Source: Polyangiaceae bacterium
Lineage (GTDB): Bacteria > Myxococcota_A > Polyangia > Polyangiales > Polyangiaceae
Direction of reading: 5' to 3'
NCBI GenBank assembly: GCA_023150915.1
Contig: JAKLKA010000013.1
Coordinates: 1-64,000, forward strand
DNA: 64,000 nt
This document shows positions 1-64,000 of the stretch, piece by piece (the first letter of the stretch is position 1; the number at the start of each line of letters is the position of its first letter). Under the pieces are notes generated by a model that worked only from the letters and a program-made list of their open reading frames with translations, did not search any database and was not told where the DNA came from. Position numbers and translations under genes: made by a program.

Positions 1-923
1 CGGGCGTCACCGCCAACACCCCGCCCAGCAACAACCCGCCGGTCTTCTACCACTACGACGCCAACGACGTAGAGAGCTGGGACGCCTGGTGCAAGATGCT
101 CGACTGGTACAAGAAGCCCGATCGCTACAACCTGGCGCCGGGCGGCTGGTCGGAGTGGCTGCGCAAAGGGGCGCTCAAGACCTTCGTGATGGTCACCGAC
201 GACCGCATGGACTGCTACTGGCCGCAGACCACCACCGGCATGTACTCGACGTGCACCACCAACGCGTCGAAGTGCTACGACGACAGCTCGGACTCGCTGG
301 CGCCGCTGGCGGCCCAGAACTTCGACGCCGACCTGCTGGCGCTGGACCCGGTGCAATTCGGCACCGCCCAGAGCCGGAACTACGTCTGGCACAGCCTGAG
401 CGGCGTGGTGAAGAACAGCGGCAGCACCACCGGCGAGTACCAGCCCACCGCTCCGCTGGTGCCGTCGTCGAGCAAGTGCTCGAGTGCGGTGAACTCGGGC
501 CCCGCGACCCAGGCCCTGAGCATGCTGACCGGTGGGCTTCGTTACCCGGTGTGTGAAGGGGCGGGCTTCGACGTGGTGTTCAAGAAGATCGCCGAGGGCG
601 TGATCCAGGGCGCGAAGATCCAGTGCGACTTCCCCATGCCCGAGCCGCCCGCCGGCAAAGAGCTCGATCCGAAGACGATTCAGATCCAGTACACGCCCAG
701 CAAGGGCGGCGGGAAGCAGACCTGCGCGCCGGTGACCGACGCCACCCAGTGCAAGCCGGGGGCCTTCTTCATCGAGGGGGACCCGGACGCGGGGGTGCCC
801 GACGGCAGCGACGGCGGGGCCGCCAAGCTGGTCTTGTGCCCGCAGGCCTGCGGCCTGGTTCAAGGGGACGACTCGCCCAAGGTCGAGATCCTCGCCCTGT
901 GCAAGACCAGCGGCCCGAACTAG
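1..923 (+). CDS. VWA-type lipoprotein, C-terminal part (5' end outside window)
   Basis: This is the C-terminal 306 residues of a secreted protein whose start lies before the window. The reading frame is open from base 3 to the TAG at 921-923. It is closely similar along its whole length to the next gene (1017-2462), sharing the stretches KMLDWYKKPDRYNLAP, RNYVWHSLSGVVKN and GAGFDVVFKKIAEGV. By that match the missing part should hold the lipobox, the Gly-rich linker and the first VWA metal-binding motif. The KTFVMVTDD stretch is the second Asp-containing motif of the VWA fold. Cys residues are frequent, as expected for an exported, disulfide-bonded protein. Its binding partner is unknown. Confidence 0.8.
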   Translation, partial: GVTANTPPSNNPPVFYHYDANDVESWDAWCKMLDWYKKPDRYNLAPGGWSEWLRKGALKTFVMVTDDRMDCYWPQTTTGMYSTCTTNASKCYDDSSDSLAPLAAQNFDADLLALDPVQFGTAQSRNYVWHSLSGVVKNSGSTTGEYQPTAPLVPSSSKCSSAVNSGPATQALSMLTGGLRYPVCEGAGFDVVFKKIAEGVIQGAKIQCDFPMPEPPAGKELDPKTIQIQYTPSKGGGKQTCAPVTDATQCKPGAFFIEGDPDAGVPDGSDGGAAKLVLCPQACGLVQGDDSPKVEILALCKTSGPN

Positions 924-1016
924 CGGCCGGTTTGTGCTACTCTCGACCGGCCGGCGCTCTCTCGGCCCTGCCGCCCTCGGAGCGAGCGTGTACGGCATAG
1001 CTTCGGAGACAATGTC

Positions 1017-2462
1017 ATGAATGCACCCCTTCGTTACGCTGGCTACGCCGCAATGGGTTTGATCGTGGGCGCCGCGCTGTCGAGCGCGTGCAGCGCCAGC
1101 GACACGGGGAACAGCGGCGGCGGCGGCGGCGGCGCCGGTGGCAGCAGCGCTTCCGGTGGCGCCGGCGGTGGCAGCGCGTCGGGGGGCACGGGCGCGGGCG
1201 GCCAAGATGGCGGCGGCACCGGCGGCGGCCTGGTGATCGACAGCGGCGGCGACAGCCCGATCAACGCCGACGCGGCCTGCGATCTTCAGAAGTACGAAGC
1301 CACCGTCACCAAGGCGCCGGTGGACGTGATCTTCGTGGTCGACAACTCGTGCTCGATGGGCGAGGAAATGAAGGGCATTCAGGACAACATCAACCTGAAC
1401 TTCGCCCAGATCATCGCGTCGAGCGGGATCGACTACCGCGTGATCATGATCGGTGAGCACGGCGGGTACAACACGCCGTCCAGCTACGAAGCGTCGATCT
1501 GCATCGGCCCGCCGCTGGGTGGCAAACCGTGCACCGGCGTCGGGCAGAACACCGCCCCCAGCAACAATCCGCCGGTCTTCTTCCACTACGACCACGACGA
1601 CGTGGAGAGCACCGATGCCTGGTGCAAGATGCTCGACTGGTACAAGAAGCCCGACCGCTACAACCTGGCGCCGAACGGCTGGTCCGAGTGGCTGCGGAAA
1701 GAGGCCCTCAAGACCTTCGTGCTCGTGACCGACGACGCGATGAGCTGCAAGTGGCCCTACACCGGGACCTATCCGCCGTCGTGCAGCACGAACGGCACCG
1801 GCTGCTACACCGACGGGTACACCAACTACGTGACCCAGGCGCCGCTCGCGGCCCAGGCCTTCGACACCGACATCTTGGCGCTGGATCCCGTGCAGTTCGG
1901 CACCGCCCAGAACCGCAACTACGTCTGGCACAGCCTGAGCGGCGTGGTGAAGAACCCGAACAGCACCCTGGGTGAGTACCAGCCGACCGAAGCCATCGTG
2001 CCGTATTCGAGCAAGTGCACCTCGGCGGTCAACTCGGGCCCGGGCACGCAGGCCCTGAGCATCTTGACCGGTGGCCTGCGCTACCCGGTGTGCGACGGCG
2101 CGGGCTTCGACGTGGTGTTCAAGAAGATCGCCGAGGGCGTGATCAAGGGCGCCAAGATCCAGTGCGACTTCCCCATCCCCGCCCCGCCCACCGGCAAAGA
2201 GCTGGATCCGAAGACCATTCAGATCCAGTACACCCCCAGCAAGGGGGGCAGCACCGAGACCTTCGCCCAGGTGGCCGACGCCAGCCAGTGCAAGCCCGGC
2301 GCGTTCTACATCTCGGGGGACCTGGACGCCGGGACCGGGGACGCGGCTGACGGCGGCGGCGCCAAGCTGGTGCTGTGCACCGACGCCTGCAACAAGGTGC
2401 AGGGCGACGACGCAGCCAAGATCGAGATCCTGGCGCTCTGCAAGACCGGCGGCCCGAACTGA
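1017..2462 (+). CDS. VWA-domain lipoprotein with Gly/Ser-rich linker
   Basis: 481 residues. The N-terminus is hydrophobic and ends in a lipobox-like LSSAC, so lipid anchoring is likely. Residues about 30-80 are a Gly/Ser/Ala linker. The von Willebrand factor A fold then begins at VDVIFVVDNSCSM, where DNSCS matches the DxSxS metal-ion-dependent adhesion motif. KTFVLVTDD supplies the later MIDAS Asp. VWA domains bind protein partners through a divalent metal, so a surface adhesion or scaffolding role is the family-level guess. The ATG has a GGAG at 1005-1008. It is a tandem duplicate of the preceding gene. The substrate or partner cannot be read from the sequence. Confidence 0.85.
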   Translation: MNAPLRYAGYAAMGLIVGAALSSACSASDTGNSGGGGGGAGGSSASGGAGGGSASGGTGAGGQDGGGTGGGLVIDSGGDSPINADAACDLQKYEATVTKAPVDVIFVVDNSCSMGEEMKGIQDNINLNFAQIIASSGIDYRVIMIGEHGGYNTPSSYEASICIGPPLGGKPCTGVGQNTAPSNNPPVFFHYDHDDVESTDAWCKMLDWYKKPDRYNLAPNGWSEWLRKEALKTFVLVTDDAMSCKWPYTGTYPPSCSTNGTGCYTDGYTNYVTQAPLAAQAFDTDILALDPVQFGTAQNRNYVWHSLSGVVKNPNSTLGEYQPTEAIVPYSSKCTSAVNSGPGTQALSILTGGLRYPVCDGAGFDVVFKKIAEGVIKGAKIQCDFPIPAPPTGKELDPKTIQIQYTPSKGGSTETFAQVADASQCKPGAFYISGDLDAGTGDAADGGGAKLVLCTDACNKVQGDDAAKIEILALCKTGGPN

Positions 2463-2465
2463 GCC

Positions 2466-2484
2466 GCCCGGCCTAACGCCGGGC
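2466..2484 (+). terminator. Candidate hairpin after the VWA gene, no U-tract
   Basis: GCCCGGC and GCCGGGC form a 7-bp all-GC stem around the loop CTAAC, four bases after the stop codon of the VWA lipoprotein. There is no T-run, so it could be a Rho-dependent or RNA-protecting hairpin rather than a classical intrinsic terminator. Confidence 0.35.
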
Positions 2485-2521
2485 ACCCCTCGGCTGTCAT
2501 CGTGCCGAGCCATGACGATCC

Positions 2522-3070
2522 GTGCTCTCCGATGAAGCCACCTCGGCCTTGGTCCACCGCGCGCGAAGAGGCGAGCCCGCCGCCTTCGAGGCGCTGGTGC
2601 GCGCCTACCTCCGCCCGACCTACGCCGTTGCCCTGGCAATCGTCGGGCGACCAGCCGACGCCGAAGACGTTGCCCAAGATGCCCTGGTTCTGGCCTTCGA
2701 GCGCTTGGACAGCTGCCGCGAGCCGGGCCGGTTCGCCGCCTGGCTGCTGCAGATCGCCCGCAACCAGGCGAAGAACTGGCTGGACCGGCGGAAGCTGCGC
2801 GACGTGCCCGCCGACGACGGCGGGGCCGAGCCGATCGATCCGGCGGCCCAGCCCGATGCGGGCGTCGAGCGCCGAGGGCTGCTGCGGGCACTTTGGGCGT
2901 TGCGACCCGCCGAGCGCGAGGTGGTGCTGCTTCACGATCTGGAAGGGTGGACGCACGGCGAAATCGCCGCCGCACTGGGCATCTCGGAGGTCCACTCGCG
3001 CCAGCACCTGTTCCAGGCTCGGCAGCGGCTTCGTGCCGCGCTCGGCGCCGCAGCGGAGGGCGAAGCATGA
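2522..3070 (+). CDS. ECF-family RNA polymerase sigma factor
   Basis: 182 residues starting at GTG. Region 2 is seen in FEALVRAYLRPTYAVALAIV, followed by ADAEDVAQDALVLAFERL, the typical DAEDxxQ core. Region 4 contains LRPAEREVVLLHDLEGWTHGEIAAALGIS, a helix-turn-helix for the -35 element. Length fits group 4 (extracytoplasmic function) sigma factors. Its TGA overlaps the ATG of the next gene (ATGA), and the gene after that overlaps in turn, so the three are co-translated. By analogy with CnrH/CnrY/CnrX it would be held at the membrane and released by a periplasmic signal. The target promoters are unknown. Confidence 0.92.
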   Translation: MLSDEATSALVHRARRGEPAAFEALVRAYLRPTYAVALAIVGRPADAEDVAQDALVLAFERLDSCREPGRFAAWLLQIARNQAKNWLDRRKLRDVPADDGGAEPIDPAAQPDAGVERRGLLRALWALRPAEREVVLLHDLEGWTHGEIAAALGISEVHSRQHLFQARQRLRAALGAAAEGEA

Positions 3071-3408
3071 CTGACGATCCGCTCGATCTCTCGGAGCTCG
3101 ATCCCTCGCGCGACCGCGCCCGCTGGGAGGCGCGGATTGCCGCGGTCACGTCCCAGGCGCTCACGCGGCGCCAGCGTCGGTTCAGCGTCGGCGATCAGCT
3201 CGTGGCCTGGGCCCGCCCGGCGCTGGCGGTGGCTGCCAGTCTCGCGATTGCCGCGTGGGGTAGCGCCTGGGCGTTCGGCGGCAACGCGCCGGTCGCGGCT
3301 CAGCGCACCGACCCCGCGCTCGAGCTTGCCCGCTGGGCGTCTAGCGGGGAGCTCCCCGCGACGCCGCAGCTGCTCCAGCTCGTGGGAGACGCGCATGCCG
3401 GACACTGA
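3067..3408 (+). CDS. Putative anti-sigma factor, single-pass membrane protein
   Basis: 113 residues with no clear sequence family. The N-terminal half is short, charged and cytoplasmic (DLSELDPSRDRARWEARI), then comes one membrane helix, ALAVAASLAIAAWGSAWAFG, then a short periplasmic tail. Size, topology and position directly behind an ECF sigma gene match short anti-sigma factors such as CnrY. It starts inside the sigma stop codon and overlaps the next start by 14 bases. The role is inferred from context and topology, not from a recognised domain. Confidence 0.7.
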   Translation: MTDDPLDLSELDPSRDRARWEARIAAVTSQALTRRQRRFSVGDQLVAWARPALAVAASLAIAAWGSAWAFGGNAPVAAQRTDPALELARWASSGELPATPQLLQLVGDAHAGH

Positions 3409-3829
3409 ACGCAGCCCGCGCACGGTGCGGCTGATGACCGCGTTGCTCTTGGTCGGCACGTTTGCGGCGGGCACCGTGACCGGCGCCGGCGTCCTGCGCT
3501 TCCTGGGGCCGCCGGGGCCGCCGCCGCTGGGCCCGCACGGACCTCCGGGGGCGTCGCCGCTCGGCCCGTTCCCCGCCGACGAGCTGGGGCTTTCGCCCGA
3601 GCAACGACGCCAGGCGCACGAGATCCTCGAACGCCATCGGCCCGAGCTGGACGCGGTGCTGCGGAGCACCTTCCCGCGGGTGCGCGAGATCAATGACCGC
3701 ATCGAGCGCGAGCTGGTCGCCATCTTGACCCCCGAGCAGCGACAGCGCCTCGAGCAGATCAAGGCCACGCGCCCGCCGCCGCCGCCGCCGCCGTTCCCGC
3801 CTCCACCCGGTCCGCCACCACCGCGCTAA
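3395..3829 (+). CDS. Spy/CnrX-like periplasmic sensor with LTxxQ motifs
   Basis: 144 residues. One N-terminal membrane helix (MTALLLVGTFAAGTVTGAGV) anchors a periplasmic domain. After a Pro/Gly stretch come LSPEQRRQAHEILERH and, about 45 residues later, LTPEQRQRLEQI, the paired helical motifs of the Spy/ZraP/CnrX group. The protein ends in a Pro-rich tail (PPPPPPPFPPPPGPPPPR). Family members sense metals or envelope stress and, when coupled to an anti-sigma factor, modulate it. Gene overlap with the putative anti-sigma supports that job here. The ligand is unknown; no obvious His cluster is seen, only scattered His and Glu. Confidence 0.75.
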   Translation: MPDTERSPRTVRLMTALLLVGTFAAGTVTGAGVLRFLGPPGPPPLGPHGPPGASPLGPFPADELGLSPEQRRQAHEILERHRPELDAVLRSTFPRVREINDRIERELVAILTPEQRQRLEQIKATRPPPPPPPFPPPPGPPPPR

Positions 3830-3865
3830 CGAATGCGCGAGCTCATCGGTCTTCGTCTCGACATC

Positions 3866-3871
3866 AAGGAG
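3866..3871 (+). promoter_or_regulatory. Ribosome binding site AAGGAG
   Basis: AAGGAG lies 8 bases before the ATG at 3880. It decides that start over the out-of-frame ATG at 3873. Confidence 0.7.
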
Positions 3872-3879
3872 AATGAACG

Positions 3880-4503
3880 ATGACGAATGCTCGGTACTGG
3901 ATCGGATCCGCGACTGCGATCGCGCTCTTCGGCTGCAGCGGCGCCGAAGGCACCACGGTGGACGACTCGAACCGCGCTGCGGTGGCACCCGCAGGCGCTG
4001 CGGGCGAAGCGCCGCGCCCGCCCCACGGCCCCCCGCCCGAAGCGTTCGCGGCGTGCAAGGGCTCGTCCGACGGCGCTGCGTGCAGCGTCGACCTGGTCGA
4101 CGTCGAGATCGCCGGCACCTGCCGGAAGGGGCCGAAGGGTGAGCCCCAGCTCGCGTGCGTGCCGACCGAACCTCCGCCGGGCCACGCCGGTCCGCCGCCC
4201 GAGGCCTTCGAAGCGTGCAAGGCGCTCACCGCCGAGACCGCATGCAACGTGAAGCTCGGCCCCGCGACGATCGCCGGCCGGTGCCTCGGCCCGCCTCAGG
4301 GGGAAGGGCCGCTGGCCTGCATCCCCACGGACCGCCCGCCGCCCGGCCCCCCGCCCGAGGCCATCGGAGCGTGCAAGGGCCTGGCGGCCGACGCGGCGTG
4401 CAGCGTGAAGCTGCCCCCGAAAACCATCGAAGGAAGGTGCCGGAGTGGACCCGAGGGCCAGGGCCCGCTGGCGTGCGCGCCGATTGCGCCGCCCGCTCCC
4501 TGA
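3880..4503 (+). CDS. Lipoprotein with three identical-spacing 4-Cys repeats
   Basis: 207 residues. The signal peptide ends in a lipobox-like IALFGC with Cys19. The rest is three tandem repeats of about 52-54 residues, each opening with GPPPEA and carrying four Cys. The Cys are at 59/68/81/93, 113/122/135/147 and 165/174/187/199. Spacing is C-x8-C-x12-C-x11-C every time, so each repeat is probably a small domain with two disulfides. I do not recognise the domain. It sits 50 bases after the ECF/sensor genes with its own strong ribosome site and may be an output or partner of that module. That link is inference. Confidence 0.85.
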   Translation: MTNARYWIGSATAIALFGCSGAEGTTVDDSNRAAVAPAGAAGEAPRPPHGPPPEAFAACKGSSDGAACSVDLVDVEIAGTCRKGPKGEPQLACVPTEPPPGHAGPPPEAFEACKALTAETACNVKLGPATIAGRCLGPPQGEGPLACIPTDRPPPGPPPEAIGACKGLAADAACSVKLPPKTIEGRCRSGPEGQGPLACAPIAPPAP

Positions 4504-4513
4504 CGGGCGTCAA

Positions 4514-4548
4514 TTGCCGACCGTGCCGGGTGGGCGTATCTGCCCGGC
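4514..4548 (+). promoter_or_regulatory. Putative sigma-70-type promoter, leaderless
   Basis: TTGCCG (4514-4519), a 17-base spacer, and TATCTG (4537-4542). The expected +1 falls on 4549, the A of the ATG of the propeller gene, so the transcript would have no leader. Confidence 0.55.
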
Positions 4549-5601
4549 ATGACGCCTCGAGCTTCCACCACGGCAGCGGTACTGATCCTCTTGGGCGCCA
4601 CCGGTTGCGGCGGCGGCGACGACGAGGACGACAAGAAGTACCAGAGCACGGAAGACTTGATCTTCGTCGCGGACGAGGACAGCGGGACCGTCTCGGTGAT
4701 CGAAGAGAACGCGAACCGCGTGCTCGAGACGATCGCGCTGCCGGACATGTACATGCCGCACAACGTGCAGGCCTCACCCGACGGCAAGAGCGTTTGGGTC
4801 GCGGCGCCGCCGATGATGCACGGTCACCAAGACCAGGCCGTGGTGATCGATCCGCAGACGCTGAAGATCGTGGCGACCATCGATCTCGGCGAAGAGCTCC
4901 ACGTGGCCCACGTGGTGCTCGACCCGGGGTCGAAGCATGCGTACGTGACCGCCAACGAAGGCAACCAGGTGATCGAGATCGACGCCCAGACCAAGGCAGT
5001 GACTCGCACCATCGACCTGGGGGCGGGCAGCGGTCCGCACGGCGCCCGCTTTTGCCGGGACCAGCTGTACGTGGCCGGCATGGCGTCCAAGAGCCTGATC
5101 ATCGTCGACCCGGCGAAGGGCACCACGAGCCAGGTCGATCTGGGCGGCGTCGCCGTGCAGACGGCCTGCACCCCGGACGGGAAGTTCGTGTTCGCATCGC
5201 TCTACGACACCAAAGAGGTGGTGCGCTACGAGATCGACACCAAGAAGGTCGAGCGCGTCGCGCTGCCGGCCGGGTCCGAGGGCCCGGTGCAGCTCTATCC
5301 CTCGCCTGACTCGGCCACGATCTGGGTCTGCGATCAGGGCATGCTCGAGGGCCGGCCGGCCTCGAACAAGCTGTATGCCGTCGACGTGGCCGCACGAAAG
5401 GTGTCGGGCACGGTCGAGGTGGGCAGCGGCGCCCACGGTGTGGTGGTCAGCGACGACGGGGCCCTGGCCTACGTCACCAACCTGGGGGGCGACTCGGTCT
5501 CGGTGGTGGACACTGCCGCGCTGAAGGTGGTGGCCACGGTGCCGGTGGGCACCAAACCCAACGGCATTTCCCACTGGCACCGCAGCGGCGGCATGCCTTA
5601 G
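4549..5601 (+). CDS. YVTN-type beta-propeller lipoprotein
   Basis: 350 residues. The N-terminus is short and ends in GATGCGGG, where Cys is the likely lipidation site, then an acidic Asp/Glu stretch. The body is a series of propeller blades with the signature DEDSGTVSVIEENANRVLETIAL, SPDGKSVWVAA and DDGALAYVTNLGGDSVSVVD, typical of YVTN/40-residue repeat proteins, which build seven-bladed propellers. The family includes surface-layer and cytochrome-like binding proteins, but no catalytic residues are evident. It is probably a periplasmic or surface binding scaffold. It is expressed from its own promoter. Confidence 0.85.
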   Translation: MTPRASTTAAVLILLGATGCGGGDDEDDKKYQSTEDLIFVADEDSGTVSVIEENANRVLETIALPDMYMPHNVQASPDGKSVWVAAPPMMHGHQDQAVVIDPQTLKIVATIDLGEELHVAHVVLDPGSKHAYVTANEGNQVIEIDAQTKAVTRTIDLGAGSGPHGARFCRDQLYVAGMASKSLIIVDPAKGTTSQVDLGGVAVQTACTPDGKFVFASLYDTKEVVRYEIDTKKVERVALPAGSEGPVQLYPSPDSATIWVCDQGMLEGRPASNKLYAVDVAARKVSGTVEVGSGAHGVVVSDDGALAYVTNLGGDSVSVVDTAALKVVATVPVGTKPNGISHWHRSGGMP

Positions 5602-5639
5602 GGCTTGCGGCGGCCGGCTTCGGGCCCAAGAGATGGGCC

Positions 5640-6119
5640 GTGGCCAACGTGCATCAGTTCCCGGTCAAGACCATCGACGGCGCCGAGCAGACGCTCGAAC
5701 AGTACGCGGGCAAGACCCTGCTGGTGGTCAACGTGGCGTCGAAGTGCGGCTTCACGCCCCAGTATCGCGGCCTCGAAGAGGTGTACCGCCGGAACAAGGA
5801 GCGCGGGCTGGTGGTGCTCGGCTTCCCCTGCGACCAGTTCGGCCATCAAGAGCCCGGCGACGAGGCCGAGATCGCGTCGTTCTGCACCACCCAGTACGAC
5901 GTGACCTTCCCGATGTTCTCGAAGGTGAAGGTGAACGGCAAGGACGCTCACCCGCTGTTCGTGCACCTGAAGAAAGAGGCCACGGGTGTGCTGGGCAGCG
6001 AGGCCATCAAGTGGAACTTCACCAAGTTCTTGGTGGACAAGACCGGCAAGGTGGTCAAGCGCTTCGCGCCGAACGACGCGCCCGAGAGCATCGAAGAAGA
6101 GATCCGACCGCTGCTTTGA
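5640..6119 (+). CDS. Glutathione peroxidase family thiol peroxidase
   Basis: 159 residues, GTG start. It carries the GPx signature VNVASKCGFTPQY with Cys36 as the peroxidatic residue in place of selenocysteine. Gln70 lies in FGHQEPG and the WNF motif in IKWNFTKFL. These supply the Cys/Gln/Trp/Asn active site that reduces hydrogen peroxide and organic hydroperoxides. The enzyme probably uses thioredoxin, as most bacterial Cys-GPx do. There is no signal peptide, so it is cytoplasmic. The GTG matches the family N-terminus; an ATG seven bases upstream is out of frame. Confidence 0.92.
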   Translation: MANVHQFPVKTIDGAEQTLEQYAGKTLLVVNVASKCGFTPQYRGLEEVYRRNKERGLVVLGFPCDQFGHQEPGDEAEIASFCTTQYDVTFPMFSKVKVNGKDAHPLFVHLKKEATGVLGSEAIKWNFTKFLVDKTGKVVKRFAPNDAPESIEEEIRPLL

Positions 6120-6150
6120 GGGCGAGCCCCACTTTCGTCGTGCCGGACGT

Positions 6151-6404
6151 TCACTGTGGCTGGCCCAGCGCGCTGATCGGTAACCGAGCCACGCTGTAGA
6201 CGTTGGCGTCGGTCCCGGGCACGAGGTGGATCTGCGCCCAGATCTCGCCGTCGACGACGCCGAACGGGCTGATCCAGCCAAATCCCGCGGGGGCCGGGAC
6301 GTCCAGGTGCTTCCCATCAGCCAGGCGGATGGCGCGAAGCGTGTTCGAGCTCACGCGGTACACCCACCAGCCACCTGCAAGCCCTGCCAGCACGAAGCTT
6401 TGGG

Positions 6405-6408
<4 letters not shown>
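6151..6408 (-). CDS. Small protein resembling two beta-propeller blades, coupled to pap
   Basis: 85 residues. The GTG overlaps the TGA of the phosphotransferase gene (GTGA), which argues that it is really translated. After a short hydrophobic start (FVLAGLAGGWWVYRV) the pattern SNTLRAIRLADGKHLDVPAP then DGEIWAQIHL resembles two blades of a beta-propeller. It is too short to form a closed propeller alone. It may be the C-terminal remnant of a larger gene or a genuine small protein. I assign no function. It is the last gene of a five-gene minus-strand operon. Confidence 0.55.
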
Positions 6409-7915
<1,507 letters not shown>

Positions 7916-7916
<1 letters not shown>

Positions 7917-8191
7917 CAGCGGGGGCGCAAGGCTTGCCGGGCGGCCGCGAGAAAGATCAGGACGGCGGCGCCCGACACCACACCCAGCCCGCCCGAAACC
8001 GGCCGGCCCAGCTCGCAGTCGAAGCCCTGATCGTAGCGTGACGGGGGCGTTGCGCTGGCGCCTGCCGCGCCTGCCGCCCCGGCCGCGCCCGCGGCGCCGG
8101 CTGCCCCCGCCGCGCCGTCACCTGCGTCTTCAGCGCGAGCCAGGGAGCACAGCAGCACCAGCGACAGGGCCCACGATGCAATGCGAGGCAT
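7916..8191 (-). CDS. Small exported Ala-Gly repeat protein with C-terminal anchor
   Basis: 91 residues. A signal peptide (residues 1-20, ending LARA) is followed by about seven Ala-Ala-Gly triplets (27-45), a short polar stretch with a single Cys59, a hydrophobic segment (67-84) and a basic end RQALRPR. The Cys, membrane helix, basic-cluster order resembles C-terminal sorting signals of Myxococcota surface proteins, but this is a weak match. The gene lies 3 bases after the TonB receptor and ends in TGATG with pap, so it belongs to that operon. Function unknown. Confidence 0.7.
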
Positions 8192-8194
8192 GGC

Positions 8195-11155
8195 TCAGAG
8201 CTCCATGTTCATGCTGGCCAGGAAGGTGCGGCCAGGTTGGGGAATGGTGGTCATGCGGAACTCGCCGCTGACCGGCGCGGAATAGTGCCAGTCGGCGACG
8301 TTGTAGGCGCCGACGGCGTAGCGCACCTTCGAGCCCATCATGTCGCCGCTGAACACCACGTCCCACACCACGCCGGCGTCGGTCTTGCCCTGCGCCGGGT
8401 CGGACGTGGTCTCGAGCCGGTCGTAGCGGCTGCCGTCGAGCGTGACGCGGTTCATCACCGAGAGCGAGCGGCCGATGATCGGCACGGCGCCCTTGACCGA
8501 CGCCAGGTGCGTCGGTGAGTTCGGCACCTTGCGCAGGTCGGCGTCGTTCTTCACGTAGCGCGCGCGTGACAGCGAGTACTGCGCAGCCACCATCCAGCCC
8601 TCGCGCCAGTCGCGCCGCAGCTCGACCTCACCGCCCAGCACCAGCACCGGCGCGCTCGAGTTCGCCAGGTAGAGGGGGTCGGCGGCGGTGCCGCTCCCGC
8701 GTCCGACGATCAGGTTGTCCACGTAGTTCGCGTAGACCGCGCCGGTCGCGTGGACCGCCCGAGTGATCGAGTGCGTGTGCTCGAGCTCCCCCGAGTAGAC
8801 CGTCTCCGGCTCCAGGCTGGGGCTCGGGCGCTGCACCGAGCTCTGGTAGAACAGCTCGTAGACCGTCGGCGCACGGAACGCGCTGCCGCCCATCAGCTTG
8901 GTCACCCCGCCCGCGTAGGGTTTGGCGACCACGGCGGCGCGAGGGTTCAGCGAGCCCTTCGACGTCTCGGGGAGGCTGGTGAACTCCCACTTGAAGTAGT
9001 CGTAGCGAACCCCGGCGTGGAGCGCGAGCGCCTGGCCCACCTCGACATCGCCCACGCCATAGGCGCTCATCACCCAGAACGGGTTCTTGTCGTCGGGCAA
9101 GAACACGCCGGCGTCGTCCTCGCCGCGCAGGCTGGCGCGGAAGTGCCGCTGTGCCTCGCCGCCCAGGGTGAAGCGCAGCGGCTTCGACGGCTGGATCACG
9201 AAGCGCTGCTCGAGCCCTGCCCACTGACCCACGTACTTCTCCTTGGCCAGGCCGCCATCGGCCGGGGCGTAGGGTGAGCCGGACTCGAACGTGTACAAGT
9301 TGGCGTGGGCGCGGGTCAGCGACTGGAACTGCTCGCTGATCTTGGGTTCGAAGCGCGCCTCGACGAAGCCGCGCTTGTCCACGAATTGGTTGCGCGGATC
9401 GCCGAACAGCGTCTCGTACTCGGCGTGGGGCAGCGTCTTCTCACGCTGGTGCCACATCCACTGCAGCGTCAGGTCGCGGTACCACGCGCGGCCCTGGAAG
9501 GTGGCGAGCGTCGAGTCGTCGAGCCCGCGGGCCTCGCCATTCAGCCCGGAAGGGTCGCTCTGGTATTCGGGGAAGTGGAAGTCGCGCCCCGCACCCCGCG
9601 CCCCGGCTACGCTCAGCCACACGCCGGCGTCGCGACCGAACCGGTGGTAGGCGTGCGCGCGCCCGCGCAGCATGCTGTGCTCCACCGCCGACGCCCCGAC
9701 CTCGACCTTCGAGGGCTGATCGCGCTCGTGGGTCACCACGTTGACCACGCCGAACACCGCGCCGGTGCCGTAGAGCGCCGAGCCGGGGCCGCGCACCACC
9801 TCGATGCGCTCCACGTCTTCGATGTCGGTGCGGCCCTCGAAGCCCGGGAAGGACTGGTACAAGATGTTGTCGTTGAACGGGTGCCCGTCGTAGAGGATCA
9901 GGATCTTGTTGCCGTAGTCCCCCGGCCGCGAGAACCCGCGAAACCCCAGGGTGACGTAGCTGCGATCGTCGGTCAGGTAGACGCCGCGCACGCCGCGCAC
10001 CGCCTCGGCGATGGTCGGGTAGCCCATGGCGCGCAGCTCTTGACCGGTGATGATGCTGACCGACGACGGGGCCTCTTCCACCAGCTGCGTGGTGCGGCTC
10101 ACGGCGCTGACCTGCGCCTCGCGCGCCAACTCCAGGTTCAGAGTCGCCTGCTTGTTGGCGTTGATCTTCACCTGACGCTCGATGGGCCGGAACCCCGAGA
10201 GCGACACCCGGACGCTGTGGGCGCCCACCGGGATGGTCACCACCGCCGGCGTGAAGCCCTTCGGCTCGCCGTCGACCTCGATCAGCGCGTCTCGCAGGTC
10301 GGTGGCGACCACCAGCGTGCCCGTTTCCACCACCAGCCGCGGACGGATCACCGAGGTCTTGTTGGGGGCAATGTCCACGTCGAGCTCGGCGGCGCGCGTC
10401 CCGGGCTTGGTCACGAACACCCGCCGCGGGCCGGGCTCGACCGCGATTTCGACCGGCGCCTTCCCGGCCACCGGCCCGTTCGGATCGTCGATGCGGATCT
10501 CGGCCCCGGTGGCCCCTTCGACTCGCAGCTTGCCGAAGATGCTCTTCAGCTTCAGCTTCACGCTGGTCTTGGATCCGGCGGTCACGGTGAGCACCTGCGA
10601 CTGCGCGGCCTCGTAGCCCGGCCGTTCCAGGATGATGGTGTACTTGCCCGGCGCAAGGCCCAGGTCCCGCGGCGCCGAGCCGCGAGGGCCCAGATCCTTG
10701 CGGTCGACGTAGATCGTGGCGTCGGGCGGGTCCGACTCGACGCGGATCACGGCGACGTTCGGCGCGATCCGATTGAGCGAGTCCTGGATCGCCGCCTTCT
10801 GCTTCGCCTCCGTCTCGGTGTCGAGCGAGGTCGAGTAGAAGCGCCAGGCGTTGGGGTACTGGCCGAGCTGCTCGTAGCAGCGGGCGATGTTGAACAGCAC
10901 GTTCTTGTTGGGCACGAGCCGGTTCGAGCGCAAGAAGTGCTCGAGCGCACCGTTGAAGTCCCCAGCCTGATAGCGCTTGGCGCCGAGCTGGAAGTGCAGG
11001 TCGGCTTCGTCGGCCAGATCGCTGGCGCCGGCCGTCAGGCTCAGCGCCATCAGCAGGGCCAAGAGCAGCCCGGCCAGCGCGCGGGCCTCAGCGCTCCATC
11101 TTGATCTCGAGCGGGGGCTTCGGGGCTTCGGTCGCGGACGCAGCAGGTGGAGCAT
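8195..11155 (-). CDS. TonB-dependent outer-membrane receptor with N-terminal TPR and PEGA domains
   Basis: About 986 residues. After the signal sequence (LAGLLLALLMALSLTAGA) comes a TPR-like stretch (FQLGAKRYQAGDFNGALEHFLRS and following). Then come at least two PEGA-type beta domains, near residues 126-186 and 280-345. The TonB plug follows from about 360 (SVSIITGQELRAMG, VRGPGSALYGTGAVFGVVNVV), and then a 22-strand-type barrel ending in an aromatic-poor MNMEL. The family imports large ligands across the outer membrane using TonB energy. The start is uncertain: the ATG at 11155 keeps the signal peptide but overlaps the kinase by 68 bases; CTG 11077 or TTG 11062 would not overlap. The ATG at 11050 would lose the signal. 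Confidence 0.88.
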   Translation of the reverse strand: MLHLLRPRPKPRSPRSRSRWSAEARALAGLLLALLMALSLTAGASDLADEADLHFQLGAKRYQAGDFNGALEHFLRSNRLVPNKNVLFNIARCYEQLGQYPNAWRFYSTSLDTETEAKQKAAIQDSLNRIAPNVAVIRVESDPPDATIYVDRKDLGPRGSAPRDLGLAPGKYTIILERPGYEAAQSQVLTVTAGSKTSVKLKLKSIFGKLRVEGATGAEIRIDDPNGPVAGKAPVEIAVEPGPRRVFVTKPGTRAAELDVDIAPNKTSVIRPRLVVETGTLVVATDLRDALIEVDGEPKGFTPAVVTIPVGAHSVRVSLSGFRPIERQVKINANKQATLNLELAREAQVSAVSRTTQLVEEAPSSVSIITGQELRAMGYPTIAEAVRGVRGVYLTDDRSYVTLGFRGFSRPGDYGNKILILYDGHPFNDNILYQSFPGFEGRTDIEDVERIEVVRGPGSALYGTGAVFGVVNVVTHERDQPSKVEVGASAVEHSMLRGRAHAYHRFGRDAGVWLSVAGARGAGRDFHFPEYQSDPSGLNGEARGLDDSTLATFQGRAWYRDLTLQWMWHQREKTLPHAEYETLFGDPRNQFVDKRGFVEARFEPKISEQFQSLTRAHANLYTFESGSPYAPADGGLAKEKYVGQWAGLEQRFVIQPSKPLRFTLGGEAQRHFRASLRGEDDAGVFLPDDKNPFWVMSAYGVGDVEVGQALALHAGVRYDYFKWEFTSLPETSKGSLNPRAAVVAKPYAGGVTKLMGGSAFRAPTVYELFYQSSVQRPSPSLEPETVYSGELEHTHSITRAVHATGAVYANYVDNLIVGRGSGTAADPLYLANSSAPVLVLGGEVELRRDWREGWMVAAQYSLSRARYVKNDADLRKVPNSPTHLASVKGAVPIIGRSLSVMNRVTLDGSRYDRLETTSDPAQGKTDAGVVWDVVFSGDMMGSKVRYAVGAYNVADWHYSAPVSGEFRMTTIPQPGRTFLASMNMEL

Positions 11156-12512
11156 CGGGAGGGGGTTTCTTGGCAGAGGGGGCGCCACGGGCGATGCGCG
11201 CCGTGGTGGGGGGGTCGGCGGGCTTGGCGCTGGCGGGCGGAGCGGCCGCAGAGGCGGCGGGATCGGGCGTGACCGGCGACGGCGCGGGTGGCGCAAGGGC
11301 AACCGCCGCCGCGCTGGCGGTCGGGGTGGCGGCCGGCGCGGCGGCCGCCGGCTCGCGACGCGGAATGGCCCACAGCGCGGCCCCCAGCCCCACCGCCAGC
11401 ACCACCCCGGCGGCGAACCAGACCGCCAGCTTGGAGCGCGGGCCCTTCGCGTCGAGCGAGAAATCGTTGGTGCGGGTCACCACCAGATCGAGGGGGACGG
11501 GGGCTGCCGGCGGCATGGGGTGGGGGGCCGAAGCCCGGTCGGAAGCGCCCGGCGCCACCGAAGCCAGGTGAACGCGGGTGAGCCCTGCCAGGCGCTGGAT
11601 GCGGGTGATGTGCTCGACCGTCCCGTGCTGCCGGCGGTGCGCGAACGGCAAGAGGTCCATCGCCAGCTCGGCGATACACGGGTAGCGATCGTCGGGGTGC
11701 TTCGCCAGGCAGCGCGCGATCACGTCGGCCAGCCCATCGTCTACCTCGGGCCTGAGCTCGCGCACCGGCGTCGGCTCACTCTCGAGGATCAATGCACACA
11801 CCTCGGGGAGCGAGTCGGCCAGGAACGGCGGCCGGTGGGTGACGAGCTCGTACAGCACGCAGCCGAGCGACCAGATGTCCGAGCGTGGGTCGGCGTCCCG
11901 GCTGCGCCGCACCTGCTCGGGGGACATGTAGAGAGGCGTGCCGACCATGCTGGTGGTCTCGTGGAGCACTTCCTGCACCGCGCCGCCGGTGAGCGCCACC
12001 TTCGACACGCCGAAGTCGAGCAGCTTGATCCGACCCCGCCCGTGCCGCTCGACCAGGAACAAGTTCTCGGGCTTCACGTCCCGGTGCACGATGCCGTTCA
12101 CGTGGGCTTCGGCCAGGGCGTCGCACGCCTCGAGCAGCCAGTCCACCGCGTCGGCGACGTCGATCGTGCCGCGGCGCATCACGGCGGCGAGGTCTTCGCC
12201 CTCGAGCAGCTCCATGACCATGAACGGGGTGCCGTCGGTCGTCTTGCCCACGTCGAGCACGCGAGCGGCGTGCTCGCTGCGGAGCTTCACCACGGCGCGG
12301 GCCTCGCGGGCGAAGCGCGCCACCAGCTCGGGCTCGCCGACCCAGCTCGACCGGAGGAACTTCAGCGCCACCGGCTCGTCCAGCTCCGTATGGCGCGCGC
12401 GGACCACCACCCCCATCGCGCCGCGGCCCACCACGGACTCGATCACGTACTTGCCGGCGACCACCTGTCCCGGCTGGTACGTCGTCTCGAGTTCGCTGGC
12501 CGATCCCCGCAC
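11088..12512 (-). CDS. Hanks-type Ser/Thr protein kinase, membrane-anchored
   Basis: 474 residues, GTG start. The kinase domain spans about 20-285: glycine loop GRGAMG (29-34), ATP-binding Lys51 in VALKFL, catalytic HRDVKPEN (143-150) and DFG (166-168), all intact. After it come an Ala/Pro-rich linker, one membrane helix near 365-380 (AVWFAAGVVLAVGLGAALWAI), and a Pro/Ala-rich outer tail. It should phosphorylate Ser/Thr of cytoplasmic targets and may sense an envelope signal. It is first in the operon with the TonB receptor and polyphosphate phosphotransferase, which are candidate partners by position only. Confidence 0.93.
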   Translation of the reverse strand: MRGSASELETTYQPGQVVAGKYVIESVVGRGAMGVVVRARHTELDEPVALKFLRSSWVGEPELVARFAREARAVVKLRSEHAARVLDVGKTTDGTPFMVMELLEGEDLAAVMRRGTIDVADAVDWLLEACDALAEAHVNGIVHRDVKPENLFLVERHGRGRIKLLDFGVSKVALTGGAVQEVLHETTSMVGTPLYMSPEQVRRSRDADPRSDIWSLGCVLYELVTHRPPFLADSLPEVCALILESEPTPVRELRPEVDDGLADVIARCLAKHPDDRYPCIAELAMDLLPFAHRRQHGTVEHITRIQRLAGLTRVHLASVAPGASDRASAPHPMPPAAPVPLDLVVTRTNDFSLDAKGPRSKLAVWFAAGVVLAVGLGAALWAIPRREPAAAAPAATPTASAAAVALAPPAPSPVTPDPAASAAAPPASAKPADPPTTARIARGAPSAKKPPPDAPPAASATEAPKPPLEIKMER

Positions 12513-12513
12513 G

Positions 12514-12526
12514 GCAGCCCATCATA
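12514..12526 (-). promoter_or_regulatory. Putative -10 element TATGAT of the kinase/TonB/pap operon
   Basis: TATGAT occupies 12526 down to 12521 on the minus strand. The expected +1 is near 12514, two bases before the GTG of the kinase. No convincing -35 was found. Confidence 0.45.
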
Positions 12527-12563
12527 AGGCAGTTATCGCCCGGCAGACAGGCTCTAATTCGCG

Positions 12564-13616
12564 CTATTTCACCGGCGGGACGTACTTGTCGCAGCTCTCG
12601 TCGATGACTTTCACGGCCTGAGCGAAGGTGGAGGAGTAGTCGCCCGCACACACCGACGCATGTAGGTTGAATGGGAACTTGGCGACGAACTCGGCCCAGT
12701 GCGCGCCCTTGGGCGTGGCCGTGCCGGGGCAGGTCGGGAAGGCCGGGGTGAAGCCGACCACCACGGCCGCCTTGGGGTCGCCCTTCTTGGCCGCCACCAC
12801 CGCGTCGTACCAGCTCTGCGGTGTGCCCTTGTCCTCGTAGTTCGGGTCGTCGCTGATGAAGGTGACGACCAAGAGGGCGTCGTCGCGCAAGAAGCCCTCG
12901 TTGCACCCACCCGGCCCGTTCAGCTTGGGCGAGATCGCTGCCAGCAGCGACTCCATCGGGCGCTCGGACGAGTGCCCAGCCGTCCCGACCTGCGCGGCGC
13001 ACGCGAACGCGCCCGGGATGTCGGTGTCACCCTGCTGCAGCCAGCGCCGACCCGCCGGGAAGCCGCACTTCTTGTTGCTGGCATATTGCCCGGCCGGATG
13101 AACCACGCCTGCGCCCCAGGCGCGATCACACTCGTCGAACACGGTCTGCTTGATGTGAGCGTTGCAGGTGGTGCTGGTCGGGTCGATGCCGGTCCAGGGG
13201 TTGGCGGTGTTGCAGCGGCCCCAGGCGTCGGTGTCGGCCACCATCACGTGGACGTTGCTGCCCGCGTTGACCGTGGTCTCGATGGACTTGATGAAATTGG
13301 GGAAGGCCGCCACCAGCTGCGCTTGCTGGTCTTGCATCGATACCGAGTTGTCGACGATGAACAAGAAGTCGATCTTCTCGCAGCCCGCGCCGGCGCTGCC
13401 GCCGCCACCATCCGACGTGCCGCCGCCGATGTTCACGCCGCCACCGGTTCCGGAGCCCCCCGCCGCCGTCCCGCCGGAGCCCGTCGCCCCGGTGCCGACG
13501 GCGCCGCCGGCGCCGCCCAGATCGGGCCCCGCCGTCTCGCTGGCGTCGTCCGAGCAGCTGGCCAGAGCCAGCGCGCACAGCGCCACGGGTATGATCGCGG
13601 ATCGGACGCTCGCCAT
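12564..13616 (-). CDS. VWA-like lipoprotein with Gly-rich linker
   Basis: 350 residues. Signal peptide ends in LALASC (lipobox-like), followed by a Gly/Thr/Ser linker of about 60 residues, then IDFLFIVDNSVSM, whose DNSVS is the DxSxS metal motif of a VWA fold. LLVVTFISDDPNYED provides the later Asp. Several Cys pairs suggest disulfides outside the cell. It belongs to the same broad class as the lipoproteins at 1-2462 but is not a close copy. The ATG at 13616 is chosen because GGAGGA lies 4 bases before it; the in-frame GTG at 13628 overlaps that site. Partner unknown. Confidence 0.85.
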   Translation of the reverse strand: MASVRSAIIPVALCALALASCSDDASETAGPDLGGAGGAVGTGATGSGGTAAGGSGTGGGVNIGGGTSDGGGGSAGAGCEKIDFLFIVDNSVSMQDQQAQLVAAFPNFIKSIETTVNAGSNVHVMVADTDAWGRCNTANPWTGIDPTSTTCNAHIKQTVFDECDRAWGAGVVHPAGQYASNKKCGFPAGRRWLQQGDTDIPGAFACAAQVGTAGHSSERPMESLLAAISPKLNGPGGCNEGFLRDDALLVVTFISDDPNYEDKGTPQSWYDAVVAAKKGDPKAAVVVGFTPAFPTCPGTATPKGAHWAEFVAKFPFNLHASVCAGDYSSTFAQAVKVIDESCDKYVPPVK

Positions 13617-13620
13617 GGTT

Positions 13621-13626
13621 TCCTCC
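13621..13626 (-). promoter_or_regulatory. Ribosome binding site GGAGGA fixing the start at 13616
   Basis: GGAGGA on the minus strand is 4 bases before the ATG of the VWA lipoprotein. It rules against the GTG at 13628, which it overlaps. Confidence 0.7.
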
Positions 13627-13695
13627 ACCGTCGATCGCAGCTTACCAAAGTATCACCGGCTCGGCATGCGCTCGGTCGGGTGCTACACCGTGGCC

Positions 13696-14013
13696 ATGAC
13701 TTTCGCGTACGACTGTCGCGAATGCTCGGCGTGCTGTCGGGACGGCTCGGACGGTCGGATCGGCGTCAGCACCGAGGATATCGTGCGCTGGAAGCGCATC
13801 GGCCGCGCCGACATCGCCCAGAGCCTGGTGCCCGGCCACTTCGGTGTTCAGGCGTTTCCGGCCCGCGAGGACGGCGCCTGCGTCCACCTGGGCACTCCGC
13901 ACAATCCCCACGACTGCTCGATCTACGCGATCCGCGGCAGCGTGTGCCATCAGCTTCAGCCCGGCGAGCCGCAGTGCCTGGCCTACCGGCGCGTCGCGGG
14001 CCTGCCGACCTGA
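13696..14013 (+). CDS. YkgJ-family cysteine cluster protein
   Basis: 105 residues. It opens with MTFAYDCRECSACCRDG, the C-x2-C-x2-CC cluster of the YkgJ/UPF0153 family. Further Cys follow at GACVHLG, HDCSIYAIRGSVC and EPQCLAY. The C-x6-YxxRPxxC-like part is seen as CSIYAIRGSVC. Such clusters are thought to bind zinc or an iron-sulfur centre; no reaction is established. There is no signal peptide. It is divergent from the VWA gene. TGCTACACC seven bases before the ATG may be a -10 region for a leaderless message. Confidence 0.82.
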   Translation: MTFAYDCRECSACCRDGSDGRIGVSTEDIVRWKRIGRADIAQSLVPGHFGVQAFPAREDGACVHLGTPHNPHDCSIYAIRGSVCHQLQPGEPQCLAYRRVAGLPT

Positions 14014-14030
14014 GCTAGGCTCCCTGGACC

Positions 14031-14858
14031 TTGAGGGCGGACAGGCGAGTGCTGGGGGGCATCGGGGTCGTGGCGCTGGCCTACGCCGCGCTGTGCCTGG
14101 CGGTGTGGAGCGGGCAGCGCCGCTTGCTCTTCCCCGCGCCGAAGGTCGGCGAAGAGCCGCGCATGGACGACGCGACGCTGACCCGGGTCACTGCCCCGAG
14201 CGGCCGCACGGTGTTCGCGCTCCACGTGCCGCCGGCGAAGAAGGGCGCCGTGACCGTGGTTCACTTCCACGGCAACGGCGAAGAGCTGGCCCAGCTCACG
14301 CCGCTGGCGTGGTCGTTCAAGCGCGCGGGCCTCGGCTTCTTCGCCGTCGAGTACCCCGGCTACGGACTGGCCAAAGGCTACGCGCCCAGCGAAGAGGCGC
14401 TCTACGCCGACGCCGAGGCGGCGCTCTGGCACCTGCACAACGGCCTCGGGGTGGCTTCGCCCGACGTGGTGCTGCAAGGCCAGTCTCTGGGCAGCGGCGT
14501 GGCGGTCGAGATGGCGAAGCGCGGGCACGGCGCGCGGCTGGTCCTGATCTCGCCCTTCACCAGCATTGACGACATGGCCGCCGCCCGGCTGCCCGTGCTG
14601 CCGGTGCGCTGGCTGATCAAGGACCACTTCGACAACCTGGCCAAGGCACCTGCGCTGGCGCTGCCGGTGCTGGTCGTCCACGGCACCGACGACGAGCTGA
14701 TCCCCTTCGGCATGGGGCAGCGGCTCGCGAAAGCGTTCCCCACGGCCACGCTCTACGGCGTCCACGGCGCCCACCACAACGACTTGTTCGTGCGCGACGG
14801 CCGGATCATCGTCGACCGCATCGTCGAGTTCGCCACGGCCGATTTCGCCGGCCGGTGA
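14031..14858 (+). CDS. Alpha/beta hydrolase, membrane-anchored (ABHD13/Bem46-like)
   Basis: 275 residues. An N-terminal membrane helix (GGIGVVALAYAALCLAVWSG) precedes an alpha/beta hydrolase fold: oxyanion region VVHFHGNGE, nucleophile elbow GQSLGS, acid in VVHGTDDELIPF and catalytic His in GAHHND. The order Ser-Asp-His is complete, so it should be an active serine hydrolase facing the periplasm. The substrate is unknown. The TTG start at 14031 is possible, but a GTG at 14049 follows GAGGG and keeps the anchor. A TAGGCT at 14016-14021 would place the message start near 14028, which favours the GTG. Confidence 0.85.
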   Translation: MRADRRVLGGIGVVALAYAALCLAVWSGQRRLLFPAPKVGEEPRMDDATLTRVTAPSGRTVFALHVPPAKKGAVTVVHFHGNGEELAQLTPLAWSFKRAGLGFFAVEYPGYGLAKGYAPSEEALYADAEAALWHLHNGLGVASPDVVLQGQSLGSGVAVEMAKRGHGARLVLISPFTSIDDMAAARLPVLPVRWLIKDHFDNLAKAPALALPVLVVHGTDDELIPFGMGQRLAKAFPTATLYGVHGAHHNDLFVRDGRIIVDRIVEFATADFAGR

Positions 14859-14861
14859 CCT

Positions 14862-16568
14862 TCAGAACGCCTCGACCAGCGAGGGCACCGTTCGCGGGCT
14901 GCCCGAGTCGGGGATCGCGCGGGCCAGCCACTCGAGCTTTGGCGTGATGCGGTACTCGATGCTGCGCTGAGGGGCGCGGTTCATCACCGGCTCCCAGCTC
15001 TGGATGCGGGGGCGGCCCGCGTTGCCCGCCAGCAGCATGGGCACGCCGGTGACGGGGTCGGCCTCGTACACGAAGAAGGCGTGGAAGTGGGGGACGTTGT
15101 AGTGGTCCCAGGGCGCGTAGCCGCGGATGATCACGATCGTGCCCGGGGCGTAGCGATCGGCTTCCTTGGCCAGGTGCTGGTAGAACTCGCGCTTGAAGAC
15201 ATAGGGGATGCGCTTCGGCGTCGGCAGAAGCTCGTGGCCGAACTCGTCCGGGTGGTCTCGGGTGTACTGGATGAAGCTCGTCACCTGACGCCGGCTCTTG
15301 CCGAGCAGCGCGTCGAAGTCGAGCCCGCCTTGATCGCGCCCAGGGGGCTCGCCGCGACCGCGCCACCAGGTGCCGCTGGCGCGCTCGAGCGTCTCGGTGA
15401 CGAAGTCGATGCACACCTCCGGCGGCGCGGGGCGCCCATCGGGGCGGAACACCGGGTAGAGGTCACCCTGGAACGAGAAGTGCGCTTCCCCCTTCTGATA
15501 CGCAGAAAACCAGTGGTTTCTGAGGTGGCCGTCTTGCTGGCCCCACTCGGTCTTGGGCTCGTCGAAGGGCAGCTCTTCCTCGACGGCCGAGAGCATCGCG
15601 GTCCGCAGCGCCGCCACCACCCGAGCGCGGGTCGCGGCCTCGGCGCGCGCTCGGGTGAGCGCTTCGCGCGCCGGCGGATCGACGATCTCGCAGCGCTTCT
15701 GCAGGTGCGCACCGTCGGCGTCCAGCACCACGCGCACCCAGGTGTCCCCGTACCGCAGCCTGGCCAGCACCCCGCCTTCGGTCAGGCGCTCGACCTTGAT
15801 GCGCGCGAACCCGAGCTCGTGCGCGAGACTGCGCAGGTCGCGGTGCAGCGCCGGGCGCTCGGGTTCGGTCGCCACGGTCACGCGGTCGAACAGCAAGATG
15901 CGGGCGGCCTTTCCCGCGTCGGGGCCGTCGGCGTAGACATATCCCCGCTCTTTGTCGCGCACCACCGTCAGCCGCGCGCTGCCGCGTTCGACCGCCAGCT
16001 TCGGCTCGTCGAACAGGTGCTCGAGCCGGACAGAGTCCCAGAGCGACCACGCCAGATCGGCCGAGTCTGCGTACAGGTAGCCGTCGCGCAGCAGGACCTC
16101 GCGCCCCACCCTGGGCGCATGGCGAAAGCGATCTCGGATCTGGCGCAGCGTGTCCCAGGGAAAGCGCGACTCGGCCAGCGCCTTGCGATACCCGCGCACG
16201 ATGGCGCTCTTCGAGCGTGGCCACTCGGGCGGGCGGACGAAGAGCACCGGCTCGCCCTTGGCCCGTGCCAAGAGCTCTGCCCGTTGCTGGTCCAGCTTGG
16301 GCGTCCCCGGCAGTGCCGGAAGCTTCGCCCGCCGATCCCACTCGCTGCGACACGCGTCGCCCTCTGGCTCTGCGGCGGGTTTCTCGGGCGGTTTGGGCGC
16401 GGGCCGCTTCACCCGCACGCCGGCGGTCAGGGTCTTGGCCGGGGGGAAGAGGCCGGTGCGCAGCGCCGGTCGGGGTGAGTCGTCCACCGCGTGGCAACCG
16501 CTGAGTGCCACGCACACGCACAGGGCGTATCCGGCGGCGAAACGTAACGACACGAAGCTCATCGTCAT
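14862..16568 (-). CDS. Large lipoprotein with possible papain/NlpC-like C-terminal domain
   Basis: About 568 residues. Signal peptide ends in VALSGC (Cys25). No family is recognised for the long Arg/Glu-rich middle. Near the C-terminus, EVCIDFVTETL has Cys386 at the start of a helix. About 110 residues later PHFHAFFVYE has His494/His496 at the start of a strand, and AGNAG follows near 517. Cys-His-Asn in that order fits an NlpC/P60 or CHAP-like cysteine peptidase, but this is inference from spacing. The first in-frame Met at 16643 would touch the divergent gene's start; the Met at 16568 gives a proper signal peptide. Confidence 0.75.
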   Translation of the reverse strand: MTMSFVSLRFAAGYALCVCVALSGCHAVDDSPRPALRTGLFPPAKTLTAGVRVKRPAPKPPEKPAAEPEGDACRSEWDRRAKLPALPGTPKLDQQRAELLARAKGEPVLFVRPPEWPRSKSAIVRGYRKALAESRFPWDTLRQIRDRFRHAPRVGREVLLRDGYLYADSADLAWSLWDSVRLEHLFDEPKLAVERGSARLTVVRDKERGYVYADGPDAGKAARILLFDRVTVATEPERPALHRDLRSLAHELGFARIKVERLTEGGVLARLRYGDTWVRVVLDADGAHLQKRCEIVDPPAREALTRARAEAATRARVVAALRTAMLSAVEEELPFDEPKTEWGQQDGHLRNHWFSAYQKGEAHFSFQGDLYPVFRPDGRPAPPEVCIDFVTETLERASGTWWRGRGEPPGRDQGGLDFDALLGKSRRQVTSFIQYTRDHPDEFGHELLPTPKRIPYVFKREFYQHLAKEADRYAPGTIVIIRGYAPWDHYNVPHFHAFFVYEADPVTGVPMLLAGNAGRPRIQSWEPVMNRAPQRSIEYRITPKLEWLARAIPDSGSPRTVPSLVEAF

Positions 16569-16641
16569 TTTCCCACGCCGCCGCCCGGCTGCCAGTTTTC
16601 CCTCGAAATCGGCCGAGAGAAGCGAGACGCTCACCGGCCCC

Positions 16642-17349
16642 ATGCGCTGGCTCGCGTCCTTTGCCGTGCTGGTCGTCGCGCTCGTGGCAGCGCCGGGGGA
16701 GAGCTCTGCCGGTAATCCGCGGGTGGTGTTCCCCCAGCGGCCCGAGCGGCTGCGCGCCGTGCGCTACCACGCGGAAGACTCGGAGCAGTGCCTGGCGGAG
16801 CTCGGCGTGCGCGGGGTGCCGTTTGCGCGCGGGCCGAAGGTGCCGACCATCGATACGCCGGTGCGGCTGACCGGACCGCTGCGCAGCGTGGTGTTCGAGA
16901 TGCATCACCCCACCGTGCGTCACCCGAAAGAGGGGCCGGTGATGGACTGCCGGTTATTGTTGGCGCTGGACGACCTGGCCATGGTGGCGGCCGACCGGGG
17001 GGTTGCCCGGGTGCGCTTCAACAGCATCCACCGCGGGCGCTGGGTGCAGCGCCGCGGTTGGCGGCACGCCGCAGGGGTCGCCATCGACATCGTCGAGCTG
17101 GTGAAGACGGACGGAGAGGTCTTGAACGTCCTTCGCGACTTCGACGGTCAGGGCGTCGGGGCGCAGACTTGCGGCGCGGACGCGGCTCAGGCCAGAAAGC
17201 CCAAGGCCCGCGCCCTGCGCGAGCTGGTCTGCGCCGTCGACGCGATCGGCAGCTTCAACCTGATCTTGACCCCGCACTACGATCGCCGGCACAAGGACCA
17301 CTTTCACCTGGAAGTGCGGCGCAGCATCGATTGGTTTTTGACGCAGTGA
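16642..17349 (+). CDS. Extensin-like C-terminal domain protein (putative peptidoglycan peptidase)
   Basis: 235 residues with an N-terminal signal peptide (LASFAVLVVALVAAPGESSA). The body matches the extensin-like C domain family, relatives of M15 LAS metallopeptidases. Seen are CLAELGVRGVPF, VMDCRLLLAL, HRGRWVQRRGWRHAAGVAIDIVEL and HKDHFHLEV, where the His-x-x-His-type residues would bind zinc. Three Cys likely form disulfides. The probable role is in periplasmic cell-wall cleavage. It is divergent from the lipoprotein at 14862-16568, with a 73-base gap. Confidence 0.8.
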   Translation: MRWLASFAVLVVALVAAPGESSAGNPRVVFPQRPERLRAVRYHAEDSEQCLAELGVRGVPFARGPKVPTIDTPVRLTGPLRSVVFEMHHPTVRHPKEGPVMDCRLLLALDDLAMVAADRGVARVRFNSIHRGRWVQRRGWRHAAGVAIDIVELVKTDGEVLNVLRDFDGQGVGAQTCGADAAQARKPKARALRELVCAVDAIGSFNLILTPHYDRRHKDHFHLEVRRSIDWFLTQ

Positions 17350-17398
17350 AGCGGGCCAGACTCGTGATAGAGGTACGCCCTCGACGGAGAATCGACGT

Positions 17399-18151
17399 AT
17401 GAGCGGTCATTCCAAGTGGGCCACGATCAAGCGCAAGAAGGGTGCGCTGGACGCCGCGCGCGGCCGGCTTTTCACCAAGCTGATCCGCGAGCTGGTGACG
17501 GCGGCGCGTATCGGCGGCGGTGACGTGAACGCCAACCCGCGGCTGCGCAAGGCGGTGAACGAGGCCAAAGGTCAGGCCATGCCGGCCGACACCATCAAGC
17601 GCGCCATCGGGCGCGGCACGGGTGAGATCGAGGGCGCGGCTTACGAAGAGGTGCTCTACGAAGGCACGGGCCCCAGCGGCTCGCTGTTTCTGGTCGAGGG
17701 CATGACCGACAACCGCAACCGCACCGTGGCCGAGCTGCGGAAGATCTTCGAGCGAAACAACGGCCTCTTGGGCACTTCCGGCACTGCCGGCTGGGCGTTC
17801 GATCGGCTGGGCACCATTGCGCTCGACAAGGCGCAGGTCAGCGAAGACAAGCTGATGGAAGCCGCGGTCGAGGCCGGCGCCGACGACTATCGCGACGAGG
17901 GCGACGTGTGGATGGTCTACACGCCCAAAGAGCAGCTGTACGAGGTCGTTGCCGCGCTCGAGAAGGCCGGCCTGCCGCTTGGCGAGAGCAAGATCGCCTA
18001 CGTGCCGAAGAACAAGAAAGAGGTCTCGGGGCGCGACGCGGAAGTGTGTCTGAACCTGGTGGACGCCCTGGACGAGCACGACGACGTGCAGAGCGTCTTC
18101 TCGGACTTCGACGTCTCGGATGCCGAGCTCGCGCGCATCGGCGGTGGCTAG
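17399..18151 (+). CDS. yebC: YebC/PmpR family protein (TACO1-type)
   Basis: 250 residues, full family length. It opens with the invariant MSGHSKWATIKRKKGALDAARG and continues with FTKLIRELVTAAR, NPRLRKAVNEAKGQAMP and IKRAIGRGTGE. Members act as transcription factors near Holliday-junction genes or, as shown more recently for YebC, help ribosomes through proline-rich stretches. A GGAGA about 8 bases before the ATG supports the start. No ruvC or ruvA is adjacent in this window. Confidence 0.96.
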   Translation: MSGHSKWATIKRKKGALDAARGRLFTKLIRELVTAARIGGGDVNANPRLRKAVNEAKGQAMPADTIKRAIGRGTGEIEGAAYEEVLYEGTGPSGSLFLVEGMTDNRNRTVAELRKIFERNNGLLGTSGTAGWAFDRLGTIALDKAQVSEDKLMEAAVEAGADDYRDEGDVWMVYTPKEQLYEVVAALEKAGLPLGESKIAYVPKNKKEVSGRDAEVCLNLVDALDEHDDVQSVFSDFDVSDAELARIGGG

Positions 18152-18179
18152 GCGCGGGTTTTCGCCTCGAAATCAGGCC

Positions 18180-18605
18180 TCACCACTCTCCCTGGTTCTT
18201 CCGCGACGCCCACGGTTCCTTGGGCGGAAGCGCTTCGCCCCGCTGCAAGAGCTCGATCGAGATCTGATCGGGCGAGCGGACGAAGGCCATGTACCCGTCG
18301 CGGGGCGGGCGCAAGATGGCGACGCCGCGTGCCTCGAGCCGTTCGCAGGTGGCGTAGATGTCGTCCACGCGAAAGGCCAGGTGGCCGAAGTTACGGCCTC
18401 GGGTGTAGGGCTCGGCCTGGTCCCAGTTGTGGGTCAGCTCGATCTCGGCGTTGTCGCCGGGGGCGCCGGTGCCGAGGAAGACCAGCGTGAAGCGGCCCTT
18501 GTCGTGATCTTTGCGCCGAAGCTCCGTGAGACCCAGGGCGCCGACGAAGAAGTCGAGGGCGCGATCCAGGTCCCGGACGCGGACCATCGCGTGCAGGAAC
18601 TGCAT
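18180..18605 (-). CDS. gloA: Glyoxalase I (lactoylglutathione lyase)
   Basis: 141 residues of the vicinal-oxygen-chelate fold. It aligns with E. coli GloA from [17 protein letters not shown] onward. All four metal ligands are present: His5, Glu56 (IELTHNW), His75 (GHLAFRV) and Glu118 (ISIELL). It converts the hemithioacetal of methylglyoxal and glutathione to S-lactoylglutathione in the cytosol. The start is at the Met that matches the family N-terminus; the reading frame is open further upstream but without similarity. It converges on yebC. Confidence 0.92.
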
Positions 18606-18724
18606 ACCCGGGTCATCGCGCCGAAATGCATTGGGGGCAAGATCGATTCCCGGCCTCGCGCGTACCCAACGCCGACCCGACAGTCGGTGTCGTAGCCAGG
18701 TGCCCCGGGGGTGAGGGGTGCCCC

Positions 18725-18730
18725 GGGAGG
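18725..18730 (+). promoter_or_regulatory. Ribosome binding site GGGAGG
   Basis: GGGAGG lies 5 bases before the ATG at 18736 and fixes the start of the DUF4139 lipoprotein there rather than at the upstream ATG at 18718. Confidence 0.65.
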
Positions 18731-18735
18731 TTTCC

Positions 18736-20835
18736 ATGCTTCGAAAGCGTCTTGGAGTTTTGATCGTGCTGGCCCTGGCCAGCTCCGGTTGCTCGGGCAG
18801 CCTGTCGCAGCGCCCGGTGAAGACCGACGCCGAGCTGGGTCGGGTGATCGTCTATCGCAGCGGCGTGGCCTACTTCGAGCGCCACGCGCGGGTGGTGGAC
18901 GGCAAGCTGGTGATGAACGTGCCCGCCGAGCGGGTCGACGACTTCCTGAAGTCGCTGCGCATTACCGACATCAAGACCGGCAAGAGCCTGCCGCTTTCGT
19001 TTCCGACGCTGGTGCGGCACGGCGACATGGTCGAGCTGGGCATCGAGCTGCCGAAGGACGCCTCGCGCGAGATCGCCATCACCTACGTGACCGAGAGCCC
19101 GGCCTGGAAGCCGAGCTACCGCGTGGAGCTCGGCAAAGAGGGGAAGGCCAAGCTCGAGGCCTGGGCCGTGGTCGACAACGTGTCGGGCGAGGACTGGGAC
19201 CGTGTCACGGTCGGGGTCGGCAGCACCTCTGCGCTGTCGTTCAAGTACGACCTGCACAGCGTGCGGTTCGTGGAGCGCGAGACGCTGAACGAGGGTCCGG
19301 CCGTGGCGCTGGCGCCGCCCACTGGCGGCACGCCCTACGCCGTGGCCGGTGGCGAGGTCGCGGTGGTCGGAAACCTGGCGCTCGACGAGGTCGAGCAGCT
19401 GACCGAGCGCGGCGGCACCGTGAGCATGTCGGACCTTGCAGCGGGGGGAGGGGGCGACCGCGCTGCCGGTGGAAAGCCCGCGGTGAAGATGAAGGCGCGT
19501 GCTCGAATGCTGCAGCAGCCGGTACCCGCGGCCGGCGCCGGCAAGGTGGTGACACTAGCCTCCAAGCTGCGCGCCAGCGGTCAACGCATCCGAGTCGAGG
19601 GCTATGCCAAGCCGGGGGAGAAGGACCAGAAGCAGGCCGCCCTGGGCCGCGCCAACGCGGTCAAGAACGCGCTTCTCGCCAACGGCGTGCCCGAAGCCCA
19701 GATCGACGTCGTGGCGACGGGCAAGACCTCGGACCGCGACGGCGTGCGCCTGGTGGCCGCGCACGACGACGCCAAGCCGGCGCAGCCCAAGCCCGCCGCG
19801 GCGCCCAGCGCGCAGAGCGATCCGATCGGCAGCGCGCTGTTCATTGCGCCCACGCCGCTCAGCATCAAGAAAGACCGCTCGGCGCTGCTCAACATGCTGA
19901 ACGTCACCACCCGCGGCGAGCAGGTTTACTACTACGATCCGGTCTCGTCGCGCGGTTCCAAGCGCTTCGCGTTTCGCGCGGTTCGGCTGGACAACCCCAG
20001 CGAGCACACCCTGGAATCGGGGCCGTTCACCGTCTACGCCGAAGGGCAGTTCCTGGGCGAAGGCCTGAGCGAGCCCATTCCGCCGAAGAGCGCGGCGTTC
20101 ATCCCCTTCGCCCTCGACAAGCAGCTGGTGGTCGAGCCGGTGGTCGACACCCGTGAAGAGATCGATCGGCTGGTCACCATTCAGCGCGGCATCGTGCGGA
20201 CCGAGGCGCAGACCGTCCGGCGCACCAAGCTGGCGCTGGCCAACCGCGGCGACGCGCCGGCGAAGGTCTGGGTGCGGCACGCGGTGCCCGAGGGCTGGAA
20301 GCTGCGCGACTCGAAGGTCAAGGTCGAGAAGCTGCGCGGCGCTCATCTCTTCCCCATCACCGTGCCGGCGCGGGGCGCCCTCGAGCTGGTGATCGAGGAG
20401 AGCCAGCCCCTGGACAAGACCATCGACATCAACACCGATGCCGGCGTCGAGACGCTGGCGTTGTTCCTGAAAAAGCAGAAGCCGGTGCAGCCGGAGCTCG
20501 CGAAACAGCTGGACGAGATCGTACGCCTGTACAAGGACATGGTCGACACCCGCGAGCACGTCGCGACGCTGGAGTCGCAGATGACCACCTATCGCGAGCG
20601 CGTGGACGAGATCCACGCCCAGCTGGTCACGCTCAGGCGAGTGAACGCCGCGGACAAGCTCAACCGCCATCTGGCGAAGAAGATGGAAGAGATCAGCGAG
20701 CGGCTGCAGAAAGCGACGATCGAGGTCAGCGATCTGAAGGGCAAGCTGATGACCGGCAAGGTCGCCCTGGCCGACCGCCTGGCAGAGCTCACGCTCGAGA
20801 CCAAGCCCCCCACCGCGGTGGCCGACAAGCGCTGA
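18736..20835 (+). CDS. DUF4139-domain lipoprotein with an OmpA-like insertion
   Basis: 699 residues. Signal peptide ends in ALASSGC (Cys19). The DUF4139 pattern is clear at both ends: [29 protein letters not shown] and [17 protein letters not shown] in the first part. [23 protein letters not shown] and a C-terminal coiled coil ([19 protein letters not shown]) are in the second. Between them, residues 271-332 resemble the OmpA/MotB peptidoglycan-binding fold: [17 protein letters not shown], then [16 protein letters not shown]. This would tie the lipoprotein to the cell wall. Function of DUF4139 is not established. An intrinsic terminator follows. Confidence 0.85.
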
Positions 20836-20858
20836 ACCCGCTGAAATACCCCGCCCGA

Positions 20859-20897
20859 GGCCGCAGCCACGCGAGACGCTGCGGCCGCTGGGTTTTT
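20859..20897 (+). terminator. Intrinsic terminator after the DUF4139 gene
   Basis: GGCCGCAGC (20859-20867) and GCTGCGGCC (20878-20886) form a perfect 9-bp stem with a 10-base loop, followed by GCTGGG and a run of five T (20893-20897). It is the clearest intrinsic terminator in the window. Confidence 0.8.
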
Positions 20898-20900
20898 GTC

Positions 20901-20906
20901 TATGAT
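20901..20906 (+). promoter_or_regulatory. Putative -10 element TATGAT before the kinase-HEAT gene
   Basis: TATGAT directly follows the terminator T-run. The expected +1 is near 20913, 11 bases before the TTG at 20924. The -35 region would lie within the terminator stem. Confidence 0.4.
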
Positions 20907-20923
20907 GCCGGCCGGGTGGTGCA

Positions 20924-23662
20924 TTGGCAGACCCTTCCGCAGAAGACGAAGTCAGCCTCGCCAAGCAGCGACTCGGCAGCGTTTTGGCCGGGCGCTGGCC
21001 GCTCGAGCGGTTGATCGGCATGGGCGGCATGGCGGCGGTCTACGCCAGCCGCGACGAGGCCGACACGCCCGTGGCGGTCAAGGTCTTGCACAGCTCGTTC
21101 TCGACCAACGAAGGCGTGCGGCAGCGCTTCATCCGCGAAGCGCAGCTTCAGCAAGCGGTCGATCACCCGGGTCGCGTACACGTGTACGACGAAGGGGTCA
21201 GCGAAGAGAACGATCCCTACTTCGTGATGGAGTTCCTCCAGGGCTCCACCCTCGACAAGCTGTGGAAGAAGCACAACCGCGTGCTCGACGTCGAGTTCGC
21301 GCTCGAGGTCGCCGACTGCGTGCTCGACTTCTTGTCGGTGTGTCACGCCGAGGGGATCGTCCACCGCGACCTGAAGCCCGCGAACATCTTCGTCACCGAC
21401 GCCGGCGAAGTGAAGGTGCTGGACTTCGGCGTGGCGCGGAAGCGCGAGGCCGGGGTCGACCCGACCCTGGCCGGTACCGCCCTCGGCACGCCAGCCTACA
21501 TGGCGCCGGAGCAAGCGCTCGGGGCCAACGATCGGATCGACGGGCGCACCGACATCTTCGCGATTGGCGCGGTGCTGCACGCCATGATCACCGGCAAACG
21601 CCTGCACGAGGGGCGTTCGCACCAGGAAGCGTTCGTGCTCGCCGCGACGCAGCCGGCCTCTTCCGTGTCACAGGTCGCCCCCGAGCTGGCCCCGGGGGTG
21701 GTGTCGCTGATCGACCGGGCGCTCTCGTGGGACCCGCGCAACCGCTTCCAGAACGCCGACGAGATGCGCGAGGCCATCGCCGGCGTGCTGGCGGCGCTCC
21801 GCGGCACCCCCGAGGTCACCGCCCCCGAGCCCCAGCGGCCCCACGGTCGGGCGCAGCTGCTCGCGGCGCTGGCCGAGACCGCCGACAGCGAGCAAGTCGC
21901 CCGCGAGCTGACGGCGGAAGAGCTGGAAGCGGTCGAGCGGATCAAGGAGATCTTCGTGCGCATCGAGCGCGCGTTGAACGCCGTGCGGCAATACTCATCC
22001 GGTCACAAGGTCGTGGTCGGGCACATGCAGTCGGTGCACGAGGTGATCAGCGCGCACTGCGCTCGCCAGCCGAGCGGGCTGTCGTGGGAGGTGAAGCCCC
22101 ACTCGTTCACCTATCGGAACGCCGTGCTGTGGGAGCCACTGCACCCCTTCGACGAGATCCCCTACAACCTGTTCGCCAGCGGCTTCCGCGAGTTCACCAT
22201 CACGCCGGGCGTGACCCTGGACGAAGTGGCGACGTTGCTCGACCTGATGCGCCGCGACCCGATGCGCGATTTCTCGCCCGAGGACGACCTGGCGACCGCG
22301 TTCTGGGAGAAGCAGCTCGAGCACGTGCGTTACCAGGTGGTCAGCTCGTTCTTGACGGTGGGCGCGTCCGACGAGCTCGATCGCGAGTACGACGACCTGA
22401 TGGAATCCGGGCAAGACCTGGTCCAGAGCACGGTCCGGAAGAAGGGGGCCGGCGCCGACGTCGAGACCGAGCCGATGTCGAACGAGGAGCGCGCGGCGAT
22501 GATCACGGCGCATCAGGTCGCGCTCCGCGCCGTGCGGTCGGCCGGGGCGGCGGCGCTGGACGAGCGGGCCCGGCAGATGATCGCCGCGGCGCTCGACATG
22601 CCCGAGGCCGAGTGGGAGGCGCGCTACGTCAAGGTGCTGGCCCACGCGGCCAGTGATGCCATGGCGCACGGCAACCTGGCGCTCATCGCCGTGCCGCTCC
22701 AGGTCGGCCTGCACGAAGCCGCCTCGAGCCAGAGCCTGGAGGTTGCCCTCCGCCGAACCCTGGCGGTGCTCGCTCAGCTGGTGACGCGGGCCGGGCCGGG
22801 GGCACGCGCCGAGCTGGCGCGGGAGCTGTTCGACGAAGCAACCCTCGGCCTGGTGCTCAAAGAGCTGGCGCGGCCCGTTCCCGAGCGAGAGCGCGAAGCG
22901 GTCGAGCGCTCGGCGCCGCATCTGGCCGAGTTGATCGTCGAGGCGGGGCCGCAGGCTTTCGACACCGTCCTCGGTGCGCTGGCCCGCACCGACGTCGAGC
23001 CGATTCGCGACGCTCTGATGCGCTACCTCGAGATGCACGCGGTCGGGCGAGAAGAGCAGATCGGGGCGCTGCTCGGCGAGGCCGATCTGACGCGGGGGCG
23101 GGCCATCTTGGGCCTGCTCGGCCGGCTCGGCACCGAGGCCGCTGCGCGGGCGCTCAAGGCCGCCGAGTCGAACGCCTTCCCCGAGCTCCGCGTCGAGGCC
23201 GTGGCGGTCCGCGCCAAGACCTCGCCCGAGGGCCTGCGCGACGAGCTCTCGCGCCTGCTGGCCGACCGCGACCCGGGCGTGCGCATGGCGGTGCTGCGCA
23301 CCATGGCTCGCTACAAGGTAAAAGAGGCGGGGCCCACGCTGGTGCAGCTGATCGGCGACGCGGCGTTCCACAAGCTGCCGACCGAAGAACGTCAGCTGGC
23401 GCTCGAGACCCTGTGGGAGCTCTCGCCGGTGCGCGCCGAGAGTCTGGTCAAGGACCTGGCGGTGAAGGCCGGGATGCTCACGCGCGAGTCGGTCGACGAC
23501 ACGCGCATCATGGCCATTCACCTGCTCGAGCGCCTGAGCAGCAGTCGCGAGGTGATCGTCGAGCTGGACAAGGCAGCCGACAAGTGGACCAACTCTCAGG
23601 CCGTGCGTGACGTGGCCGCGCAAGCGGCGGCGGCCATGCGGCGGAGGCTCTCGGCCCGATGA
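20924..23662 (+). CDS. Ser/Thr protein kinase fused to a helical HEAT-like region
   Basis: 912 residues, TTG start. The kinase domain (about 22-290) is intact: GMGGMAAVY, Lys53, HRDLKPAN (147-154), DFG (167-169) and APEQ. From about 350 to 445 is a module found at the N-terminus of many HD-GYP proteins (VRQYSSGH...LFASGFREFTITPGVTLDEVATLLDLM). The rest is helical; residues about 660-900 read as HEAT-like repeats (DPGVRMAVLRTMARYKVKEAGPTLVQLI). There is no membrane helix, so it is cytosolic. Its stop overlaps the next start (ATGA), implying a stoichiometric partner. Confidence 0.9.
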   Translation: MADPSAEDEVSLAKQRLGSVLAGRWPLERLIGMGGMAAVYASRDEADTPVAVKVLHSSFSTNEGVRQRFIREAQLQQAVDHPGRVHVYDEGVSEENDPYFVMEFLQGSTLDKLWKKHNRVLDVEFALEVADCVLDFLSVCHAEGIVHRDLKPANIFVTDAGEVKVLDFGVARKREAGVDPTLAGTALGTPAYMAPEQALGANDRIDGRTDIFAIGAVLHAMITGKRLHEGRSHQEAFVLAATQPASSVSQVAPELAPGVVSLIDRALSWDPRNRFQNADEMREAIAGVLAALRGTPEVTAPEPQRPHGRAQLLAALAETADSEQVARELTAEELEAVERIKEIFVRIERALNAVRQYSSGHKVVVGHMQSVHEVISAHCARQPSGLSWEVKPHSFTYRNAVLWEPLHPFDEIPYNLFASGFREFTITPGVTLDEVATLLDLMRRDPMRDFSPEDDLATAFWEKQLEHVRYQVVSSFLTVGASDELDREYDDLMESGQDLVQSTVRKKGAGADVETEPMSNEERAAMITAHQVALRAVRSAGAAALDERARQMIAAALDMPEAEWEARYVKVLAHAASDAMAHGNLALIAVPLQVGLHEAASSQSLEVALRRTLAVLAQLVTRAGPGARAELARELFDEATLGLVLKELARPVPEREREAVERSAPHLAELIVEAGPQAFDTVLGALARTDVEPIRDALMRYLEMHAVGREEQIGALLGEADLTRGRAILGLLGRLGTEAAARALKAAESNAFPELRVEAVAVRAKTSPEGLRDELSRLLADRDPGVRMAVLRTMARYKVKEAGPTLVQLIGDAAFHKLPTEERQLALETLWELSPVRAESLVKDLAVKAGMLTRESVDDTRIMAIHLLERLSSSREVIVELDKAADKWTNSQAVRDVAAQAAAAMRRRLSAR

Positions 23663-26508
23663 CCGAGCCCGCAGCCGAGACCGCGCAGCTCTTGATGCGC
23701 AACGTGGCCGAGCTCGCCCAGCGGCAGCAGGCCCGCGAACGTGGCTCTGCCCTCGCCAGCCAGATCTTCCGCTTGCTCAAGGTGGCTCAGTTCCACGCTC
23801 TCGACAACATGGCGTTCTTGCAGCAGCTCGACCAGACGGTGGAGGCGCTCAAGGCGTTCGGGGCGCAGACCGGCGAGCCTCTCACGCTGCTGTTCGCCAA
23901 GAGCACCGTGTTCGTGTGTGGCCAGCTGCTCAAGGCGTCGCGCACGGAATACGAGTCTGCCCTCGAGCTGTCCGAGCTGGTGCGTCGCCTGGGGGTCACG
24001 CAGCTCACCATCCAGACCGACGCCGACCGGGCCGACCTGTCTGCCATGGCGCGGCTGTTCCAGCCTCCGCACAAGACGCGCGCCGAGCACGGAGTGATCG
24101 AGCCCTCGCCCCGCGTCCGGCTGCGGTTCGTCAGCGCGGCCCGCCTCGACGAGAACGACCAGGAAATGTCCGCGGAGGATCAGATCCTCCGGACGTACGC
24201 CACGACCGTGGTGGTGATGCGCCGGGTGTACGAGAACCTGCAAGCGGCGCGCTATCAGCTGCCCAATCAGGTGAAGCGGCTGGCGCAACGCTTGGTGGTT
24301 CTTTCCGAGGGGGACACGCCGGCGTTTCTCGGGGTCACCGGCATGCGCAGCGCCGTGAACGACGCTGCGGGGCGTTCCGTCAGCCGCGCCATCTTGGCCG
24401 TGGCCATGGGTCGGCAGCTCACCCAAGATCTGGCCACGCTCTCGCGCATCGCCATGTCGGCGCTGTTCATGGATGTGGCGATCCCCTTGGTCAGCGGCAG
24501 CACCGGCAAAGGTGCCGTGGCCACCCGGATGACGCCCACCGCCGAGCAGCGCTTGCCGGCGGCCACGGCGGCCGTGCTGACGGCCCTGGGGCAGGTCCGC
24601 GACGCATCGATGGTGCGCACGGTCATCGCCTACGAAGCGCACTGGCTCAGGCAAGTCACGCGGCTCGGGCCGATGTACGACGGCGAGTACAAGCCGATGG
24701 TGGCGGCGCGGATCGTGGCGACCGCGCATCGCTTCAACGAGCTGATGCAGCCCGACCTGGCGTCGAACCAGTCGCCCAGCGTCGACGACGCCATCGCGAC
24801 CCTGCGGGGCGAGGCGCGCGACACCGTCGATCAGGCCATGCTCGTGCTCCTGGTGGGCGCGCTCGGTGTGTTCCCCCGCGGTTCCCCCGTCCAGCTCTCG
24901 ACGGGCGAGAGCGCCGTGGTGCTGCGCTCGCCGGACAACCCTGCCGACTATCCGCGGCCCACCGTGCGGCTGGTGTACGACGCCTCCGGCAAGCCGCTGC
25001 GCATGAAGGTGGCGCTCGATCTGGCGGCCGACGATCAGCGCCAGGTGGTGCGCGTGATCGCCCAGCCCGATGCGACGCTGCTTCAGGCCTGCCAGGCAGT
25101 GCTCGCGGCCGGGGCCCCCGAGCCGCCCCGGCCCGAGGTGCCGGTCTCGGCCCGTGCGGCGCCGGTCCAGAGCCCGTCCATCGCCGACGTCGAAACCGAG
25201 ACGGTCCGGCCACGCGCTCCGTCCGTGGCCGATTTCGCGGCGCCGCGCGAGCAGATCCCGTCCTCTCACGACATACCGCCGGCTTCGCAGCGTCGCCTGC
25301 CGTCGGTGCAAGAGCTGACGCCTGCGCCACAGCTCAGGCTGTCGTCCGAGCCCGAGCTGACGCCGCCGCCCCGCGAGCGAGCGCCCTCGGTCGCCGAGCT
25401 GACGCCGACCCCAGCGTCGACGGTGAAGATGCGGCGCTCGCGGGCCTCGCTGGTCGAGGTGGTCGACGCGCCTCGGTCACGCCGCGACCCGCGCTCCGAA
25501 GACTTCGATGAAGAAGAGGCCCCCGCACCAGCGCCCGCACCCGCTCCCTCGCCGCCACCGCGTCAGCGCAAGCTGAGCCAGCAGCTGACGCGCCGCCCGT
25601 CCGAAGTTCTCGAGACCGAGGGCTTGCCCGAGCTGATCCCGGACACCGACGAGCTGGTCGTCGCCGAGCCGTCCGACCCGTCGTCGCACTGGCGGCGCGC
25701 TCCGGCCACTCTCGAGCCCCTGGGCGAACCGGTGGACGAGCCGGGGCCCGAGACTCACGCGCCGAGCGCCAGCGGCTCTCTCGAGCGAACGCCGTTCTCG
25801 AACGTGTTCCTGTACGTGCTCGACCGCGCGCTCTCGGGCACGCTGGTCCTGTCCGAGCCCGTGGAGCACGAAGGGGACGACCCCGCCGAGCACGCGGTGC
25901 TGTTCCAGGACGGCATTCCCACCAAGGTGCACGTGAACGCCCGCGTGGCCGCGCTGGGCCCCCTGCTGGTGGCGTTCGGCGCCATCGAGCAAGAGCAGCT
26001 CCAGAACGATCCCATCACCCAGCCGCCGACCCACGAAGCGACGCTGGAAGAAGAGCTCTTGGCCTCTGGCCTGTGCAGTGCCGAGCAGATCGCGGAAGTG
26101 CGCAACGAACAGATCATCGAGCGCCTGGCCTTCTTGTTCGGCCTTCCGCCGGCGACGCGCTACGCCTTCTACAACGGGTTCGATCTGGTGCAGGTGCTGT
26201 GGGGCGACGTGCCCGGGGTCACCTCGCCCCTCGGCGCACTCTCGCGTGGGCTGCGTGAGCACCCGGAAGAGTCGGCCATGGACGCCATGCTGCTGAAGCT
26301 CGCCGCCCTGCCGCTGGCGCTTCACCCCGAGGCCGACCCCTCGGTCTTCGACTTCACCGACGACGAGCTGGCGGTGGCCCATGCCCTGGCCGGCGGCCAG
26401 CCGTCGGTGCCAGATCTGATCGAAGCGGGTCACCATCCCGACGTGGTGCGCCGCGTGGTGTACGCGCTGATGCTCACGCACTGCCTGGCTCCGGTGAGCG
26501 GCGAGTGA
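23659..26508 (+). CDS. Degenerate HD-GYP protein with DUF4388-like C-terminus
   Basis: 949 residues. Residues about 45-134 carry the same N-terminal module as the kinase upstream (FHALDNMAFLQQLDQTVEAL ... LGVTQLTIQTDADRADLSAMARLF). Residues about 200-440 follow the HD-GYP layout, but the metal motifs are lost: ALFMDVAIP replaces the HD pair and LGPMYDGEYKPMVAARIVATAHRF lacks GYP. It is therefore probably not a cyclic-di-GMP phosphodiesterase. A long Pro/Glu/Arg linker (about 490-700) leads to a DUF4388/PATAN-like domain (GTLVLSEP...AVLFQDGIPTKVHV). It is cytosolic and co-translated with the kinase. Confidence 0.8.
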   Translation: MTEPAAETAQLLMRNVAELAQRQQARERGSALASQIFRLLKVAQFHALDNMAFLQQLDQTVEALKAFGAQTGEPLTLLFAKSTVFVCGQLLKASRTEYESALELSELVRRLGVTQLTIQTDADRADLSAMARLFQPPHKTRAEHGVIEPSPRVRLRFVSAARLDENDQEMSAEDQILRTYATTVVVMRRVYENLQAARYQLPNQVKRLAQRLVVLSEGDTPAFLGVTGMRSAVNDAAGRSVSRAILAVAMGRQLTQDLATLSRIAMSALFMDVAIPLVSGSTGKGAVATRMTPTAEQRLPAATAAVLTALGQVRDASMVRTVIAYEAHWLRQVTRLGPMYDGEYKPMVAARIVATAHRFNELMQPDLASNQSPSVDDAIATLRGEARDTVDQAMLVLLVGALGVFPRGSPVQLSTGESAVVLRSPDNPADYPRPTVRLVYDASGKPLRMKVALDLAADDQRQVVRVIAQPDATLLQACQAVLAAGAPEPPRPEVPVSARAAPVQSPSIADVETETVRPRAPSVADFAAPREQIPSSHDIPPASQRRLPSVQELTPAPQLRLSSEPELTPPPRERAPSVAELTPTPASTVKMRRSRASLVEVVDAPRSRRDPRSEDFDEEEAPAPAPAPAPSPPPRQRKLSQQLTRRPSEVLETEGLPELIPDTDELVVAEPSDPSSHWRRAPATLEPLGEPVDEPGPETHAPSASGSLERTPFSNVFLYVLDRALSGTLVLSEPVEHEGDDPAEHAVLFQDGIPTKVHVNARVAALGPLLVAFGAIEQEQLQNDPITQPPTHEATLEEELLASGLCSAEQIAEVRNEQIIERLAFLFGLPPATRYAFYNGFDLVQVLWGDVPGVTSPLGALSRGLREHPEESAMDAMLLKLAALPLALHPEADPSVFDFTDDELAVAHALAGGQPSVPDLIEAGHHPDVVRRVVYALMLTHCLAPVSGE

Positions 26509-26515
26509 GCCGGGC

Positions 26516-27184
26516 TCACATTCCGGGCCAGCGGAACTGCACCACCGAGAAATAGGCGAAGGCCAGGTGCGAGACGATGACGGGCGGCAGCCGCCGCGTC
26601 ATCTTGGCGGTGAAGGTCCAGACCAGGCCTGCGCCCAGGGCGGCCAGCAAGAGCAGCGGGTTCGGCCCTGCGATGGGGTCGGCCAGCGACAGCACCGAAG
26701 GCAGGTGCGCGGCGGCGTATGCCAGCGCCGCCACCACCCAACCCGTGCGGGTCCCAAAGCGAGTCTCGGCGGCCGGCAGCACGAAGCCTCGCCAGGTCAG
26801 CTCTTCGGCCAAGGCAATGCCCAAGAGCACCACCGTGAGCGCCAGCGAGCGTTGCACCGCGTCGGCGTCGCCGACCTGGGCGTAGAGGCGCAAGAACCAC
26901 AGGTGGCGCTCGCTGCCCGCAGGCACGATCAGGCTGCGCGCCGTCCAGGTGGCCCCGAGGAGCAGCGCCGCGGTCAAGAACCCCATGCTGAAGTCGCCCC
27001 AGCGCGGCTTCAGCACGTCGAGCAGCGTCCCTGAATCCCAGAGCGACCACAGCGCCCAGGCGGCCAGCGCCGCGTAGGGCAGGCCGAGCAGGGCCCAGAA
27101 CTTCCAGCTGCCGGCGAACTCCAGGCGAAACGCGACGGCGTTCACCGCCGCGACGATCAGCACCACCACCGCGATCGGTCGCAT
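26516..27184 (-). CDS. CPBP-family intramembrane protease (CAAX/Abi-type)
   Basis: 222 residues with six or so membrane helices. The family motifs are present: ALAEELTWRGFVLP (the EExxxR box), AAAHLPS (second motif His) and SHLAFAYFSVV (third motif). These residues form a metal-independent glutamate protease site in the membrane. Members mature prenylated or other membrane peptides; the substrate here is unknown. The ATG shares a base with the coaBC stop (TGATG), so it is coupled to coaBC and the upstream DNA glycosylase. It converges on the gene at 23659-26508 with only 7 bases between. Confidence 0.87.
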   Translation of the reverse strand: MRPIAVVVLIVAAVNAVAFRLEFAGSWKFWALLGLPYAALAAWALWSLWDSGTLLDVLKPRWGDFSMGFLTAALLLGATWTARSLIVPAGSERHLWFLRLYAQVGDADAVQRSLALTVVLLGIALAEELTWRGFVLPAAETRFGTRTGWVVAALAYAAAHLPSVLSLADPIAGPNPLLLLAALGAGLVWTFTAKMTRRLPPVIVSHLAFAYFSVVQFRWPGM

Positions 27185-28407
27185 CAGCCCGGCTCTTCCA
27201 GCTTCTTCGCGACGAAGTCCAAGATGGGGTCGGCCAGCTCCGACTTGGGCCCCGGCGCCAGCGCCTGCGCGCCGTCGCGGGTCACCAGCGTCACCCGGTT
27301 GTCGTCCTTGCCGAACGCGTCGGCCGCGTGGTTGGCAACCACCACGTCCACGCGCTTCGAATCGAGCTTGGCGCGTGCGTAGGCAAGGACCTGCGCATCG
27401 CCGGCGGCCTCGACCGCGAAGCCCACCAGCACCGGCCGCACCCCGCGGCGGGCCGCGCCCACGGCGGCAAGGATGTCGGGGTTCGGCGTGAGCCCGAGCT
27501 CGAGGGCGTCGGCCGTTCGCTTCAGCTTCTGGTCGTGGGTCGAAGTCGGTCGATAGTCGCCGACCGCGGCGGCCATCACCAGCGCGTCGGCCGCATCGAG
27601 CGCTGCCCCCAGGGCCCGGCCGACCGCTGCCTGCATGTCGAGGGCACTGCGGACGTCGATGCGCGTCACGCCGGCGGGCGTTGGCAGCGGCGTCGGCCCC
27701 GCGATCAAGGTCACGTCGGCGCCGCGCGCGCGGGCCCGCGCCGCGATGGCGAAGCCCATCTTTCCGCTCGAGCGGTTGCTCAAGAAGCGCACCGGATCGA
27801 TGTCCTCGATGGTGGGGCCGGCGGTGACGACCAGGTGGCGACCGACCAGATCGCGCGGCGCGAGGGCCGCCAGCGCAGCAGCCACGATCGCGTCGGGCTC
27901 GGCCATGCGCCCCAGCCCCCGCTCCCCCGAGGCGACCTCGCCGTCGACCGGCCCAACCAGGTGCACGCGGGCGTCGCCGGTCAGCGTCCGCAGGTTGCGC
28001 TGCGTGGCGGGGTGCGCCCACATCGCAGGGTGCATGGCCGGCGCCGCCACCACCGGGCAGGTGCTGCACAGCGCCGTGGCCGCCACCAGATCATCCGCGC
28101 GCCCCCCGGCCAGCCGGGCCAGCAGGTCCGCGGTGGCCGGCACGATCAGCATCAGCTCCGACTCCCGCGCGATGTCCACGTGCGGCTCGCCGGCCGCGCC
28201 CGGCGCGAACATCTCCGACAGCACCGGACGCCCGGTGACCCCAGCGAACGTCTGAGCGCCGACGAACTGGCTGGCCGACCGCGTGAACAGGGTCTGCACC
28301 TGGGCGCCTGCGGTCACCAAGAGCCGCGCGACCAGCACCGCCTTGTATGCGGCGATGCTGCCCGAAACCGCGAGCGCGACGCGTCGGCCCTTGAGCGCGG
28401 AGGTCAT
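27184..28407 (-). CDS. coaBC: Phosphopantothenoylcysteine synthetase/decarboxylase, variant active site
   Basis: 407 residues, full bifunctional length. CoaC half: SGSIAAYKA for FMN, active-site His76 in HVDIAR, and the PxMNxxMW-like loop, here PAMHPAMW with His126 where Asn is usual. The loop normally reading ACGxxGxGRM reads ASGERGLGRM, with Ser160 for Cys. CoaB half: RFLSNRSSGKMGFAIA, MAAAVGDYRP and KLKR. Together the halves convert 4'-phosphopantothenate and cysteine to 4'-phosphopantetheine in CoA synthesis. It is the only candidate in the window. The start overlaps the upstream stop (ATGA). Confidence 0.94.
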   Translation of the reverse strand: MTSALKGRRVALAVSGSIAAYKAVLVARLLVTAGAQVQTLFTRSASQFVGAQTFAGVTGRPVLSEMFAPGAAGEPHVDIARESELMLIVPATADLLARLAGGRADDLVAATALCSTCPVVAAPAMHPAMWAHPATQRNLRTLTGDARVHLVGPVDGEVASGERGLGRMAEPDAIVAAALAALAPRDLVGRHLVVTAGPTIEDIDPVRFLSNRSSGKMGFAIAARARARGADVTLIAGPTPLPTPAGVTRIDVRSALDMQAAVGRALGAALDAADALVMAAAVGDYRPTSTHDQKLKRTADALELGLTPNPDILAAVGAARRGVRPVLVGFAVEAAGDAQVLAYARAKLDSKRVDVVVANHAADAFGKDDNRVTLVTRDGAQALAPGPKSELADPILDFVAKKLEEPG

Positions 28408-29081
28408 GCGCCGCGCAGCCTACCTTCGGGCGGCCGCGAGACGTAGCGGTTTCCCGGCTCGAGGAAGCGCCAACGCCGTTTTGCCCAGGCGCCGGCATAG
28501 TCGATGCCGACGCGCCGCGCCGTCACCACCCGCGTGGCCGGAGCGTCGGCCAGGTAAAGCCCGCTGCTGCCGGTCAGGTCCACGCCGTCGTGGCGGCGGT
28601 CGATGCCGAAGGCCACGCACAGCTTGCCCGGGCCGTTGGTCAGCTCGCGGCGGTCGGCCGTCATCTTCCGGCGGCGCGCCATCAACTCCACCCCGAGCAG
28701 CGGCTCCACCCCGCGAATCAACACTGCGTGTGGCTCGCCGTCGAGCCCCGCCACCAGGTTCAGGTGCCAGTGCATGCCGTACACGAAGAATACGTAGGCG
28801 TGGCCCGGGGGGCCCCACATGGCTTCGTTGCGTGGGGTTCGGCGGCCGCCGGCGCTATGCGCCGCCAGGTCTTCCGGCCCGCGGTAAGCTTCGGTCTCGA
28901 CGATCCGTCCGACCAGCGTGCGCCCGCGGCGGTGATGCACCAGCAGCTTGCCCACCGACGCGCGCGCGACCTCGAGCACCGGCTGTCCATAGAATTGTCG
29001 TGGAAGCCTGCGCAGTTGATCGAGCGCGGGCGGCGCGTGGTGCGCCGCGTCGGAGTCGGTGTAGGTGCGACCCGCGGGCAT
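28404..29081 (-). CDS. mpg: 3-methyladenine DNA glycosylase (AAG/MPG family)
   Basis: 225 residues. Family motifs in order: LPRQFYGQPVLEVARASVGKLLV, GRIVETEAYRGPEDLAAHS with the catalytic Glu in VETEAY, RTPRNEAMWGPPGHAYVFFVYGMHW, and LTNGPGKLCVAFGID. It excises alkylated purines (3-methyladenine, hypoxanthine) by base flipping. It is longer than usual by an N-terminal tail of about 30 residues before LRRLPRQFY. It is first of a coupled set with coaBC and the CPBP protease and is divergent from the kinase at 29136. Confidence 0.93.
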   Translation of the reverse strand: MPAGRTYTDSDAAHHAPPALDQLRRLPRQFYGQPVLEVARASVGKLLVHHRRGRTLVGRIVETEAYRGPEDLAAHSAGGRRTPRNEAMWGPPGHAYVFFVYGMHWHLNLVAGLDGEPHAVLIRGVEPLLGVELMARRRKMTADRRELTNGPGKLCVAFGIDRRHDGVDLTGSSGLYLADAPATRVVTARRVGIDYAGAWAKRRWRFLEPGNRYVSRPPEGRLRGA

Positions 29082-29094
29082 TTTCGGCCAGTGA

Positions 29095-29124
29095 TTACCA
29101 GAGCCTGACGCCGTCTGATAGCCT
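29095..29124 (+). promoter_or_regulatory. Putative promoter of the kinase at 29136
   Basis: TTACCA (29095-29100), an 18-base spacer and TAGCCT (29119-29124). The expected +1 is near 29131, about 5 bases before the ATG, and GAGGA lies between. Confidence 0.4.
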
Positions 29125-29135
29125 AGCGAGGATCC

Positions 29136-30743
29136 ATGCAGGCCAGTCCCGTGCTGCTCGCCGAGCCGCGCATCGTCGGGCGCTACGCGCTCTACGGCGA
29201 GATCGCCGCGGGTGGCATGGCCACGGTGCACTTCGGGCGGCTGGTGGGCGCGGTCGGCTTCTCTCGGACCGTTGCCGTCAAGCGCCTTCACCCCCAGTAC
29301 GCCAAAGACCCCGACTTCGTGTCGATGTTCCTGGACGAAGCGCGGCTGGCGGCGCGCATCCGGCACCCGAACGTGGTCAGCACGCTCGATGTCGTCCCGC
29401 TGGACGACGAGGTCTTCCTCGTCATGGAGTACGTCCACGGCGAGGCGCTCTCGAAGCTGATCCGGGCGACCCGTCGCCAGGGCGAGATGGTGCCCCCCCG
29501 CGTGGCCGTGGCCATCATGGCCGGTGCCTTGCACGGGCTGCACGCGGCGCACGAGGCGAAGAGCGAGCAGGGCGTGCCGCTCAACATCGTCCACCGCGAC
29601 ATCAGCCCCCAGAACGTCCTGGTGGGCACCGACGGCGCCTCGCGCGTGCTCGACTTCGGCGTGGCGAAGGCGGCCGCCCGCGTCACCTCTACCCGCGACG
29701 GCCAGATGAAGGGCAAGGTCGCGTACATGGCGCCGGAGCAACTCCGCGGCAAAGGCGTCGATCGGCGCACCGACGTGTTCGCCGCGGGCATCGTGCTGTG
29801 GGAGACGCTCACCGGGCGCCGGCTCTTCGACGGCGATGATCCGGGCGAGATCATGGCCAAGCTGCTGCAGGCAGAGATCCCGACGCCCTCCAGCGTCGAG
29901 GCCAGCGTGCCGGCCCATCTCGATCCGATCGTGATGCAGGCGCTGGCGCGAGACCCCGAGGCGCGCTTTCCCACGGCCCGCGACATGGCCATCGCGCTCG
30001 AGCACGCGGGGCCCATCGCCATGGCGCGCGAGGTCGGCGAGTGGGCCGAGCGCATTGGCGAAGAGACGATCGGAAAGCGCGCCCGCCAGATCGCCGAGAT
30101 CGAGAGCGGCTCGCTGGCGCACATTCGCCCGGTCGATTCCGCGCCGATGTCCACACCGCCGGTCGCGTCCCACCCCGGGCATCTGGCCCCCACCGAGCCC
30201 GTGCCGGTGAGCTGGCCGGCCGCCGGCCCGCAGGGCGATCCGATCACTTCACCGTCACAGGTGTCGCACGTGACGGGGGTCTCGCGGCCGTCGGTCGGCA
30301 CTCACGCGTCGAGCATGTCGGTGGCGCCCCGGCGCCGCGGCCTTCTGGCAGCGCTGGTCGGCGTCGCCGTGGCACTTGGCGTCGCGCTCGTGGTGGTGGC
30401 GGCCATCCTCGTGTCCCGGAAGAAGCCCGACGCGGTCGACGTGATCGCGAGCGATCCGCTGCCCACGACCCCGGCCACGCCCACCGCCGAGACGCCCGAG
30501 CCGGTCCCCACGGTGACGGCTCCGCCCGCGGCCAGCGTCGAGGCGCCGGCGGCCAGCGTCGAGGCGCCGGCGGCCAGCGCCGCACCCGAGCCCAAGGCGG
30601 CGGCCAAGGCCCCCGCCAAGCCGCCGGTCGGCGGCGGGCCGAAGCGTCCGGTGACGGCTCCCAAGCCCGGCGCCGACGGTTGCGATCCGCCCTTCACCAT
30701 CGACAAGAACGGCGTGCGTCGCGTGAAGCCCGGCTGCATGTGA
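29136..30743 (+). CDS. Ser/Thr protein kinase with HRDISPQN loop, membrane-anchored
   Basis: 535 residues. The kinase domain (about 15-290) has AAGGMATVHFG, Lys49 (VAVKRL), HRDISPQN (153-160) and DFG (173-175). Ser157 replaces the usual catalytic-loop Lys; this variant recurs in the kinase at 34245-35195. After a linker comes one membrane helix near 405-425 (LVGVAVALGVALVVVAAILV), then an outer Ala/Pro/Glu-rich segment with ASVEAPA repeats, ending in CDPPFTIDKNGVRRVKPGC. The Cys pair at the end may be a disulfide. The gene downstream encodes a secreted protein and may be its partner. Confidence 0.92.
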   Translation: MQASPVLLAEPRIVGRYALYGEIAAGGMATVHFGRLVGAVGFSRTVAVKRLHPQYAKDPDFVSMFLDEARLAARIRHPNVVSTLDVVPLDDEVFLVMEYVHGEALSKLIRATRRQGEMVPPRVAVAIMAGALHGLHAAHEAKSEQGVPLNIVHRDISPQNVLVGTDGASRVLDFGVAKAAARVTSTRDGQMKGKVAYMAPEQLRGKGVDRRTDVFAAGIVLWETLTGRRLFDGDDPGEIMAKLLQAEIPTPSSVEASVPAHLDPIVMQALARDPEARFPTARDMAIALEHAGPIAMAREVGEWAERIGEETIGKRARQIAEIESGSLAHIRPVDSAPMSTPPVASHPGHLAPTEPVPVSWPAAGPQGDPITSPSQVSHVTGVSRPSVGTHASSMSVAPRRRGLLAALVGVAVALGVALVVVAAILVSRKKPDAVDVIASDPLPTTPATPTAETPEPVPTVTAPPAASVEAPAASVEAPAASAAPEPKAAAKAPAKPPVGGGPKRPVTAPKPGADGCDPPFTIDKNGVRRVKPGCM

Positions 30744-30754
30744 GCGGCCGGTTC

Positions 30755-30785
30755 TTGTCGGCCCGCCGGGCAGATGCGCTAAGCT
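30755..30785 (+). promoter_or_regulatory. Putative promoter of the gene at 30795
   Basis: TTGTCG (30755-30760), a 19-base spacer and TAAGCT (30780-30785). The expected +1 is near 30792, three bases before the ATG. Confidence 0.35.
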
Positions 30786-30794
30786 TCGGGCTCG

Positions 30795-31664
30795 ATGCCG
30801 CGACTTTCGTTTCTTGCGCTCCTCGGGACCCTGGTCATGCTGGTCGCGCGGCCGTCGGCGGCCGACACCAAGAAGGACTGCGCCGCCGCCTACGAGGCGT
30901 CGCAAGAGCAGCGCAGCAGCGGCAAGCTGCGCGCCGCCAAAGAGAGCCTGGTCACCTGCTCGCAGTCGGCCTGCCCGGCGTTCATCAAGAAAGACTGCGC
31001 GAAGTGGCTGTCCGAGGTCGAAGGCGCGATCCCGACCGTGGTGTTCAGCGCCAAGGCCGGCAACGAGCAACTGAGCGACGTGAAAGTGACGCTTGGCGAG
31101 CAGGTGCTGACCGAGTCGCTGGACGGCAAGGCCGTTCCGATGGATCCGGGCACCCACACCTTCGTGTTCGAGAACGCGAAGCACGGGAAGAAGGACCTCA
31201 AGTTCGTCGTCAAAGAGGGCGCCAAGGCCCAGCAGATCGAGCTTTCGTTCGAGGCCCCCAAGGCCGGTGACGACACGCCGCCGGCGCGCGACGACGGCCC
31301 GGCCCAGGTCGGCACCGAGCAGGTCAAGAGCGGCAAGACCTTGGCCTATGTGCTGATGGGCGTCGGCGTGGTCGGCCTGGGCGGGTTCGCCTATTTCGGG
31401 CTGAGCGGCAACAGTGACAAGGCCGACCTCGAGTGTGCCGACTCGAAGACCTGCACCGACGACGATCTGGACCCCATCGAGAAGAAGTACCTGTACGCCG
31501 ACGTCGCGCTCGGCGTCGGCCTGGTGTCGCTCGGCATCGGGACGTATCTGCTGCTCGCCCCCGGGAAGAAGTCCGAAGCGGCGGCCGAGCAGGCCAAGCG
31601 GCTGCAGGTGGACGTCGCCGCGCGGCCGGGCGGTGGTTTCGCCACGCTCTCGGGCCGGTTCTGA
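30795..31664 (+). CDS. Exported protein with two membrane helices, unknown function
   Basis: 289 residues. A signal peptide (FLALLGTLVMLVARPSAA) is followed by a helical, Cys-containing, TPR-like part (CAAAYEASQEQRSSGKLRAAKESLVTC). A beta-rich stretch then resembles a PEGA-type domain (SDVKVTLGEQVLTESLDGKAVPMDPGTHTFVFE). Two membrane helices follow (LAYVLMGVGVVGLGGFAYFGL and ALGVGLVSLGIGTYLLL). This plan is common next to Ser/Thr kinases in Myxococcota. No enzyme motif is seen. It follows the kinase by 51 bases on the same strand and converges on feoB. Confidence 0.75.
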   Translation: MPRLSFLALLGTLVMLVARPSAADTKKDCAAAYEASQEQRSSGKLRAAKESLVTCSQSACPAFIKKDCAKWLSEVEGAIPTVVFSAKAGNEQLSDVKVTLGEQVLTESLDGKAVPMDPGTHTFVFENAKHGKKDLKFVVKEGAKAQQIELSFEAPKAGDDTPPARDDGPAQVGTEQVKSGKTLAYVLMGVGVVGLGGFAYFGLSGNSDKADLECADSKTCTDDDLDPIEKKYLYADVALGVGLVSLGIGTYLLLAPGKKSEAAAEQAKRLQVDVAARPGGGFATLSGRF

Positions 31665-31666
31665 GA

Positions 31667-33862
31667 TCAGCCGAAGCCGAGCAGGCGCCCGCCCTGGTAG
31701 ACCAGCAGGCTTGCTGCGTAAGCCAGCGCCGTCATGTACGCGAAGAGGAAGGCCGGCCAGCGCCAGCTCCGGGATTCACGGCGCACCACCGCCAGCGTGC
31801 TCATGCACTGGCACGCCAGCGCGAAGAACACCATCAGCGATAGTCCCGTCAGCGCCGAATAGGTCGGCTTCCCGTCGGCGCGTATCTCGGTCTTGATCCG
31901 CTGCCGAAGTGGCGAGGTGTCGTCGTCGGCGGCACCCACGCCGTAGACCACGCCCAAGGTCGAGACGAACACCTCGCGGGCGGCGAACGCGCCGATCAGG
32001 CCGATGCCGATCTTCCAGTCGAAACCCAGCGGTTCCAGCGCCGGCTCGAGCGACTTGCCCAGCCGCCCGCCGTAGCTCTTCTCCAGGGCGGCGGCCTTCG
32101 ACGCCGCCTCGCTCGGGGCTGCGGCTGCGGCGGTGGCGGTGGCGGTGGCGGTGGGCGGCACGGCGGCGGCCTCGGCGCGGGGGAACGCGAGCAGCGCCCA
32201 CAGCACGATGGTGCACGCCAAGATCACGGTGCCCGCTTCCTTCAAGAACACCCACGAACGCTCCACCATCATGCGCAGCACCCCGCGCAAGAGCGGCACA
32301 CGATACGGAGGCAGCTCCAGGATCAGCGGTACCTGTCGGCCGGGGACCACGGTGCGGCCGATGATGGCGGCCGCGACCAGTGTCATCACCATGCTGAACA
32401 CGTACATCCCCACCATCAACACCGCGCCGAGCGGCAAGAACCCGAGCAATGCGCGGTCGGGGAACAGCGCGCCGATGATCAGCGAGTAGACCGGCAACCT
32501 GGCCGAGCAGGTCATCAGGGGCACCACCAGCATGGTGAGCAGGCGGTCGCGTCGGCGTTCCATGGTGCGGGTCGCCAAGATGGCCGGCACCGCGCAGGCG
32601 AAGCCCGACAGCATGGGCACGAAGGCCCGGCCGTGGAGCCCCAGCGCGCGCATGATGCGATCCATCAAGTAGGCGACGCGCGCCATGTAGCCGCTGTCTT
32701 CGAGCAGGCCGATGAACAAGAACAGCAGCAGGATCTGGGGCAAGAAGACCACCACGTTCCCGACCCCGCCGATCACGCCGTCGGTCAGGAAGTCGCGGGC
32801 CACGCCCTCGGGCAGGCGGGCCTTCGCCAGCTCGCCGAGGGCACGGAACGCGGCTTCGATCGAGGCGATGCCCGGCTCGGCCCACGAGAACAGAGCCATG
32901 AACATCACCAGCATGATGCCCACGAACGCCACGAAGCCGAACAGCGGGTGCAACAGCACGCGGTCGAGTCGGGCCGAGCCGGCGTGCTTCGGCGGGTGCC
33001 GCGTGGCGCGACCGAAGATGCGGTCGGCGTGGGCGTCCAGAAACGCATAGCGCGCGCCGATCACCTCCAGATCCAGATCGCGACCGCTCAGATCGCGCTG
33101 CACGTCGAGACAGCGCTCGCGCAGCGCCGGCGGGATCGAGTCGAGCTCGTCATCGGGGTCGATGCTCGACAACGCCCACAGGGCCAGGGCCCGATCGCGC
33201 TCCACGTTCTTGCGCCAGCCCGCGGGGAGCGCGTCCGCCACGCGGTCGAGGGCCGAGCGCAGATCGGGCGGGTAGGGGAGATCGACCCGGGCCTCACCCG
33301 TCTCGCTCAGCCGCCGGGCGATCTCGGCACGCAGCGCCTCGATGCCCTCGCCGCTTCGGGCGTTGGTGGCCACGGTGGGTGCCGAGAACAGCTCGCTCAC
33401 GGCCGCAGGGTCGGGTCGCGCTTCGCCGGCCTCGTCGATCATGTTCAGGACCACCAAGAGCGGCACGCGCAGCTCGGCCAGCTGCAACACCAAGTACAAG
33501 TTGCGGATCAGCTGCCCGGCGTCGACGACCGCGACCACCAGGTCGGGGCGCTCGAAGCCCGCGATGCCCAGGGTGGAGTTGATCGCGAGCTGCTCTTCGG
33601 GGGACCGCGCAGCCAGCGAATACGCGCCGGGGACGTCCACCACCTCGGCGACGCCGTCGTCACCCAGCGCGAGCTCGCCCGAACGGCGCTCGACGGTGAT
33701 CCCGGGATAGTTCCCGACGCGTGCGTTCTGGCCCGTCAGGCGGTTGAACAGCGTGGTCTTGCCCACGTTGGGATTGCCGACCAGCACCACCAGCCGCCGC
33801 GGCGTGGGGTGGGTGGGGGGCGCGGGCTTCGGGCTCGGCTCGTGACAGGCTTCGGCGCTCAC
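31667..33862 (-). CDS. feoB: Ferrous iron transport GTPase/permease FeoB
   Basis: 731 residues. N-terminal G domain: GNPNVGKTTLFN (G1), the VGNYPGITVE switch, DVPG (G3) and NMID (G4). Then a helical regulatory part, and a permease core with the Gate motifs and conserved Cys in MTCSARLPVYSLI, ending in CQCMSTLAVVRRES and a last membrane helix. It imports Fe(II) across the inner membrane under low oxygen or low iron. An Ala/Thr-rich insertion (ATATATAAAAAPSEAASKAAALEK region) lies between two helices. The GTG start overlaps the feoA stop (GTGA). Confidence 0.96.
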   Translation of the reverse strand: MSAEACHEPSPKPAPPTHPTPRRLVVLVGNPNVGKTTLFNRLTGQNARVGNYPGITVERRSGELALGDDGVAEVVDVPGAYSLAARSPEEQLAINSTLGIAGFERPDLVVAVVDAGQLIRNLYLVLQLAELRVPLLVVLNMIDEAGEARPDPAAVSELFSAPTVATNARSGEGIEALRAEIARRLSETGEARVDLPYPPDLRSALDRVADALPAGWRKNVERDRALALWALSSIDPDDELDSIPPALRERCLDVQRDLSGRDLDLEVIGARYAFLDAHADRIFGRATRHPPKHAGSARLDRVLLHPLFGFVAFVGIMLVMFMALFSWAEPGIASIEAAFRALGELAKARLPEGVARDFLTDGVIGGVGNVVVFLPQILLLFLFIGLLEDSGYMARVAYLMDRIMRALGLHGRAFVPMLSGFACAVPAILATRTMERRRDRLLTMLVVPLMTCSARLPVYSLIIGALFPDRALLGFLPLGAVLMVGMYVFSMVMTLVAAAIIGRTVVPGRQVPLILELPPYRVPLLRGVLRMMVERSWVFLKEAGTVILACTIVLWALLAFPRAEAAAVPPTATATATAAAAAPSEAASKAAALEKSYGGRLGKSLEPALEPLGFDWKIGIGLIGAFAAREVFVSTLGVVYGVGAADDDTSPLRQRIKTEIRADGKPTYSALTGLSLMVFFALACQCMSTLAVVRRESRSWRWPAFLFAYMTALAYAASLLVYQGGRLLGFG

Positions 33863-34158
33863 ATCGCGCTCCGCGCTTCGAGCTCGGGCTCGAGACGCGT
33901 GCTGTTCGGCTGGGACTCGCGTGCGGCTTCCACCGCCACCACCGCCACCCGCTCGGCCTCGGCCCGCCGAATCGACAGGCACGCGCCGCGCACCAACAGC
34001 TCGATGGGATCGCCGAGCGGGGCGACGCCGACCAGCTCGACGCGCGTACCGGGGACCAGCCCGAGCTCCATCAACCGGCGACGGAACGCCCGCTCGCCGC
34101 CGACCCTCTCGACGGTCACCACCTGGCCCCGTTCGGCCGCTGCGAGGTTCGAGCTCAC
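33859..34158 (-). CDS. feoA: FeoA, SH3-like accessory protein of ferrous iron transport
   Basis: 99 residues, GTG start. FeoA fold signatures: LAAAERGQVVTVERVGGE, FRRRLMELGLVPGTRVELV, APLGDPIELLVRG and LSIRRAEAERVAV. FeoA binds the cytoplasmic face of FeoB and supports iron uptake. It has an extra 20-residue tail past the usual end. It lies directly behind a Fur-like box and a promoter whose +1 coincides with this GTG, so the message may be leaderless. It is co-translated with feoB. Confidence 0.94.
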   Translation of the reverse strand: MSSNLAAAERGQVVTVERVGGERAFRRRLMELGLVPGTRVELVGVAPLGDPIELLVRGACLSIRRAEAERVAVVAVEAARESQPNSTRLEPELEARSAM

Positions 34159-34193
34159 CCCCTCGGTCTAGCTCAGGTGAAAACGGTTTTCAA
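34158..34193 (-). promoter_or_regulatory. feoAB promoter, leaderless
   Basis: On the minus strand: -35 TTGAAA (34193-34188), 17-base spacer, -10 TAGACC (34170-34165), and +1 at 34158, the G of the feoA GTG. The Fur-like palindrome lies mostly in the spacer, which fits repression by blocking polymerase. Confidence 0.6.
34178..34192. promoter_or_regulatory. Fur-box-like 7-1-7 palindrome
   Basis: TGAAAAC, G, GTTTTCA is a perfect 15-base palindrome with the 7-1-7 geometry of Fur boxes (consensus TGATAAT-N-ATTATCA). It is AT-rich in a GC-rich genome and sits between the -35 and -10 of feoAB. TTGAAA repeats just beside it could extend it to a third heptamer. Confidence 0.7.
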
Positions 34194-34244
34194 TTTCAAC
34201 CTACAAAAACCTCGACAAATGGCCAGTGCCCGAGCTGACGGCGC

Positions 34245-35195
34245 TCAGCCGCGGGCCCGGAGCCGCTCGCGGACCTCGCGGATGCTGCCCGCCAGGACGG
34301 GGCCCGAGGTCGACTCGGGGAACACCCGCAGCACCTCGCGGAGCGCCTCGAGCATCTGCAAGGCCGAGTCGAAGCGGCGGGCGGGGTCGCGCTCGAGCGC
34401 GCGGTGCACGGTGGTGGTCAGGCCCATCGGAAGCTCGGGCCGCTTGACCGAGAGCAGCGGGATGCGCGGGTCCTTCAGCATGGCCAGCACCTGGATGTCG
34501 GTCGCCGCGTCGAACAGGCGCTGCCCGGCCAGCGCCTCCCACAGGCAGACGCCCAAGCTGAACAGATCGCTCTGCACCGTGGCTTCGTCCCCGCGGATCA
34601 GCTCTGGGGCCAGGTAGCTGAGCTTGCCCTTGACCACGTTGGGCTGGGTGATGCGCCCGCGATCCATGGCGCGGGCCATGCCGAAGTCCGCCAGCTTCAC
34701 GATCCCGCTCACGTCGAGCAAGATGTTCGGCGGCGAGACGTCGCGGTGGAGGACGGGCGCCAGCTTGCCGGCGTCGTTACGCGTGGTGTGGGCGGCGTCC
34801 AGGGCGCGCAGCACTTCGATGGCAATGGCGGTGACCAGCGGCCACGGGGCGGGCTTGTCGAACCCCTTCTGATAGTCCCCGAAGTGCAGCCCCTCGACCC
34901 ACTCGGTCACCAGATAATATTGCCCCTCGCCGTCGATGCCGAAGTCGTGGATCTGCACGATGTTCGGGTGCCTGAGCATGGCGCCGACCCGAGCTTCTTC
35001 CACGAACATCTGGATGACTTCCGGGAAGTCGTTGAAGGCCTCGTTCAAGCGTTTGACTGCGACGGTGCGGCGAAACCCCTCGGCGCCGTAGACCAAGGCG
35101 CGCCACACCGTGCCCATGCCTCCGACGCCGATCTGCTCGATCAGCGCGTACTTCGCGTCCACGATCGAGCCGGGGGTGTCCGAGGCAAGGGTCAT
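34245..35195 (-). CDS. Soluble Ser/Thr protein kinase with HRDVSPPN loop
   Basis: 316 residues, kinase domain only, no membrane helix. GVGGMGTVWRA (glycine loop), Lys48, HRDVSPPN (150-157) and DFG (170-172) are seen. Ser154 takes the place of the usual Lys, as in the kinase at 29136. The C-terminal 30 residues (STSGPVLAGSIREVRERLRARG) are a short helical tail. It is upstream of feoAB on the same strand, but the Fur-controlled promoter between them argues for separate control. The start at 35195 is preferred because TAGAAT lies 10 bases before it; the GTG at 35204 would fall before the transcript start. Confidence 0.9.
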   Translation of the reverse strand: MTLASDTPGSIVDAKYALIEQIGVGGMGTVWRALVYGAEGFRRTVAVKRLNEAFNDFPEVIQMFVEEARVGAMLRHPNIVQIHDFGIDGEGQYYLVTEWVEGLHFGDYQKGFDKPAPWPLVTAIAIEVLRALDAAHTTRNDAGKLAPVLHRDVSPPNILLDVSGIVKLADFGMARAMDRGRITQPNVVKGKLSYLAPELIRGDEATVQSDLFSLGVCLWEALAGQRLFDAATDIQVLAMLKDPRIPLLSVKRPELPMGLTTTVHRALERDPARRFDSALQMLEALREVLRVFPESTSGPVLAGSIREVRERLRARG

Positions 35196-35205
35196 GAGGC
35201 GCACG

Positions 35206-35211
35206 ATTCTA
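35206..35211 (-). promoter_or_regulatory. Putative -10 element TAGAAT of the soluble kinase
   Basis: TAGAAT at 35211-35206 on the minus strand, preceded by TGC (extended -10-like TGCTAGAAT). The expected +1 is near 35199, four bases before the ATG at 35195. Confidence 0.45.
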
Positions 35212-35222
35212 GCACGCGCGGC

Positions 35223-35471
35223 TCACTCGGGTGCCGAATCACCGGCAGCGTCGGAGCCGTCGGGCGGCTGCGGGGCGGCGGCGTCCAGCACGGTGCAGAA
35301 ACAGCGGCTCCACGCCCCGGGCTCGACGCACTGCTGGGCGCCGCGGCAGTGCTCGGTCTCGCACGCTCGGAACTGGTTGACGGTGCACTCTGGCTCGAGC
35401 GTGGCCGGAGCCGGCTCGGCCGAGCAGCCTGCGACCATCAGCGCGGCAGAAATCAGTGCACGGCGCCGCAT
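35223..35471 (-). CDS. Small Cys-rich lipoprotein
   Basis: 82 residues. MRRRALISAALMVAGC is a short signal peptide with lipobox VAGC (Cys16). The mature part has the pattern ECTVNQFRACETEHCRGAQQC followed by GAWSRCFC, six Cys that would form three disulfides, then an Ala/Pro/Asp tail. The C-x-G-x-Q-x-C, W-S-x-C order resembles short Cys-rich units in other Myxococcota surface proteins. Function unknown. It is upstream of the soluble kinase on the same strand and divergent from the gene at 35520. Confidence 0.7.
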   Translation of the reverse strand: MRRRALISAALMVAGCSAEPAPATLEPECTVNQFRACETEHCRGAQQCVEPGAWSRCFCTVLDAAAPQPPDGSDAAGDSAPE

Positions 35472-35519
35472 CGAGCTCGACCTTCTGCACCGGCTGCCGC
35501 GTTGGTGCAAACTGGGCGC

Positions 35520-36125
35520 ATGCCGGAGCAGGGTTTGCGCCTCTTGGTGTACGACCGTGATGCCCGCGGGCTTGGCTGGGCGTGGGCTGCCGGGGCTCGC
35601 TGGTATCGCGCCCGGGGGTGGCTCGATCGCGCCCGGGGTGCCGCCAGCTGGGGCGAAGCGCTCGAGTTCCTCGAGACGGTGCTCCCGGCCCGCCGGGTGG
35701 AAGAGATCCAGTTCTGGGGCCACGGCAAATGGGGGGACGCGCGCTTTGGTGCCGAGCGCCTCGAGCGCGCATGGCTCGAGCGCGGACACCCGCACGGGGA
35801 TCGCCTGCGCCGCGTCGCGCGCCGTTTCGACCGCGGCGGCCTGCTCTGGTTTCGCAGCTGCGAGACGCTGGGGGCTCGGGCCGGTCGCGAGCTGGCCCGG
35901 GCGCTGTCGAGCGAGCTGGGCTGCAGGGTGGCGGGGCACACCTACGTGATCGGTCTCTTGCAGAGCGGGCTCCACGCGCTCTCGCCCGGCGCCGAGCCGG
36001 ACTGGGACGAGCGCGAAGGCATTCTGGAGGGCACCCCCGAGCGACCGCTGCGGGCGCTGCGCTCTTCGGCGAACGCGCCGCGGACCATCACCTGCTTCGA
36101 TGGGCGCTTGCCCGACTGGGCCTGA
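35520..36125 (+). CDS. Caspase-fold-like protein with His/Cys dyad (DUF4347-like)
   Basis: 201 residues, no signal peptide. EEIQFWGHGKWGDARFG ends a strand with His68 in GHG, and GGLLWFRSCETLG ends the next strand with Cys114 in SCE. GCRVAGHTYVIG follows. A His-Gly strand end, then a Cys strand end about 45 residues later, is the clan CD (caspase, gingipain, CHAT) layout. The text between resembles DUF4347. Whether it is an active protease is inference. It stands alone, divergent from the Cys-rich lipoprotein, and converges on the PHP lipoprotein with a 3-base gap. Confidence 0.7.
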   Translation: MPEQGLRLLVYDRDARGLGWAWAAGARWYRARGWLDRARGAASWGEALEFLETVLPARRVEEIQFWGHGKWGDARFGAERLERAWLERGHPHGDRLRRVARRFDRGGLLWFRSCETLGARAGRELARALSSELGCRVAGHTYVIGLLQSGLHALSPGAEPDWDEREGILEGTPERPLRALRSSANAPRTITCFDGRLPDWA

Positions 36126-36128
36126 GCG

Positions 36129-37517
36129 TCACTTCACGTAGATGGCGTTCGAATAGATCCAGACGAAATCTTTCTCGGCGAGCTCCGCGTAGCTGGCCAG
36201 GTGCTTCTCGAGGTGACGCGGCTTCATCCGCACCTCGACGCGGTAAGCGCCCGGCTGGCTCACGGGGTGCGCCAGATCCTCGGCCGTCTCGTGCACCACG
36301 TCCCAGCCGCCGACCCGGGCGCGAAGCAGGCGCACCACCAGATCGGGACGCTTCGGGCCAAAGCCGCCCTCTGCCGTCGGCAAGCGGGCGTGGAGCACGG
36401 GCGCCGCCGAAGCCGCCACGTCGCCGCCCATCTCGGTGACCGCGCCCCCCACCTCGGCGTGGAAGTCGAAGCCCACGGGGAAGCCCAGCACCTCGAACGC
36501 ACCGTAGGCCCGCCCGGCCCCCAGCGCGGACTTCAGCGCCAGGTCGTCGAAGCCCCCGTCGGCGCCGGGCTCGACCAGCAAGTGATTGGAGAACCAGCCC
36601 ATCATCCGGCGGTAGCTGTCGATGCGCTCACCGTCGGGCAAGAGGTCCTTGAACGAGTTGCGATGGCAGTCGGTGCCCATGGTCGTTACCCGCTTCTTCC
36701 CCGCTGCGAGCACGCTGCCCCAGCGCTCGAGGTAGCGCTTGTCCTCGCTCACGATGGGCAACAGCACCAGGTCCGAGTACGGCATGAGCTCGGGCTCGTT
36801 CATCCGCTGGATCAGCTGGATGACCGCGCCCGCCCCGCGGAAGGTGTTGGCGTGCAAGTTGTACATCTCGAAGCCGTCGATCGGCAGCTCGCCGAGCTGC
36901 TCCACCGTCCAATCTTCGGTGTGCTGAAGCAGCACCACCGCCCCCAGCTTCTTGAGCTGCTCGATGGCCTCGGGGGTCTCCGCTCCGTAGACCGCCCCCC
37001 GCTCGCTGGGGGTCTTGGCCACGTGCCGCTCGATGCCCACGGGCATGAAGCTCGACTCGGTCCCGGCCAAGATCAGCGGCGTGCTGCCGTCGGGACACGC
37101 AAGCCAGCTGGCCACCGGCCCACCGGCGCGCTCCAGCAAGACGTCGCCCTTCGCCGCGTCGTAGAGGAGCGTGGCAGGGAACTCGGTGCTGCCGAACGAG
37201 TCGTTGTGGTCGGTCAGCATGACGAAGTCGTGGCGCGTAGCGCACAGCCCACTTCGGAAGTCGTCGAGGCACGGCAGGTTGGGCTTGCCGTTCGCGTCTT
37301 TCGGCTCGCCGTCGCAGGCGTCGTGGCTGTGCACGCTGTGGGCGTGGATCAGCCCGCGCCGGTCGAGCCAGCCCCGCGCCGACGGCTGGCGGGCGGTCGC
37401 CAGCACGGTTCCTGGCGCCCAGCCTGCCGGAGCCGGCTCAGCGTCGTTCGACGAGCAAGCGAAGAAGAACGAGGCCAGGGCCAGCCAGGCCGCGACGGTC
37501 GCGCGCATGCGGCGCAT
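36129..37517 (-). CDS. PHP-domain lipoprotein (putative phosphoesterase)
   Basis: About 462 residues. Signal peptide ends in FFFAC (Cys21). The PHP metal ligands are seen in order: HAHSVHSHD (His58, His60), TDHND (Asp103, His104), TESS with Glu153, QHTED and GTDCHRNSF. The PHP fold binds two or three metals and hydrolyses phosphoesters. Exported forms like this one are poorly characterised. The C-terminal 120 residues (beta-rich, ending DFVWIYSNAIYV) look like an accessory domain typical of exported PHP proteins. The start was placed at the Met giving a compact signal peptide; another Met lies at 37508. Confidence 0.8.
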   Translation of the reverse strand: MRRMRATVAAWLALASFFFACSSNDAEPAPAGWAPGTVLATARQPSARGWLDRRGLIHAHSVHSHDACDGEPKDANGKPNLPCLDDFRSGLCATRHDFVMLTDHNDSFGSTEFPATLLYDAAKGDVLLERAGGPVASWLACPDGSTPLILAGTESSFMPVGIERHVAKTPSERGAVYGAETPEAIEQLKKLGAVVLLQHTEDWTVEQLGELPIDGFEMYNLHANTFRGAGAVIQLIQRMNEPELMPYSDLVLLPIVSEDKRYLERWGSVLAAGKKRVTTMGTDCHRNSFKDLLPDGERIDSYRRMMGWFSNHLLVEPGADGGFDDLALKSALGAGRAYGAFEVLGFPVGFDFHAEVGGAVTEMGGDVAASAAPVLHARLPTAEGGFGPKRPDLVVRLLRARVGGWDVVHETAEDLAHPVSQPGAYRVEVRMKPRHLEKHLASYAELAEKDFVWIYSNAIYVK

Positions 37518-37577
37518 TGTGGCAGGCGCCGCCGCGCTGTCGAGCGGCTCGTGCGCCCGGCGCGCCAAACACCCGAG

Positions 37578-38507
37578 TCACAGCGCGTTGGAGCAGCAGC
37601 GCACCCCGGTCTGCGCTCCGAAGTAGTACTCGTCGTGGCCGGTGGTCGCAGCCACGCAGTTGTTTCGGCCCGCGAGCCACCAGCCGCCGCGCAGCGCCGA
37701 CCGCCAGGGTTGCTGCATGCCGTCGCGAACGGCCCACTCGTCCACGTTGCCGACCAGGTTGCGCACCCCGAACGGGCTCACGCACCCCGGCCGCTCTGCC
37801 GGGCGCACCCGCTTGTCCCGGAGCTTGCCGCGATGCTCGAGGTCGGTCTGATCGTGGTTGCAGAGCTTGGCGTTGCGGTCGAAGCCATAGGGATACGGTC
37901 GCAGCTCTTCGCCCTGGCACGCGAACTGCCACTCCGATTCGAAGCACAGCCGCTTGCCCAGGCTCTCGCACAGATCCTTCGCCATGGTCCACGACTGCTC
38001 GACCAGCGGCAGCTCGCCCCCGGGCGGAACGTATTCGTCACGGTCGATGCAGAAGCGTCGGTGCTCGCGGGCGGCCAGGCACTGGGGCGTGCGATCGAAC
38101 TCGGCGCACCGATGGTGGCTCAAGAACGCGCCCGGAACGCCGTCGTCCAGGTAGCGCAGGCAGCGGTGGCGCACGTCGGGGCAGTACATCCCCTCGACCA
38201 GCACCATCTCTGCCGGACACGGCGGGGGCGGCGCGGCGGCGTCGTCGGTCAGCACCGGCGCCGGTGCGGCATCGGCGCGATAGCGGGTCCACCACGGCTC
38301 GGCGCCGCCCGCGGTGAAGCACATGTCGGATCCGGATTCGGCGGCCACCCCCGGGCGCGTCACCGGCTCGAAGCGGCACTCTCTGAGCGGGGGGGGCGCC
38401 GGCTGAAGGTCGACCAGCGAGATGGGGGGCGGGCGCGACGACGGTCGCACGTCGTCGCAGCCGGCGCTCACGGTCACGAGCAGCGCGACGGCGACCCGCG
38501 AGCTCAA
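37578..38507 (-). CDS. FGE/sulfatase-modifying-factor-like lipoprotein
   Basis: 309 residues, TTG start. Signal peptide ends in VTVSAGC (Cys17). The C-terminal half follows the formylglycine-generating enzyme fold: PCPAEMVLVEGMYCPD, FCIDRDEYV, GKRLCFESEWQFACQG, NLVGNVDEWAV, SALRGGWWLAG and GVRCC. The layout is right, but the Cys pattern differs from true FGE, so it is more likely a non-catalytic or differently acting relative of this very broad fold. The TTG overlaps the TGA of the gene before it (TTGA), tying the two together. Confidence 0.78.
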   Translation of the reverse strand: MSSRVAVALLVTVSAGCDDVRPSSRPPPISLVDLQPAPPPLRECRFEPVTRPGVAAESGSDMCFTAGGAEPWWTRYRADAAPAPVLTDDAAAPPPPCPAEMVLVEGMYCPDVRHRCLRYLDDGVPGAFLSHHRCAEFDRTPQCLAAREHRRFCIDRDEYVPPGGELPLVEQSWTMAKDLCESLGKRLCFESEWQFACQGEELRPYPYGFDRNAKLCNHDQTDLEHRGKLRDKRVRPAERPGCVSPFGVRNLVGNVDEWAVRDGMQQPWRSALRGGWWLAGRNNCVAATTGHDEYYFGAQTGVRCCSNAL

Positions 38508-38905
38508 CGGCAAGCCGCTTCGGCCTCGCTGAAGCGCTTCTGCGCCGAGTCGAGCAGGCCCTTGAAGCCGACGTACTTGTCCTTGTCGAAGTAGCCGTTG
38601 AACTCCTTGACCACGCGGTCGCGCGACTTGGTGCCGGTGGTCCACGAGATCTTCTGGAACGCGAACGACTCGAACACCAGCTGAGCCTGCTGCTCCATCA
38701 GCGTGAACGCCTCGAGGTGCGTGGTCTTCTGGGCGGCGTTCATCTCTTCGTAGCCCGCCACGCCCTGGAACTTGAAGCGCCCCGCTTCGTTCCGGACCTT
38801 CTCCCACTCGTTGGCGGTGGCCAGCCGGGCGCGCTCGCACTTCTCCTCGTCCTGGCAGCCCCAGGCGGCCAGCGCGAAGCAGAGGGGAACGAGCGCGTGC
38901 TTCAT
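38504..38905 (-). CDS. Small helical lipoprotein, unknown function
   Basis: 133 residues. MKHALVPLCFALAAWGC is a signal peptide with lipobox AWGC. The mature part is charged and helical (CERARLATANEWEKVRNEAGRFKF, then SAQKRFSEAEAAC) with a closing Cys. No family is recognised. It is translationally coupled to the FGE-like lipoprotein. Start placed at the Met with the signal peptide; a GTG lies 18 bases upstream in frame. TAGCGT at 38927-38922 could be its -10. Confidence 0.72.
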   Translation of the reverse strand: MKHALVPLCFALAAWGCQDEEKCERARLATANEWEKVRNEAGRFKFQGVAGYEEMNAAQKTTHLEAFTLMEQQAQLVFESFAFQKISWTTGTKSRDRVVKEFNGYFDKDKYVGFKGLLDSAQKRFSEAEAACR

Positions 38906-38975
38906 CGGACCGGACCCGACCACGCTAGCCTGCCCGGCGGGTTTTGGCCCAAGAACGCGGCCAAACTCCCCGGGG

Positions 38976-39500
38976 CTAGCCGCCCCAGGGCGGCGCGCCG
39001 CGCGACGGTCGCGAGGGGATGTTGCTGACCAGCTTCGGGAACTGGTCGAACACGAAGCGAGCCACGTCGCGGAGCGAGATCACGTGGATGGGCTCGCCCT
39101 GACCGTTCACCACCGGCACGTGGCGGTAGCCGCCGACCTGCATGTGGTTCATCACGAACTTGACCGCGTCGTCCAGCTCGAGCGCATCGGGGTCGGGCGT
39201 CATGACGTCGGTCACGGGGCGGCGGCGCCAGGCTTCGCCGTCGAGCCCGACCTTCACCAAGAGGTCCCGCTCGGTCACGATTCCGCTCAGCTTCCCGGCG
39301 TGGGTGACCACCACCGCCCCGAAGCGATGCTGGCGCATCAGTGCCACGGCTTGCTCCACCGTCGCGTCGGTGTTGACCGTGATTGCGGGCTTCTTGCAGA
39401 GCACGCGCAGCGGCTGCTCGAAGTGGTCGGCGTCGATCACCGCGCGCTGGCGGGCGCGCTCGGACATGATCTCGAGCTCGTCGTCCAAGTATTCGTCCAT
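38976..39500 (-). CDS. Protein with a pair of CBS domains
   Basis: 174 residues. Two CBS repeats: VLCKKPAITVNTDATVEQAVALM to GIVTERDLLVKV, then VMTPDPDALELDDAVKFVM to HVISLRDVARFV. A CBS pair forms a Bateman module that binds adenosine nucleotides and regulates a partner. An acidic N-terminus (MDEYLDDELEIMSERARQ) precedes it and a Pro/Arg tail follows. No enzymatic domain is attached. Partner not evident from the neighbours. Confidence 0.88.
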   Translation of the reverse strand: MDEYLDDELEIMSERARQRAVIDADHFEQPLRVLCKKPAITVNTDATVEQAVALMRQHRFGAVVVTHAGKLSGIVTERDLLVKVGLDGEAWRRRPVTDVMTPDPDALELDDAVKFVMNHMQVGGYRHVPVVNGQGEPIHVISLRDVARFVFDQFPKLVSNIPSRPSRGAPPWGG

Positions 39501-39755
39501 GGGGCGTCCCTCCACCCCGAAGCGTAGTCCACCCGGCCCGGGGGGGCGACCGCCGCTGGTAAATCCCGCCGCGCGCCCCCGCTGCGCGCCCCGCCCCGGG
39601 CGGGGGCTTCGCCAAAGGGCCCGGGAGCCGAGCCTCCACGCCACGGCGCGACGGTGGTGCCCGATCCGCCGCAGACGGGTCAGCCAAGAGGGGGCTTCGG
39701 CGGGTCGTCTTCTGGTGCCAAAAGCCCCAAGAGGGGTGCTAGCGTGCGCCTCACC

Positions 39756-40268
39756 ATGGCCAACCCGACTGCAGTTCTCGAGACGAGCTTGGGCGACATC
39801 ACGGTGGAGCTTTTCACCGATCAGATGCCCATCACCGCCGGCAACTTCGTGAAGCTCGCGAAGAGCGGCTTCTACGACGGCCTGCACTTCCACCGCGTGA
39901 TAAACGGCTTCATGCTGCAGTTCGGCTGCCCGCACAGCAAAGACCCGTCGAGCCCCCGGGCCGGCACGGGCGACAGCCCCCTGGGCCCGCTCCAAGACGA
40001 GCACACCGCAAAGCTCTCGAACGAGCCGGGCACGCTGTCGATGGCCAACACGGGTCGCCCCAACTCGGGCAGCTGCCAGTTCTTCATCAACACCGTGCAC
40101 AACGCGTATCTGGACTGGTTTTCCCCCGGCGCGTCGAAGCACCCGGTGTTCGGCAAGGTCATCTCCGGCATGGACGTGGTCAAGAAGATCGAGACCACCA
40201 AGACCGATCACGGCGACCGGCCGGTCACGCCGGTGAAGATGAACCGGGTGCGGGTGGTCGAGGGCTGA
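39756..40268 (+). CDS. Cyclophilin-type peptidyl-prolyl cis-trans isomerase
   Basis: 170 residues, cytoplasmic. The cyclophilin core is clear: [50 protein letters not shown], then [19 protein letters not shown] and [18 protein letters not shown]. The catalytic Arg is in FHRVI and the substrate Phe/Gln in GFMLQFG and CQFFIN. It speeds proline isomerisation in folding proteins. The stretch [17 protein letters not shown] is a longer loop than in E. coli PpiB. The TAGCGT at 39740-39745 may be its -10. The 255 bases upstream hold a very GC-rich 7-bp hairpin and no gene. Confidence 0.94.
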
Positions 40269-40278
40269 GCCCGGCGCG

Positions 40279-41223
40279 CTACGGCGCGTACGACTCGACC
40301 ACGTTGCTGGCGCCGCCGCCGGCGGCGGCCTCGCCGCCGATCACGTAGAGGCGGCCTTGGGCTGCGACCACCGCGGCGCCGATCCGCGGCGTCGGCAGCG
40401 GCGGGCCGCTGGACCAGGCATTGCCATCCCACACGTCCACCGTCCCCGCTGCGTCGCCGCCGGCGACGTAGGCCTGGGTGCCGAGCACGGCGGCCCCCAC
40501 CCCGTCGCGTGGGTGAGGGAAGTCGGTCAGGCCCGTCCAGTTGTCGCTCTTCGGCTCGTAGACGTCGACCTTGTTGGTGACGCCACCGCTCTCGGTCCGC
40601 CCACCCACGGCGTGCAACCAGCCCGAGAGCACGAAGCCGGCGAAGCGCACCCGGGGGTTCGGGATCGCCGCCTTCACCGCCCAGCTGTTCGTGCCGGGGT
40701 CGAGCACCACGCTGTCGCCCAAGAGCTTGGTGTCCCCCTGGCCGGCGACCACGATCAGCTTGCCCGCCTCGAGCTCGGCGGCGAACCCGCCGGCACGGCT
40801 CAGCAGCAGCGACGCCACCTTCTTCCAGGCCGACGCCCCGGGCTCGAGCACGAAGGTCGAGTCGGTGGGAGACGCGTCCACGTCGGAGTAGCCGCCGACG
40901 GCGTAGAGGGTCTCGCCCACGTGGCCCATCGCGACCAGCTGGCGGCCGAGCGGCAGCTCCGGTCCGGCGGCCCAGGAATTTGCCCCCGGATCGTAGGAGT
41001 AGACCTTCTGGCTGACCGCGCCGCCCGCCACACCGCCCGCCACCCAGATCTTTCCACCCACCTCGGTGGCCGACAGATGCGCGATGGCCTCGGGCAGCGG
41101 CGCATCGCTGCGCCACGGGCCGGCGCCACCCGCGCCGCCCGTGCCGCTCTTGGTCGACTCGTCGTCGCTCGAGCCGCAACCCAGGACCAAACTGCAGGCG
41201 ACCCAGACCCACGTGAAACGCAT
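40279..41223 (-). CDS. Kelch-repeat lipoprotein
   Basis: 314 residues. Signal peptide ends in SLVLGC (lipobox). After a short Ser/Gly linker, six or so Kelch units follow, with GG doublets and Tyr/Trp pairs: [57 protein letters not shown] and LYVIGGEAA. Kelch propellers bind proteins or sugars; no catalytic residue is evident. Likely outer-membrane or periplasmic. It is divergent from asnS. Confidence 0.87.
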
Positions 41224-41272
41224 GGCGGCGGCACGATACCGCGCTGTCGCTTTCCCAACCAGCCCGATTGGG

Positions 41273-41278
41273 TATCAT
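41273..41278 (+). promoter_or_regulatory. Putative -10 element TATCAT of asnS
   Basis: TATCAT with expected +1 near 41285; AAGGA (41294-41298) then lies before the ATG at 41307. Confidence 0.45.
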
Positions 41279-41306
41279 CCGCGCCCTCGGTAGAAGGAAC
41301 GGCGAA

Positions 41307-42707
41307 ATGTTGGTCTACTCGGTGAAACAGGCGCTTTCGGGCGCGGGCGTCGAAGGGCAAGAGCTGACGGTGCGTGGCTGGGTGCGCACCCGCCGCGACA
41401 GCAAGGCGGGGCTGTCGTTCATCCACGTCAGCGACGGCTCGTGCTTCGCGCCGATCCAGGTGGTGGCCGAGCAGTCGCTCGCCAACTATCACTCCGACGT
41501 GCAACGGTTGGGTCCGGGCTGCGCGGTGATCTGCACTGGCAAGCTGGTGCGCTCTCAGGGCAAGGGCCAGTCTTTCGAAATCCAGGCGAGCCGGGTCGAG
41601 GTGACGGGTTTCGTCGACGACCCCGAGACCTATCCCATCCAGCCCAAGGCCCACACCATGGAGTTCTTGCGCGAGGTCGCCCACCTGCGCCCGCGCACCA
41701 ACACGTTCGGCGCGGTGTCCCGCGTCAGGCACTGCATCGCCCAGGCCATTCACCGCTTCTTCCACGAACAGGGCTTCTTCTGGGTGAACACCCCGATCAT
41801 CACCGCCAGTGATTGCGAGGGGGCGGGGCAGATGTTCCGAGTGTCCACCCTCGATCTGGCCAACCTGCCCCGGGGCGCCGACGGGAAGATCGACTATCAG
41901 CAGGACTTCTTCGGCAAGGAAGCGTTCCTCACCGTCTCGGGTCAGCTGGCGGTCGAGGCCTATTGCCTGGCCCTGAGCAAGGTCTACACGTTCGGCCCCA
42001 CGTTCCGCGCCGAGAACTCGAACACCCCGCGCCACCTGGCCGAGTTCTGGATGGTCGAGCCCGAGATCGCGTTTGCCAATCTGCACGACGACGCCGACCT
42101 GGCCGAGGCGTTCTTGAAGTACGTGTTCCGCGCCGTGCTCGACGAGCGCGAGGACGACATGAAGTTCTTCGTCGAGCGCGTGGACAAGGGCGCGATCGAG
42201 CGGCTGGAGAAGTTCGTCGACGCCGCGTTCGCCCGGGTCGACTACGGCGAGGCCGTGAAGCTCTTGGAGGGGAGCGGCAAGAAGTTCGAATTCCCGGTGG
42301 GGTGGGGCATGGACCTGCAGACCGAGCACGAGCGCTTCTTGACCGAGCAGCACTTCCAGTGCCCGGTGGTGGTCATGAACTATCCGGAGCAGATCAAGGC
42401 GTTCTACATGCGGCTGAACGACGACGAGAAGACGGTCGCTGCGATGGACGTGCTGGCCCCTGGCATCGGAGAGATCATCGGTGGGTCGCAGCGCGAAGAG
42501 CGGCTCGACGTGCTCGATCGGCGCATGGCCGTGCATCAGCTCAGCGCTGCGTCGTACCAGTGGTACCGCGACCTTCGGCGCTACGGTACCGTGCCGCACG
42601 CCGGCTTCGGCCTGGGGCTCGAGCGGCTGGTCGTGTACGTGTGCGGCCTCGCCAACATCCGCGACGCGATTCCTTACCCTCGCACGCCGGGCAACGCCGA
42701 GTTCTGA
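41307..42707 (+). CDS. asnS: Asparaginyl-tRNA synthetase
   Basis: 466 residues, full length. N-terminal OB fold ([27 protein letters not shown]) recognises the anticodon. The class II catalytic domain has motif 2 ([25 protein letters not shown]) and motif 3 ([25 protein letters not shown]). [16 protein letters not shown] and [16 protein letters not shown] are AsnRS-like rather than AspRS-like. It charges tRNA-Asn. AAGGA precedes the ATG by 8 bases; the frame is open further upstream but lacks similarity. Confidence 0.97.
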
Positions 42708-42753
42708 CCCGCCCCGGGTTCCATCTGGCCGAGAGCCGCTCTAGACGAAGGGG

Positions 42754-43653
42754 GTGACTCGAACTGCGCCCCCGCTCGCTCTGCTCACCCTCCTCTCTCT
42801 GGCCGCGCCCGCCTTGGCTCAAGAGCCGCCGGAGCCGCCGCCCCCGCCGCCGGCCGAGCCGGCTCCGCCTCCCGCGGACCCGGCCCCTGCACCGAGCGTG
42901 GCGCCTGCTCCGCCGCCGCCCCCGCCCGCGCCCGCGCCCGCGCCCGCGCCCGAGGTGGGCCAGGATCCGGCGCTGCCGCCGCTCGACTACTCCGCCGCCG
43001 GGCCGCCGCCGCCGCCGCCCGAGAAGCCCGAGCGCGGCTTCCAGATGCCGCCGTGGTCGGCGCGCGTCGACCCGTTCAACTGGCTGCTCGAGGGGCGACT
43101 GGGGCTCGAGCTCGAGGTGGGCTTGCTCGACTTCCTCTCGATCGAAGTGGTGCCGGTGTTCGTTGCCGCCGAGAAGCCGCCGACCCTGAACTTCCGCGGC
43201 TCGAACGACGTCTTGCAGAAGTCGGGCGGGCTCGGCCCGATCAGCGGTGCCTCCGTCGACCTGGGCTTCTGGCTCGATGGCGAAGTGTTCCGTGGGTACG
43301 TGATCCGCGCTGGCATCACCAACTATGGTTACGAATACCGGAGCGAAGACGACGCCGGGGTCATCGACCAGGTCGACGTGACCGAGCGCGAAGCGTTCTT
43401 CATGTTCGGCTCCCACTCGCGCTGGGGTGCATTCACCATTTCGGGCGGCATCGGCTTGGGGGTGCATCTGAAGAAGCAGCAACGCTGCTTCCCCCAGGGG
43501 GCCACGTCGCCCAGTCAGGCGACGACCGATCAGTGCGACAACCAGCTCTTGATCGCCCTCGACCGCGGCGCGAGCAAGGTCGTCGATCTGAATGGGCCGC
43601 TGTTTCCGGCGGACTTGTTCGGGCGCTTCTCGCTCGGCGTGACCTTCGACTGA
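42754..43653 (+). CDS. Exported Pro/Ala-rich protein with probable beta-barrel domain
   Basis: 299 residues, GTG start. Signal peptide (ALLTLLSLAAPALA) is followed by about 75 residues of Pro/Ala/Glu (PAPAP and PPPPP runs) likely to span the periplasm or wall. From about 105 the sequence alternates polar and hydrophobic residues in strand-like fashion (LLEGRLGLELEVGLLDFLSIEVVPVFV, GASVDLGFWLDGEVFRGYVIRAGI) and ends in FGRFSLGVTFD, with a terminal aromatic-Asp as in outer-membrane barrels. Role unknown. A Cys pair (QRCFPQ, DQCDNQ) may be a disulfide. Confidence 0.75.
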   Translation: MTRTAPPLALLTLLSLAAPALAQEPPEPPPPPPAEPAPPPADPAPAPSVAPAPPPPPPAPAPAPAPEVGQDPALPPLDYSAAGPPPPPPEKPERGFQMPPWSARVDPFNWLLEGRLGLELEVGLLDFLSIEVVPVFVAAEKPPTLNFRGSNDVLQKSGGLGPISGASVDLGFWLDGEVFRGYVIRAGITNYGYEYRSEDDAGVIDQVDVTEREAFFMFGSHSRWGAFTISGGIGLGVHLKKQQRCFPQGATSPSQATTDQCDNQLLIALDRGASKVVDLNGPLFPADLFGRFSLGVTFD

Positions 43654-43669
43654 GAGCGCGTGCTACGTT
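43640..43669 (+). promoter_or_regulatory. Putative tRNA-Leu promoter
   Basis: GTGACC (43640-43645), an 18-base spacer and TACGTT (43664-43669), ending 8 bases before the tRNA 5' end. It overlaps the end of the preceding gene. Confidence 0.35.
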
Positions 43670-43677
43670 TTGCGCGC

Positions 43678-43760
43678 GGCCCCGTGGCGGAATGGCAGAC
43701 GCAGTCGACTTAAAATCGACGGCCCGCGAGGGCGTGAGGGTTCGACCCCCTCCGGGGCCA
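43678..43760 (+). tRNA. tRNA-Leu (anticodon UAA)
   Basis: Class II tRNA. Acceptor arms GGCCCCG (43678-43684) and CGGGGCC (43753-43759) pair fully, with discriminator A. The D arm contains TGGCGGAATGGCAGACGC. The anticodon stem GTCGA/TCGAC encloses CTTAAAA, giving anticodon TAA, which reads UUA and UUG. A long variable arm (CCCGCGAGGG region) and GGTTCGACCCC T arm follow. CCA is not encoded. UUA is rare in a genome this GC-rich, but the tRNA also serves UUG. Confidence 0.95.
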
Positions 43761-43772
43761 CCGCCGCGGCGT

Positions 43773-44351
43773 TCAGTCCACCGCGAGCCGGTCCGAGCGC
43801 AGCATGCGATACACCAGCCAGCCGCCCAGACCGAAGGCGGCGACCAAGCCCAGCGTGGCCAGCGCGCGCAGCGCGAACGCGAAGGTGCCGCAATGGTTGA
43901 GCAGGTGCCACTGAGTGAGCAGCGTGTCCCAGTCGTGCAGCACCTTGTCCCCCATGCCCACCAGCGCCAGCTGGTTCTTGTTGGCGTCGTCCACGTAAGT
44001 TGCGAGCTCGAAGGTGCTGAACGACAGCCACGAGACGCCCACCGACAGCCCGAACCAGTCGCGCTGGAAGAAGAGCAAGTACGCCGCGACCAGCGCGGGC
44101 GCGGCGAGCTGGGTCAGGCTGCCACCGAGCAGCATCAGGGTCTGACCGAACGCGCTGAAGAAGAGGTGCCCCAGCTCGTGCAGCACCAGCGTGAGCCCGG
44201 CGAACCACGAGCGATACATCGGATCGAGCAGGTGACGCACACCCGCGTACACCAGGTAGAGCAAGAGCGGCAGGCGCGCCCATGGCGAACGGGACTCCGA
44301 CCAGTCGCGGGCGTCGTCGAGCAGCCCTTCCACGGTGTCGCGCACGGTCAC
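43773..44351 (-). CDS. Integral membrane M50-like metalloprotease
   Basis: 192 residues with about five membrane helices. GLTLVLHELGHLFFSAFG holds the HExxH zinc motif within a membrane helix, as in M50 site-2-type or M50B proteins. LMLLGGSLTQLAAPALVAAYLLFF follows, similar to the GG-x-x-Q-x-x-P region of that family. A cytosolic loop (DDANKNQLALVGMGDKVLHDWDTLL) and two more helices complete it. No PDZ domain is present. Substrate unknown. It is convergent with the tRNA. Confidence 0.78.
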   Translation of the reverse strand: MTVRDTVEGLLDDARDWSESRSPWARLPLLLYLVYAGVRHLLDPMYRSWFAGLTLVLHELGHLFFSAFGQTLMLLGGSLTQLAAPALVAAYLLFFQRDWFGLSVGVSWLSFSTFELATYVDDANKNQLALVGMGDKVLHDWDTLLTQWHLLNHCGTFAFALRALATLGLVAAFGLGGWLVYRMLRSDRLAVD

Positions 44352-44420
44352 GGGTCCACGAGCTTAGAGCGATCGGGAAGGTTTGTCGTGCTAGGCTCGT
44401 AGCACCCGAGGAGCACGGTC

Positions 44421-45044
44421 TTGTCGCGCTGGGACGAATTGTTCACTCGCATGCGCCGTCTCGAGTCCGAACGGCTCGAGGCAGCCCGGCGAGAGCGCGA
44501 GGCCGAGGAAGCGCGCCGCGACCACCAGGCCTGGGCTGAGGCGGCGCTGGACGATCTGTGGCGCGCCGTGATGATCGAGGTCGAGGCCCGGGTGGCCGAG
44601 TTCACGGCGTCCACGGGTCGCCGGATCGACGTGGTGCGGCACCTGCGCACGCTCGAGGCCAGCACCGGCAGCGCTGCGCTCCGGATCCTGGAGCTGAAGC
44701 TCGGCGACTCGGTGGTGTACCTCTACTCGCATCACGCCACGGGCGCCCACGTGCACGTGCACGTGGCCCAGTGGCCGGCGGCGGACGGCAAGCACCGGCG
44801 ACACCACCGCATGATCAGCCTGCCGGTCTGCACGCTCGAGCGCGTCGGGCAGAGGGGCTGGGCCTTGTGTCGGGTGTCGCCCACGGCGGCGCCGCGCGGC
44901 CTGAAGGTCGAAGACGTCGTGTACCGGGCGTTCGAGCTCTTGGTGTTCAGCCTCGAGCGCGCCGACTCGCAGGTTCTCGGCCTCCGCGCAGCGAGCGAGC
45001 CGGATCCGCGCTCGAGCAAGACGGTCATGCAGTTCCCGGACTGA
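44421..45044 (+). CDS. Unknown cytosolic protein with a His-rich segment
   Basis: 207 residues, TTG start with GAGGAG about 8 bases before it. The N-terminal 50 residues form a charged helix (RRLESERLEAARREREAEEARR). Residues 104-129 hold eight His (SHHATGAHVHVHVAQ, then KHRRHH), which could bind metal. The C-terminal part is a mixed fold with VEDVVYRAFELLVFSLERA. No family is recognised and there is no signal peptide. TAGGCT at 44392-44397 may be its -10. Confidence 0.7.
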   Translation: MSRWDELFTRMRRLESERLEAARREREAEEARRDHQAWAEAALDDLWRAVMIEVEARVAEFTASTGRRIDVVRHLRTLEASTGSAALRILELKLGDSVVYLYSHHATGAHVHVHVAQWPAADGKHRRHHRMISLPVCTLERVGQRGWALCRVSPTAAPRGLKVEDVVYRAFELLVFSLERADSQVLGLRAASEPDPRSSKTVMQFPD

Positions 45045-45052
45045 GCGGCCGT

Positions 45053-45069
45053 GTGGGACAATGTCCCAC
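45053..45069. promoter_or_regulatory. Perfect 8-1-8 palindrome upstream of amt
   Basis: GTGGGACA, A, TGTCCCAC is a perfect palindrome 79 bases before the Amt start and only 9 bases after the previous stop. Its size and symmetry fit a dimeric regulator's operator. The regulator is unknown; it is not a standard NtrC site. Confidence 0.45.
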
Positions 45070-45147
45070 GCGAGAATTTTCGAGGGTGCACCGAGGGAAC
45101 ACCGGGGCGAAACACCCACGAAACACGCGCGGGTCACGCTTCCGTGC

Positions 45148-46455
45148 ATGAGCGAGATCAACGGAAGCGACACCGCGTGGGTCCTGGTTTCGACCGCGCT
45201 GGTGTTGATGATGACCCCCGGCCTGGCGCTGTTCTACGGCGGCATGGTGCGCGCCAAGAACGTGCTCTCGACGTTCATGCACAGCTTCTTCGCCATGGGG
45301 CTGGTGACGCTGGCCTGGGTAACCGTGGGCTACTCGCTGGCGTTCGCCGATACGCGCGGCGGGTTCATCGGAGGCTTCGGTCACCTGTTCTTGGCGGGGG
45401 TCGGCCTCGAGCCGCGCGCCGGGACCACGGTGCCGCACCTGCTGTTCTGCGCCTACCAGATGATGTTCGCGATCATCACGCCGGCTCTGATCTCGGGAGC
45501 CTACGCCGAGCGGCTCAAGTTCTCGACCTATGCCGTCTTCACGGTGCTCTGGTCGGTGTTGATCTACGCGCCGCTGTGTCATTGGGTCTGGGGCCCCGGC
45601 GGCTGGCTCTTGGGGCGCGGCGCCCTGGATTTCGCCGGCGGAACCGTGGTTCACCTCTCGTCGGGGGTGTCGGCGCTGGTGTTTGCCATCGTGCTGGGCA
45701 AGCGTTTTGGTTTTCCGAAACGCAAGGCGCCCCCGCACAACCTGACGATGACGCTGCTGGGTGCGGGTTTGCTCTGGGTCGGCTGGTTCGGCTTCAACGC
45801 CGGGTCGGCGCTCAGCGCCAACGGGATCGCAGCGCTGGCCTTGGTGAACACCCACATCGCCGCCGGTCTCGGTGCCCTCTCGTGGGCTGGGGTCGAATGG
45901 GTGCGGCACGGCAAGCCCTCGTCGCTGGGCGTGGCGTCGGGGCTGGTGGCGGGTCTCGTGGCCATCACGCCGGCTGCGGGCTTCGTCGGGCCGATGAGCG
46001 CCGTGGTGATCGGTCTGATGGCGGGGGTGGCCTGCTACGGCGGAGTGCTGCTCAAGCACCGGCTGGGCTACGACGACAGCCTGGACGTGTTCGGCGTGCA
46101 CGGGGTCGGCGGGCTGCTCGGGGCCCTGCTCACCGGCGTGCTGGCGTCGAAGGTCTGGAACCCGGCCGGTCAAGACGGGCTGATCCGAGGTGGCACCGGC
46201 GTGTTCGTCGAGCAGGTGATCGGCGCCTTGGCGGCGGCCTCGTTCGCCGCAGCGGGCACCTTCGTGTTGCTGAAGGTGCTCGACAAGGTGATGGGGCTGC
46301 GTGCGCAGAAAGACGAAGAGCTCGAAGGGCTCGACGTGACGCTGCACGGCGAAGAGGCCTATGCCCTCGCCGAAGGCGCGGGTGCGCGCGCGTTTCTCGA
46401 ACCGCTGCCCGCGGGCTCGGAAGACGCGGGTGAGCTGGTCGAGTCGGAGGCGTGA
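45148..46455 (+). CDS. amt: Ammonium transporter, Amt family
   Basis: 435 residues with eleven membrane helices. Family signatures: ALVLMMTPGLALFYGGMVRAKN, FAYQMMFAIITPALISGAYAER-like CAYQMMFAIITPALISGAYAERLKF, HWVWGPGGWL, FAGGTVVHLSSG with the first pore His, and DVFGVHGVGGLLG with the second. It conducts ammonium across the inner membrane. The C-terminal tail (GLDVTLHGEEAYALAEGAG) is the P-II docking region, but no glnB/glnK lies beside it. The start at 45148 gives the normal N-terminus; the frame is open upstream to 45061, where it would overlap the palindrome. Confidence 0.95.
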   Translation: MSEINGSDTAWVLVSTALVLMMTPGLALFYGGMVRAKNVLSTFMHSFFAMGLVTLAWVTVGYSLAFADTRGGFIGGFGHLFLAGVGLEPRAGTTVPHLLFCAYQMMFAIITPALISGAYAERLKFSTYAVFTVLWSVLIYAPLCHWVWGPGGWLLGRGALDFAGGTVVHLSSGVSALVFAIVLGKRFGFPKRKAPPHNLTMTLLGAGLLWVGWFGFNAGSALSANGIAALALVNTHIAAGLGALSWAGVEWVRHGKPSSLGVASGLVAGLVAITPAAGFVGPMSAVVIGLMAGVACYGGVLLKHRLGYDDSLDVFGVHGVGGLLGALLTGVLASKVWNPAGQDGLIRGGTGVFVEQVIGALAAASFAAAGTFVLLKVLDKVMGLRAQKDEELEGLDVTLHGEEAYALAEGAGARAFLEPLPAGSEDAGELVESEA

Positions 46456-46497
46456 GGGGCCGGAGCGGGGACCGTCGGGGGGGGCCGGGCTGGCGGC

Positions 46498-47928
<1,431 letters not shown>

Positions 47929-48011
47929 GGCCGAGGGGCTAGCGGAGGCCGCGGCGCGCTTCAAGGGCAGGCCGGGCGTTCGGGCTGCCGAGAGCTCATT
48001 TGGGGATCGGC

Positions 48012-48794
48012 TCAGGCGGACGCGGCCCGTGCGAAATCGAGCCCGGTCAGGATGCCCTCGAGCCGGCGGTTCTTCACCGCGATGATGCGACGCGCGTCCA
48101 TCGCCTGGGCCTGCTGGGCCGCGCGGTAGAGGGGGGTCTCGACGTCCAAGCAGAGCATGGCGGGTGAGAGCGCCTGCTCCACCGGCGTGTCCCGCGCCAG
48201 GTCTTTCGCCTCGAGCGCCTCGATCTGCGTGAAGACGCCGATCGGCCAGTCGTCTTCCATCACCACCAGCCCCGAGACGTGGGCCTTGTCCAGGCGCTCG
48301 ACTGCGACCGCCAGCGAGTCGTCGAAGCTCACGCTGAACACCGGGTGCGACATGAACCCCGAGAGGGGCGCGGTGATTCGTTTCTCGACCACGGCGGACA
48401 TCAGATCTTTGGTCGACACCACGCCCAGCAGCTTGCCCTGCTCTTCGACGAACAGCCGGTGGACGTGGTGCCGCAGCATCAGCGCCGCGGCCTGCGCGAG
48501 CGGCGTCTCGGCGGTGATGGTCAGCACGTCGGGCTCCATCACCTCGTGCACGGCCTTGCGGGGCAGCACCAGGACGCTCTCGCCGCTGCGCGTGCTGGCC
48601 TGGCGTCGTCCCAGGCGCAGCAGATCGGTGCGCGACACGACCCCGACCAGCCGCTGCCGTTCGTCGACCACCGCCACCGCGGAAAAGCCCCGGGTGGCCA
48701 GCGCCGTCTGCACCCGCTCGAGCGAATCGGTGGGGTGCACGGCCTCGACTGCCGTCGTCATGTAGGCGCTGACGGGCATCGCGAAGTGACTCAT
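48012..48794 (-). CDS. Four-CBS-domain protein
   Basis: 260 residues made of four CBS repeats: AYMTTAVEAVHPTDSLERVQ to GVVSRTDLLRL, VMEPDVLTITAETPLAQAA to GVVSTKDLMSA, FMSHPVFSVSFDDSLAVAV to GVFTQIEALEA, and ALSPAMLCLDVETPLYRAA to GILTGLDFARA. Two Bateman modules in one chain can bind nucleotides and act as an energy or ligand sensor. No effector domain is attached. It is cytosolic and divergent from the amidohydrolase gene. Confidence 0.88.
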   Translation of the reverse strand: MSHFAMPVSAYMTTAVEAVHPTDSLERVQTALATRGFSAVAVVDERQRLVGVVSRTDLLRLGRRQASTRSGESVLVLPRKAVHEVMEPDVLTITAETPLAQAAALMLRHHVHRLFVEEQGKLLGVVSTKDLMSAVVEKRITAPLSGFMSHPVFSVSFDDSLAVAVERLDKAHVSGLVVMEDDWPIGVFTQIEALEAKDLARDTPVEQALSPAMLCLDVETPLYRAAQQAQAMDARRIIAVKNRRLEGILTGLDFARAASA

Positions 48795-48834
48795 GGCCGC
48801 TTCATAGCAAGAACCGGGCGCGAAGTGATTGAGC

Positions 48835-48840
48835 TAGTCT
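48835..48840 (+). promoter_or_regulatory. Putative -10 element TAGTCT of the amidohydrolase gene
   Basis: TAGTCT ends 7 bases before the ATG at 48848, placing +1 at about 48847. The message would be leaderless. No clear -35 was found. Confidence 0.4.
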
Positions 48841-48847
48841 CTGGCCC

Positions 48848-50257
48848 ATGGCGCTTCCCCAGGTGCTGATCGTCGATCGGCTGTTCGACGGCGAACGGCT
48901 GATCGACGGCGAGCACGCGATCAGCATCGAAGCCGGCGTCATTTCCGGTGTTCACGCGCGCGATCGCGCGCAGCCCGTGCCGAGCGGCGCGCAGGACTTG
49001 CGCGGCAGCACGGTCTTGCCCGGCCTGATCGACGCGCACTGCCACATCGCTCGGGTCGGGCAGTTCGAGGCACACGAGCCGCCCAACCCCGCGGCCGTTG
49101 CCGCCAACCTGAGCTCGGCCCTGGCGGCCGGCGTGACCACGGTGGGCGACATGGGGTGCCCCGCGCCGATGATTGCCGAGCTGGGTGCCGCGACGCGCCG
49201 GCATCCGACGCACGGGCCGGCGATCCGCGCGGCGGGCCCGCTGCTCACGGTTCCCCTCGGCTACCCGCTGGACTGGATGAGTCGGCTGCACGCCTGGCTG
49301 GGCGCGGCCTTGCCCTGCGCCGACGAGGCGGGCGCGCGACGCGCCGTGAACACCGTCGCCCGCGCGGGCATGGACCACGTGAAGATCTGCATCATGCACC
49401 GGGGCTACGACCTGGGGGCGCTCCCCACGTTCTCGCACAAGACCGCCCGCGCGGTGGTGGACGAGGCGCACGCCCTGGGCCTGCGCGTGCTCGCTCACGC
49501 CCACTGGAACGCGGACTACCGCGTGGCCCTCGCCGCCGGCGTCGACGCGCTGATGCACTCGGCGTTCGACCCGCTGGACGCCGAGCTGGTGCAGCGCATC
49601 AGCGACGTGGGGGTCGGCGTCTGCCCGACGCTCTGGGTGTTTCACTCGGCGTGCCTCGGGGCCGAGCAGCGCTGGGACCAAGACGGTGAGCGCGTGAGCC
49701 GCGTGACGCCTCCGGTGCGTCGTTCGTGGCGGCGGTTCGCCGAGGCGTACGCGGTCAGCGGGGACGTGCTCCCGGAGGGCATTGCCGGCGGGCTGCCCAA
49801 GACCGCCGCGCGCGACGGAGTTCGGAACGCCATGGCGAACCTGCTCTTGCTGCGCGAGGCCAAGGTGCCGTTGGCCTACGGCAGCGACGGCCCGTACGGG
49901 TTCTCTACGGTGTTCCGTCCCCTGGACGAGCTGGCGCTCTTCGCGAGCGCCGGGCTGGACGCGGCCGAGTGCCTGCGCGCGGCGACCCTGGGGGCAGCGA
50001 CGCTGCTCGGGGTCGCGGACCGCGGCGCGATTGTCGCGGGGCAGCGCGCCGATCTCGTCTGGGTCGACGGCGACGTCGCCCGTGACCTCACGGCGATCGG
50101 CCGCGTGCGTGGCGTGATGCGGGGCGGCCAGGTGGTCTCGGGCGCGCCCGCCGCCGGCGCGCGCGCAGTGTGGCGCGGGCTGGCGGCCACCGTCCGGCAG
50201 GCGCTATTGCGGCGGCAAGCCCGAGATCCACTTCCAGATGGTGGTCATGGCGTTTGA
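48848..50257 (+). CDS. Amidohydrolase-superfamily metal-dependent hydrolase
   Basis: 469 residues. The TIM-barrel metal site is visible: LPGLIDAHCHIARV (HxH after strand 1), Lys in HVKICIMHRG, HAHWNADYRVALAAGVDALMHSAF (His ligands) and AYGSDGPYGFS (Asp on strand 8). The ends form the usual small beta domain (VLIVDRLFDGERL, ADLVWVDGDVARDL). Members such as imidazolonepropionase or prolidase-like proteins cleave C-N bonds; the substrate is not determined. Its last 18 codons overlap, in convergent direction, the 3' end of the diheme lipoprotein gene. Confidence 0.88.
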   Translation: MALPQVLIVDRLFDGERLIDGEHAISIEAGVISGVHARDRAQPVPSGAQDLRGSTVLPGLIDAHCHIARVGQFEAHEPPNPAAVAANLSSALAAGVTTVGDMGCPAPMIAELGAATRRHPTHGPAIRAAGPLLTVPLGYPLDWMSRLHAWLGAALPCADEAGARRAVNTVARAGMDHVKICIMHRGYDLGALPTFSHKTARAVVDEAHALGLRVLAHAHWNADYRVALAAGVDALMHSAFDPLDAELVQRISDVGVGVCPTLWVFHSACLGAEQRWDQDGERVSRVTPPVRRSWRRFAEAYAVSGDVLPEGIAGGLPKTAARDGVRNAMANLLLLREAKVPLAYGSDGPYGFSTVFRPLDELALFASAGLDAAECLRAATLGAATLLGVADRGAIVAGQRADLVWVDGDVARDLTAIGRVRGVMRGGQVVSGAPAAGARAVWRGLAATVRQALLRRQARDPLPDGGHGV

Positions 50258-51274
50258 GTCGACCTCTTCGGTGCCCAGCGGGGGCATGGCCTCGAGGCCG
50301 CGCACGTTCATGCGCTGATACAGCTGGCTCTTGGTAGGGCTGCCCGGGACGATCACCTTGGTGGTGTTCAGTGTGGGGTGGAGCGTGTCGGCGTTGAACG
50401 CCGTCTTGTAGACCGGGGTCTCGGCGGGCGTCTTGGCGTCGGTGCGCAGCTTGAGCCGCATGGGCCTCAGCTTGCCGACGAAGCTCTCGTCGTTGTGGCA
50501 GTGCCCGCAGTTGCCGTGCAAGTAGCCCAGGGCGGCTTCCACCTCGCCGTCACCGGGCACTGGGAACTCGGCGGTCACCGGTGGAGAGAGAGAGCCCTGC
50601 TGCATCAACGTGGCCAGGAAACCGCCGCCGCCCTCTTTGCTGAGCTGGATGGCGCTGACGCCGATCAGCACGTCGCCAACGTTGTCGTGGCACTGCCGGC
50701 ACTGTTCTGCGCTCGGAATGTCGTGCTGGGTGCCGAGGGCGTCGGCGCGACCCTCGGGTACGGCGAGCGCTTCGGTTCCCGCGTCGTTCCAAGCATAGGC
50801 CACCATCAGCCAGCCGTCGGCGCGCTTCCAGAGCAGCCGCGTCTCGACCCGCTTGCCGCTGCGGGTGAACTCCTTCCAGGCCTTCGTCCCGACCGGGAAC
50901 TGCCACACGTCGATCAGGGTCGTGTCGATGGTCGACCCCGCGGGCAGCGCCAGGTAGCGCCGCTTGTCCGCGCCGTCGGTCCAGAGCGGAAAGCGAACGT
51001 CGAACTCGGCCACGCCCGGGGCCAGGGTCTGCGTCGCCATGCTCGCGTAGAGCCCGGTCTCGGACAGCTTCAGCGGTCCGTCGAAGGGTGGCGCGTCGGG
51101 GGCGTCGGCGCCGTCGGCGCCGTGAGCGTCGTGCTGACCGTCGTGGGCCGCATCGACGGGCCCGGCGTCCGGCGTCGAGATCGAGGTCCCCGACGGCCCG
51201 CCCGCGTCGCCGGAGCATCCGCCCGCCAGCGCAAACAGGGCGAACCAGGGACAAGAGGCCCGAGTTGGCTTCAT
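50204..51274 (-). CDS. Diheme cytochrome c-like lipoprotein (SO2930-like)
   Basis: 356 residues. Signal peptide ends in LAGGC (lipobox), followed by an Asp/Ala/His linker. The body has LSETGLYASM, FPLWTDGADKRRYLALPAGSTI and ETRLLWKRADGWLMVAYAWN, typical of the exported SO2930-type diheme family. Two CxxCH heme sites follow: CRQCHDNVGDVLIG and CGHCHNDESF. The end has QLYQRMNVRGLEAMPPLGTEEVD, with a likely Met heme ligand. It should carry electrons in the periplasm. No oxidase or maturation genes are nearby. Confidence 0.85.
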   Translation of the reverse strand: MKPTRASCPWFALFALAGGCSGDAGGPSGTSISTPDAGPVDAAHDGQHDAHGADGADAPDAPPFDGPLKLSETGLYASMATQTLAPGVAEFDVRFPLWTDGADKRRYLALPAGSTIDTTLIDVWQFPVGTKAWKEFTRSGKRVETRLLWKRADGWLMVAYAWNDAGTEALAVPEGRADALGTQHDIPSAEQCRQCHDNVGDVLIGVSAIQLSKEGGGGFLATLMQQGSLSPPVTAEFPVPGDGEVEAALGYLHGNCGHCHNDESFVGKLRPMRLKLRTDAKTPAETPVYKTAFNADTLHPTLNTTKVIVPGSPTKSQLYQRMNVRGLEAMPPLGTEEVDSNAMTTIWKWISGLPPQ

Positions 51275-51376
51275 CGAGCCAAGTATACCGTTGCGGCCGG
51301 AGCCGGTCCGCGTCATCGTCGCCGCCGGCCGCTCAGCGGTCGCGAAATACCTGAAGTTTTTCCGCGTGAGGGTTTC

Positions 51377-52000
51377 ATGAGGCTTGGCAGTCGGTCGTTT
51401 GCAGCGAATGGTCGCATTCCCGAAGAGTTCGCAGCGGGCGTCCGCGGTGAGGCGGGGCCGGTGCCCGGGCCGAACCAGAGCCCCCACCTGGCCTGGAGCG
51501 ATTTCCCGTCCGGAACCAAGTCGTTCGCGCTCATCTGTCACGACCGGGACGTGCCCTCCAAGGCCGACGACGTGAACCAGGCCGATCGGAAGGTCCCCTA
51601 CGACCTGCCGCGCGTCGATTTCTATCATTGGGTGCTGGTCGACATTCCGGTCAGCGTCACCTCGCTGGAAGAGGGCGCCGACTCGGAATCGTTCGTGCCC
51701 AAGGGCAAGCCCCTCGGCCCGACCAAGCACGGCCGACGCGGCAAGAACAGCTACGGCGACTGGTTCGGCGACGACCCGGCCATGAGCGGCGACTACGGCG
51801 GGTGGGACGGCCCCTGGCCCCCCTTCAACGACGAGCGCCTGCACCACTACGTCTTCACCCTCTATGCGCTCGACGTGCCGGCGCTCGACGTGCCCGAGCG
51901 CTTCGGCGGGCCCGAGGCACTCGCCGCCATCAAGGGCCACGTGCTCGACTCGGCCAGCTGGACCGGGACGTACGCGCTCTGCCGCGACGCCCGCCCGTGA
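51377..52000 (+). CDS. PEBP-family protein (YbhB/YbcL-like)
   Basis: 207 residues. PEBP landmarks: NQSPHLAWSDFPSGTKSFALICHDRDVP, FYHWVLVDIPVSV, and GDYGGWDGPWPPFNDERLHHYVFTLYALDV, which hold the ligand pocket's Asp, His and the GY.GP.PP loop. Bacterial members bind small anions or lipids; a biological role is not settled. No signal peptide, so it is cytosolic. The insert KHGRRGKNSYGDWFGDDPAMSG is longer than in E. coli YbhB. One base separates its stop from the next start. Confidence 0.9.
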   Translation: MRLGSRSFAANGRIPEEFAAGVRGEAGPVPGPNQSPHLAWSDFPSGTKSFALICHDRDVPSKADDVNQADRKVPYDLPRVDFYHWVLVDIPVSVTSLEEGADSESFVPKGKPLGPTKHGRRGKNSYGDWFGDDPAMSGDYGGWDGPWPPFNDERLHHYVFTLYALDVPALDVPERFGGPEALAAIKGHVLDSASWTGTYALCRDARP

Positions 52001-52001
52001 G

Positions 52002-52646
52002 ATGAGCGGGGCGGCACCGAGCTGCGGGTGTTTCCGCGCCCTGCTCGAGCGGCAGGGGTATCGTGAGCTGGCCGCGGCGCAGCTGTTCGCCAGCGGGGTC
52101 GCGCTGGCGCCCACGCTCGACGAAAAGCAGATGCTCGCGCGCCACTGTCTGGACGAGCTCGAGCACTTCGAGCTGATCGCGACCGAGCTCGAGGAGTGCG
52201 GCGGGGGTGAGCTCTTGGCTCGGGTCAGCCCTGCGGTGGCAGCGCTGCCCAGCCCCGAGAGCTGGCTCGAGATGGTGGCGATCGGCATCCTGTTCGACCG
52301 CGCGGTCTACTTCCAGCTGCGGGCCTACGCGGCGGCCCCCGACACCCGGGTGGCGGCCCTCGCGGTGCGGGTGATCGCCGACGAGCAAGAGCACATTGCC
52401 GCCAGCCAGGCCGCTCTGGGCGACCTCGGCAAACGCGAGCCGGACTTCACCCACCGGCTGATTGCCGCGGTGGATCGCTGGCTGCCGGCCTCACTGGCGT
52501 GCTTCGACGACGAGACGCCCGTGGCGTGCGACGCCGGTCCCCACGTCTCCGTCGAGGCGAGGAACCTCGCGCTTCGGACGTATCGCGAGAGTCTTTCCGA
52601 CGTGCTGGTGCCCGAAGGCGTGCCCCCGGGCCGTTTCACGGGCTGA
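52002..52646 (+). CDS. Ferritin-like di-iron protein
   Basis: 214 residues, all helical. Two Glu-x-x-His pairs fit a di-iron four-helix bundle: LDELEHFELIATEL and IADEQEHIAASQAAL, with further Glu/Asp on the helices at TLDEKQMLARH and FDRAVYFQ. The layout resembles the PaaA/PaaC and MiaE group. No partner reductase is nearby, so the reaction is unknown. An early CGC may bind metal. It is the middle gene of a tight set with the PEBP and the M3-like peptidase. Confidence 0.8.
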   Translation: MSGAAPSCGCFRALLERQGYRELAAAQLFASGVALAPTLDEKQMLARHCLDELEHFELIATELEECGGGELLARVSPAVAALPSPESWLEMVAIGILFDRAVYFQLRAYAAAPDTRVAALAVRVIADEQEHIAASQAALGDLGKREPDFTHRLIAAVDRWLPASLACFDDETPVACDAGPHVSVEARNLALRTYRESLSDVLVPEGVPPGRFTG

Positions 52647-52649
52647 GCC

Positions 52650-54278
52650 ATGCAGCGCCGGGAGGTCTTGGCCGCGCTCTTGGCGTCGCTGGCGGCGGGC
52701 TGCTCGCCTCGGGTCGGGCTGTCGCCCCAGGCGGCGGGTCCGGCGCGCACCCGGCGCGGCGCGCGGGCGCGTCTGCACGAGCTGTCGCTCCGCTACGAGC
52801 GGCTGATGACCGAGCACGGCCTGTTCGAGTGGTCGCGCTATGCGGGTCGCCTGGTCGAAGGGCCGCCGGCCAGCGAACGCATGGAGAAGCTGCGGGCCGC
52901 CGAGCGCGAGCTGTTCGCAGAGGCCGACGAGCTCCTGACGCGCTTCGGCGACCGCGTCGTGTCGCCGCGGCGCGCCGAGCTGTGGCGGCGCGGCGCTCTG
53001 GGGCTCAAGCTGCTGGGCGATGCACGCGCGGCGACGCTGGGCGACCAGCTCGAGAGCGTGATCAACGCCCACCGTTTCGTGGACGATGGTCGACCGATCA
53101 CGCGCGGCGAGCTGGCCGAGATGCGCCGCTCGGACGACCCGCGCGTCCGCCGGCGCACCCGCCAGCTCGAGCACGCGCTGCATCTGAAGGCGGCCCCCAT
53201 CGCCACCGAGCTGCTCAGGCGCCGGCGCGAGCTCGCGAAAGAGCTCGGTCGGCCATCGTTCTACGCGGCGCTGCTCGAGGTGCGCGGCGCCAGTCTGCCC
53301 ACCGTCGAGCGCGTGCTGGGCGATCTGGACCGGCGCACGCGGCGCCCGCTGCTCGACGCGCTCGGTGGCGGCACCGGCCGCCGGCTGTCGCGCGCGTTCG
53401 TCAGCAGCTGGGACGTGGACCACCTGGTGCACCGCCAGGCGGTGGTCCCCCACGACCGCTTTCCGGCCGATCGGGCCCGAGCGGTGGTCGAGGGGATCTT
53501 CGGGGCGTTCGGCTTCGACCTGCAGCGCGAGCGGCTCGACCTCACGGTGCGCGAGTTCGCGTTTGGTGGGCAGACCATCGCCGTCACCGCCCCGCGCGAC
53601 GTGCGGCTGGTGGTGCGACCCCTACCGGGCATCCGCTTCTATGGCCTGCTGCTCCACGAGATCGGCCACGCGGTGGCGGTGCGCAGCACCGAGACCACCG
53701 AGCCGCTGTACAAGGGCTACGAGTGGGTGCCGGGCCTGCTCGATCCCGCGTTCGCCGAGGGGTCCGCCGAGCTCTTCGGTCGTCTGCTCGACGAGCCGCA
53801 GGTGCTGCGCGACCACCTGGGGCTCGACGCCTCGGAGATCGCGACCGTGCTCCGGGCGCGTCGTCTCGAGACGCTGGTTTCGGTGCGGCGTGGCCTCACC
53901 TCCGCTGTTTTCGAGCGCCTGGCGCTGGAACGAGAAGGCGCCCATCTCGACCCTCTGTCCCTCGACGTCGAGCGCAACGTTTCGGGCTTCTTCTTGCCGC
54001 GAGATGCCGAGCCGGTCTGGGCCACGTCGCCCTACCTGGCCACCTACCCGGTGTACATCCAGAGCTACCAGCTGGCCGCGTGCGTCGCCGTGCAAGTGCG
54101 CGACGCGCTGAAGGCGCGCTTCGGCAAGGATTGGATCTCGCCGCGAGCCGGCGACTTCGTGCGTCGGCACTTCCTGTCCGACGGCGCCCGCGCGCCGCTG
54201 ACCGAGAAGATGGTGCTGACCACGGGCTCGGAGCTGGACGCGACCGGGTTGCTCCGCCATGTCTTGGCGAAGGAGTGA
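52650..54278 (+). CDS. M3-like metallopeptidase lipoprotein
   Basis: 542 residues. It starts MQRREVLAALLASLAAGC: a signal peptide with a twin-Arg-like pair and lipobox LAAGC. The zinc site is LLLHEIGHAVAVRS (HExxH) with the third ligand Glu in FAEGSAELFGRL, as in the M3/M32 group of gluzincins. The mostly helical body (LHELSLRYERLMTEHGLFEWSRY; VERVLGDLDRRTRRPLLDAL) fits that family's clam-shell fold. It should cleave short peptides in the periplasm. Substrate unknown. It follows the ferritin-like gene by 3 bases. Confidence 0.85.
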   Translation: MQRREVLAALLASLAAGCSPRVGLSPQAAGPARTRRGARARLHELSLRYERLMTEHGLFEWSRYAGRLVEGPPASERMEKLRAAERELFAEADELLTRFGDRVVSPRRAELWRRGALGLKLLGDARAATLGDQLESVINAHRFVDDGRPITRGELAEMRRSDDPRVRRRTRQLEHALHLKAAPIATELLRRRRELAKELGRPSFYAALLEVRGASLPTVERVLGDLDRRTRRPLLDALGGGTGRRLSRAFVSSWDVDHLVHRQAVVPHDRFPADRARAVVEGIFGAFGFDLQRERLDLTVREFAFGGQTIAVTAPRDVRLVVRPLPGIRFYGLLLHEIGHAVAVRSTETTEPLYKGYEWVPGLLDPAFAEGSAELFGRLLDEPQVLRDHLGLDASEIATVLRARRLETLVSVRRGLTSAVFERLALEREGAHLDPLSLDVERNVSGFFLPRDAEPVWATSPYLATYPVYIQSYQLAACVAVQVRDALKARFGKDWISPRAGDFVRRHFLSDGARAPLTEKMVLTTGSELDATGLLRHVLAKE

Positions 54279-54281
54279 TGG

Positions 54282-54341
54282 TATAGGGGTGCCATGCGCT
54301 GGGCCCTCATTTCCTTGGCGTTCTTGGCGGTGAAGCTCTGA
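54282..54341 (+). other. Short ORF with its own -10, over a dispersed-type repeat
   Basis: ATG at 54294 opens a 15-codon ORF (MRWALISLAFLAVKL) ending at 54341. TATAGG at 54282-54287 places +1 on the A of this ATG. It lies 5 bases before the thiD start. It may be a leader peptide or a chance ORF created by the repeat. Confidence 0.3.
54309..54337. repeat. CTTGGCG direct repeat, dispersed-element type
   Basis: CCTTGGCGTTCTTGGCGG repeats TTGGCG at a 9-base period between the M3-like peptidase and thiD genes. On the other strand it reads GCCAAGAACGCCAAGG, which resembles intergenic repeats I recall from several environmental bacterial genomes. Confidence 0.4.
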
Positions 54342-54346
54342 GGCAC

Positions 54347-55168
54347 ATGAAGGAAGAACGACCCAGCGTGGGGCGCGTGCTGATCGTCGCCGGCTCGGAC
54401 TCGGGCGGTGGCGCGGGCATCCAGGCCGACGTGAAGACCGTGACCGCCCTTGGCGGCTACGCTGCGACGGCGATCACGGCGTTGACCGCCCAGAACACCC
54501 GGGGCGTGTTCGGAGTGGTGCCCGTGGATCCGGGGTTCGTCGCCCAGCAGATGGAAGTGGTGCTGACCGACCTCGGCGCCGACTGCGTCAAGACCGGAAT
54601 GCTGGGGAGCGCCGCCGTGATCGAGCGCGTGGTGCGCAATCTGGAACGGCACGCCCGCGGCGTGCCGGTGATCGTCGATCCGGTGATGGTCGCCAAGGGT
54701 GGTGCGTCGCTGCTGGCGCCCGAGGCGAAGAGCGCGCTCATGCTTCGGCTGGTGCCCTGCGCCGCGCTGCTCACCCCGAACGTTCCCGAGGCCGAAGCGC
54801 TGACCGGGCTCTCGATTGGCTCTCCGGAACAGATGGGGCCCGCCGCGGATGCGCTGCTCGCCCTCGGTGCCAGCGCGGTGTTGGTCAAGGGCGGCCACTT
54901 GCCCGGCGACAGCGTGGTCGACCTGCTCCGCACCGTCGACGGGGTCGAGCGTCGCTTCGAGAGCCCGCGCATCGAGTCGCGCAGCACCCACGGTACCGGC
55001 TGCACGCTGGCGTCGGCCATCGCGGCAGGCGTTGCCGAGGGGCTGCGGCTCGAAGACGCCGTGGCACGAGCCCGGGACTACGTGCTCGAGGCGATCCGCA
55101 CCGCCCCGGGCCTGGGCACCGGGCACGGCCCCCTGAACCACGGTCACCCTTGTCAGAACCGCGCATGA
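54347..55168 (+). CDS. thiD: Hydroxymethylpyrimidine (phosphate) kinase
   Basis: 273 residues, ribokinase-like fold. Signatures: VLIVAGSDSGGGAGIQADVKTVTALGGY, TALTAQNTRGV, VKTGMLGS, VIVDPVMVAKGG, LTPNVPEAEALTG and STHGTGCTLASAIAAG with the anion hole. It phosphorylates hydroxymethylpyrimidine and its phosphate for thiamine synthesis. No thiE, thiC or TPP riboswitch is nearby. The stop overlaps the next start (ATGA). Confidence 0.95.
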   Translation: MKEERPSVGRVLIVAGSDSGGGAGIQADVKTVTALGGYAATAITALTAQNTRGVFGVVPVDPGFVAQQMEVVLTDLGADCVKTGMLGSAAVIERVVRNLERHARGVPVIVDPVMVAKGGASLLAPEAKSALMLRLVPCAALLTPNVPEAEALTGLSIGSPEQMGPAADALLALGASAVLVKGGHLPGDSVVDLLRTVDGVERRFESPRIESRSTHGTGCTLASAIAAGVAEGLRLEDAVARARDYVLEAIRTAPGLGTGHGPLNHGHPCQNRA

Positions 55169-56097
55169 GCTTCATCGTCTTCCCCGAACCCCCGGACGTC
55201 AGCGGCATCCAACTCGGTCACGGTCAGACGCGCCTGCGCTTCGAGGACGTCGCGCAGGACGGGCGCCTTCGTCTGGAGGGGATCTGGCCCGCCATCGGCC
55301 CCATCTTGTGGGGCAAGATGGATGTGGCCAGCGCGCTCTTGCGCCTGGGCGGCGAGGGCATTCGCGCGGTGCTGACCTACGTCCAGCTCGAGGGGGGCGA
55401 CGACCCGGTCAGCGTCCGGGCGTTCTGCGAGCAAGAAGTGCGCTGGCGACTCGGGCGCAGCGTCGACCCGGCCGGGGCCACCACTCGCCTGCTGTTCGAC
55501 ACCTGGCTCATCTCCAGCGCGCCGCGCGGTGTTCCCGGCAACCCCGGGATGGACCCGCCGGGCGCCGAGCGCGTGCGCGTCGCGCGGGCCCACGGCCAGC
55601 ACGTGTTCACGCGGCCCGCGGCGCCCGCAGGCCAGCACCGCGTCGAGCACATCTCCGACCCGCTGCTCGACGCGCTGCCGATCGTCGCCGCCGAGTATCG
55701 CGATCCGCGTGCCCTCTTGGCGCTGCCTGCCGGCGCAGTGGCGATCGACGTCGCGCCCCGTGCCGACCTGGCGCCCACCGTCTTCGGCCTGTGTCACACC
55801 GACGGTAACCAGCACGTGAACTTCCTGGCGTATCCCCGCCTGGCGGAAGAGGCCGCGCTGCGTCGCTTCGTCGAGCTCGGCCGCGGGGCGCGCCGGCTCG
55901 CGCGCCGCGCGGAAGTCTCTTATCGCAAGCCCTCCTTCGCCGGCGACGCGGTGCGGATCGTGATGCAGGCCTTCGAGCTCGGCGATGAGCTCGGCGTGGT
56001 GGCGGTGTTCGTGCCCGAAGACCAGAACGCGCCCGTTCAGAGCTTGGCCGAGCTCGCCCGCCCGCTGGCGGTGGTGCGCTTGGGGTTCGGTGGCTGA
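55165..56097 (+). CDS. Hot-dog-fold protein, acyl-ACP thioesterase-like
   Basis: 310 residues, no signal peptide. The C-terminal half has CHTDGNQHVNFLAYPRLAEEAALRRF, close to the D-x-N-x-H-V-N-x-x-x-Y signature of hot-dog thioesterases. VSYRKPSFAGDAVRIVMQAFEL follows as the next strands. The first half could be a second, diverged hot-dog. It may hydrolyse or bind acyl thioesters. It is translationally coupled to thiD, with which it has no obvious metabolic link. Confidence 0.7.
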   Translation: MSFIVFPEPPDVSGIQLGHGQTRLRFEDVAQDGRLRLEGIWPAIGPILWGKMDVASALLRLGGEGIRAVLTYVQLEGGDDPVSVRAFCEQEVRWRLGRSVDPAGATTRLLFDTWLISSAPRGVPGNPGMDPPGAERVRVARAHGQHVFTRPAAPAGQHRVEHISDPLLDALPIVAAEYRDPRALLALPAGAVAIDVAPRADLAPTVFGLCHTDGNQHVNFLAYPRLAEEAALRRFVELGRGARRLARRAEVSYRKPSFAGDAVRIVMQAFELGDELGVVAVFVPEDQNAPVQSLAELARPLAVVRLGFGG

Positions 56098-56136
56098 CCC
56101 CCAAGGAAGGGGGCCCCGGGCGTGTCGGACCGGGCG

Positions 56137-56481
56137 ATGAGGCTCTGCATCTGGGTCTGCCTCGCGCTCGTGCCCGCCTGCGTCGAGCTCCCTCAGACCA
56201 CCGCGACCCGGCGTCCCCGCCCGCCGCCCGAGATCGGCTCGAGCATCACGCACAGCCGCACCTGCTCGTGCCGCGCATGTGGCGAGCCCCGCTACTGCGC
56301 GGGTTCGGAGGCGGACGAGCCGAAGCCCGAGCCCGGCTGTGACCAGAGCTACGATTTCTCGGCGAGCGAGGCCTGCGCCTTGCGCGTCGAGAGCACCGCG
56401 AGCCGGTGTTTCCAGCGGGTCTGGCGGGTGAAGCTGTCGCAGGGCTGCGAGCGAAGTCGTCCGCCGGAATGCTGCTCGTAA
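56137..56481 (+). CDS. Small Cys-rich lipoprotein
   Basis: 114 residues. MRLCIWVCLALVPAC is a signal peptide with lipobox VPAC. The mature part has about ten Cys: CSCRACGEPRYC, a CDQ, EACAL, RCFQ, GCERS and a closing CC. No family is recognised. The Met at 56137 is preferred over a GTG 15 bases upstream because it gives a compact signal. Confidence 0.65.
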   Translation: MRLCIWVCLALVPACVELPQTTATRRPRPPPEIGSSITHSRTCSCRACGEPRYCAGSEADEPKPEPGCDQSYDFSASEACALRVESTASRCFQRVWRVKLSQGCERSRPPECCS

Positions 56482-56526
56482 AATCCGCTTGCGCCTTGGA
56501 GCGGCCGTGGCGAAAACCCGGGTCCC

Positions 56527-57480
56527 ATGTCGCGACAGTCCCTGGTTGCTTCCGCCCTCTGCCTTCCGTTCCTGGCGCTCGCGTGCGAGCAGCCGCCGCC
56601 CGAGCCCGAACCGAGCAAGCCGGTTCCCACCGTGGCGGCGGCGCCGAAGCCCACGGCCAGCGTCGTGGCGGTGCCGACCGTCGAGCGGCCCGCGGAGCCT
56701 CCGCAGCCCAAGGGGCCGCCGGCACCGGCCGACGTGGCCGAGCCGCCGAAGGACGCGAAGAAGACGGCCAGCGGCCTCTTCACCAAGGTGCTGACCAAGG
56801 GCACCGGCAAAGACAAGCCCAAGCTCGAAGATCGCGTGAAGGTCCACTACACGGGCTGGACCAAAGACGGGAAGATGTTCGACAGCTCGGTGGCTCGGAA
56901 CGAGCCCGCCTCGTTCGGGGTCAGTGGCGTGATCAAGGGCTGGACCGAGGCGCTTCAGCTGATGGTCGCCGGTGAGAAGCGGCGGCTCTGGATCCCCGCC
57001 GACCTCGCCTACGGCGAGAAGGCCGGCGGTGGCGCACCGGCCGGGCAGCTCACCTTCGACGTCGAGTTGCTCGAGATCTTGGTGGCACCCAAGCCGTGGC
57101 CGGTGCCCGCAGACGTGAAGGCCGCCCCGAAGGACGCGAAGAAGACCGCGAGTGGGCTCGCCTACAAGCTGGTCACGAAGGGGAAGGGGGCGCAGAAGCC
57201 CGCGGCCACCGATCGCGTGACCGTGCACTACACGGGCTGGACCCCGGACGGGAAGGAGTTCGACAGCTCGGTGAAGCGCGGCGAACCCACCAGCTTCCCG
57301 CTGAACGGCGTGATCAAGGGCTGGACCGAGGGCGTGCAGCTGATGGTCGAGGGCGACCGCATGCGCTTCTGGATCCCGGCCGAGCTCGCCTACGGCGAGA
57401 AACCCACGCGGCCGGGGGCCCCGGCCGGGGCGCTGGTGTTCGACGTCGAGCTGATCTCGATCGCGGGGAAATCGAAGTGA
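56527..57480 (+). CDS. Double-FKBP peptidyl-prolyl isomerase lipoprotein
   Basis: 317 residues. Signal peptide ends in LALAC. After a Pro/Glu/Ala linker come two FKBP domains, about 80-195 and 205-317. Each has VHYTGW, MFDSSV or EFDSSV, GVIKGWTE, LQLMV, LWIPADLAYGE or FWIPAELAYGE and FDVEL. The active-site aromatic residues are present in both. It should assist folding of exported proteins, anchored to a membrane. The stop overlaps the next start (GTGA), which joins it to an unrelated dehydrogenase gene. Confidence 0.93.
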   Translation: MSRQSLVASALCLPFLALACEQPPPEPEPSKPVPTVAAAPKPTASVVAVPTVERPAEPPQPKGPPAPADVAEPPKDAKKTASGLFTKVLTKGTGKDKPKLEDRVKVHYTGWTKDGKMFDSSVARNEPASFGVSGVIKGWTEALQLMVAGEKRRLWIPADLAYGEKAGGGAPAGQLTFDVELLEILVAPKPWPVPADVKAAPKDAKKTASGLAYKLVTKGKGAQKPAATDRVTVHYTGWTPDGKEFDSSVKRGEPTSFPLNGVIKGWTEGVQLMVEGDRMRFWIPAELAYGEKPTRPGAPAGALVFDVELISIAGKSK

Positions 57481-59027
57481 AGACTCTCGCCAGCTACCTG
57501 GGCGATGCCTGGGTCTCGGGCGACGGCAAGCCGGCGCTTCTGGTGAACCCGGCGACAGAGGAGGTGCTGGCCGAGACCACGAGCACAGGGCTCGATCTCG
57601 GCCGAGCCCTGACCCACGCCCGGGACGTGGGGGGCCCCGCGCTGCGCGCCCTCACCTTCCGCGAGCGCGGCGAGCTGCTCGAGAAGATGAGCCGCGCCAT
57701 CCACGCCGAGCGCGACCTCTTGATCGACCTCGCCATCGCCAACGGGGGCAACACGCGTTCCGACGCGAAGTTCGATCTGGACGGCGCCACGGCGACCCTC
57801 ATGTCCTACGCTGCGCTCGGCAAGAAGCTCGGCGACCGGCAGCTCTTGGTCGACGGCGAGCCGGCGGATCTGGCGGGCTCGCGCCTGCAGGGCTACCACC
57901 TGCTCTCGCCTCGGCACGGCGTCGCGGTGCACATCGGGGCCTTTAACTTCCCCGCCTGGGGTTGGGCCGAGAAGGCCGCCTGTGCCCTCCTTTCGGGCAT
58001 GCCCGTGCTCACCAAGCCGGCCACCGCCACGGCACTCTTGGCCCACCGCACCGCCGAGATCTGCGTGGGCGCGGCGATCTTGCCGCCGGGTGCCTTCAGT
58101 TTGCTCTGCGGGTCGGCCGGCGACTTGCTCGACCACCTGTGCTGGAAAGACGTGGTCGCTTTCACCGGCGGCAGCGCCACCGGGCTGTCGATCCGCAAGA
58201 CCGAGCGCCTGCTGGCGCAGGGCGTGCGGGTGAATGTCGAGGCCGACAGCCTCAACTCGGCGCTGCTCTTGCCCGAGGCCGAAGACGCGACGGTGCAGGC
58301 CTTCGTGCGCGACGTGGCGCGCGACATGACCCAGAAGACCGGACAGAAGTGCACCGCCATTCGGCGGGTGATCGTCCCCGAGGGCCTGCTCGATCGGGTG
58401 CGTGAAGCGCTGTCCGAACAGCTGTCGACCATCAAGATCGGCAACCCGGCCCTCGACGAAGTCCGGATGGGGCCGGTGGCCACCGCGTCGCAGAAGCGCG
58501 ACGTGCTCGCGGGCCTCGACCAGCTGCGCGCGCAGACCCGGCTCGTGTTCGGCGACGCCGCGTTGCCAGCGCCGTTGGGCGTTCCGGCCGGAAAGGGCTT
58601 CTTCGTGCCGATCGCGCTGCTCGAGGCCGACGACGCGCTGGCGGCGACCGCGGTGCACGAGCACGAGGTGTTCGGGCCCGTCGCCACGCTCTTGCCCTAC
58701 GACGGCTCGACCGATCGAGCCCTCGAGATCGTGCGCGCCGGCCAGGGCGGGCTCGTGGCTTCGGTCTACGGCGACGACCGCCGGCAGCTGGCCGACGTGG
58801 TGCAGGGCGCCGCAGCGTGGCACGGGCGGCTGGTGGTGGTCGACGCGAAGGTGGCCGACAAGAGCGTCGCGCCGGGCACCGTCTTGCCCGAGCTGGTCCA
58901 CGGCGGGCCGGGGCGCGCCGGCGGTGGCGAAGAGCTCGGCGGCCTGCGCGGCATGGCGCTCTACCAGCAGCGCACCGCCATCCAGGGCAATGGCCCGCTG
59001 GTCGCCAAGATCGTCGGCGCCAGCTGA
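57477..59027 (+). CDS. PaaZ-type aldehyde dehydrogenase (BoxD-like)
   Basis: 516 residues, GTG start. It aligns with the dehydrogenase half of E. coli PaaZ throughout: LASYLGDAWVSGDGKPAL, GAFNFPAWGWAEKAACALLSGMPVLTKPATATA, LICGSAGDLLDHL-like LLCGSAGDLLDHL, GQKCTAIRR with catalytic Cys, and LVHGGPGRAGGGEELGGLR. The C-terminal MaoC hydratase of full PaaZ is absent. Stand-alone forms include 3,4-dehydroadipyl-CoA semialdehyde dehydrogenase (BoxD). It likely oxidises a CoA-linked semialdehyde; no other aromatic-degradation genes are in the window apart from a crotonase at the far end. Confidence 0.9.
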   Translation: MKTLASYLGDAWVSGDGKPALLVNPATEEVLAETTSTGLDLGRALTHARDVGGPALRALTFRERGELLEKMSRAIHAERDLLIDLAIANGGNTRSDAKFDLDGATATLMSYAALGKKLGDRQLLVDGEPADLAGSRLQGYHLLSPRHGVAVHIGAFNFPAWGWAEKAACALLSGMPVLTKPATATALLAHRTAEICVGAAILPPGAFSLLCGSAGDLLDHLCWKDVVAFTGGSATGLSIRKTERLLAQGVRVNVEADSLNSALLLPEAEDATVQAFVRDVARDMTQKTGQKCTAIRRVIVPEGLLDRVREALSEQLSTIKIGNPALDEVRMGPVATASQKRDVLAGLDQLRAQTRLVFGDAALPAPLGVPAGKGFFVPIALLEADDALAATAVHEHEVFGPVATLLPYDGSTDRALEIVRAGQGGLVASVYGDDRRQLADVVQGAAAWHGRLVVVDAKVADKSVAPGTVLPELVHGGPGRAGGGEELGGLRGMALYQQRTAIQGNGPLVAKIVGAS

Positions 59028-59043
59028 GCTATGCTCAGCTGGC
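59019..59043. promoter_or_regulatory. Perfect 11-bp inverted repeat between paaZ-type and lipoprotein genes
   Basis: GCCAGCTGAGC, loop TAT, GCTCAGCTGGC. The stem is perfect over 11 bp and covers the stop of the dehydrogenase gene, ending 2 bases before the ATG of the next gene. It contains a possible -10 (TATGCT, 59030-59035). There is no U-tract. It could be a regulator site or an RNA hairpin that hides the next start. Confidence 0.5.
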
Positions 59044-59045
59044 CC

Positions 59046-60215
59046 ATGCGCGAGCCCCTTCGGATCACGGCATGCTTCGCGCTGCTCGGGGGGCTGGCGT
59101 GGGCGTGCGGCAGCGATCACGAGGCGCTGAAGAAGAAGGAGCCACCGGCCAGTGGTGGCGCGGCAGGGACCGACGCGGGCTTGGACGCCGCGCCCGACGT
59201 CCAGGTCGACGCCGAGCCGGACGTGTTCGTCGAGCCGACGGGATCGGTGAAGCTCACGCTGCTGCACGCGGTGGTGGACTCGCCGCGAATCGCTTACTGC
59301 TTCGCGAAGGTGGTCGACGGTCAGCCGGGCGCGCCCCTCGGTAGCCCGCTGCCCGCGGGCGGCCTCGAGTGGGGCCGCTCGCTCACGGTGAGCCAGCTCG
59401 AGGGCGTCGACTTCGCCAAAGACGACCTCTTGCCCGTGGTCGTGGCTGGGGACTTCTCTCTCCTCGCCGGCAAGGGCTGCGCCGACGCGGTGACGCTCGC
59501 TCAAAGCCTGGCCAAGCCCGACGCCGACGCTACGCTCGACGCCGAGGCCGCAGCGCTCGATGCCCAGCCGGACGGTGACGCCGCAGACGGCGACGCCGCG
59601 ACCGTCGAGCTGCCCCCGCCGCCCAAGCTGCGCGCCGCGGAGCTCCCGGTGATTCCGGCCGGCACGTTGTCGATGGGCTACAGCCTGCTGCTGGCCGCGG
59701 CGGGCTGCATCGGCGGTCCGGCGTTCAGCGACCCCCTCGAGACCTGGGTGTGCGGCCCCGGCTATTCACCGTCCACCCCCACCCTCACGCCGGTGCTGCT
59801 GCCGCTGTCGCGTGTGACCAAGGCTGCTGCCATGGGGCTCCAGGTCGTCAACGCGGCCCGCGCCGCCGACCCGATCGACGTCGCGTCCAGCTACCCCAAG
59901 GGCAGCTCGGTGCCGAAGATCTGGGTGGTGGACGACGTGGCGTTCGGTGCCGTGGCGCCGCGGCCCCCGCTGCTCACCTATTCCGCGACGGCCTTCGGCG
60001 CTCCCATCTCGGCCTCGCTGCTCGAAGTGAGCAGCCAGGGCTCGACCGCCGCCATGTACACCAGCACCTGGAAAGATGCGCTCGATCTCGGCGGCCTCTC
60101 CGACGTCAAAGACGCACGAACGTACGCACTGGTGCTGATCGGGCCCCGCCCGAACAACCCTGCTGCCAAGTGGTGGAACGGCCCGCGTCTGGTGGCGCTG
60201 CCCGCCGATCCGTGA
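59046..60215 (+). CDS. Lipoprotein with Asp/Ala-rich linker, unknown function
   Basis: 389 residues. Signal peptide ends in LAWAC (lipobox). A linker of Ala/Asp/Pro follows, then a beta-rich domain (GSVKLTLLHAVVDSPRIAYCFAKVVDG) typical of exported Myxococcota lipoproteins. A second acidic stretch (AALDAQPDGDAADGDAATVEL) lies in the middle. Cys pairs (YCF, GCADA, GCIGG, WVCGPG) suggest disulfides. No family is recognised. It starts just after the perfect inverted repeat. Confidence 0.72.
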   Translation: MREPLRITACFALLGGLAWACGSDHEALKKKEPPASGGAAGTDAGLDAAPDVQVDAEPDVFVEPTGSVKLTLLHAVVDSPRIAYCFAKVVDGQPGAPLGSPLPAGGLEWGRSLTVSQLEGVDFAKDDLLPVVVAGDFSLLAGKGCADAVTLAQSLAKPDADATLDAEAAALDAQPDGDAADGDAATVELPPPPKLRAAELPVIPAGTLSMGYSLLLAAAGCIGGPAFSDPLETWVCGPGYSPSTPTLTPVLLPLSRVTKAAAMGLQVVNAARAADPIDVASSYPKGSSVPKIWVVDDVAFGAVAPRPPLLTYSATAFGAPISASLLEVSSQGSTAAMYTSTWKDALDLGGLSDVKDARTYALVLIGPRPNNPAAKWWNGPRLVALPADP

Positions 60216-60245
60216 GGCAGCCCCGGCCCCGCGCGGCGCCGCGCG

Positions 60246-61100
60246 TCAGTGGTGCACCATCAGCTCGGCCAGCTTGCTCTTCGCGTCGTTGATGTGCGGG
60301 CTGGTCGGGAAGCGACGCACGAACGAGCGCAAGGTGTTCTTGGCGTCGTTCCACGCCTGGATGTCGATCTGGCAGTTGGCGAGCAAGAGCGTCGCCTCGT
60401 CCATGACCTCTTTGTCCACCGACGCCTCGGAGATCTGCATCAAGATCGGGATCGCCTCGCGCTGCCGCGAGAGCGCGCGCAGCGCGTGCGCCAGCTGAAG
60501 CTTCGCCTGTGGGCTGTGGGCGGCGTCGGGCTTGTGGGTGAGCGACTCTTTCAGCGACTGCGTCGCTTCGTGCCAGCGCCCGGTCCGCACGTGGTCCAGG
60601 CCCGTCTGGTAGGCGATCAGCGAGAGCTCGTTCTTGGCGCGCTCGACCGCCGCTTCGAAGACCGCGCGCTCGGTGTGCGTCAGCGGCAGCTTCGAGACCT
60701 CGTCGAAGCGCTCGACGACCTCGCGGCGCTTGTTGTTCACGATCAGATCGTAGAACTCGGTGGCGGCCCGACTGCTCTTGAGCGTGGTCTCTTCGCGCGC
60801 TTGGGTCGACTTCAGCTCTTTCTCGAGCTGCTCGATGCGCTCGCGCGACCCTTTGGTTTCTGCCCGGATGGCGTCGAGGCGCGCGTCCCAGGCCAGCTTC
60901 AGGCCGAGGAAGAGCACGATCACCGTGACCACGTAGGCGGTCGAGCTGTTGACCCAGATGCGCCGCTCGAAGCCCTGCTGGCGCTTGGCGATGCTCTTGA
61001 GGTCGGCGGCCAGCGCGTTGACCAGGTTGTTGGTCTTGATGGTGAGCGAGCGGCTCTCCACGATCTCGCGCTTGACCTCTTCCAGCTCGTACTCGTCCAT
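60246..61100 (-). CDS. Membrane protein with coiled coil and TPR-like C-terminus
   Basis: 284 residues. A charged N-terminus (MDEYELEEVKREIVESRSL) precedes one membrane helix (AYVVTVIVLFLGLKLAW). A coiled coil (AETKGSRERIEQLEKELKSTQAREETTL) and a TPR-like superhelix (LSLIAYQTGLDHVRTGRWHEATQSLKESL; TLLLANCQIDIQAWNDAKNTLRSFVRRFPTSPHINDAKSKL) follow. The last part resembles YbgF/TolA-binding TPRs. Probably an inner-membrane scaffold facing the periplasm. Start taken at the Met that begins the helical region; upstream frame lacks a plausible N-terminus. Confidence 0.75.
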   Translation of the reverse strand: MDEYELEEVKREIVESRSLTIKTNNLVNALAADLKSIAKRQQGFERRIWVNSSTAYVVTVIVLFLGLKLAWDARLDAIRAETKGSRERIEQLEKELKSTQAREETTLKSSRAATEFYDLIVNNKRREVVERFDEVSKLPLTHTERAVFEAAVERAKNELSLIAYQTGLDHVRTGRWHEATQSLKESLTHKPDAAHSPQAKLQLAHALRALSRQREAIPILMQISEASVDKEVMDEATLLLANCQIDIQAWNDAKNTLRSFVRRFPTSPHINDAKSKLAELMVHH

Positions 61101-61317
61101 CCGGCCCGGCCCCGGAGTATCGCCGAATGCCGGCCCGAGCAAGCCCGACCCTGCGGTCTGCCGCACGTGCGGCCGCCGCGGGGACCCTGAAAAACAGCGA
61201 CAAACCACCGCGTTCGCGCTTGCAGCTTGAACGAGGCCGAAGACCCCGCTAGAGCCCTGCCCCCGCGCCCCGCGTGGGCAGTTCGACTCACTCGTTCACG
61301 AGTGTTCTGGGAGCAGC

Positions 61318-61884
61318 ATGGATACCAGCGACATCCGCAAAGGCCTGAAGTTGATGATGGACGGGCAGCCGTACGTCGTCGTGGATTTCCAGTTCGTGAA
61401 GCCGGGGAAGGGTCAGGCGTTCACTCGGACCAAGATGAAGAACATGCTCACCGGGAGCACCATCGAGAAGAACATTCGCTCGAGCGAGAAGCTGGAGCCG
61501 GCGGACGTGGAAGACCGCAGCGTGCAGTTCATCTACCCCGATGGCGACATGTACTACTTCATGAACTCCAACAGCGGAGAGCAGATCGCCGTCCACAAGG
61601 ACGCGGTGGGCGACGCCAAGGACTTCTTGATCGACGGCATCGATGTCCAGGTCACGATCTACAAGGGGAATCCGGTCAGCATTTCGCTTCCGCCCCACAT
61701 CGTGGTTCAGGTGATCGAGACCGAGCCGGGGGCCAAGGGCGACACCGCCACCAACGTCACCAAGCCGGCCAAGATCTCCACGGGCGCCACCATCCCGGTC
61801 CCGCTGTTCATCGTCGAGGGCGAGTGGATCAAGGTCGACACCCGCAACGCCAGCTACCTCGAGCGCGCCAAGGCGCCGTCCTGA
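61318..61884 (+). CDS. efp: Translation elongation factor P
   Basis: 188 residues, full length. Domain 1 has the modified loop VKPGKGQAF with Lys31 at the tip; domains 2 and 3 (YPDGDMYYFMNSNSGEQIAV; GATIPVPLFIVEGEWIKVDTRNASYLERA) are intact. It relieves ribosomes stalled at polyproline, which is relevant here since several proteins in this window have long Pro runs. The loop Lys implies modification by an EpmA-like or other system, not seen in the window. It converges on the lipoprotein at 61892. Confidence 0.97.
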   Translation: MDTSDIRKGLKLMMDGQPYVVVDFQFVKPGKGQAFTRTKMKNMLTGSTIEKNIRSSEKLEPADVEDRSVQFIYPDGDMYYFMNSNSGEQIAVHKDAVGDAKDFLIDGIDVQVTIYKGNPVSISLPPHIVVQVIETEPGAKGDTATNVTKPAKISTGATIPVPLFIVEGEWIKVDTRNASYLERAKAPS

Positions 61885-61891
61885 GCTGAGA

Positions 61892-63700
61892 TCAGCGCCG
61901 GAAGATCCGGACGGCCGAGCCTGCCACGCAGGCGACGGACTTCGCGCCGTCGGAGACCGTGCACTCGGCGAGTGCTTGCGCGTCCGCCGTGCGCCAGAGC
62001 TCGGGCTTGTCGCCGCCCTCGAGCCAAAGGCCGGCGGCCATCGGAAGGACCAGCAGTCGACCGTCCGGTGATCGTGGGCTGCCGAACACGCGCGGGCGCA
62101 GCACCGCCTCGGCGCGAGTGATCCGGAGGCCCACGGGCTCGCCCGCGACCAGCAGCCCCGTCCGGCCGTCTTTCGCGCCCAGGACTGCGATCGACGGCGA
62201 CGGAGCCTTGCCCCCGGCGCAGGCCCCCGGCCGCGGCGACAAGAGCCCCGAAGGTGACTCGAGGGGCTCGCCGCTCAGGTGCACGTCCGAGCGCTCGCAG
62301 GAAAAGACCACGCTCACGTCGACCCCGAGTGGCCACGCGGTCACGCCCGCGTCCGCGTCCAGCGACTCCACCTCGCCCGCCTCGGTCACGCGCCGAAGCC
62401 CGGCCTTGCTCTGCACCAGCAAGCTACCCGAAGGCTCGAACGCAAGCGGGCTCATCCGCGGCGCCGCACCCCGGGGCGTGACCTCGACCTTCGCCGGTGG
62501 GACCTCTTTCGCTTCGACGAGCGTGACCGCGCCAAGCACGCTCTTCTCGAGCTCGGCGCGGCGCTTTTCGGGGGCGCGCCCGAAGTACCAGCCATCGCGC
62601 TCGAGCGCGGCCATCGCACGGGTGGCGTCGCCCTCGGCGAGCAAGGCCTGGACTTCGGCGACCAAGAGGCGCTCGACCACGGCTGCCAGCGGTGCGCAGC
62701 GCACCATGCTGCCGTCGCCCTCCAAGATGCGCGCGCTGGCGCCTTCGGCGCACAGCACCCCCATCAAGCGCCTGAGCTGGGCAACGCCGCGAGCGACCTG
62801 GGGCGCGCTCTGCTTGCGCTTCGACCGCCCGAGCTCGGCCGCCGCGGCGGCCCCCAGCGATTGCGCCGGCTCGGTGGCATCACGGGACAAGCCCGCGGGA
62901 CGATCGAGCCAGATCACCTGGGCGCTGGCGCTCTTGTCGTCCTTGTCCGTCGGGCACGGCCCCGACGCCGGGGCGGGCGCTCGACACGGGGGCCTCGCCG
63001 TCACCACCAGCCGCACGTCGTCGCGACCATCGCCGTCGCGATCGACCGAGTCCACGTCCACGGCGAAGGGCTCGCCGGTGGCGGGCGCCGCCACCCGCCA
63101 GGTGCCCAGCTCGGGTCGCTCCGAGAGCGGTGCCACGACCGACACGCTGCGGGTCGGCGCCCGCGCCAAGAGCGCCGTCGTGCACTGGGCCGTCACGTCC
63201 AGCGTGACGCTCTTCGGGCCGGTCTGCAGCAGGCTCGCGCCGTGGCTGCAGCTCGGGCCCGTGGGCACGAAGCCCGGCAGATCGAGCAGCTTCTTGGGGG
63301 CGCCCCGCGCGGGGAAGAGCCACAGCTCGCCGCTCGCCGAGGGCGGCGAGGCCGCCGCGGGGAGCGTCCAGGCGACGACCTCGCGGGCGCCATCGCGGTC
63401 GAAGTCGGCGGCCAGCGCCCGCTCGAACACGCGGCCGGCGGGTGCCGCGAGCTCGCGGCCGTCGAACGACCACGCCGTCGCCCGCGCGGGCGACGGCAGC
63501 GCCGCGCGCACCACGAACTTCGCGGGCGGCGCCGCGGCGTCGGCCTCGACCTCGGCCGCGCTCGGCACCGCGGCGCTCTCGGCCGCGCCGCTGGCGATGG
63601 TGAAGGGGGTGTAGGGCTTGCTCTTGCCGCAGCCGTCGCACCCCGCCAGCGCGCCCAGAAGCGGCACGAGCGGCAGGCAGCGTGCTGCGCGGCAGTTCAT
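61892..63700 (-). CDS. Large lipoprotein with Ca-binding-like loops
   Basis: 602 residues. Signal peptide ends in LAGC (lipobox), then CDGCGKSKPY. Two acidic loops, DFDRDGAREVV and DSVDRDGDGRDDVRLVV, resemble the DxDxDG calcium loops of FG-GAP/thrombospondin-type repeats, here flanking strand-rich text. The C-terminal third has propeller-like strands (MSPLAFEPSGSLLVQSKAGLRRV; GSPRSPDGRLLVLPMAAGLWLE). No enzyme motif. The ATG overlaps the crotonase stop (ATGA), so both are in one operon though they share no evident pathway. Confidence 0.78.
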   Translation of the reverse strand: MNCRAARCLPLVPLLGALAGCDGCGKSKPYTPFTIASGAAESAAVPSAAEVEADAAAPPAKFVVRAALPSPARATAWSFDGRELAAPAGRVFERALAADFDRDGAREVVAWTLPAAASPPSASGELWLFPARGAPKKLLDLPGFVPTGPSCSHGASLLQTGPKSVTLDVTAQCTTALLARAPTRSVSVVAPLSERPELGTWRVAAPATGEPFAVDVDSVDRDGDGRDDVRLVVTARPPCRAPAPASGPCPTDKDDKSASAQVIWLDRPAGLSRDATEPAQSLGAAAAAELGRSKRKQSAPQVARGVAQLRRLMGVLCAEGASARILEGDGSMVRCAPLAAVVERLLVAEVQALLAEGDATRAMAALERDGWYFGRAPEKRRAELEKSVLGAVTLVEAKEVPPAKVEVTPRGAAPRMSPLAFEPSGSLLVQSKAGLRRVTEAGEVESLDADAGVTAWPLGVDVSVVFSCERSDVHLSGEPLESPSGLLSPRPGACAGGKAPSPSIAVLGAKDGRTGLLVAGEPVGLRITRAEAVLRPRVFGSPRSPDGRLLVLPMAAGLWLEGGDKPELWRTADAQALAECTVSDGAKSVACVAGSAVRIFRR

Positions 63701-64000
63701 CGCCCCGTGAACTTCGCGGGGCGACGCTCGGTGAACGCCCGTGTCCCTTCGCGCATGTCCTCGGTGTCGAACAGAGCCGAGAACGCCGTCGCCTCGAGCT
63801 CGTTCGCCAGCGCCAGGTCGGCGTCGAAGCCCCGCGCCATGACCCGCTTGCTGTAGGCGATGGCCACCGGAGCCTTGCTCGCGATCTTCTGCGCGACCTC
63901 GCGCGCCTGGGTCAGCAGCTCGGCGTGGGGCACCACCGCGTTGACCAGGCCCAGAGCCAGGGCGCGGTCGGCCGTGATCGGGTCGCCGGTGTAGACCAGC
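63697..64000 (-). CDS. Enoyl-CoA hydratase/isomerase (crotonase), C-terminal part
   Basis: The last 100 residues of a crotonase whose 5' end lies beyond the window. TGDPITADRALALGLVNAVVPHAEL is the family's C-terminal signature (GxxxxAxxAxxxGLVNxVV), followed by VAQKIASKAPVAIAYSKRVM and a closing FTERRPAKFTGR. The catalytic Glu and oxyanion-hole glycines lie in the missing part, so activity cannot be judged. Members hydrate or isomerise acyl-CoA esters. It is coupled to the downstream lipoprotein gene. Confidence 0.92.
   Translation of the reverse strand, partial: LVYTGDPITADRALALGLVNAVVPHAELLTQAREVAQKIASKAPVAIAYSKRVMARGFDADLALANELEATAFSALFDTEDMREGTRAFTERRPAKFTGR

Follow-up and report, generated by a model that had tools for sequence, protein, structure and literature searches.

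Do two overlapping genes of a Polyangiaceae bacterium encode the halves of one signalling machine, and is the machine held together by a domain that both proteins carry? The question was raised by a reading of a 64,000-nucleotide stretch of DNA (the window), part of an 8.0-Mb genome assembled in 295 contigs, in which a kinase-HEAT protein and a degenerate HD-GYP protein were said to overlap by four bases and to share a module, which suggested that they associate in a signalling complex. The features of the two genes are collected in Table 1. The overlap was confirmed as an ATGA at 23659-23662 with both genes on the same strand, and its conserved form, RTGA, is kept among relatives in most of the loci compared. 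A GGAGG lies ~11 bases 5' of the gene 2 ATG, inside gene 1. On its upstream side the pair adjoins a same-strand gene for a DUF4139 protein with an OmpA-like match (window 18718-20835), and 2.6 kb downstream of the pair there is another Ser/Thr kinase gene (window 29136-30743).

Table 1. Features of the kinase-HEAT gene and its partner in the window
Feature	Positions	Strand	Details
Gene 1: Ser/Thr kinase, shared module, HEAT repeats	20924..23662	+	912 aa, TTG start
Protein kinase domain	21005..21751	+	residues 28-276; Pfam Pkinase E 1.2e-41
Shared module, copy 1 (kinase)	21914..22339	+	residues ~331-472; AF2 pLDDT 87
HEAT-repeat region	22364..23659	+	residues 481-912; conserved throughout the family
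CGGAGG RBS-like sequence within gene 1, then ATGA start/stop overlap	23642..23662	+	
Gene 2 (partner): shared module, degenerate HD-GYP, proline-rich linker, DUF4388-like	23659..26508	+	949 aa
Shared module, copy 2 (partner)	23707..24126	+	residues ~17-156
HD-GYP-fold domain (predicted)	24139..24870	+	residues 161-404; metal ligands lost (HD replaced by MD; HHExxDGxGYP absent)
Small extension at the C-terminal end of the HD-GYP region, rich in beta structure (FPRGSPVQLSTGE..)	24874..25068	+	residues 406-470; from model and conservation
DUF4388-like domain	25771..26184	+	residues 705-842

The kinase domain of gene 1 matches Pfam Pkinase with 143 bits against a cut-off of 31.7, and its catalytic motifs are intact in the translation (the VAVK lysine, HRDLKPAN and DFG). 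The equivalog model for the PASTA kinases PknB/Stk1 scores 244 bits, below its cut-off of 450. Pfam recognises HEAT_2 at residues 743-813 (E 9.9e-8, 32.6 bits against a cut-off of 27.7), and orthologues of gene 1 in related genomes are of approximately equal length.

BLASTP of the two window proteins against each other found no similarity; because BLASTP is blind to the resemblance of the modules, the homology test needed profiles. Order-level module profiles, built from 39 and 40 sequences and aligned with hhalign, gave a probability of 75.7% and an E of 2.4e-5 over 99 columns, while either module compared with the other domains of the pair stayed below 0.5% in the profile control. At phylum level (101 vs 99 sequences), hhalign returned a probability of 97.4%, an E of 1.1e-11 and a score of 69.0 over 128 columns, compared with a mean of 10.7 for 200 column-shuffled controls (s.d. 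2.1, maximum 23.1) and 14.2 for the reversed control. Single-profile searches matched in both directions at the corresponding place, the kinase-side HMM finding partner modules down to 1e-6 and the partner-side HMM finding kinase-side modules down to 9e-9. AF2 models of the two modules, made from separate alignments (pLDDT 87 and 89), have an identical order of elements: two helices and a beta hairpin first, then helix, strand and helix, and one more strand after these. Given the profile comparisons, the HMM cross-matches and the shared predicted element order, the two segments are, as judged from sequence profiles and models, homologous and paralogous copies of one alpha/beta domain. The profile alignment of the two segments that had been proposed as a check on the shared module thus came out significant and not empty, which bears out the claim that kinase and partner contain the same module. 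That the similarity is due to chance or to a generic helix pattern, for which the empty BLASTP between the window proteins would speak, is extremely improbable against a profile E of 1e-11, far lower shuffled and reversed controls, two-way cross-matches and a common predicted element order.

Other details of the sequence-only reading were adjusted. It had located the module correctly and drawn it too short, at residues ~350-445 of the kinase and ~45-134 of the partner, when the copies really span ~331-472 and ~17-156. The signature TIxxGxT, which it placed in both segments, has degenerated to TIQTDAD in the partner encoded in the window; the conserved core of copy 1 comprises H, WEP, F.xG.R and PEDD. 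Its statement that HD-GYP proteins commonly carry the module at their N-terminus found no support: among canonical HD-GYP proteins from related genomes, 0 of 29 had it. No model in Pfam, NCBIfam or PADLOC matches the module, the PADLOC matches being to the generic kinase domain only. Foldseek and VIA-align comparisons of the kinase-side module with structures gave no match better than E 2 or Z 4.5, which does not by itself prove a new fold, and a PDB sequence search with the module profile found nothing credible.

The second domain of the partner had been called a degenerate HD-GYP, and its predicted fold agrees, although Pfam HD and HD_5 give no match on the window protein. With VIA-align, the model of residues 161-404 scored a Z of 21.1 over 220 residues against Bd1817 (3tmd), and other HD-GYP structures followed at Z 14-11 (14.0 for DvhD, 13.0 for PmGH and 12.0 for PA4781), outscoring generic HD proteins. 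Pfam HD or HD_5 matches 14-18 of 47 partner relatives, the best at 9e-7. In the window partner the HD dyad reads MD, and both the HH pair and HHExxDGxGYP are missing. Across 65 kinase-fused pairs the HD dyad is kept in 22 and HH in none, and HHExxDGxGYP is absent from all kinase-fused relatives. HH is kept in 21 of the 58 loci scored as kinase-free, a few of which are cut by contig ends, with counts uncorrected for relatedness; some kinase-free lineages are also without the HH motif. Two kinase-free pairs, L285 and L286, have a partner with HD and a near-canonical site in which E is changed to R (HHRGVDGKGYP and HHRGVDGGGYP, respectively).

In PmGH the HD dyad and the HH of HHExxDGxGYP are among the metal ligands, and alanine at H221, D222, H276 or H277 abolishes activity (PMC4159591); Bd1817 of Bdellovibrio is catalytically inactive (PMC4159591). 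Since MD replaces HD, the HH pair is gone and kinase-fused relatives are without HH, we predict that the window partner is a pseudo-enzyme whose ancestor was HD-GYP-like. A partner that still hydrolyses a cyclic dinucleotide and is itself regulated by the kinase would fit the HD-GYP fold and the kinase-free relatives that retain HD and HH, including the two with near-canonical motifs. We consider this very unlikely, because the window protein has methionine for the HD histidine and no HH pair, no kinase-fused pair keeps HH, and ligand-to-alanine changes are enough to abolish PmGH activity (PMC4159591).

The C-terminal arm of the partner scores 17.2 bits against PF14332 (DUF4388), with E 0.0053 and a cut-off of 25. 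DUF4388 is matched by 19 of 19 aligned relatives of the partner (best 5.6e-8) and is missing from the partner in many related pairs. A separate 567-aa protein homologous to this arm was seen at G000:C114:75231-75947 (L008, L041), with a kinase gene 1.8 kb beyond it.

We found the pairing of the two genes to be nearly invariant. The N-terminal half of the partner was found in 56 of 144 genomes of the order. Among the loci fetched, each one that extends far enough has a same-strand kinase-module-HEAT gene immediately upstream, usually with the RTGA overlap. Named Polyangia genomes, including Sorangium, Minicystis and Labilithrix, contributed 49 loci, and the partner follows in all 46 readable ones (46/46). 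Phylum-wide, the kinase-side module occurs mostly in kinase-less proteins of 570-700 aa that are followed by a module-HD-GYP-like gene; the partner is directly downstream for 110 of 118 distinct module-HEAT proteins, and in the other eight the contig ends (five), the two genes are fused (one) or the frame is split ahead of the partner (two). As a guard against selection bias, loci without a partner match in the first search were also fetched, and every readable one nonetheless had a partner. Partner-type proteins without a recognisable module-HEAT neighbour were seen at three loci (L248-L250), and in the genomes searched the modules hardly ever turned up outside the pair. The order, module-HEAT and then module-HD, is constant across the family. 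No conserved third gene was detected beyond local relatedness, and the flanks are not common to the family, so only the pair travels. At one locus (L208), the module and HEAT lie in two consecutive frames ahead of the partner, which is either a natural split or a sequence error.

In at least three cases, from three genera and all in draft or metagenome assemblies, the two proteins are fused. L192 reads kinase-module-short HEAT-module-HD-GYP-like-DUF4388 in a single frame of 1636 aa, L282 joins kinase-module-HEAT-module-HD-GYP in 1426 aa, and L283 joins kinase-module-module-HD-GYP in 1173 aa, with its HEAT part unrecognised. L289 may be a fourth fusion; its module is in another frame and sequence errors are possible.

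Trees of the two proteins, computed for 91 loci, are congruent (patristic r 0.93, 66 of 88 splits shared), an agreement that taken alone could reflect species history. The window's genus contains three paralogous pairs, and these sort into three matching groups on the two trees; this co-segregation indicates that the operon was duplicated as a unit. Besides the window's pair, the same genome holds two more paralogous kinase/partner pairs (G000:C162, L039, and G000:C170, L040), and the G000:C170 partner is without the DUF4388 arm.

Near-constant adjacency across Myxococcota, with occasional fusion, suggests one signalling machine, and the best explanation is that the two genes probably encode a single two-protein signalling unit. 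The proposal of a coupled pair acting in a signalling complex is strongly supported by the near-invariant pairing, the co-duplication, the congruent trees, the conserved overlap and the three or more fusions. A different account would have one module gene duplicated in tandem long ago, its copies remaining adjacent through operon inertia and forming no complex; the paralogy of the modules and the constant gene order are what it would predict. It is unlikely, since flanks were reshuffled across the family while the pair stayed joined, paralogous pairs sit as units elsewhere in the same genome, and near-zero exceptions over a phylum are not expected from inertia alone.

The kinase itself is a later N-terminal addition to the module-HEAT protein. 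Most phylum relatives of that protein are without a kinase, and kinase-bearing proteins form one clade in the 91-locus tree, a grouping most simply explained by a single addition of the kinase to the HEAT half. L210 (G258:C175, 374-2851, minus strand) is a partner-type protein with its own kinase domain at residues 455-663, and is a separate kinase recruitment, to the other half of the pair. A kinase gene directly follows the partner in four kinase-free loci (L212, L236, L248 and L249); L248 and L249 have a module + HD-like protein and then a ~430-aa kinase gene within 10 bases.

The kinase-HEAT protein and its partner likely form a physical complex. Where they would touch is less clear-cut. 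Their paralogy, and their restriction to the pair in the examined genomes, would make the modules the natural site of contact, and the chance that contact does run through them is slightly less than even. Operon conservation and fusion point to a common task and to proximity, not to the surfaces that touch, and each module could instead make homodimers or bind a ligand. An apparent enrichment of module-module covariation was discarded when partner-swapping among relatives reproduced it: 28 module-module pairs were in the top 100 inter-protein pairs, compared with 30.2 in relatedness-preserving shuffles.

The strongest alternative is that the two proteins are functional partners, co-expressed in one pathway, whose modules work singly as homodimers or ligand-binding domains; the proteins would then meet elsewhere or never. 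Homology of the modules does not by itself give hetero-contact, and covariation singles out no module-module pairs beyond relatedness, both of which leave room for this reading. The fusions, in at least three of which a single chain retains both modules or the greater part of them, and the near absence of the modules outside the pair argue the other way, and we regard it as a serious contender that is somewhat less than probable.

Under the preferred reading of one signalling unit, the ancestral core would have been a module-HEAT protein and a module-HD-GYP-like protein with paralogous modules. In the window's lineage a single event would have given the HEAT protein its N-terminal Ser/Thr kinase; the partner would have gained the DUF4388 domain and lost the HD-GYP metal site. 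Translational coupling would make both proteins together, and they may assemble via their paralogous modules. The dead HD-GYP domain with DUF4388 could control the kinase as a sensor or as an adaptor or docking arm; the kinase substrate could be held, presented or recruited by the HEAT repeats. We suggest only tentatively that the pseudo-enzyme partner senses a ligand. A wider conjecture, to which we give a similarly modest weight, is that Myxococcota possess a signalling core built as a duplicated-module heterodimer, with a HEAT scaffold and an HD-GYP-like sensor. Kinases would have been recruited to it several times, fused to either half or placed next door, the HD-GYP site would have been lost where a kinase fused to the HEAT half, and a nucleotide-binding pseudo-enzyme would gate the kinase.

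Searches of open-access literature turned up no description of the pair. The parts are of known kinds; to the extent that this was checked, their obligate pairing via a duplicated new domain is undescribed. If the proposal is true, it would bring two large areas of bacterial signalling, Ser/Thr phosphorylation and the HD-GYP, or cyclic-dinucleotide, fold, together in a single conserved complex, within a phylum where Ser/Thr kinase and HD-GYP signalling both abound. The pair also supplies a new domain family and natural fusions for structure work, and its natural versions with and without a kinase allow comparison.

Each part of the pair can be set beside a known system. With the Hanks-type Ser/Thr kinases of the PknB family, gene 1 shares a complete kinase domain with its catalytic residues; it differs in having no detected PASTA domain and, as its C-terminal part, the module and HEAT repeats. 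HEAT-repeat scaffold proteins resemble gene 1 in its HEAT_2 match, whereas here the HEAT region is preceded by the shared module and belongs to a two-gene unit in the examined loci. DUF4388 proteins are comparable through the match in every one of the aligned partner relatives, and in this case the DUF4388-like domain forms the C-terminal arm of a putative pseudo-HD-GYP protein. The closest structure to the partner's second domain is Bd1817 (3tmb/3tmd), which is alike in fold and inactive, as is predicted for the partner. Bd1817 still has its di-iron centre, whereas the window partner has lost the HD and HH ligands and adds an N-terminal module and a DUF4388-like domain.
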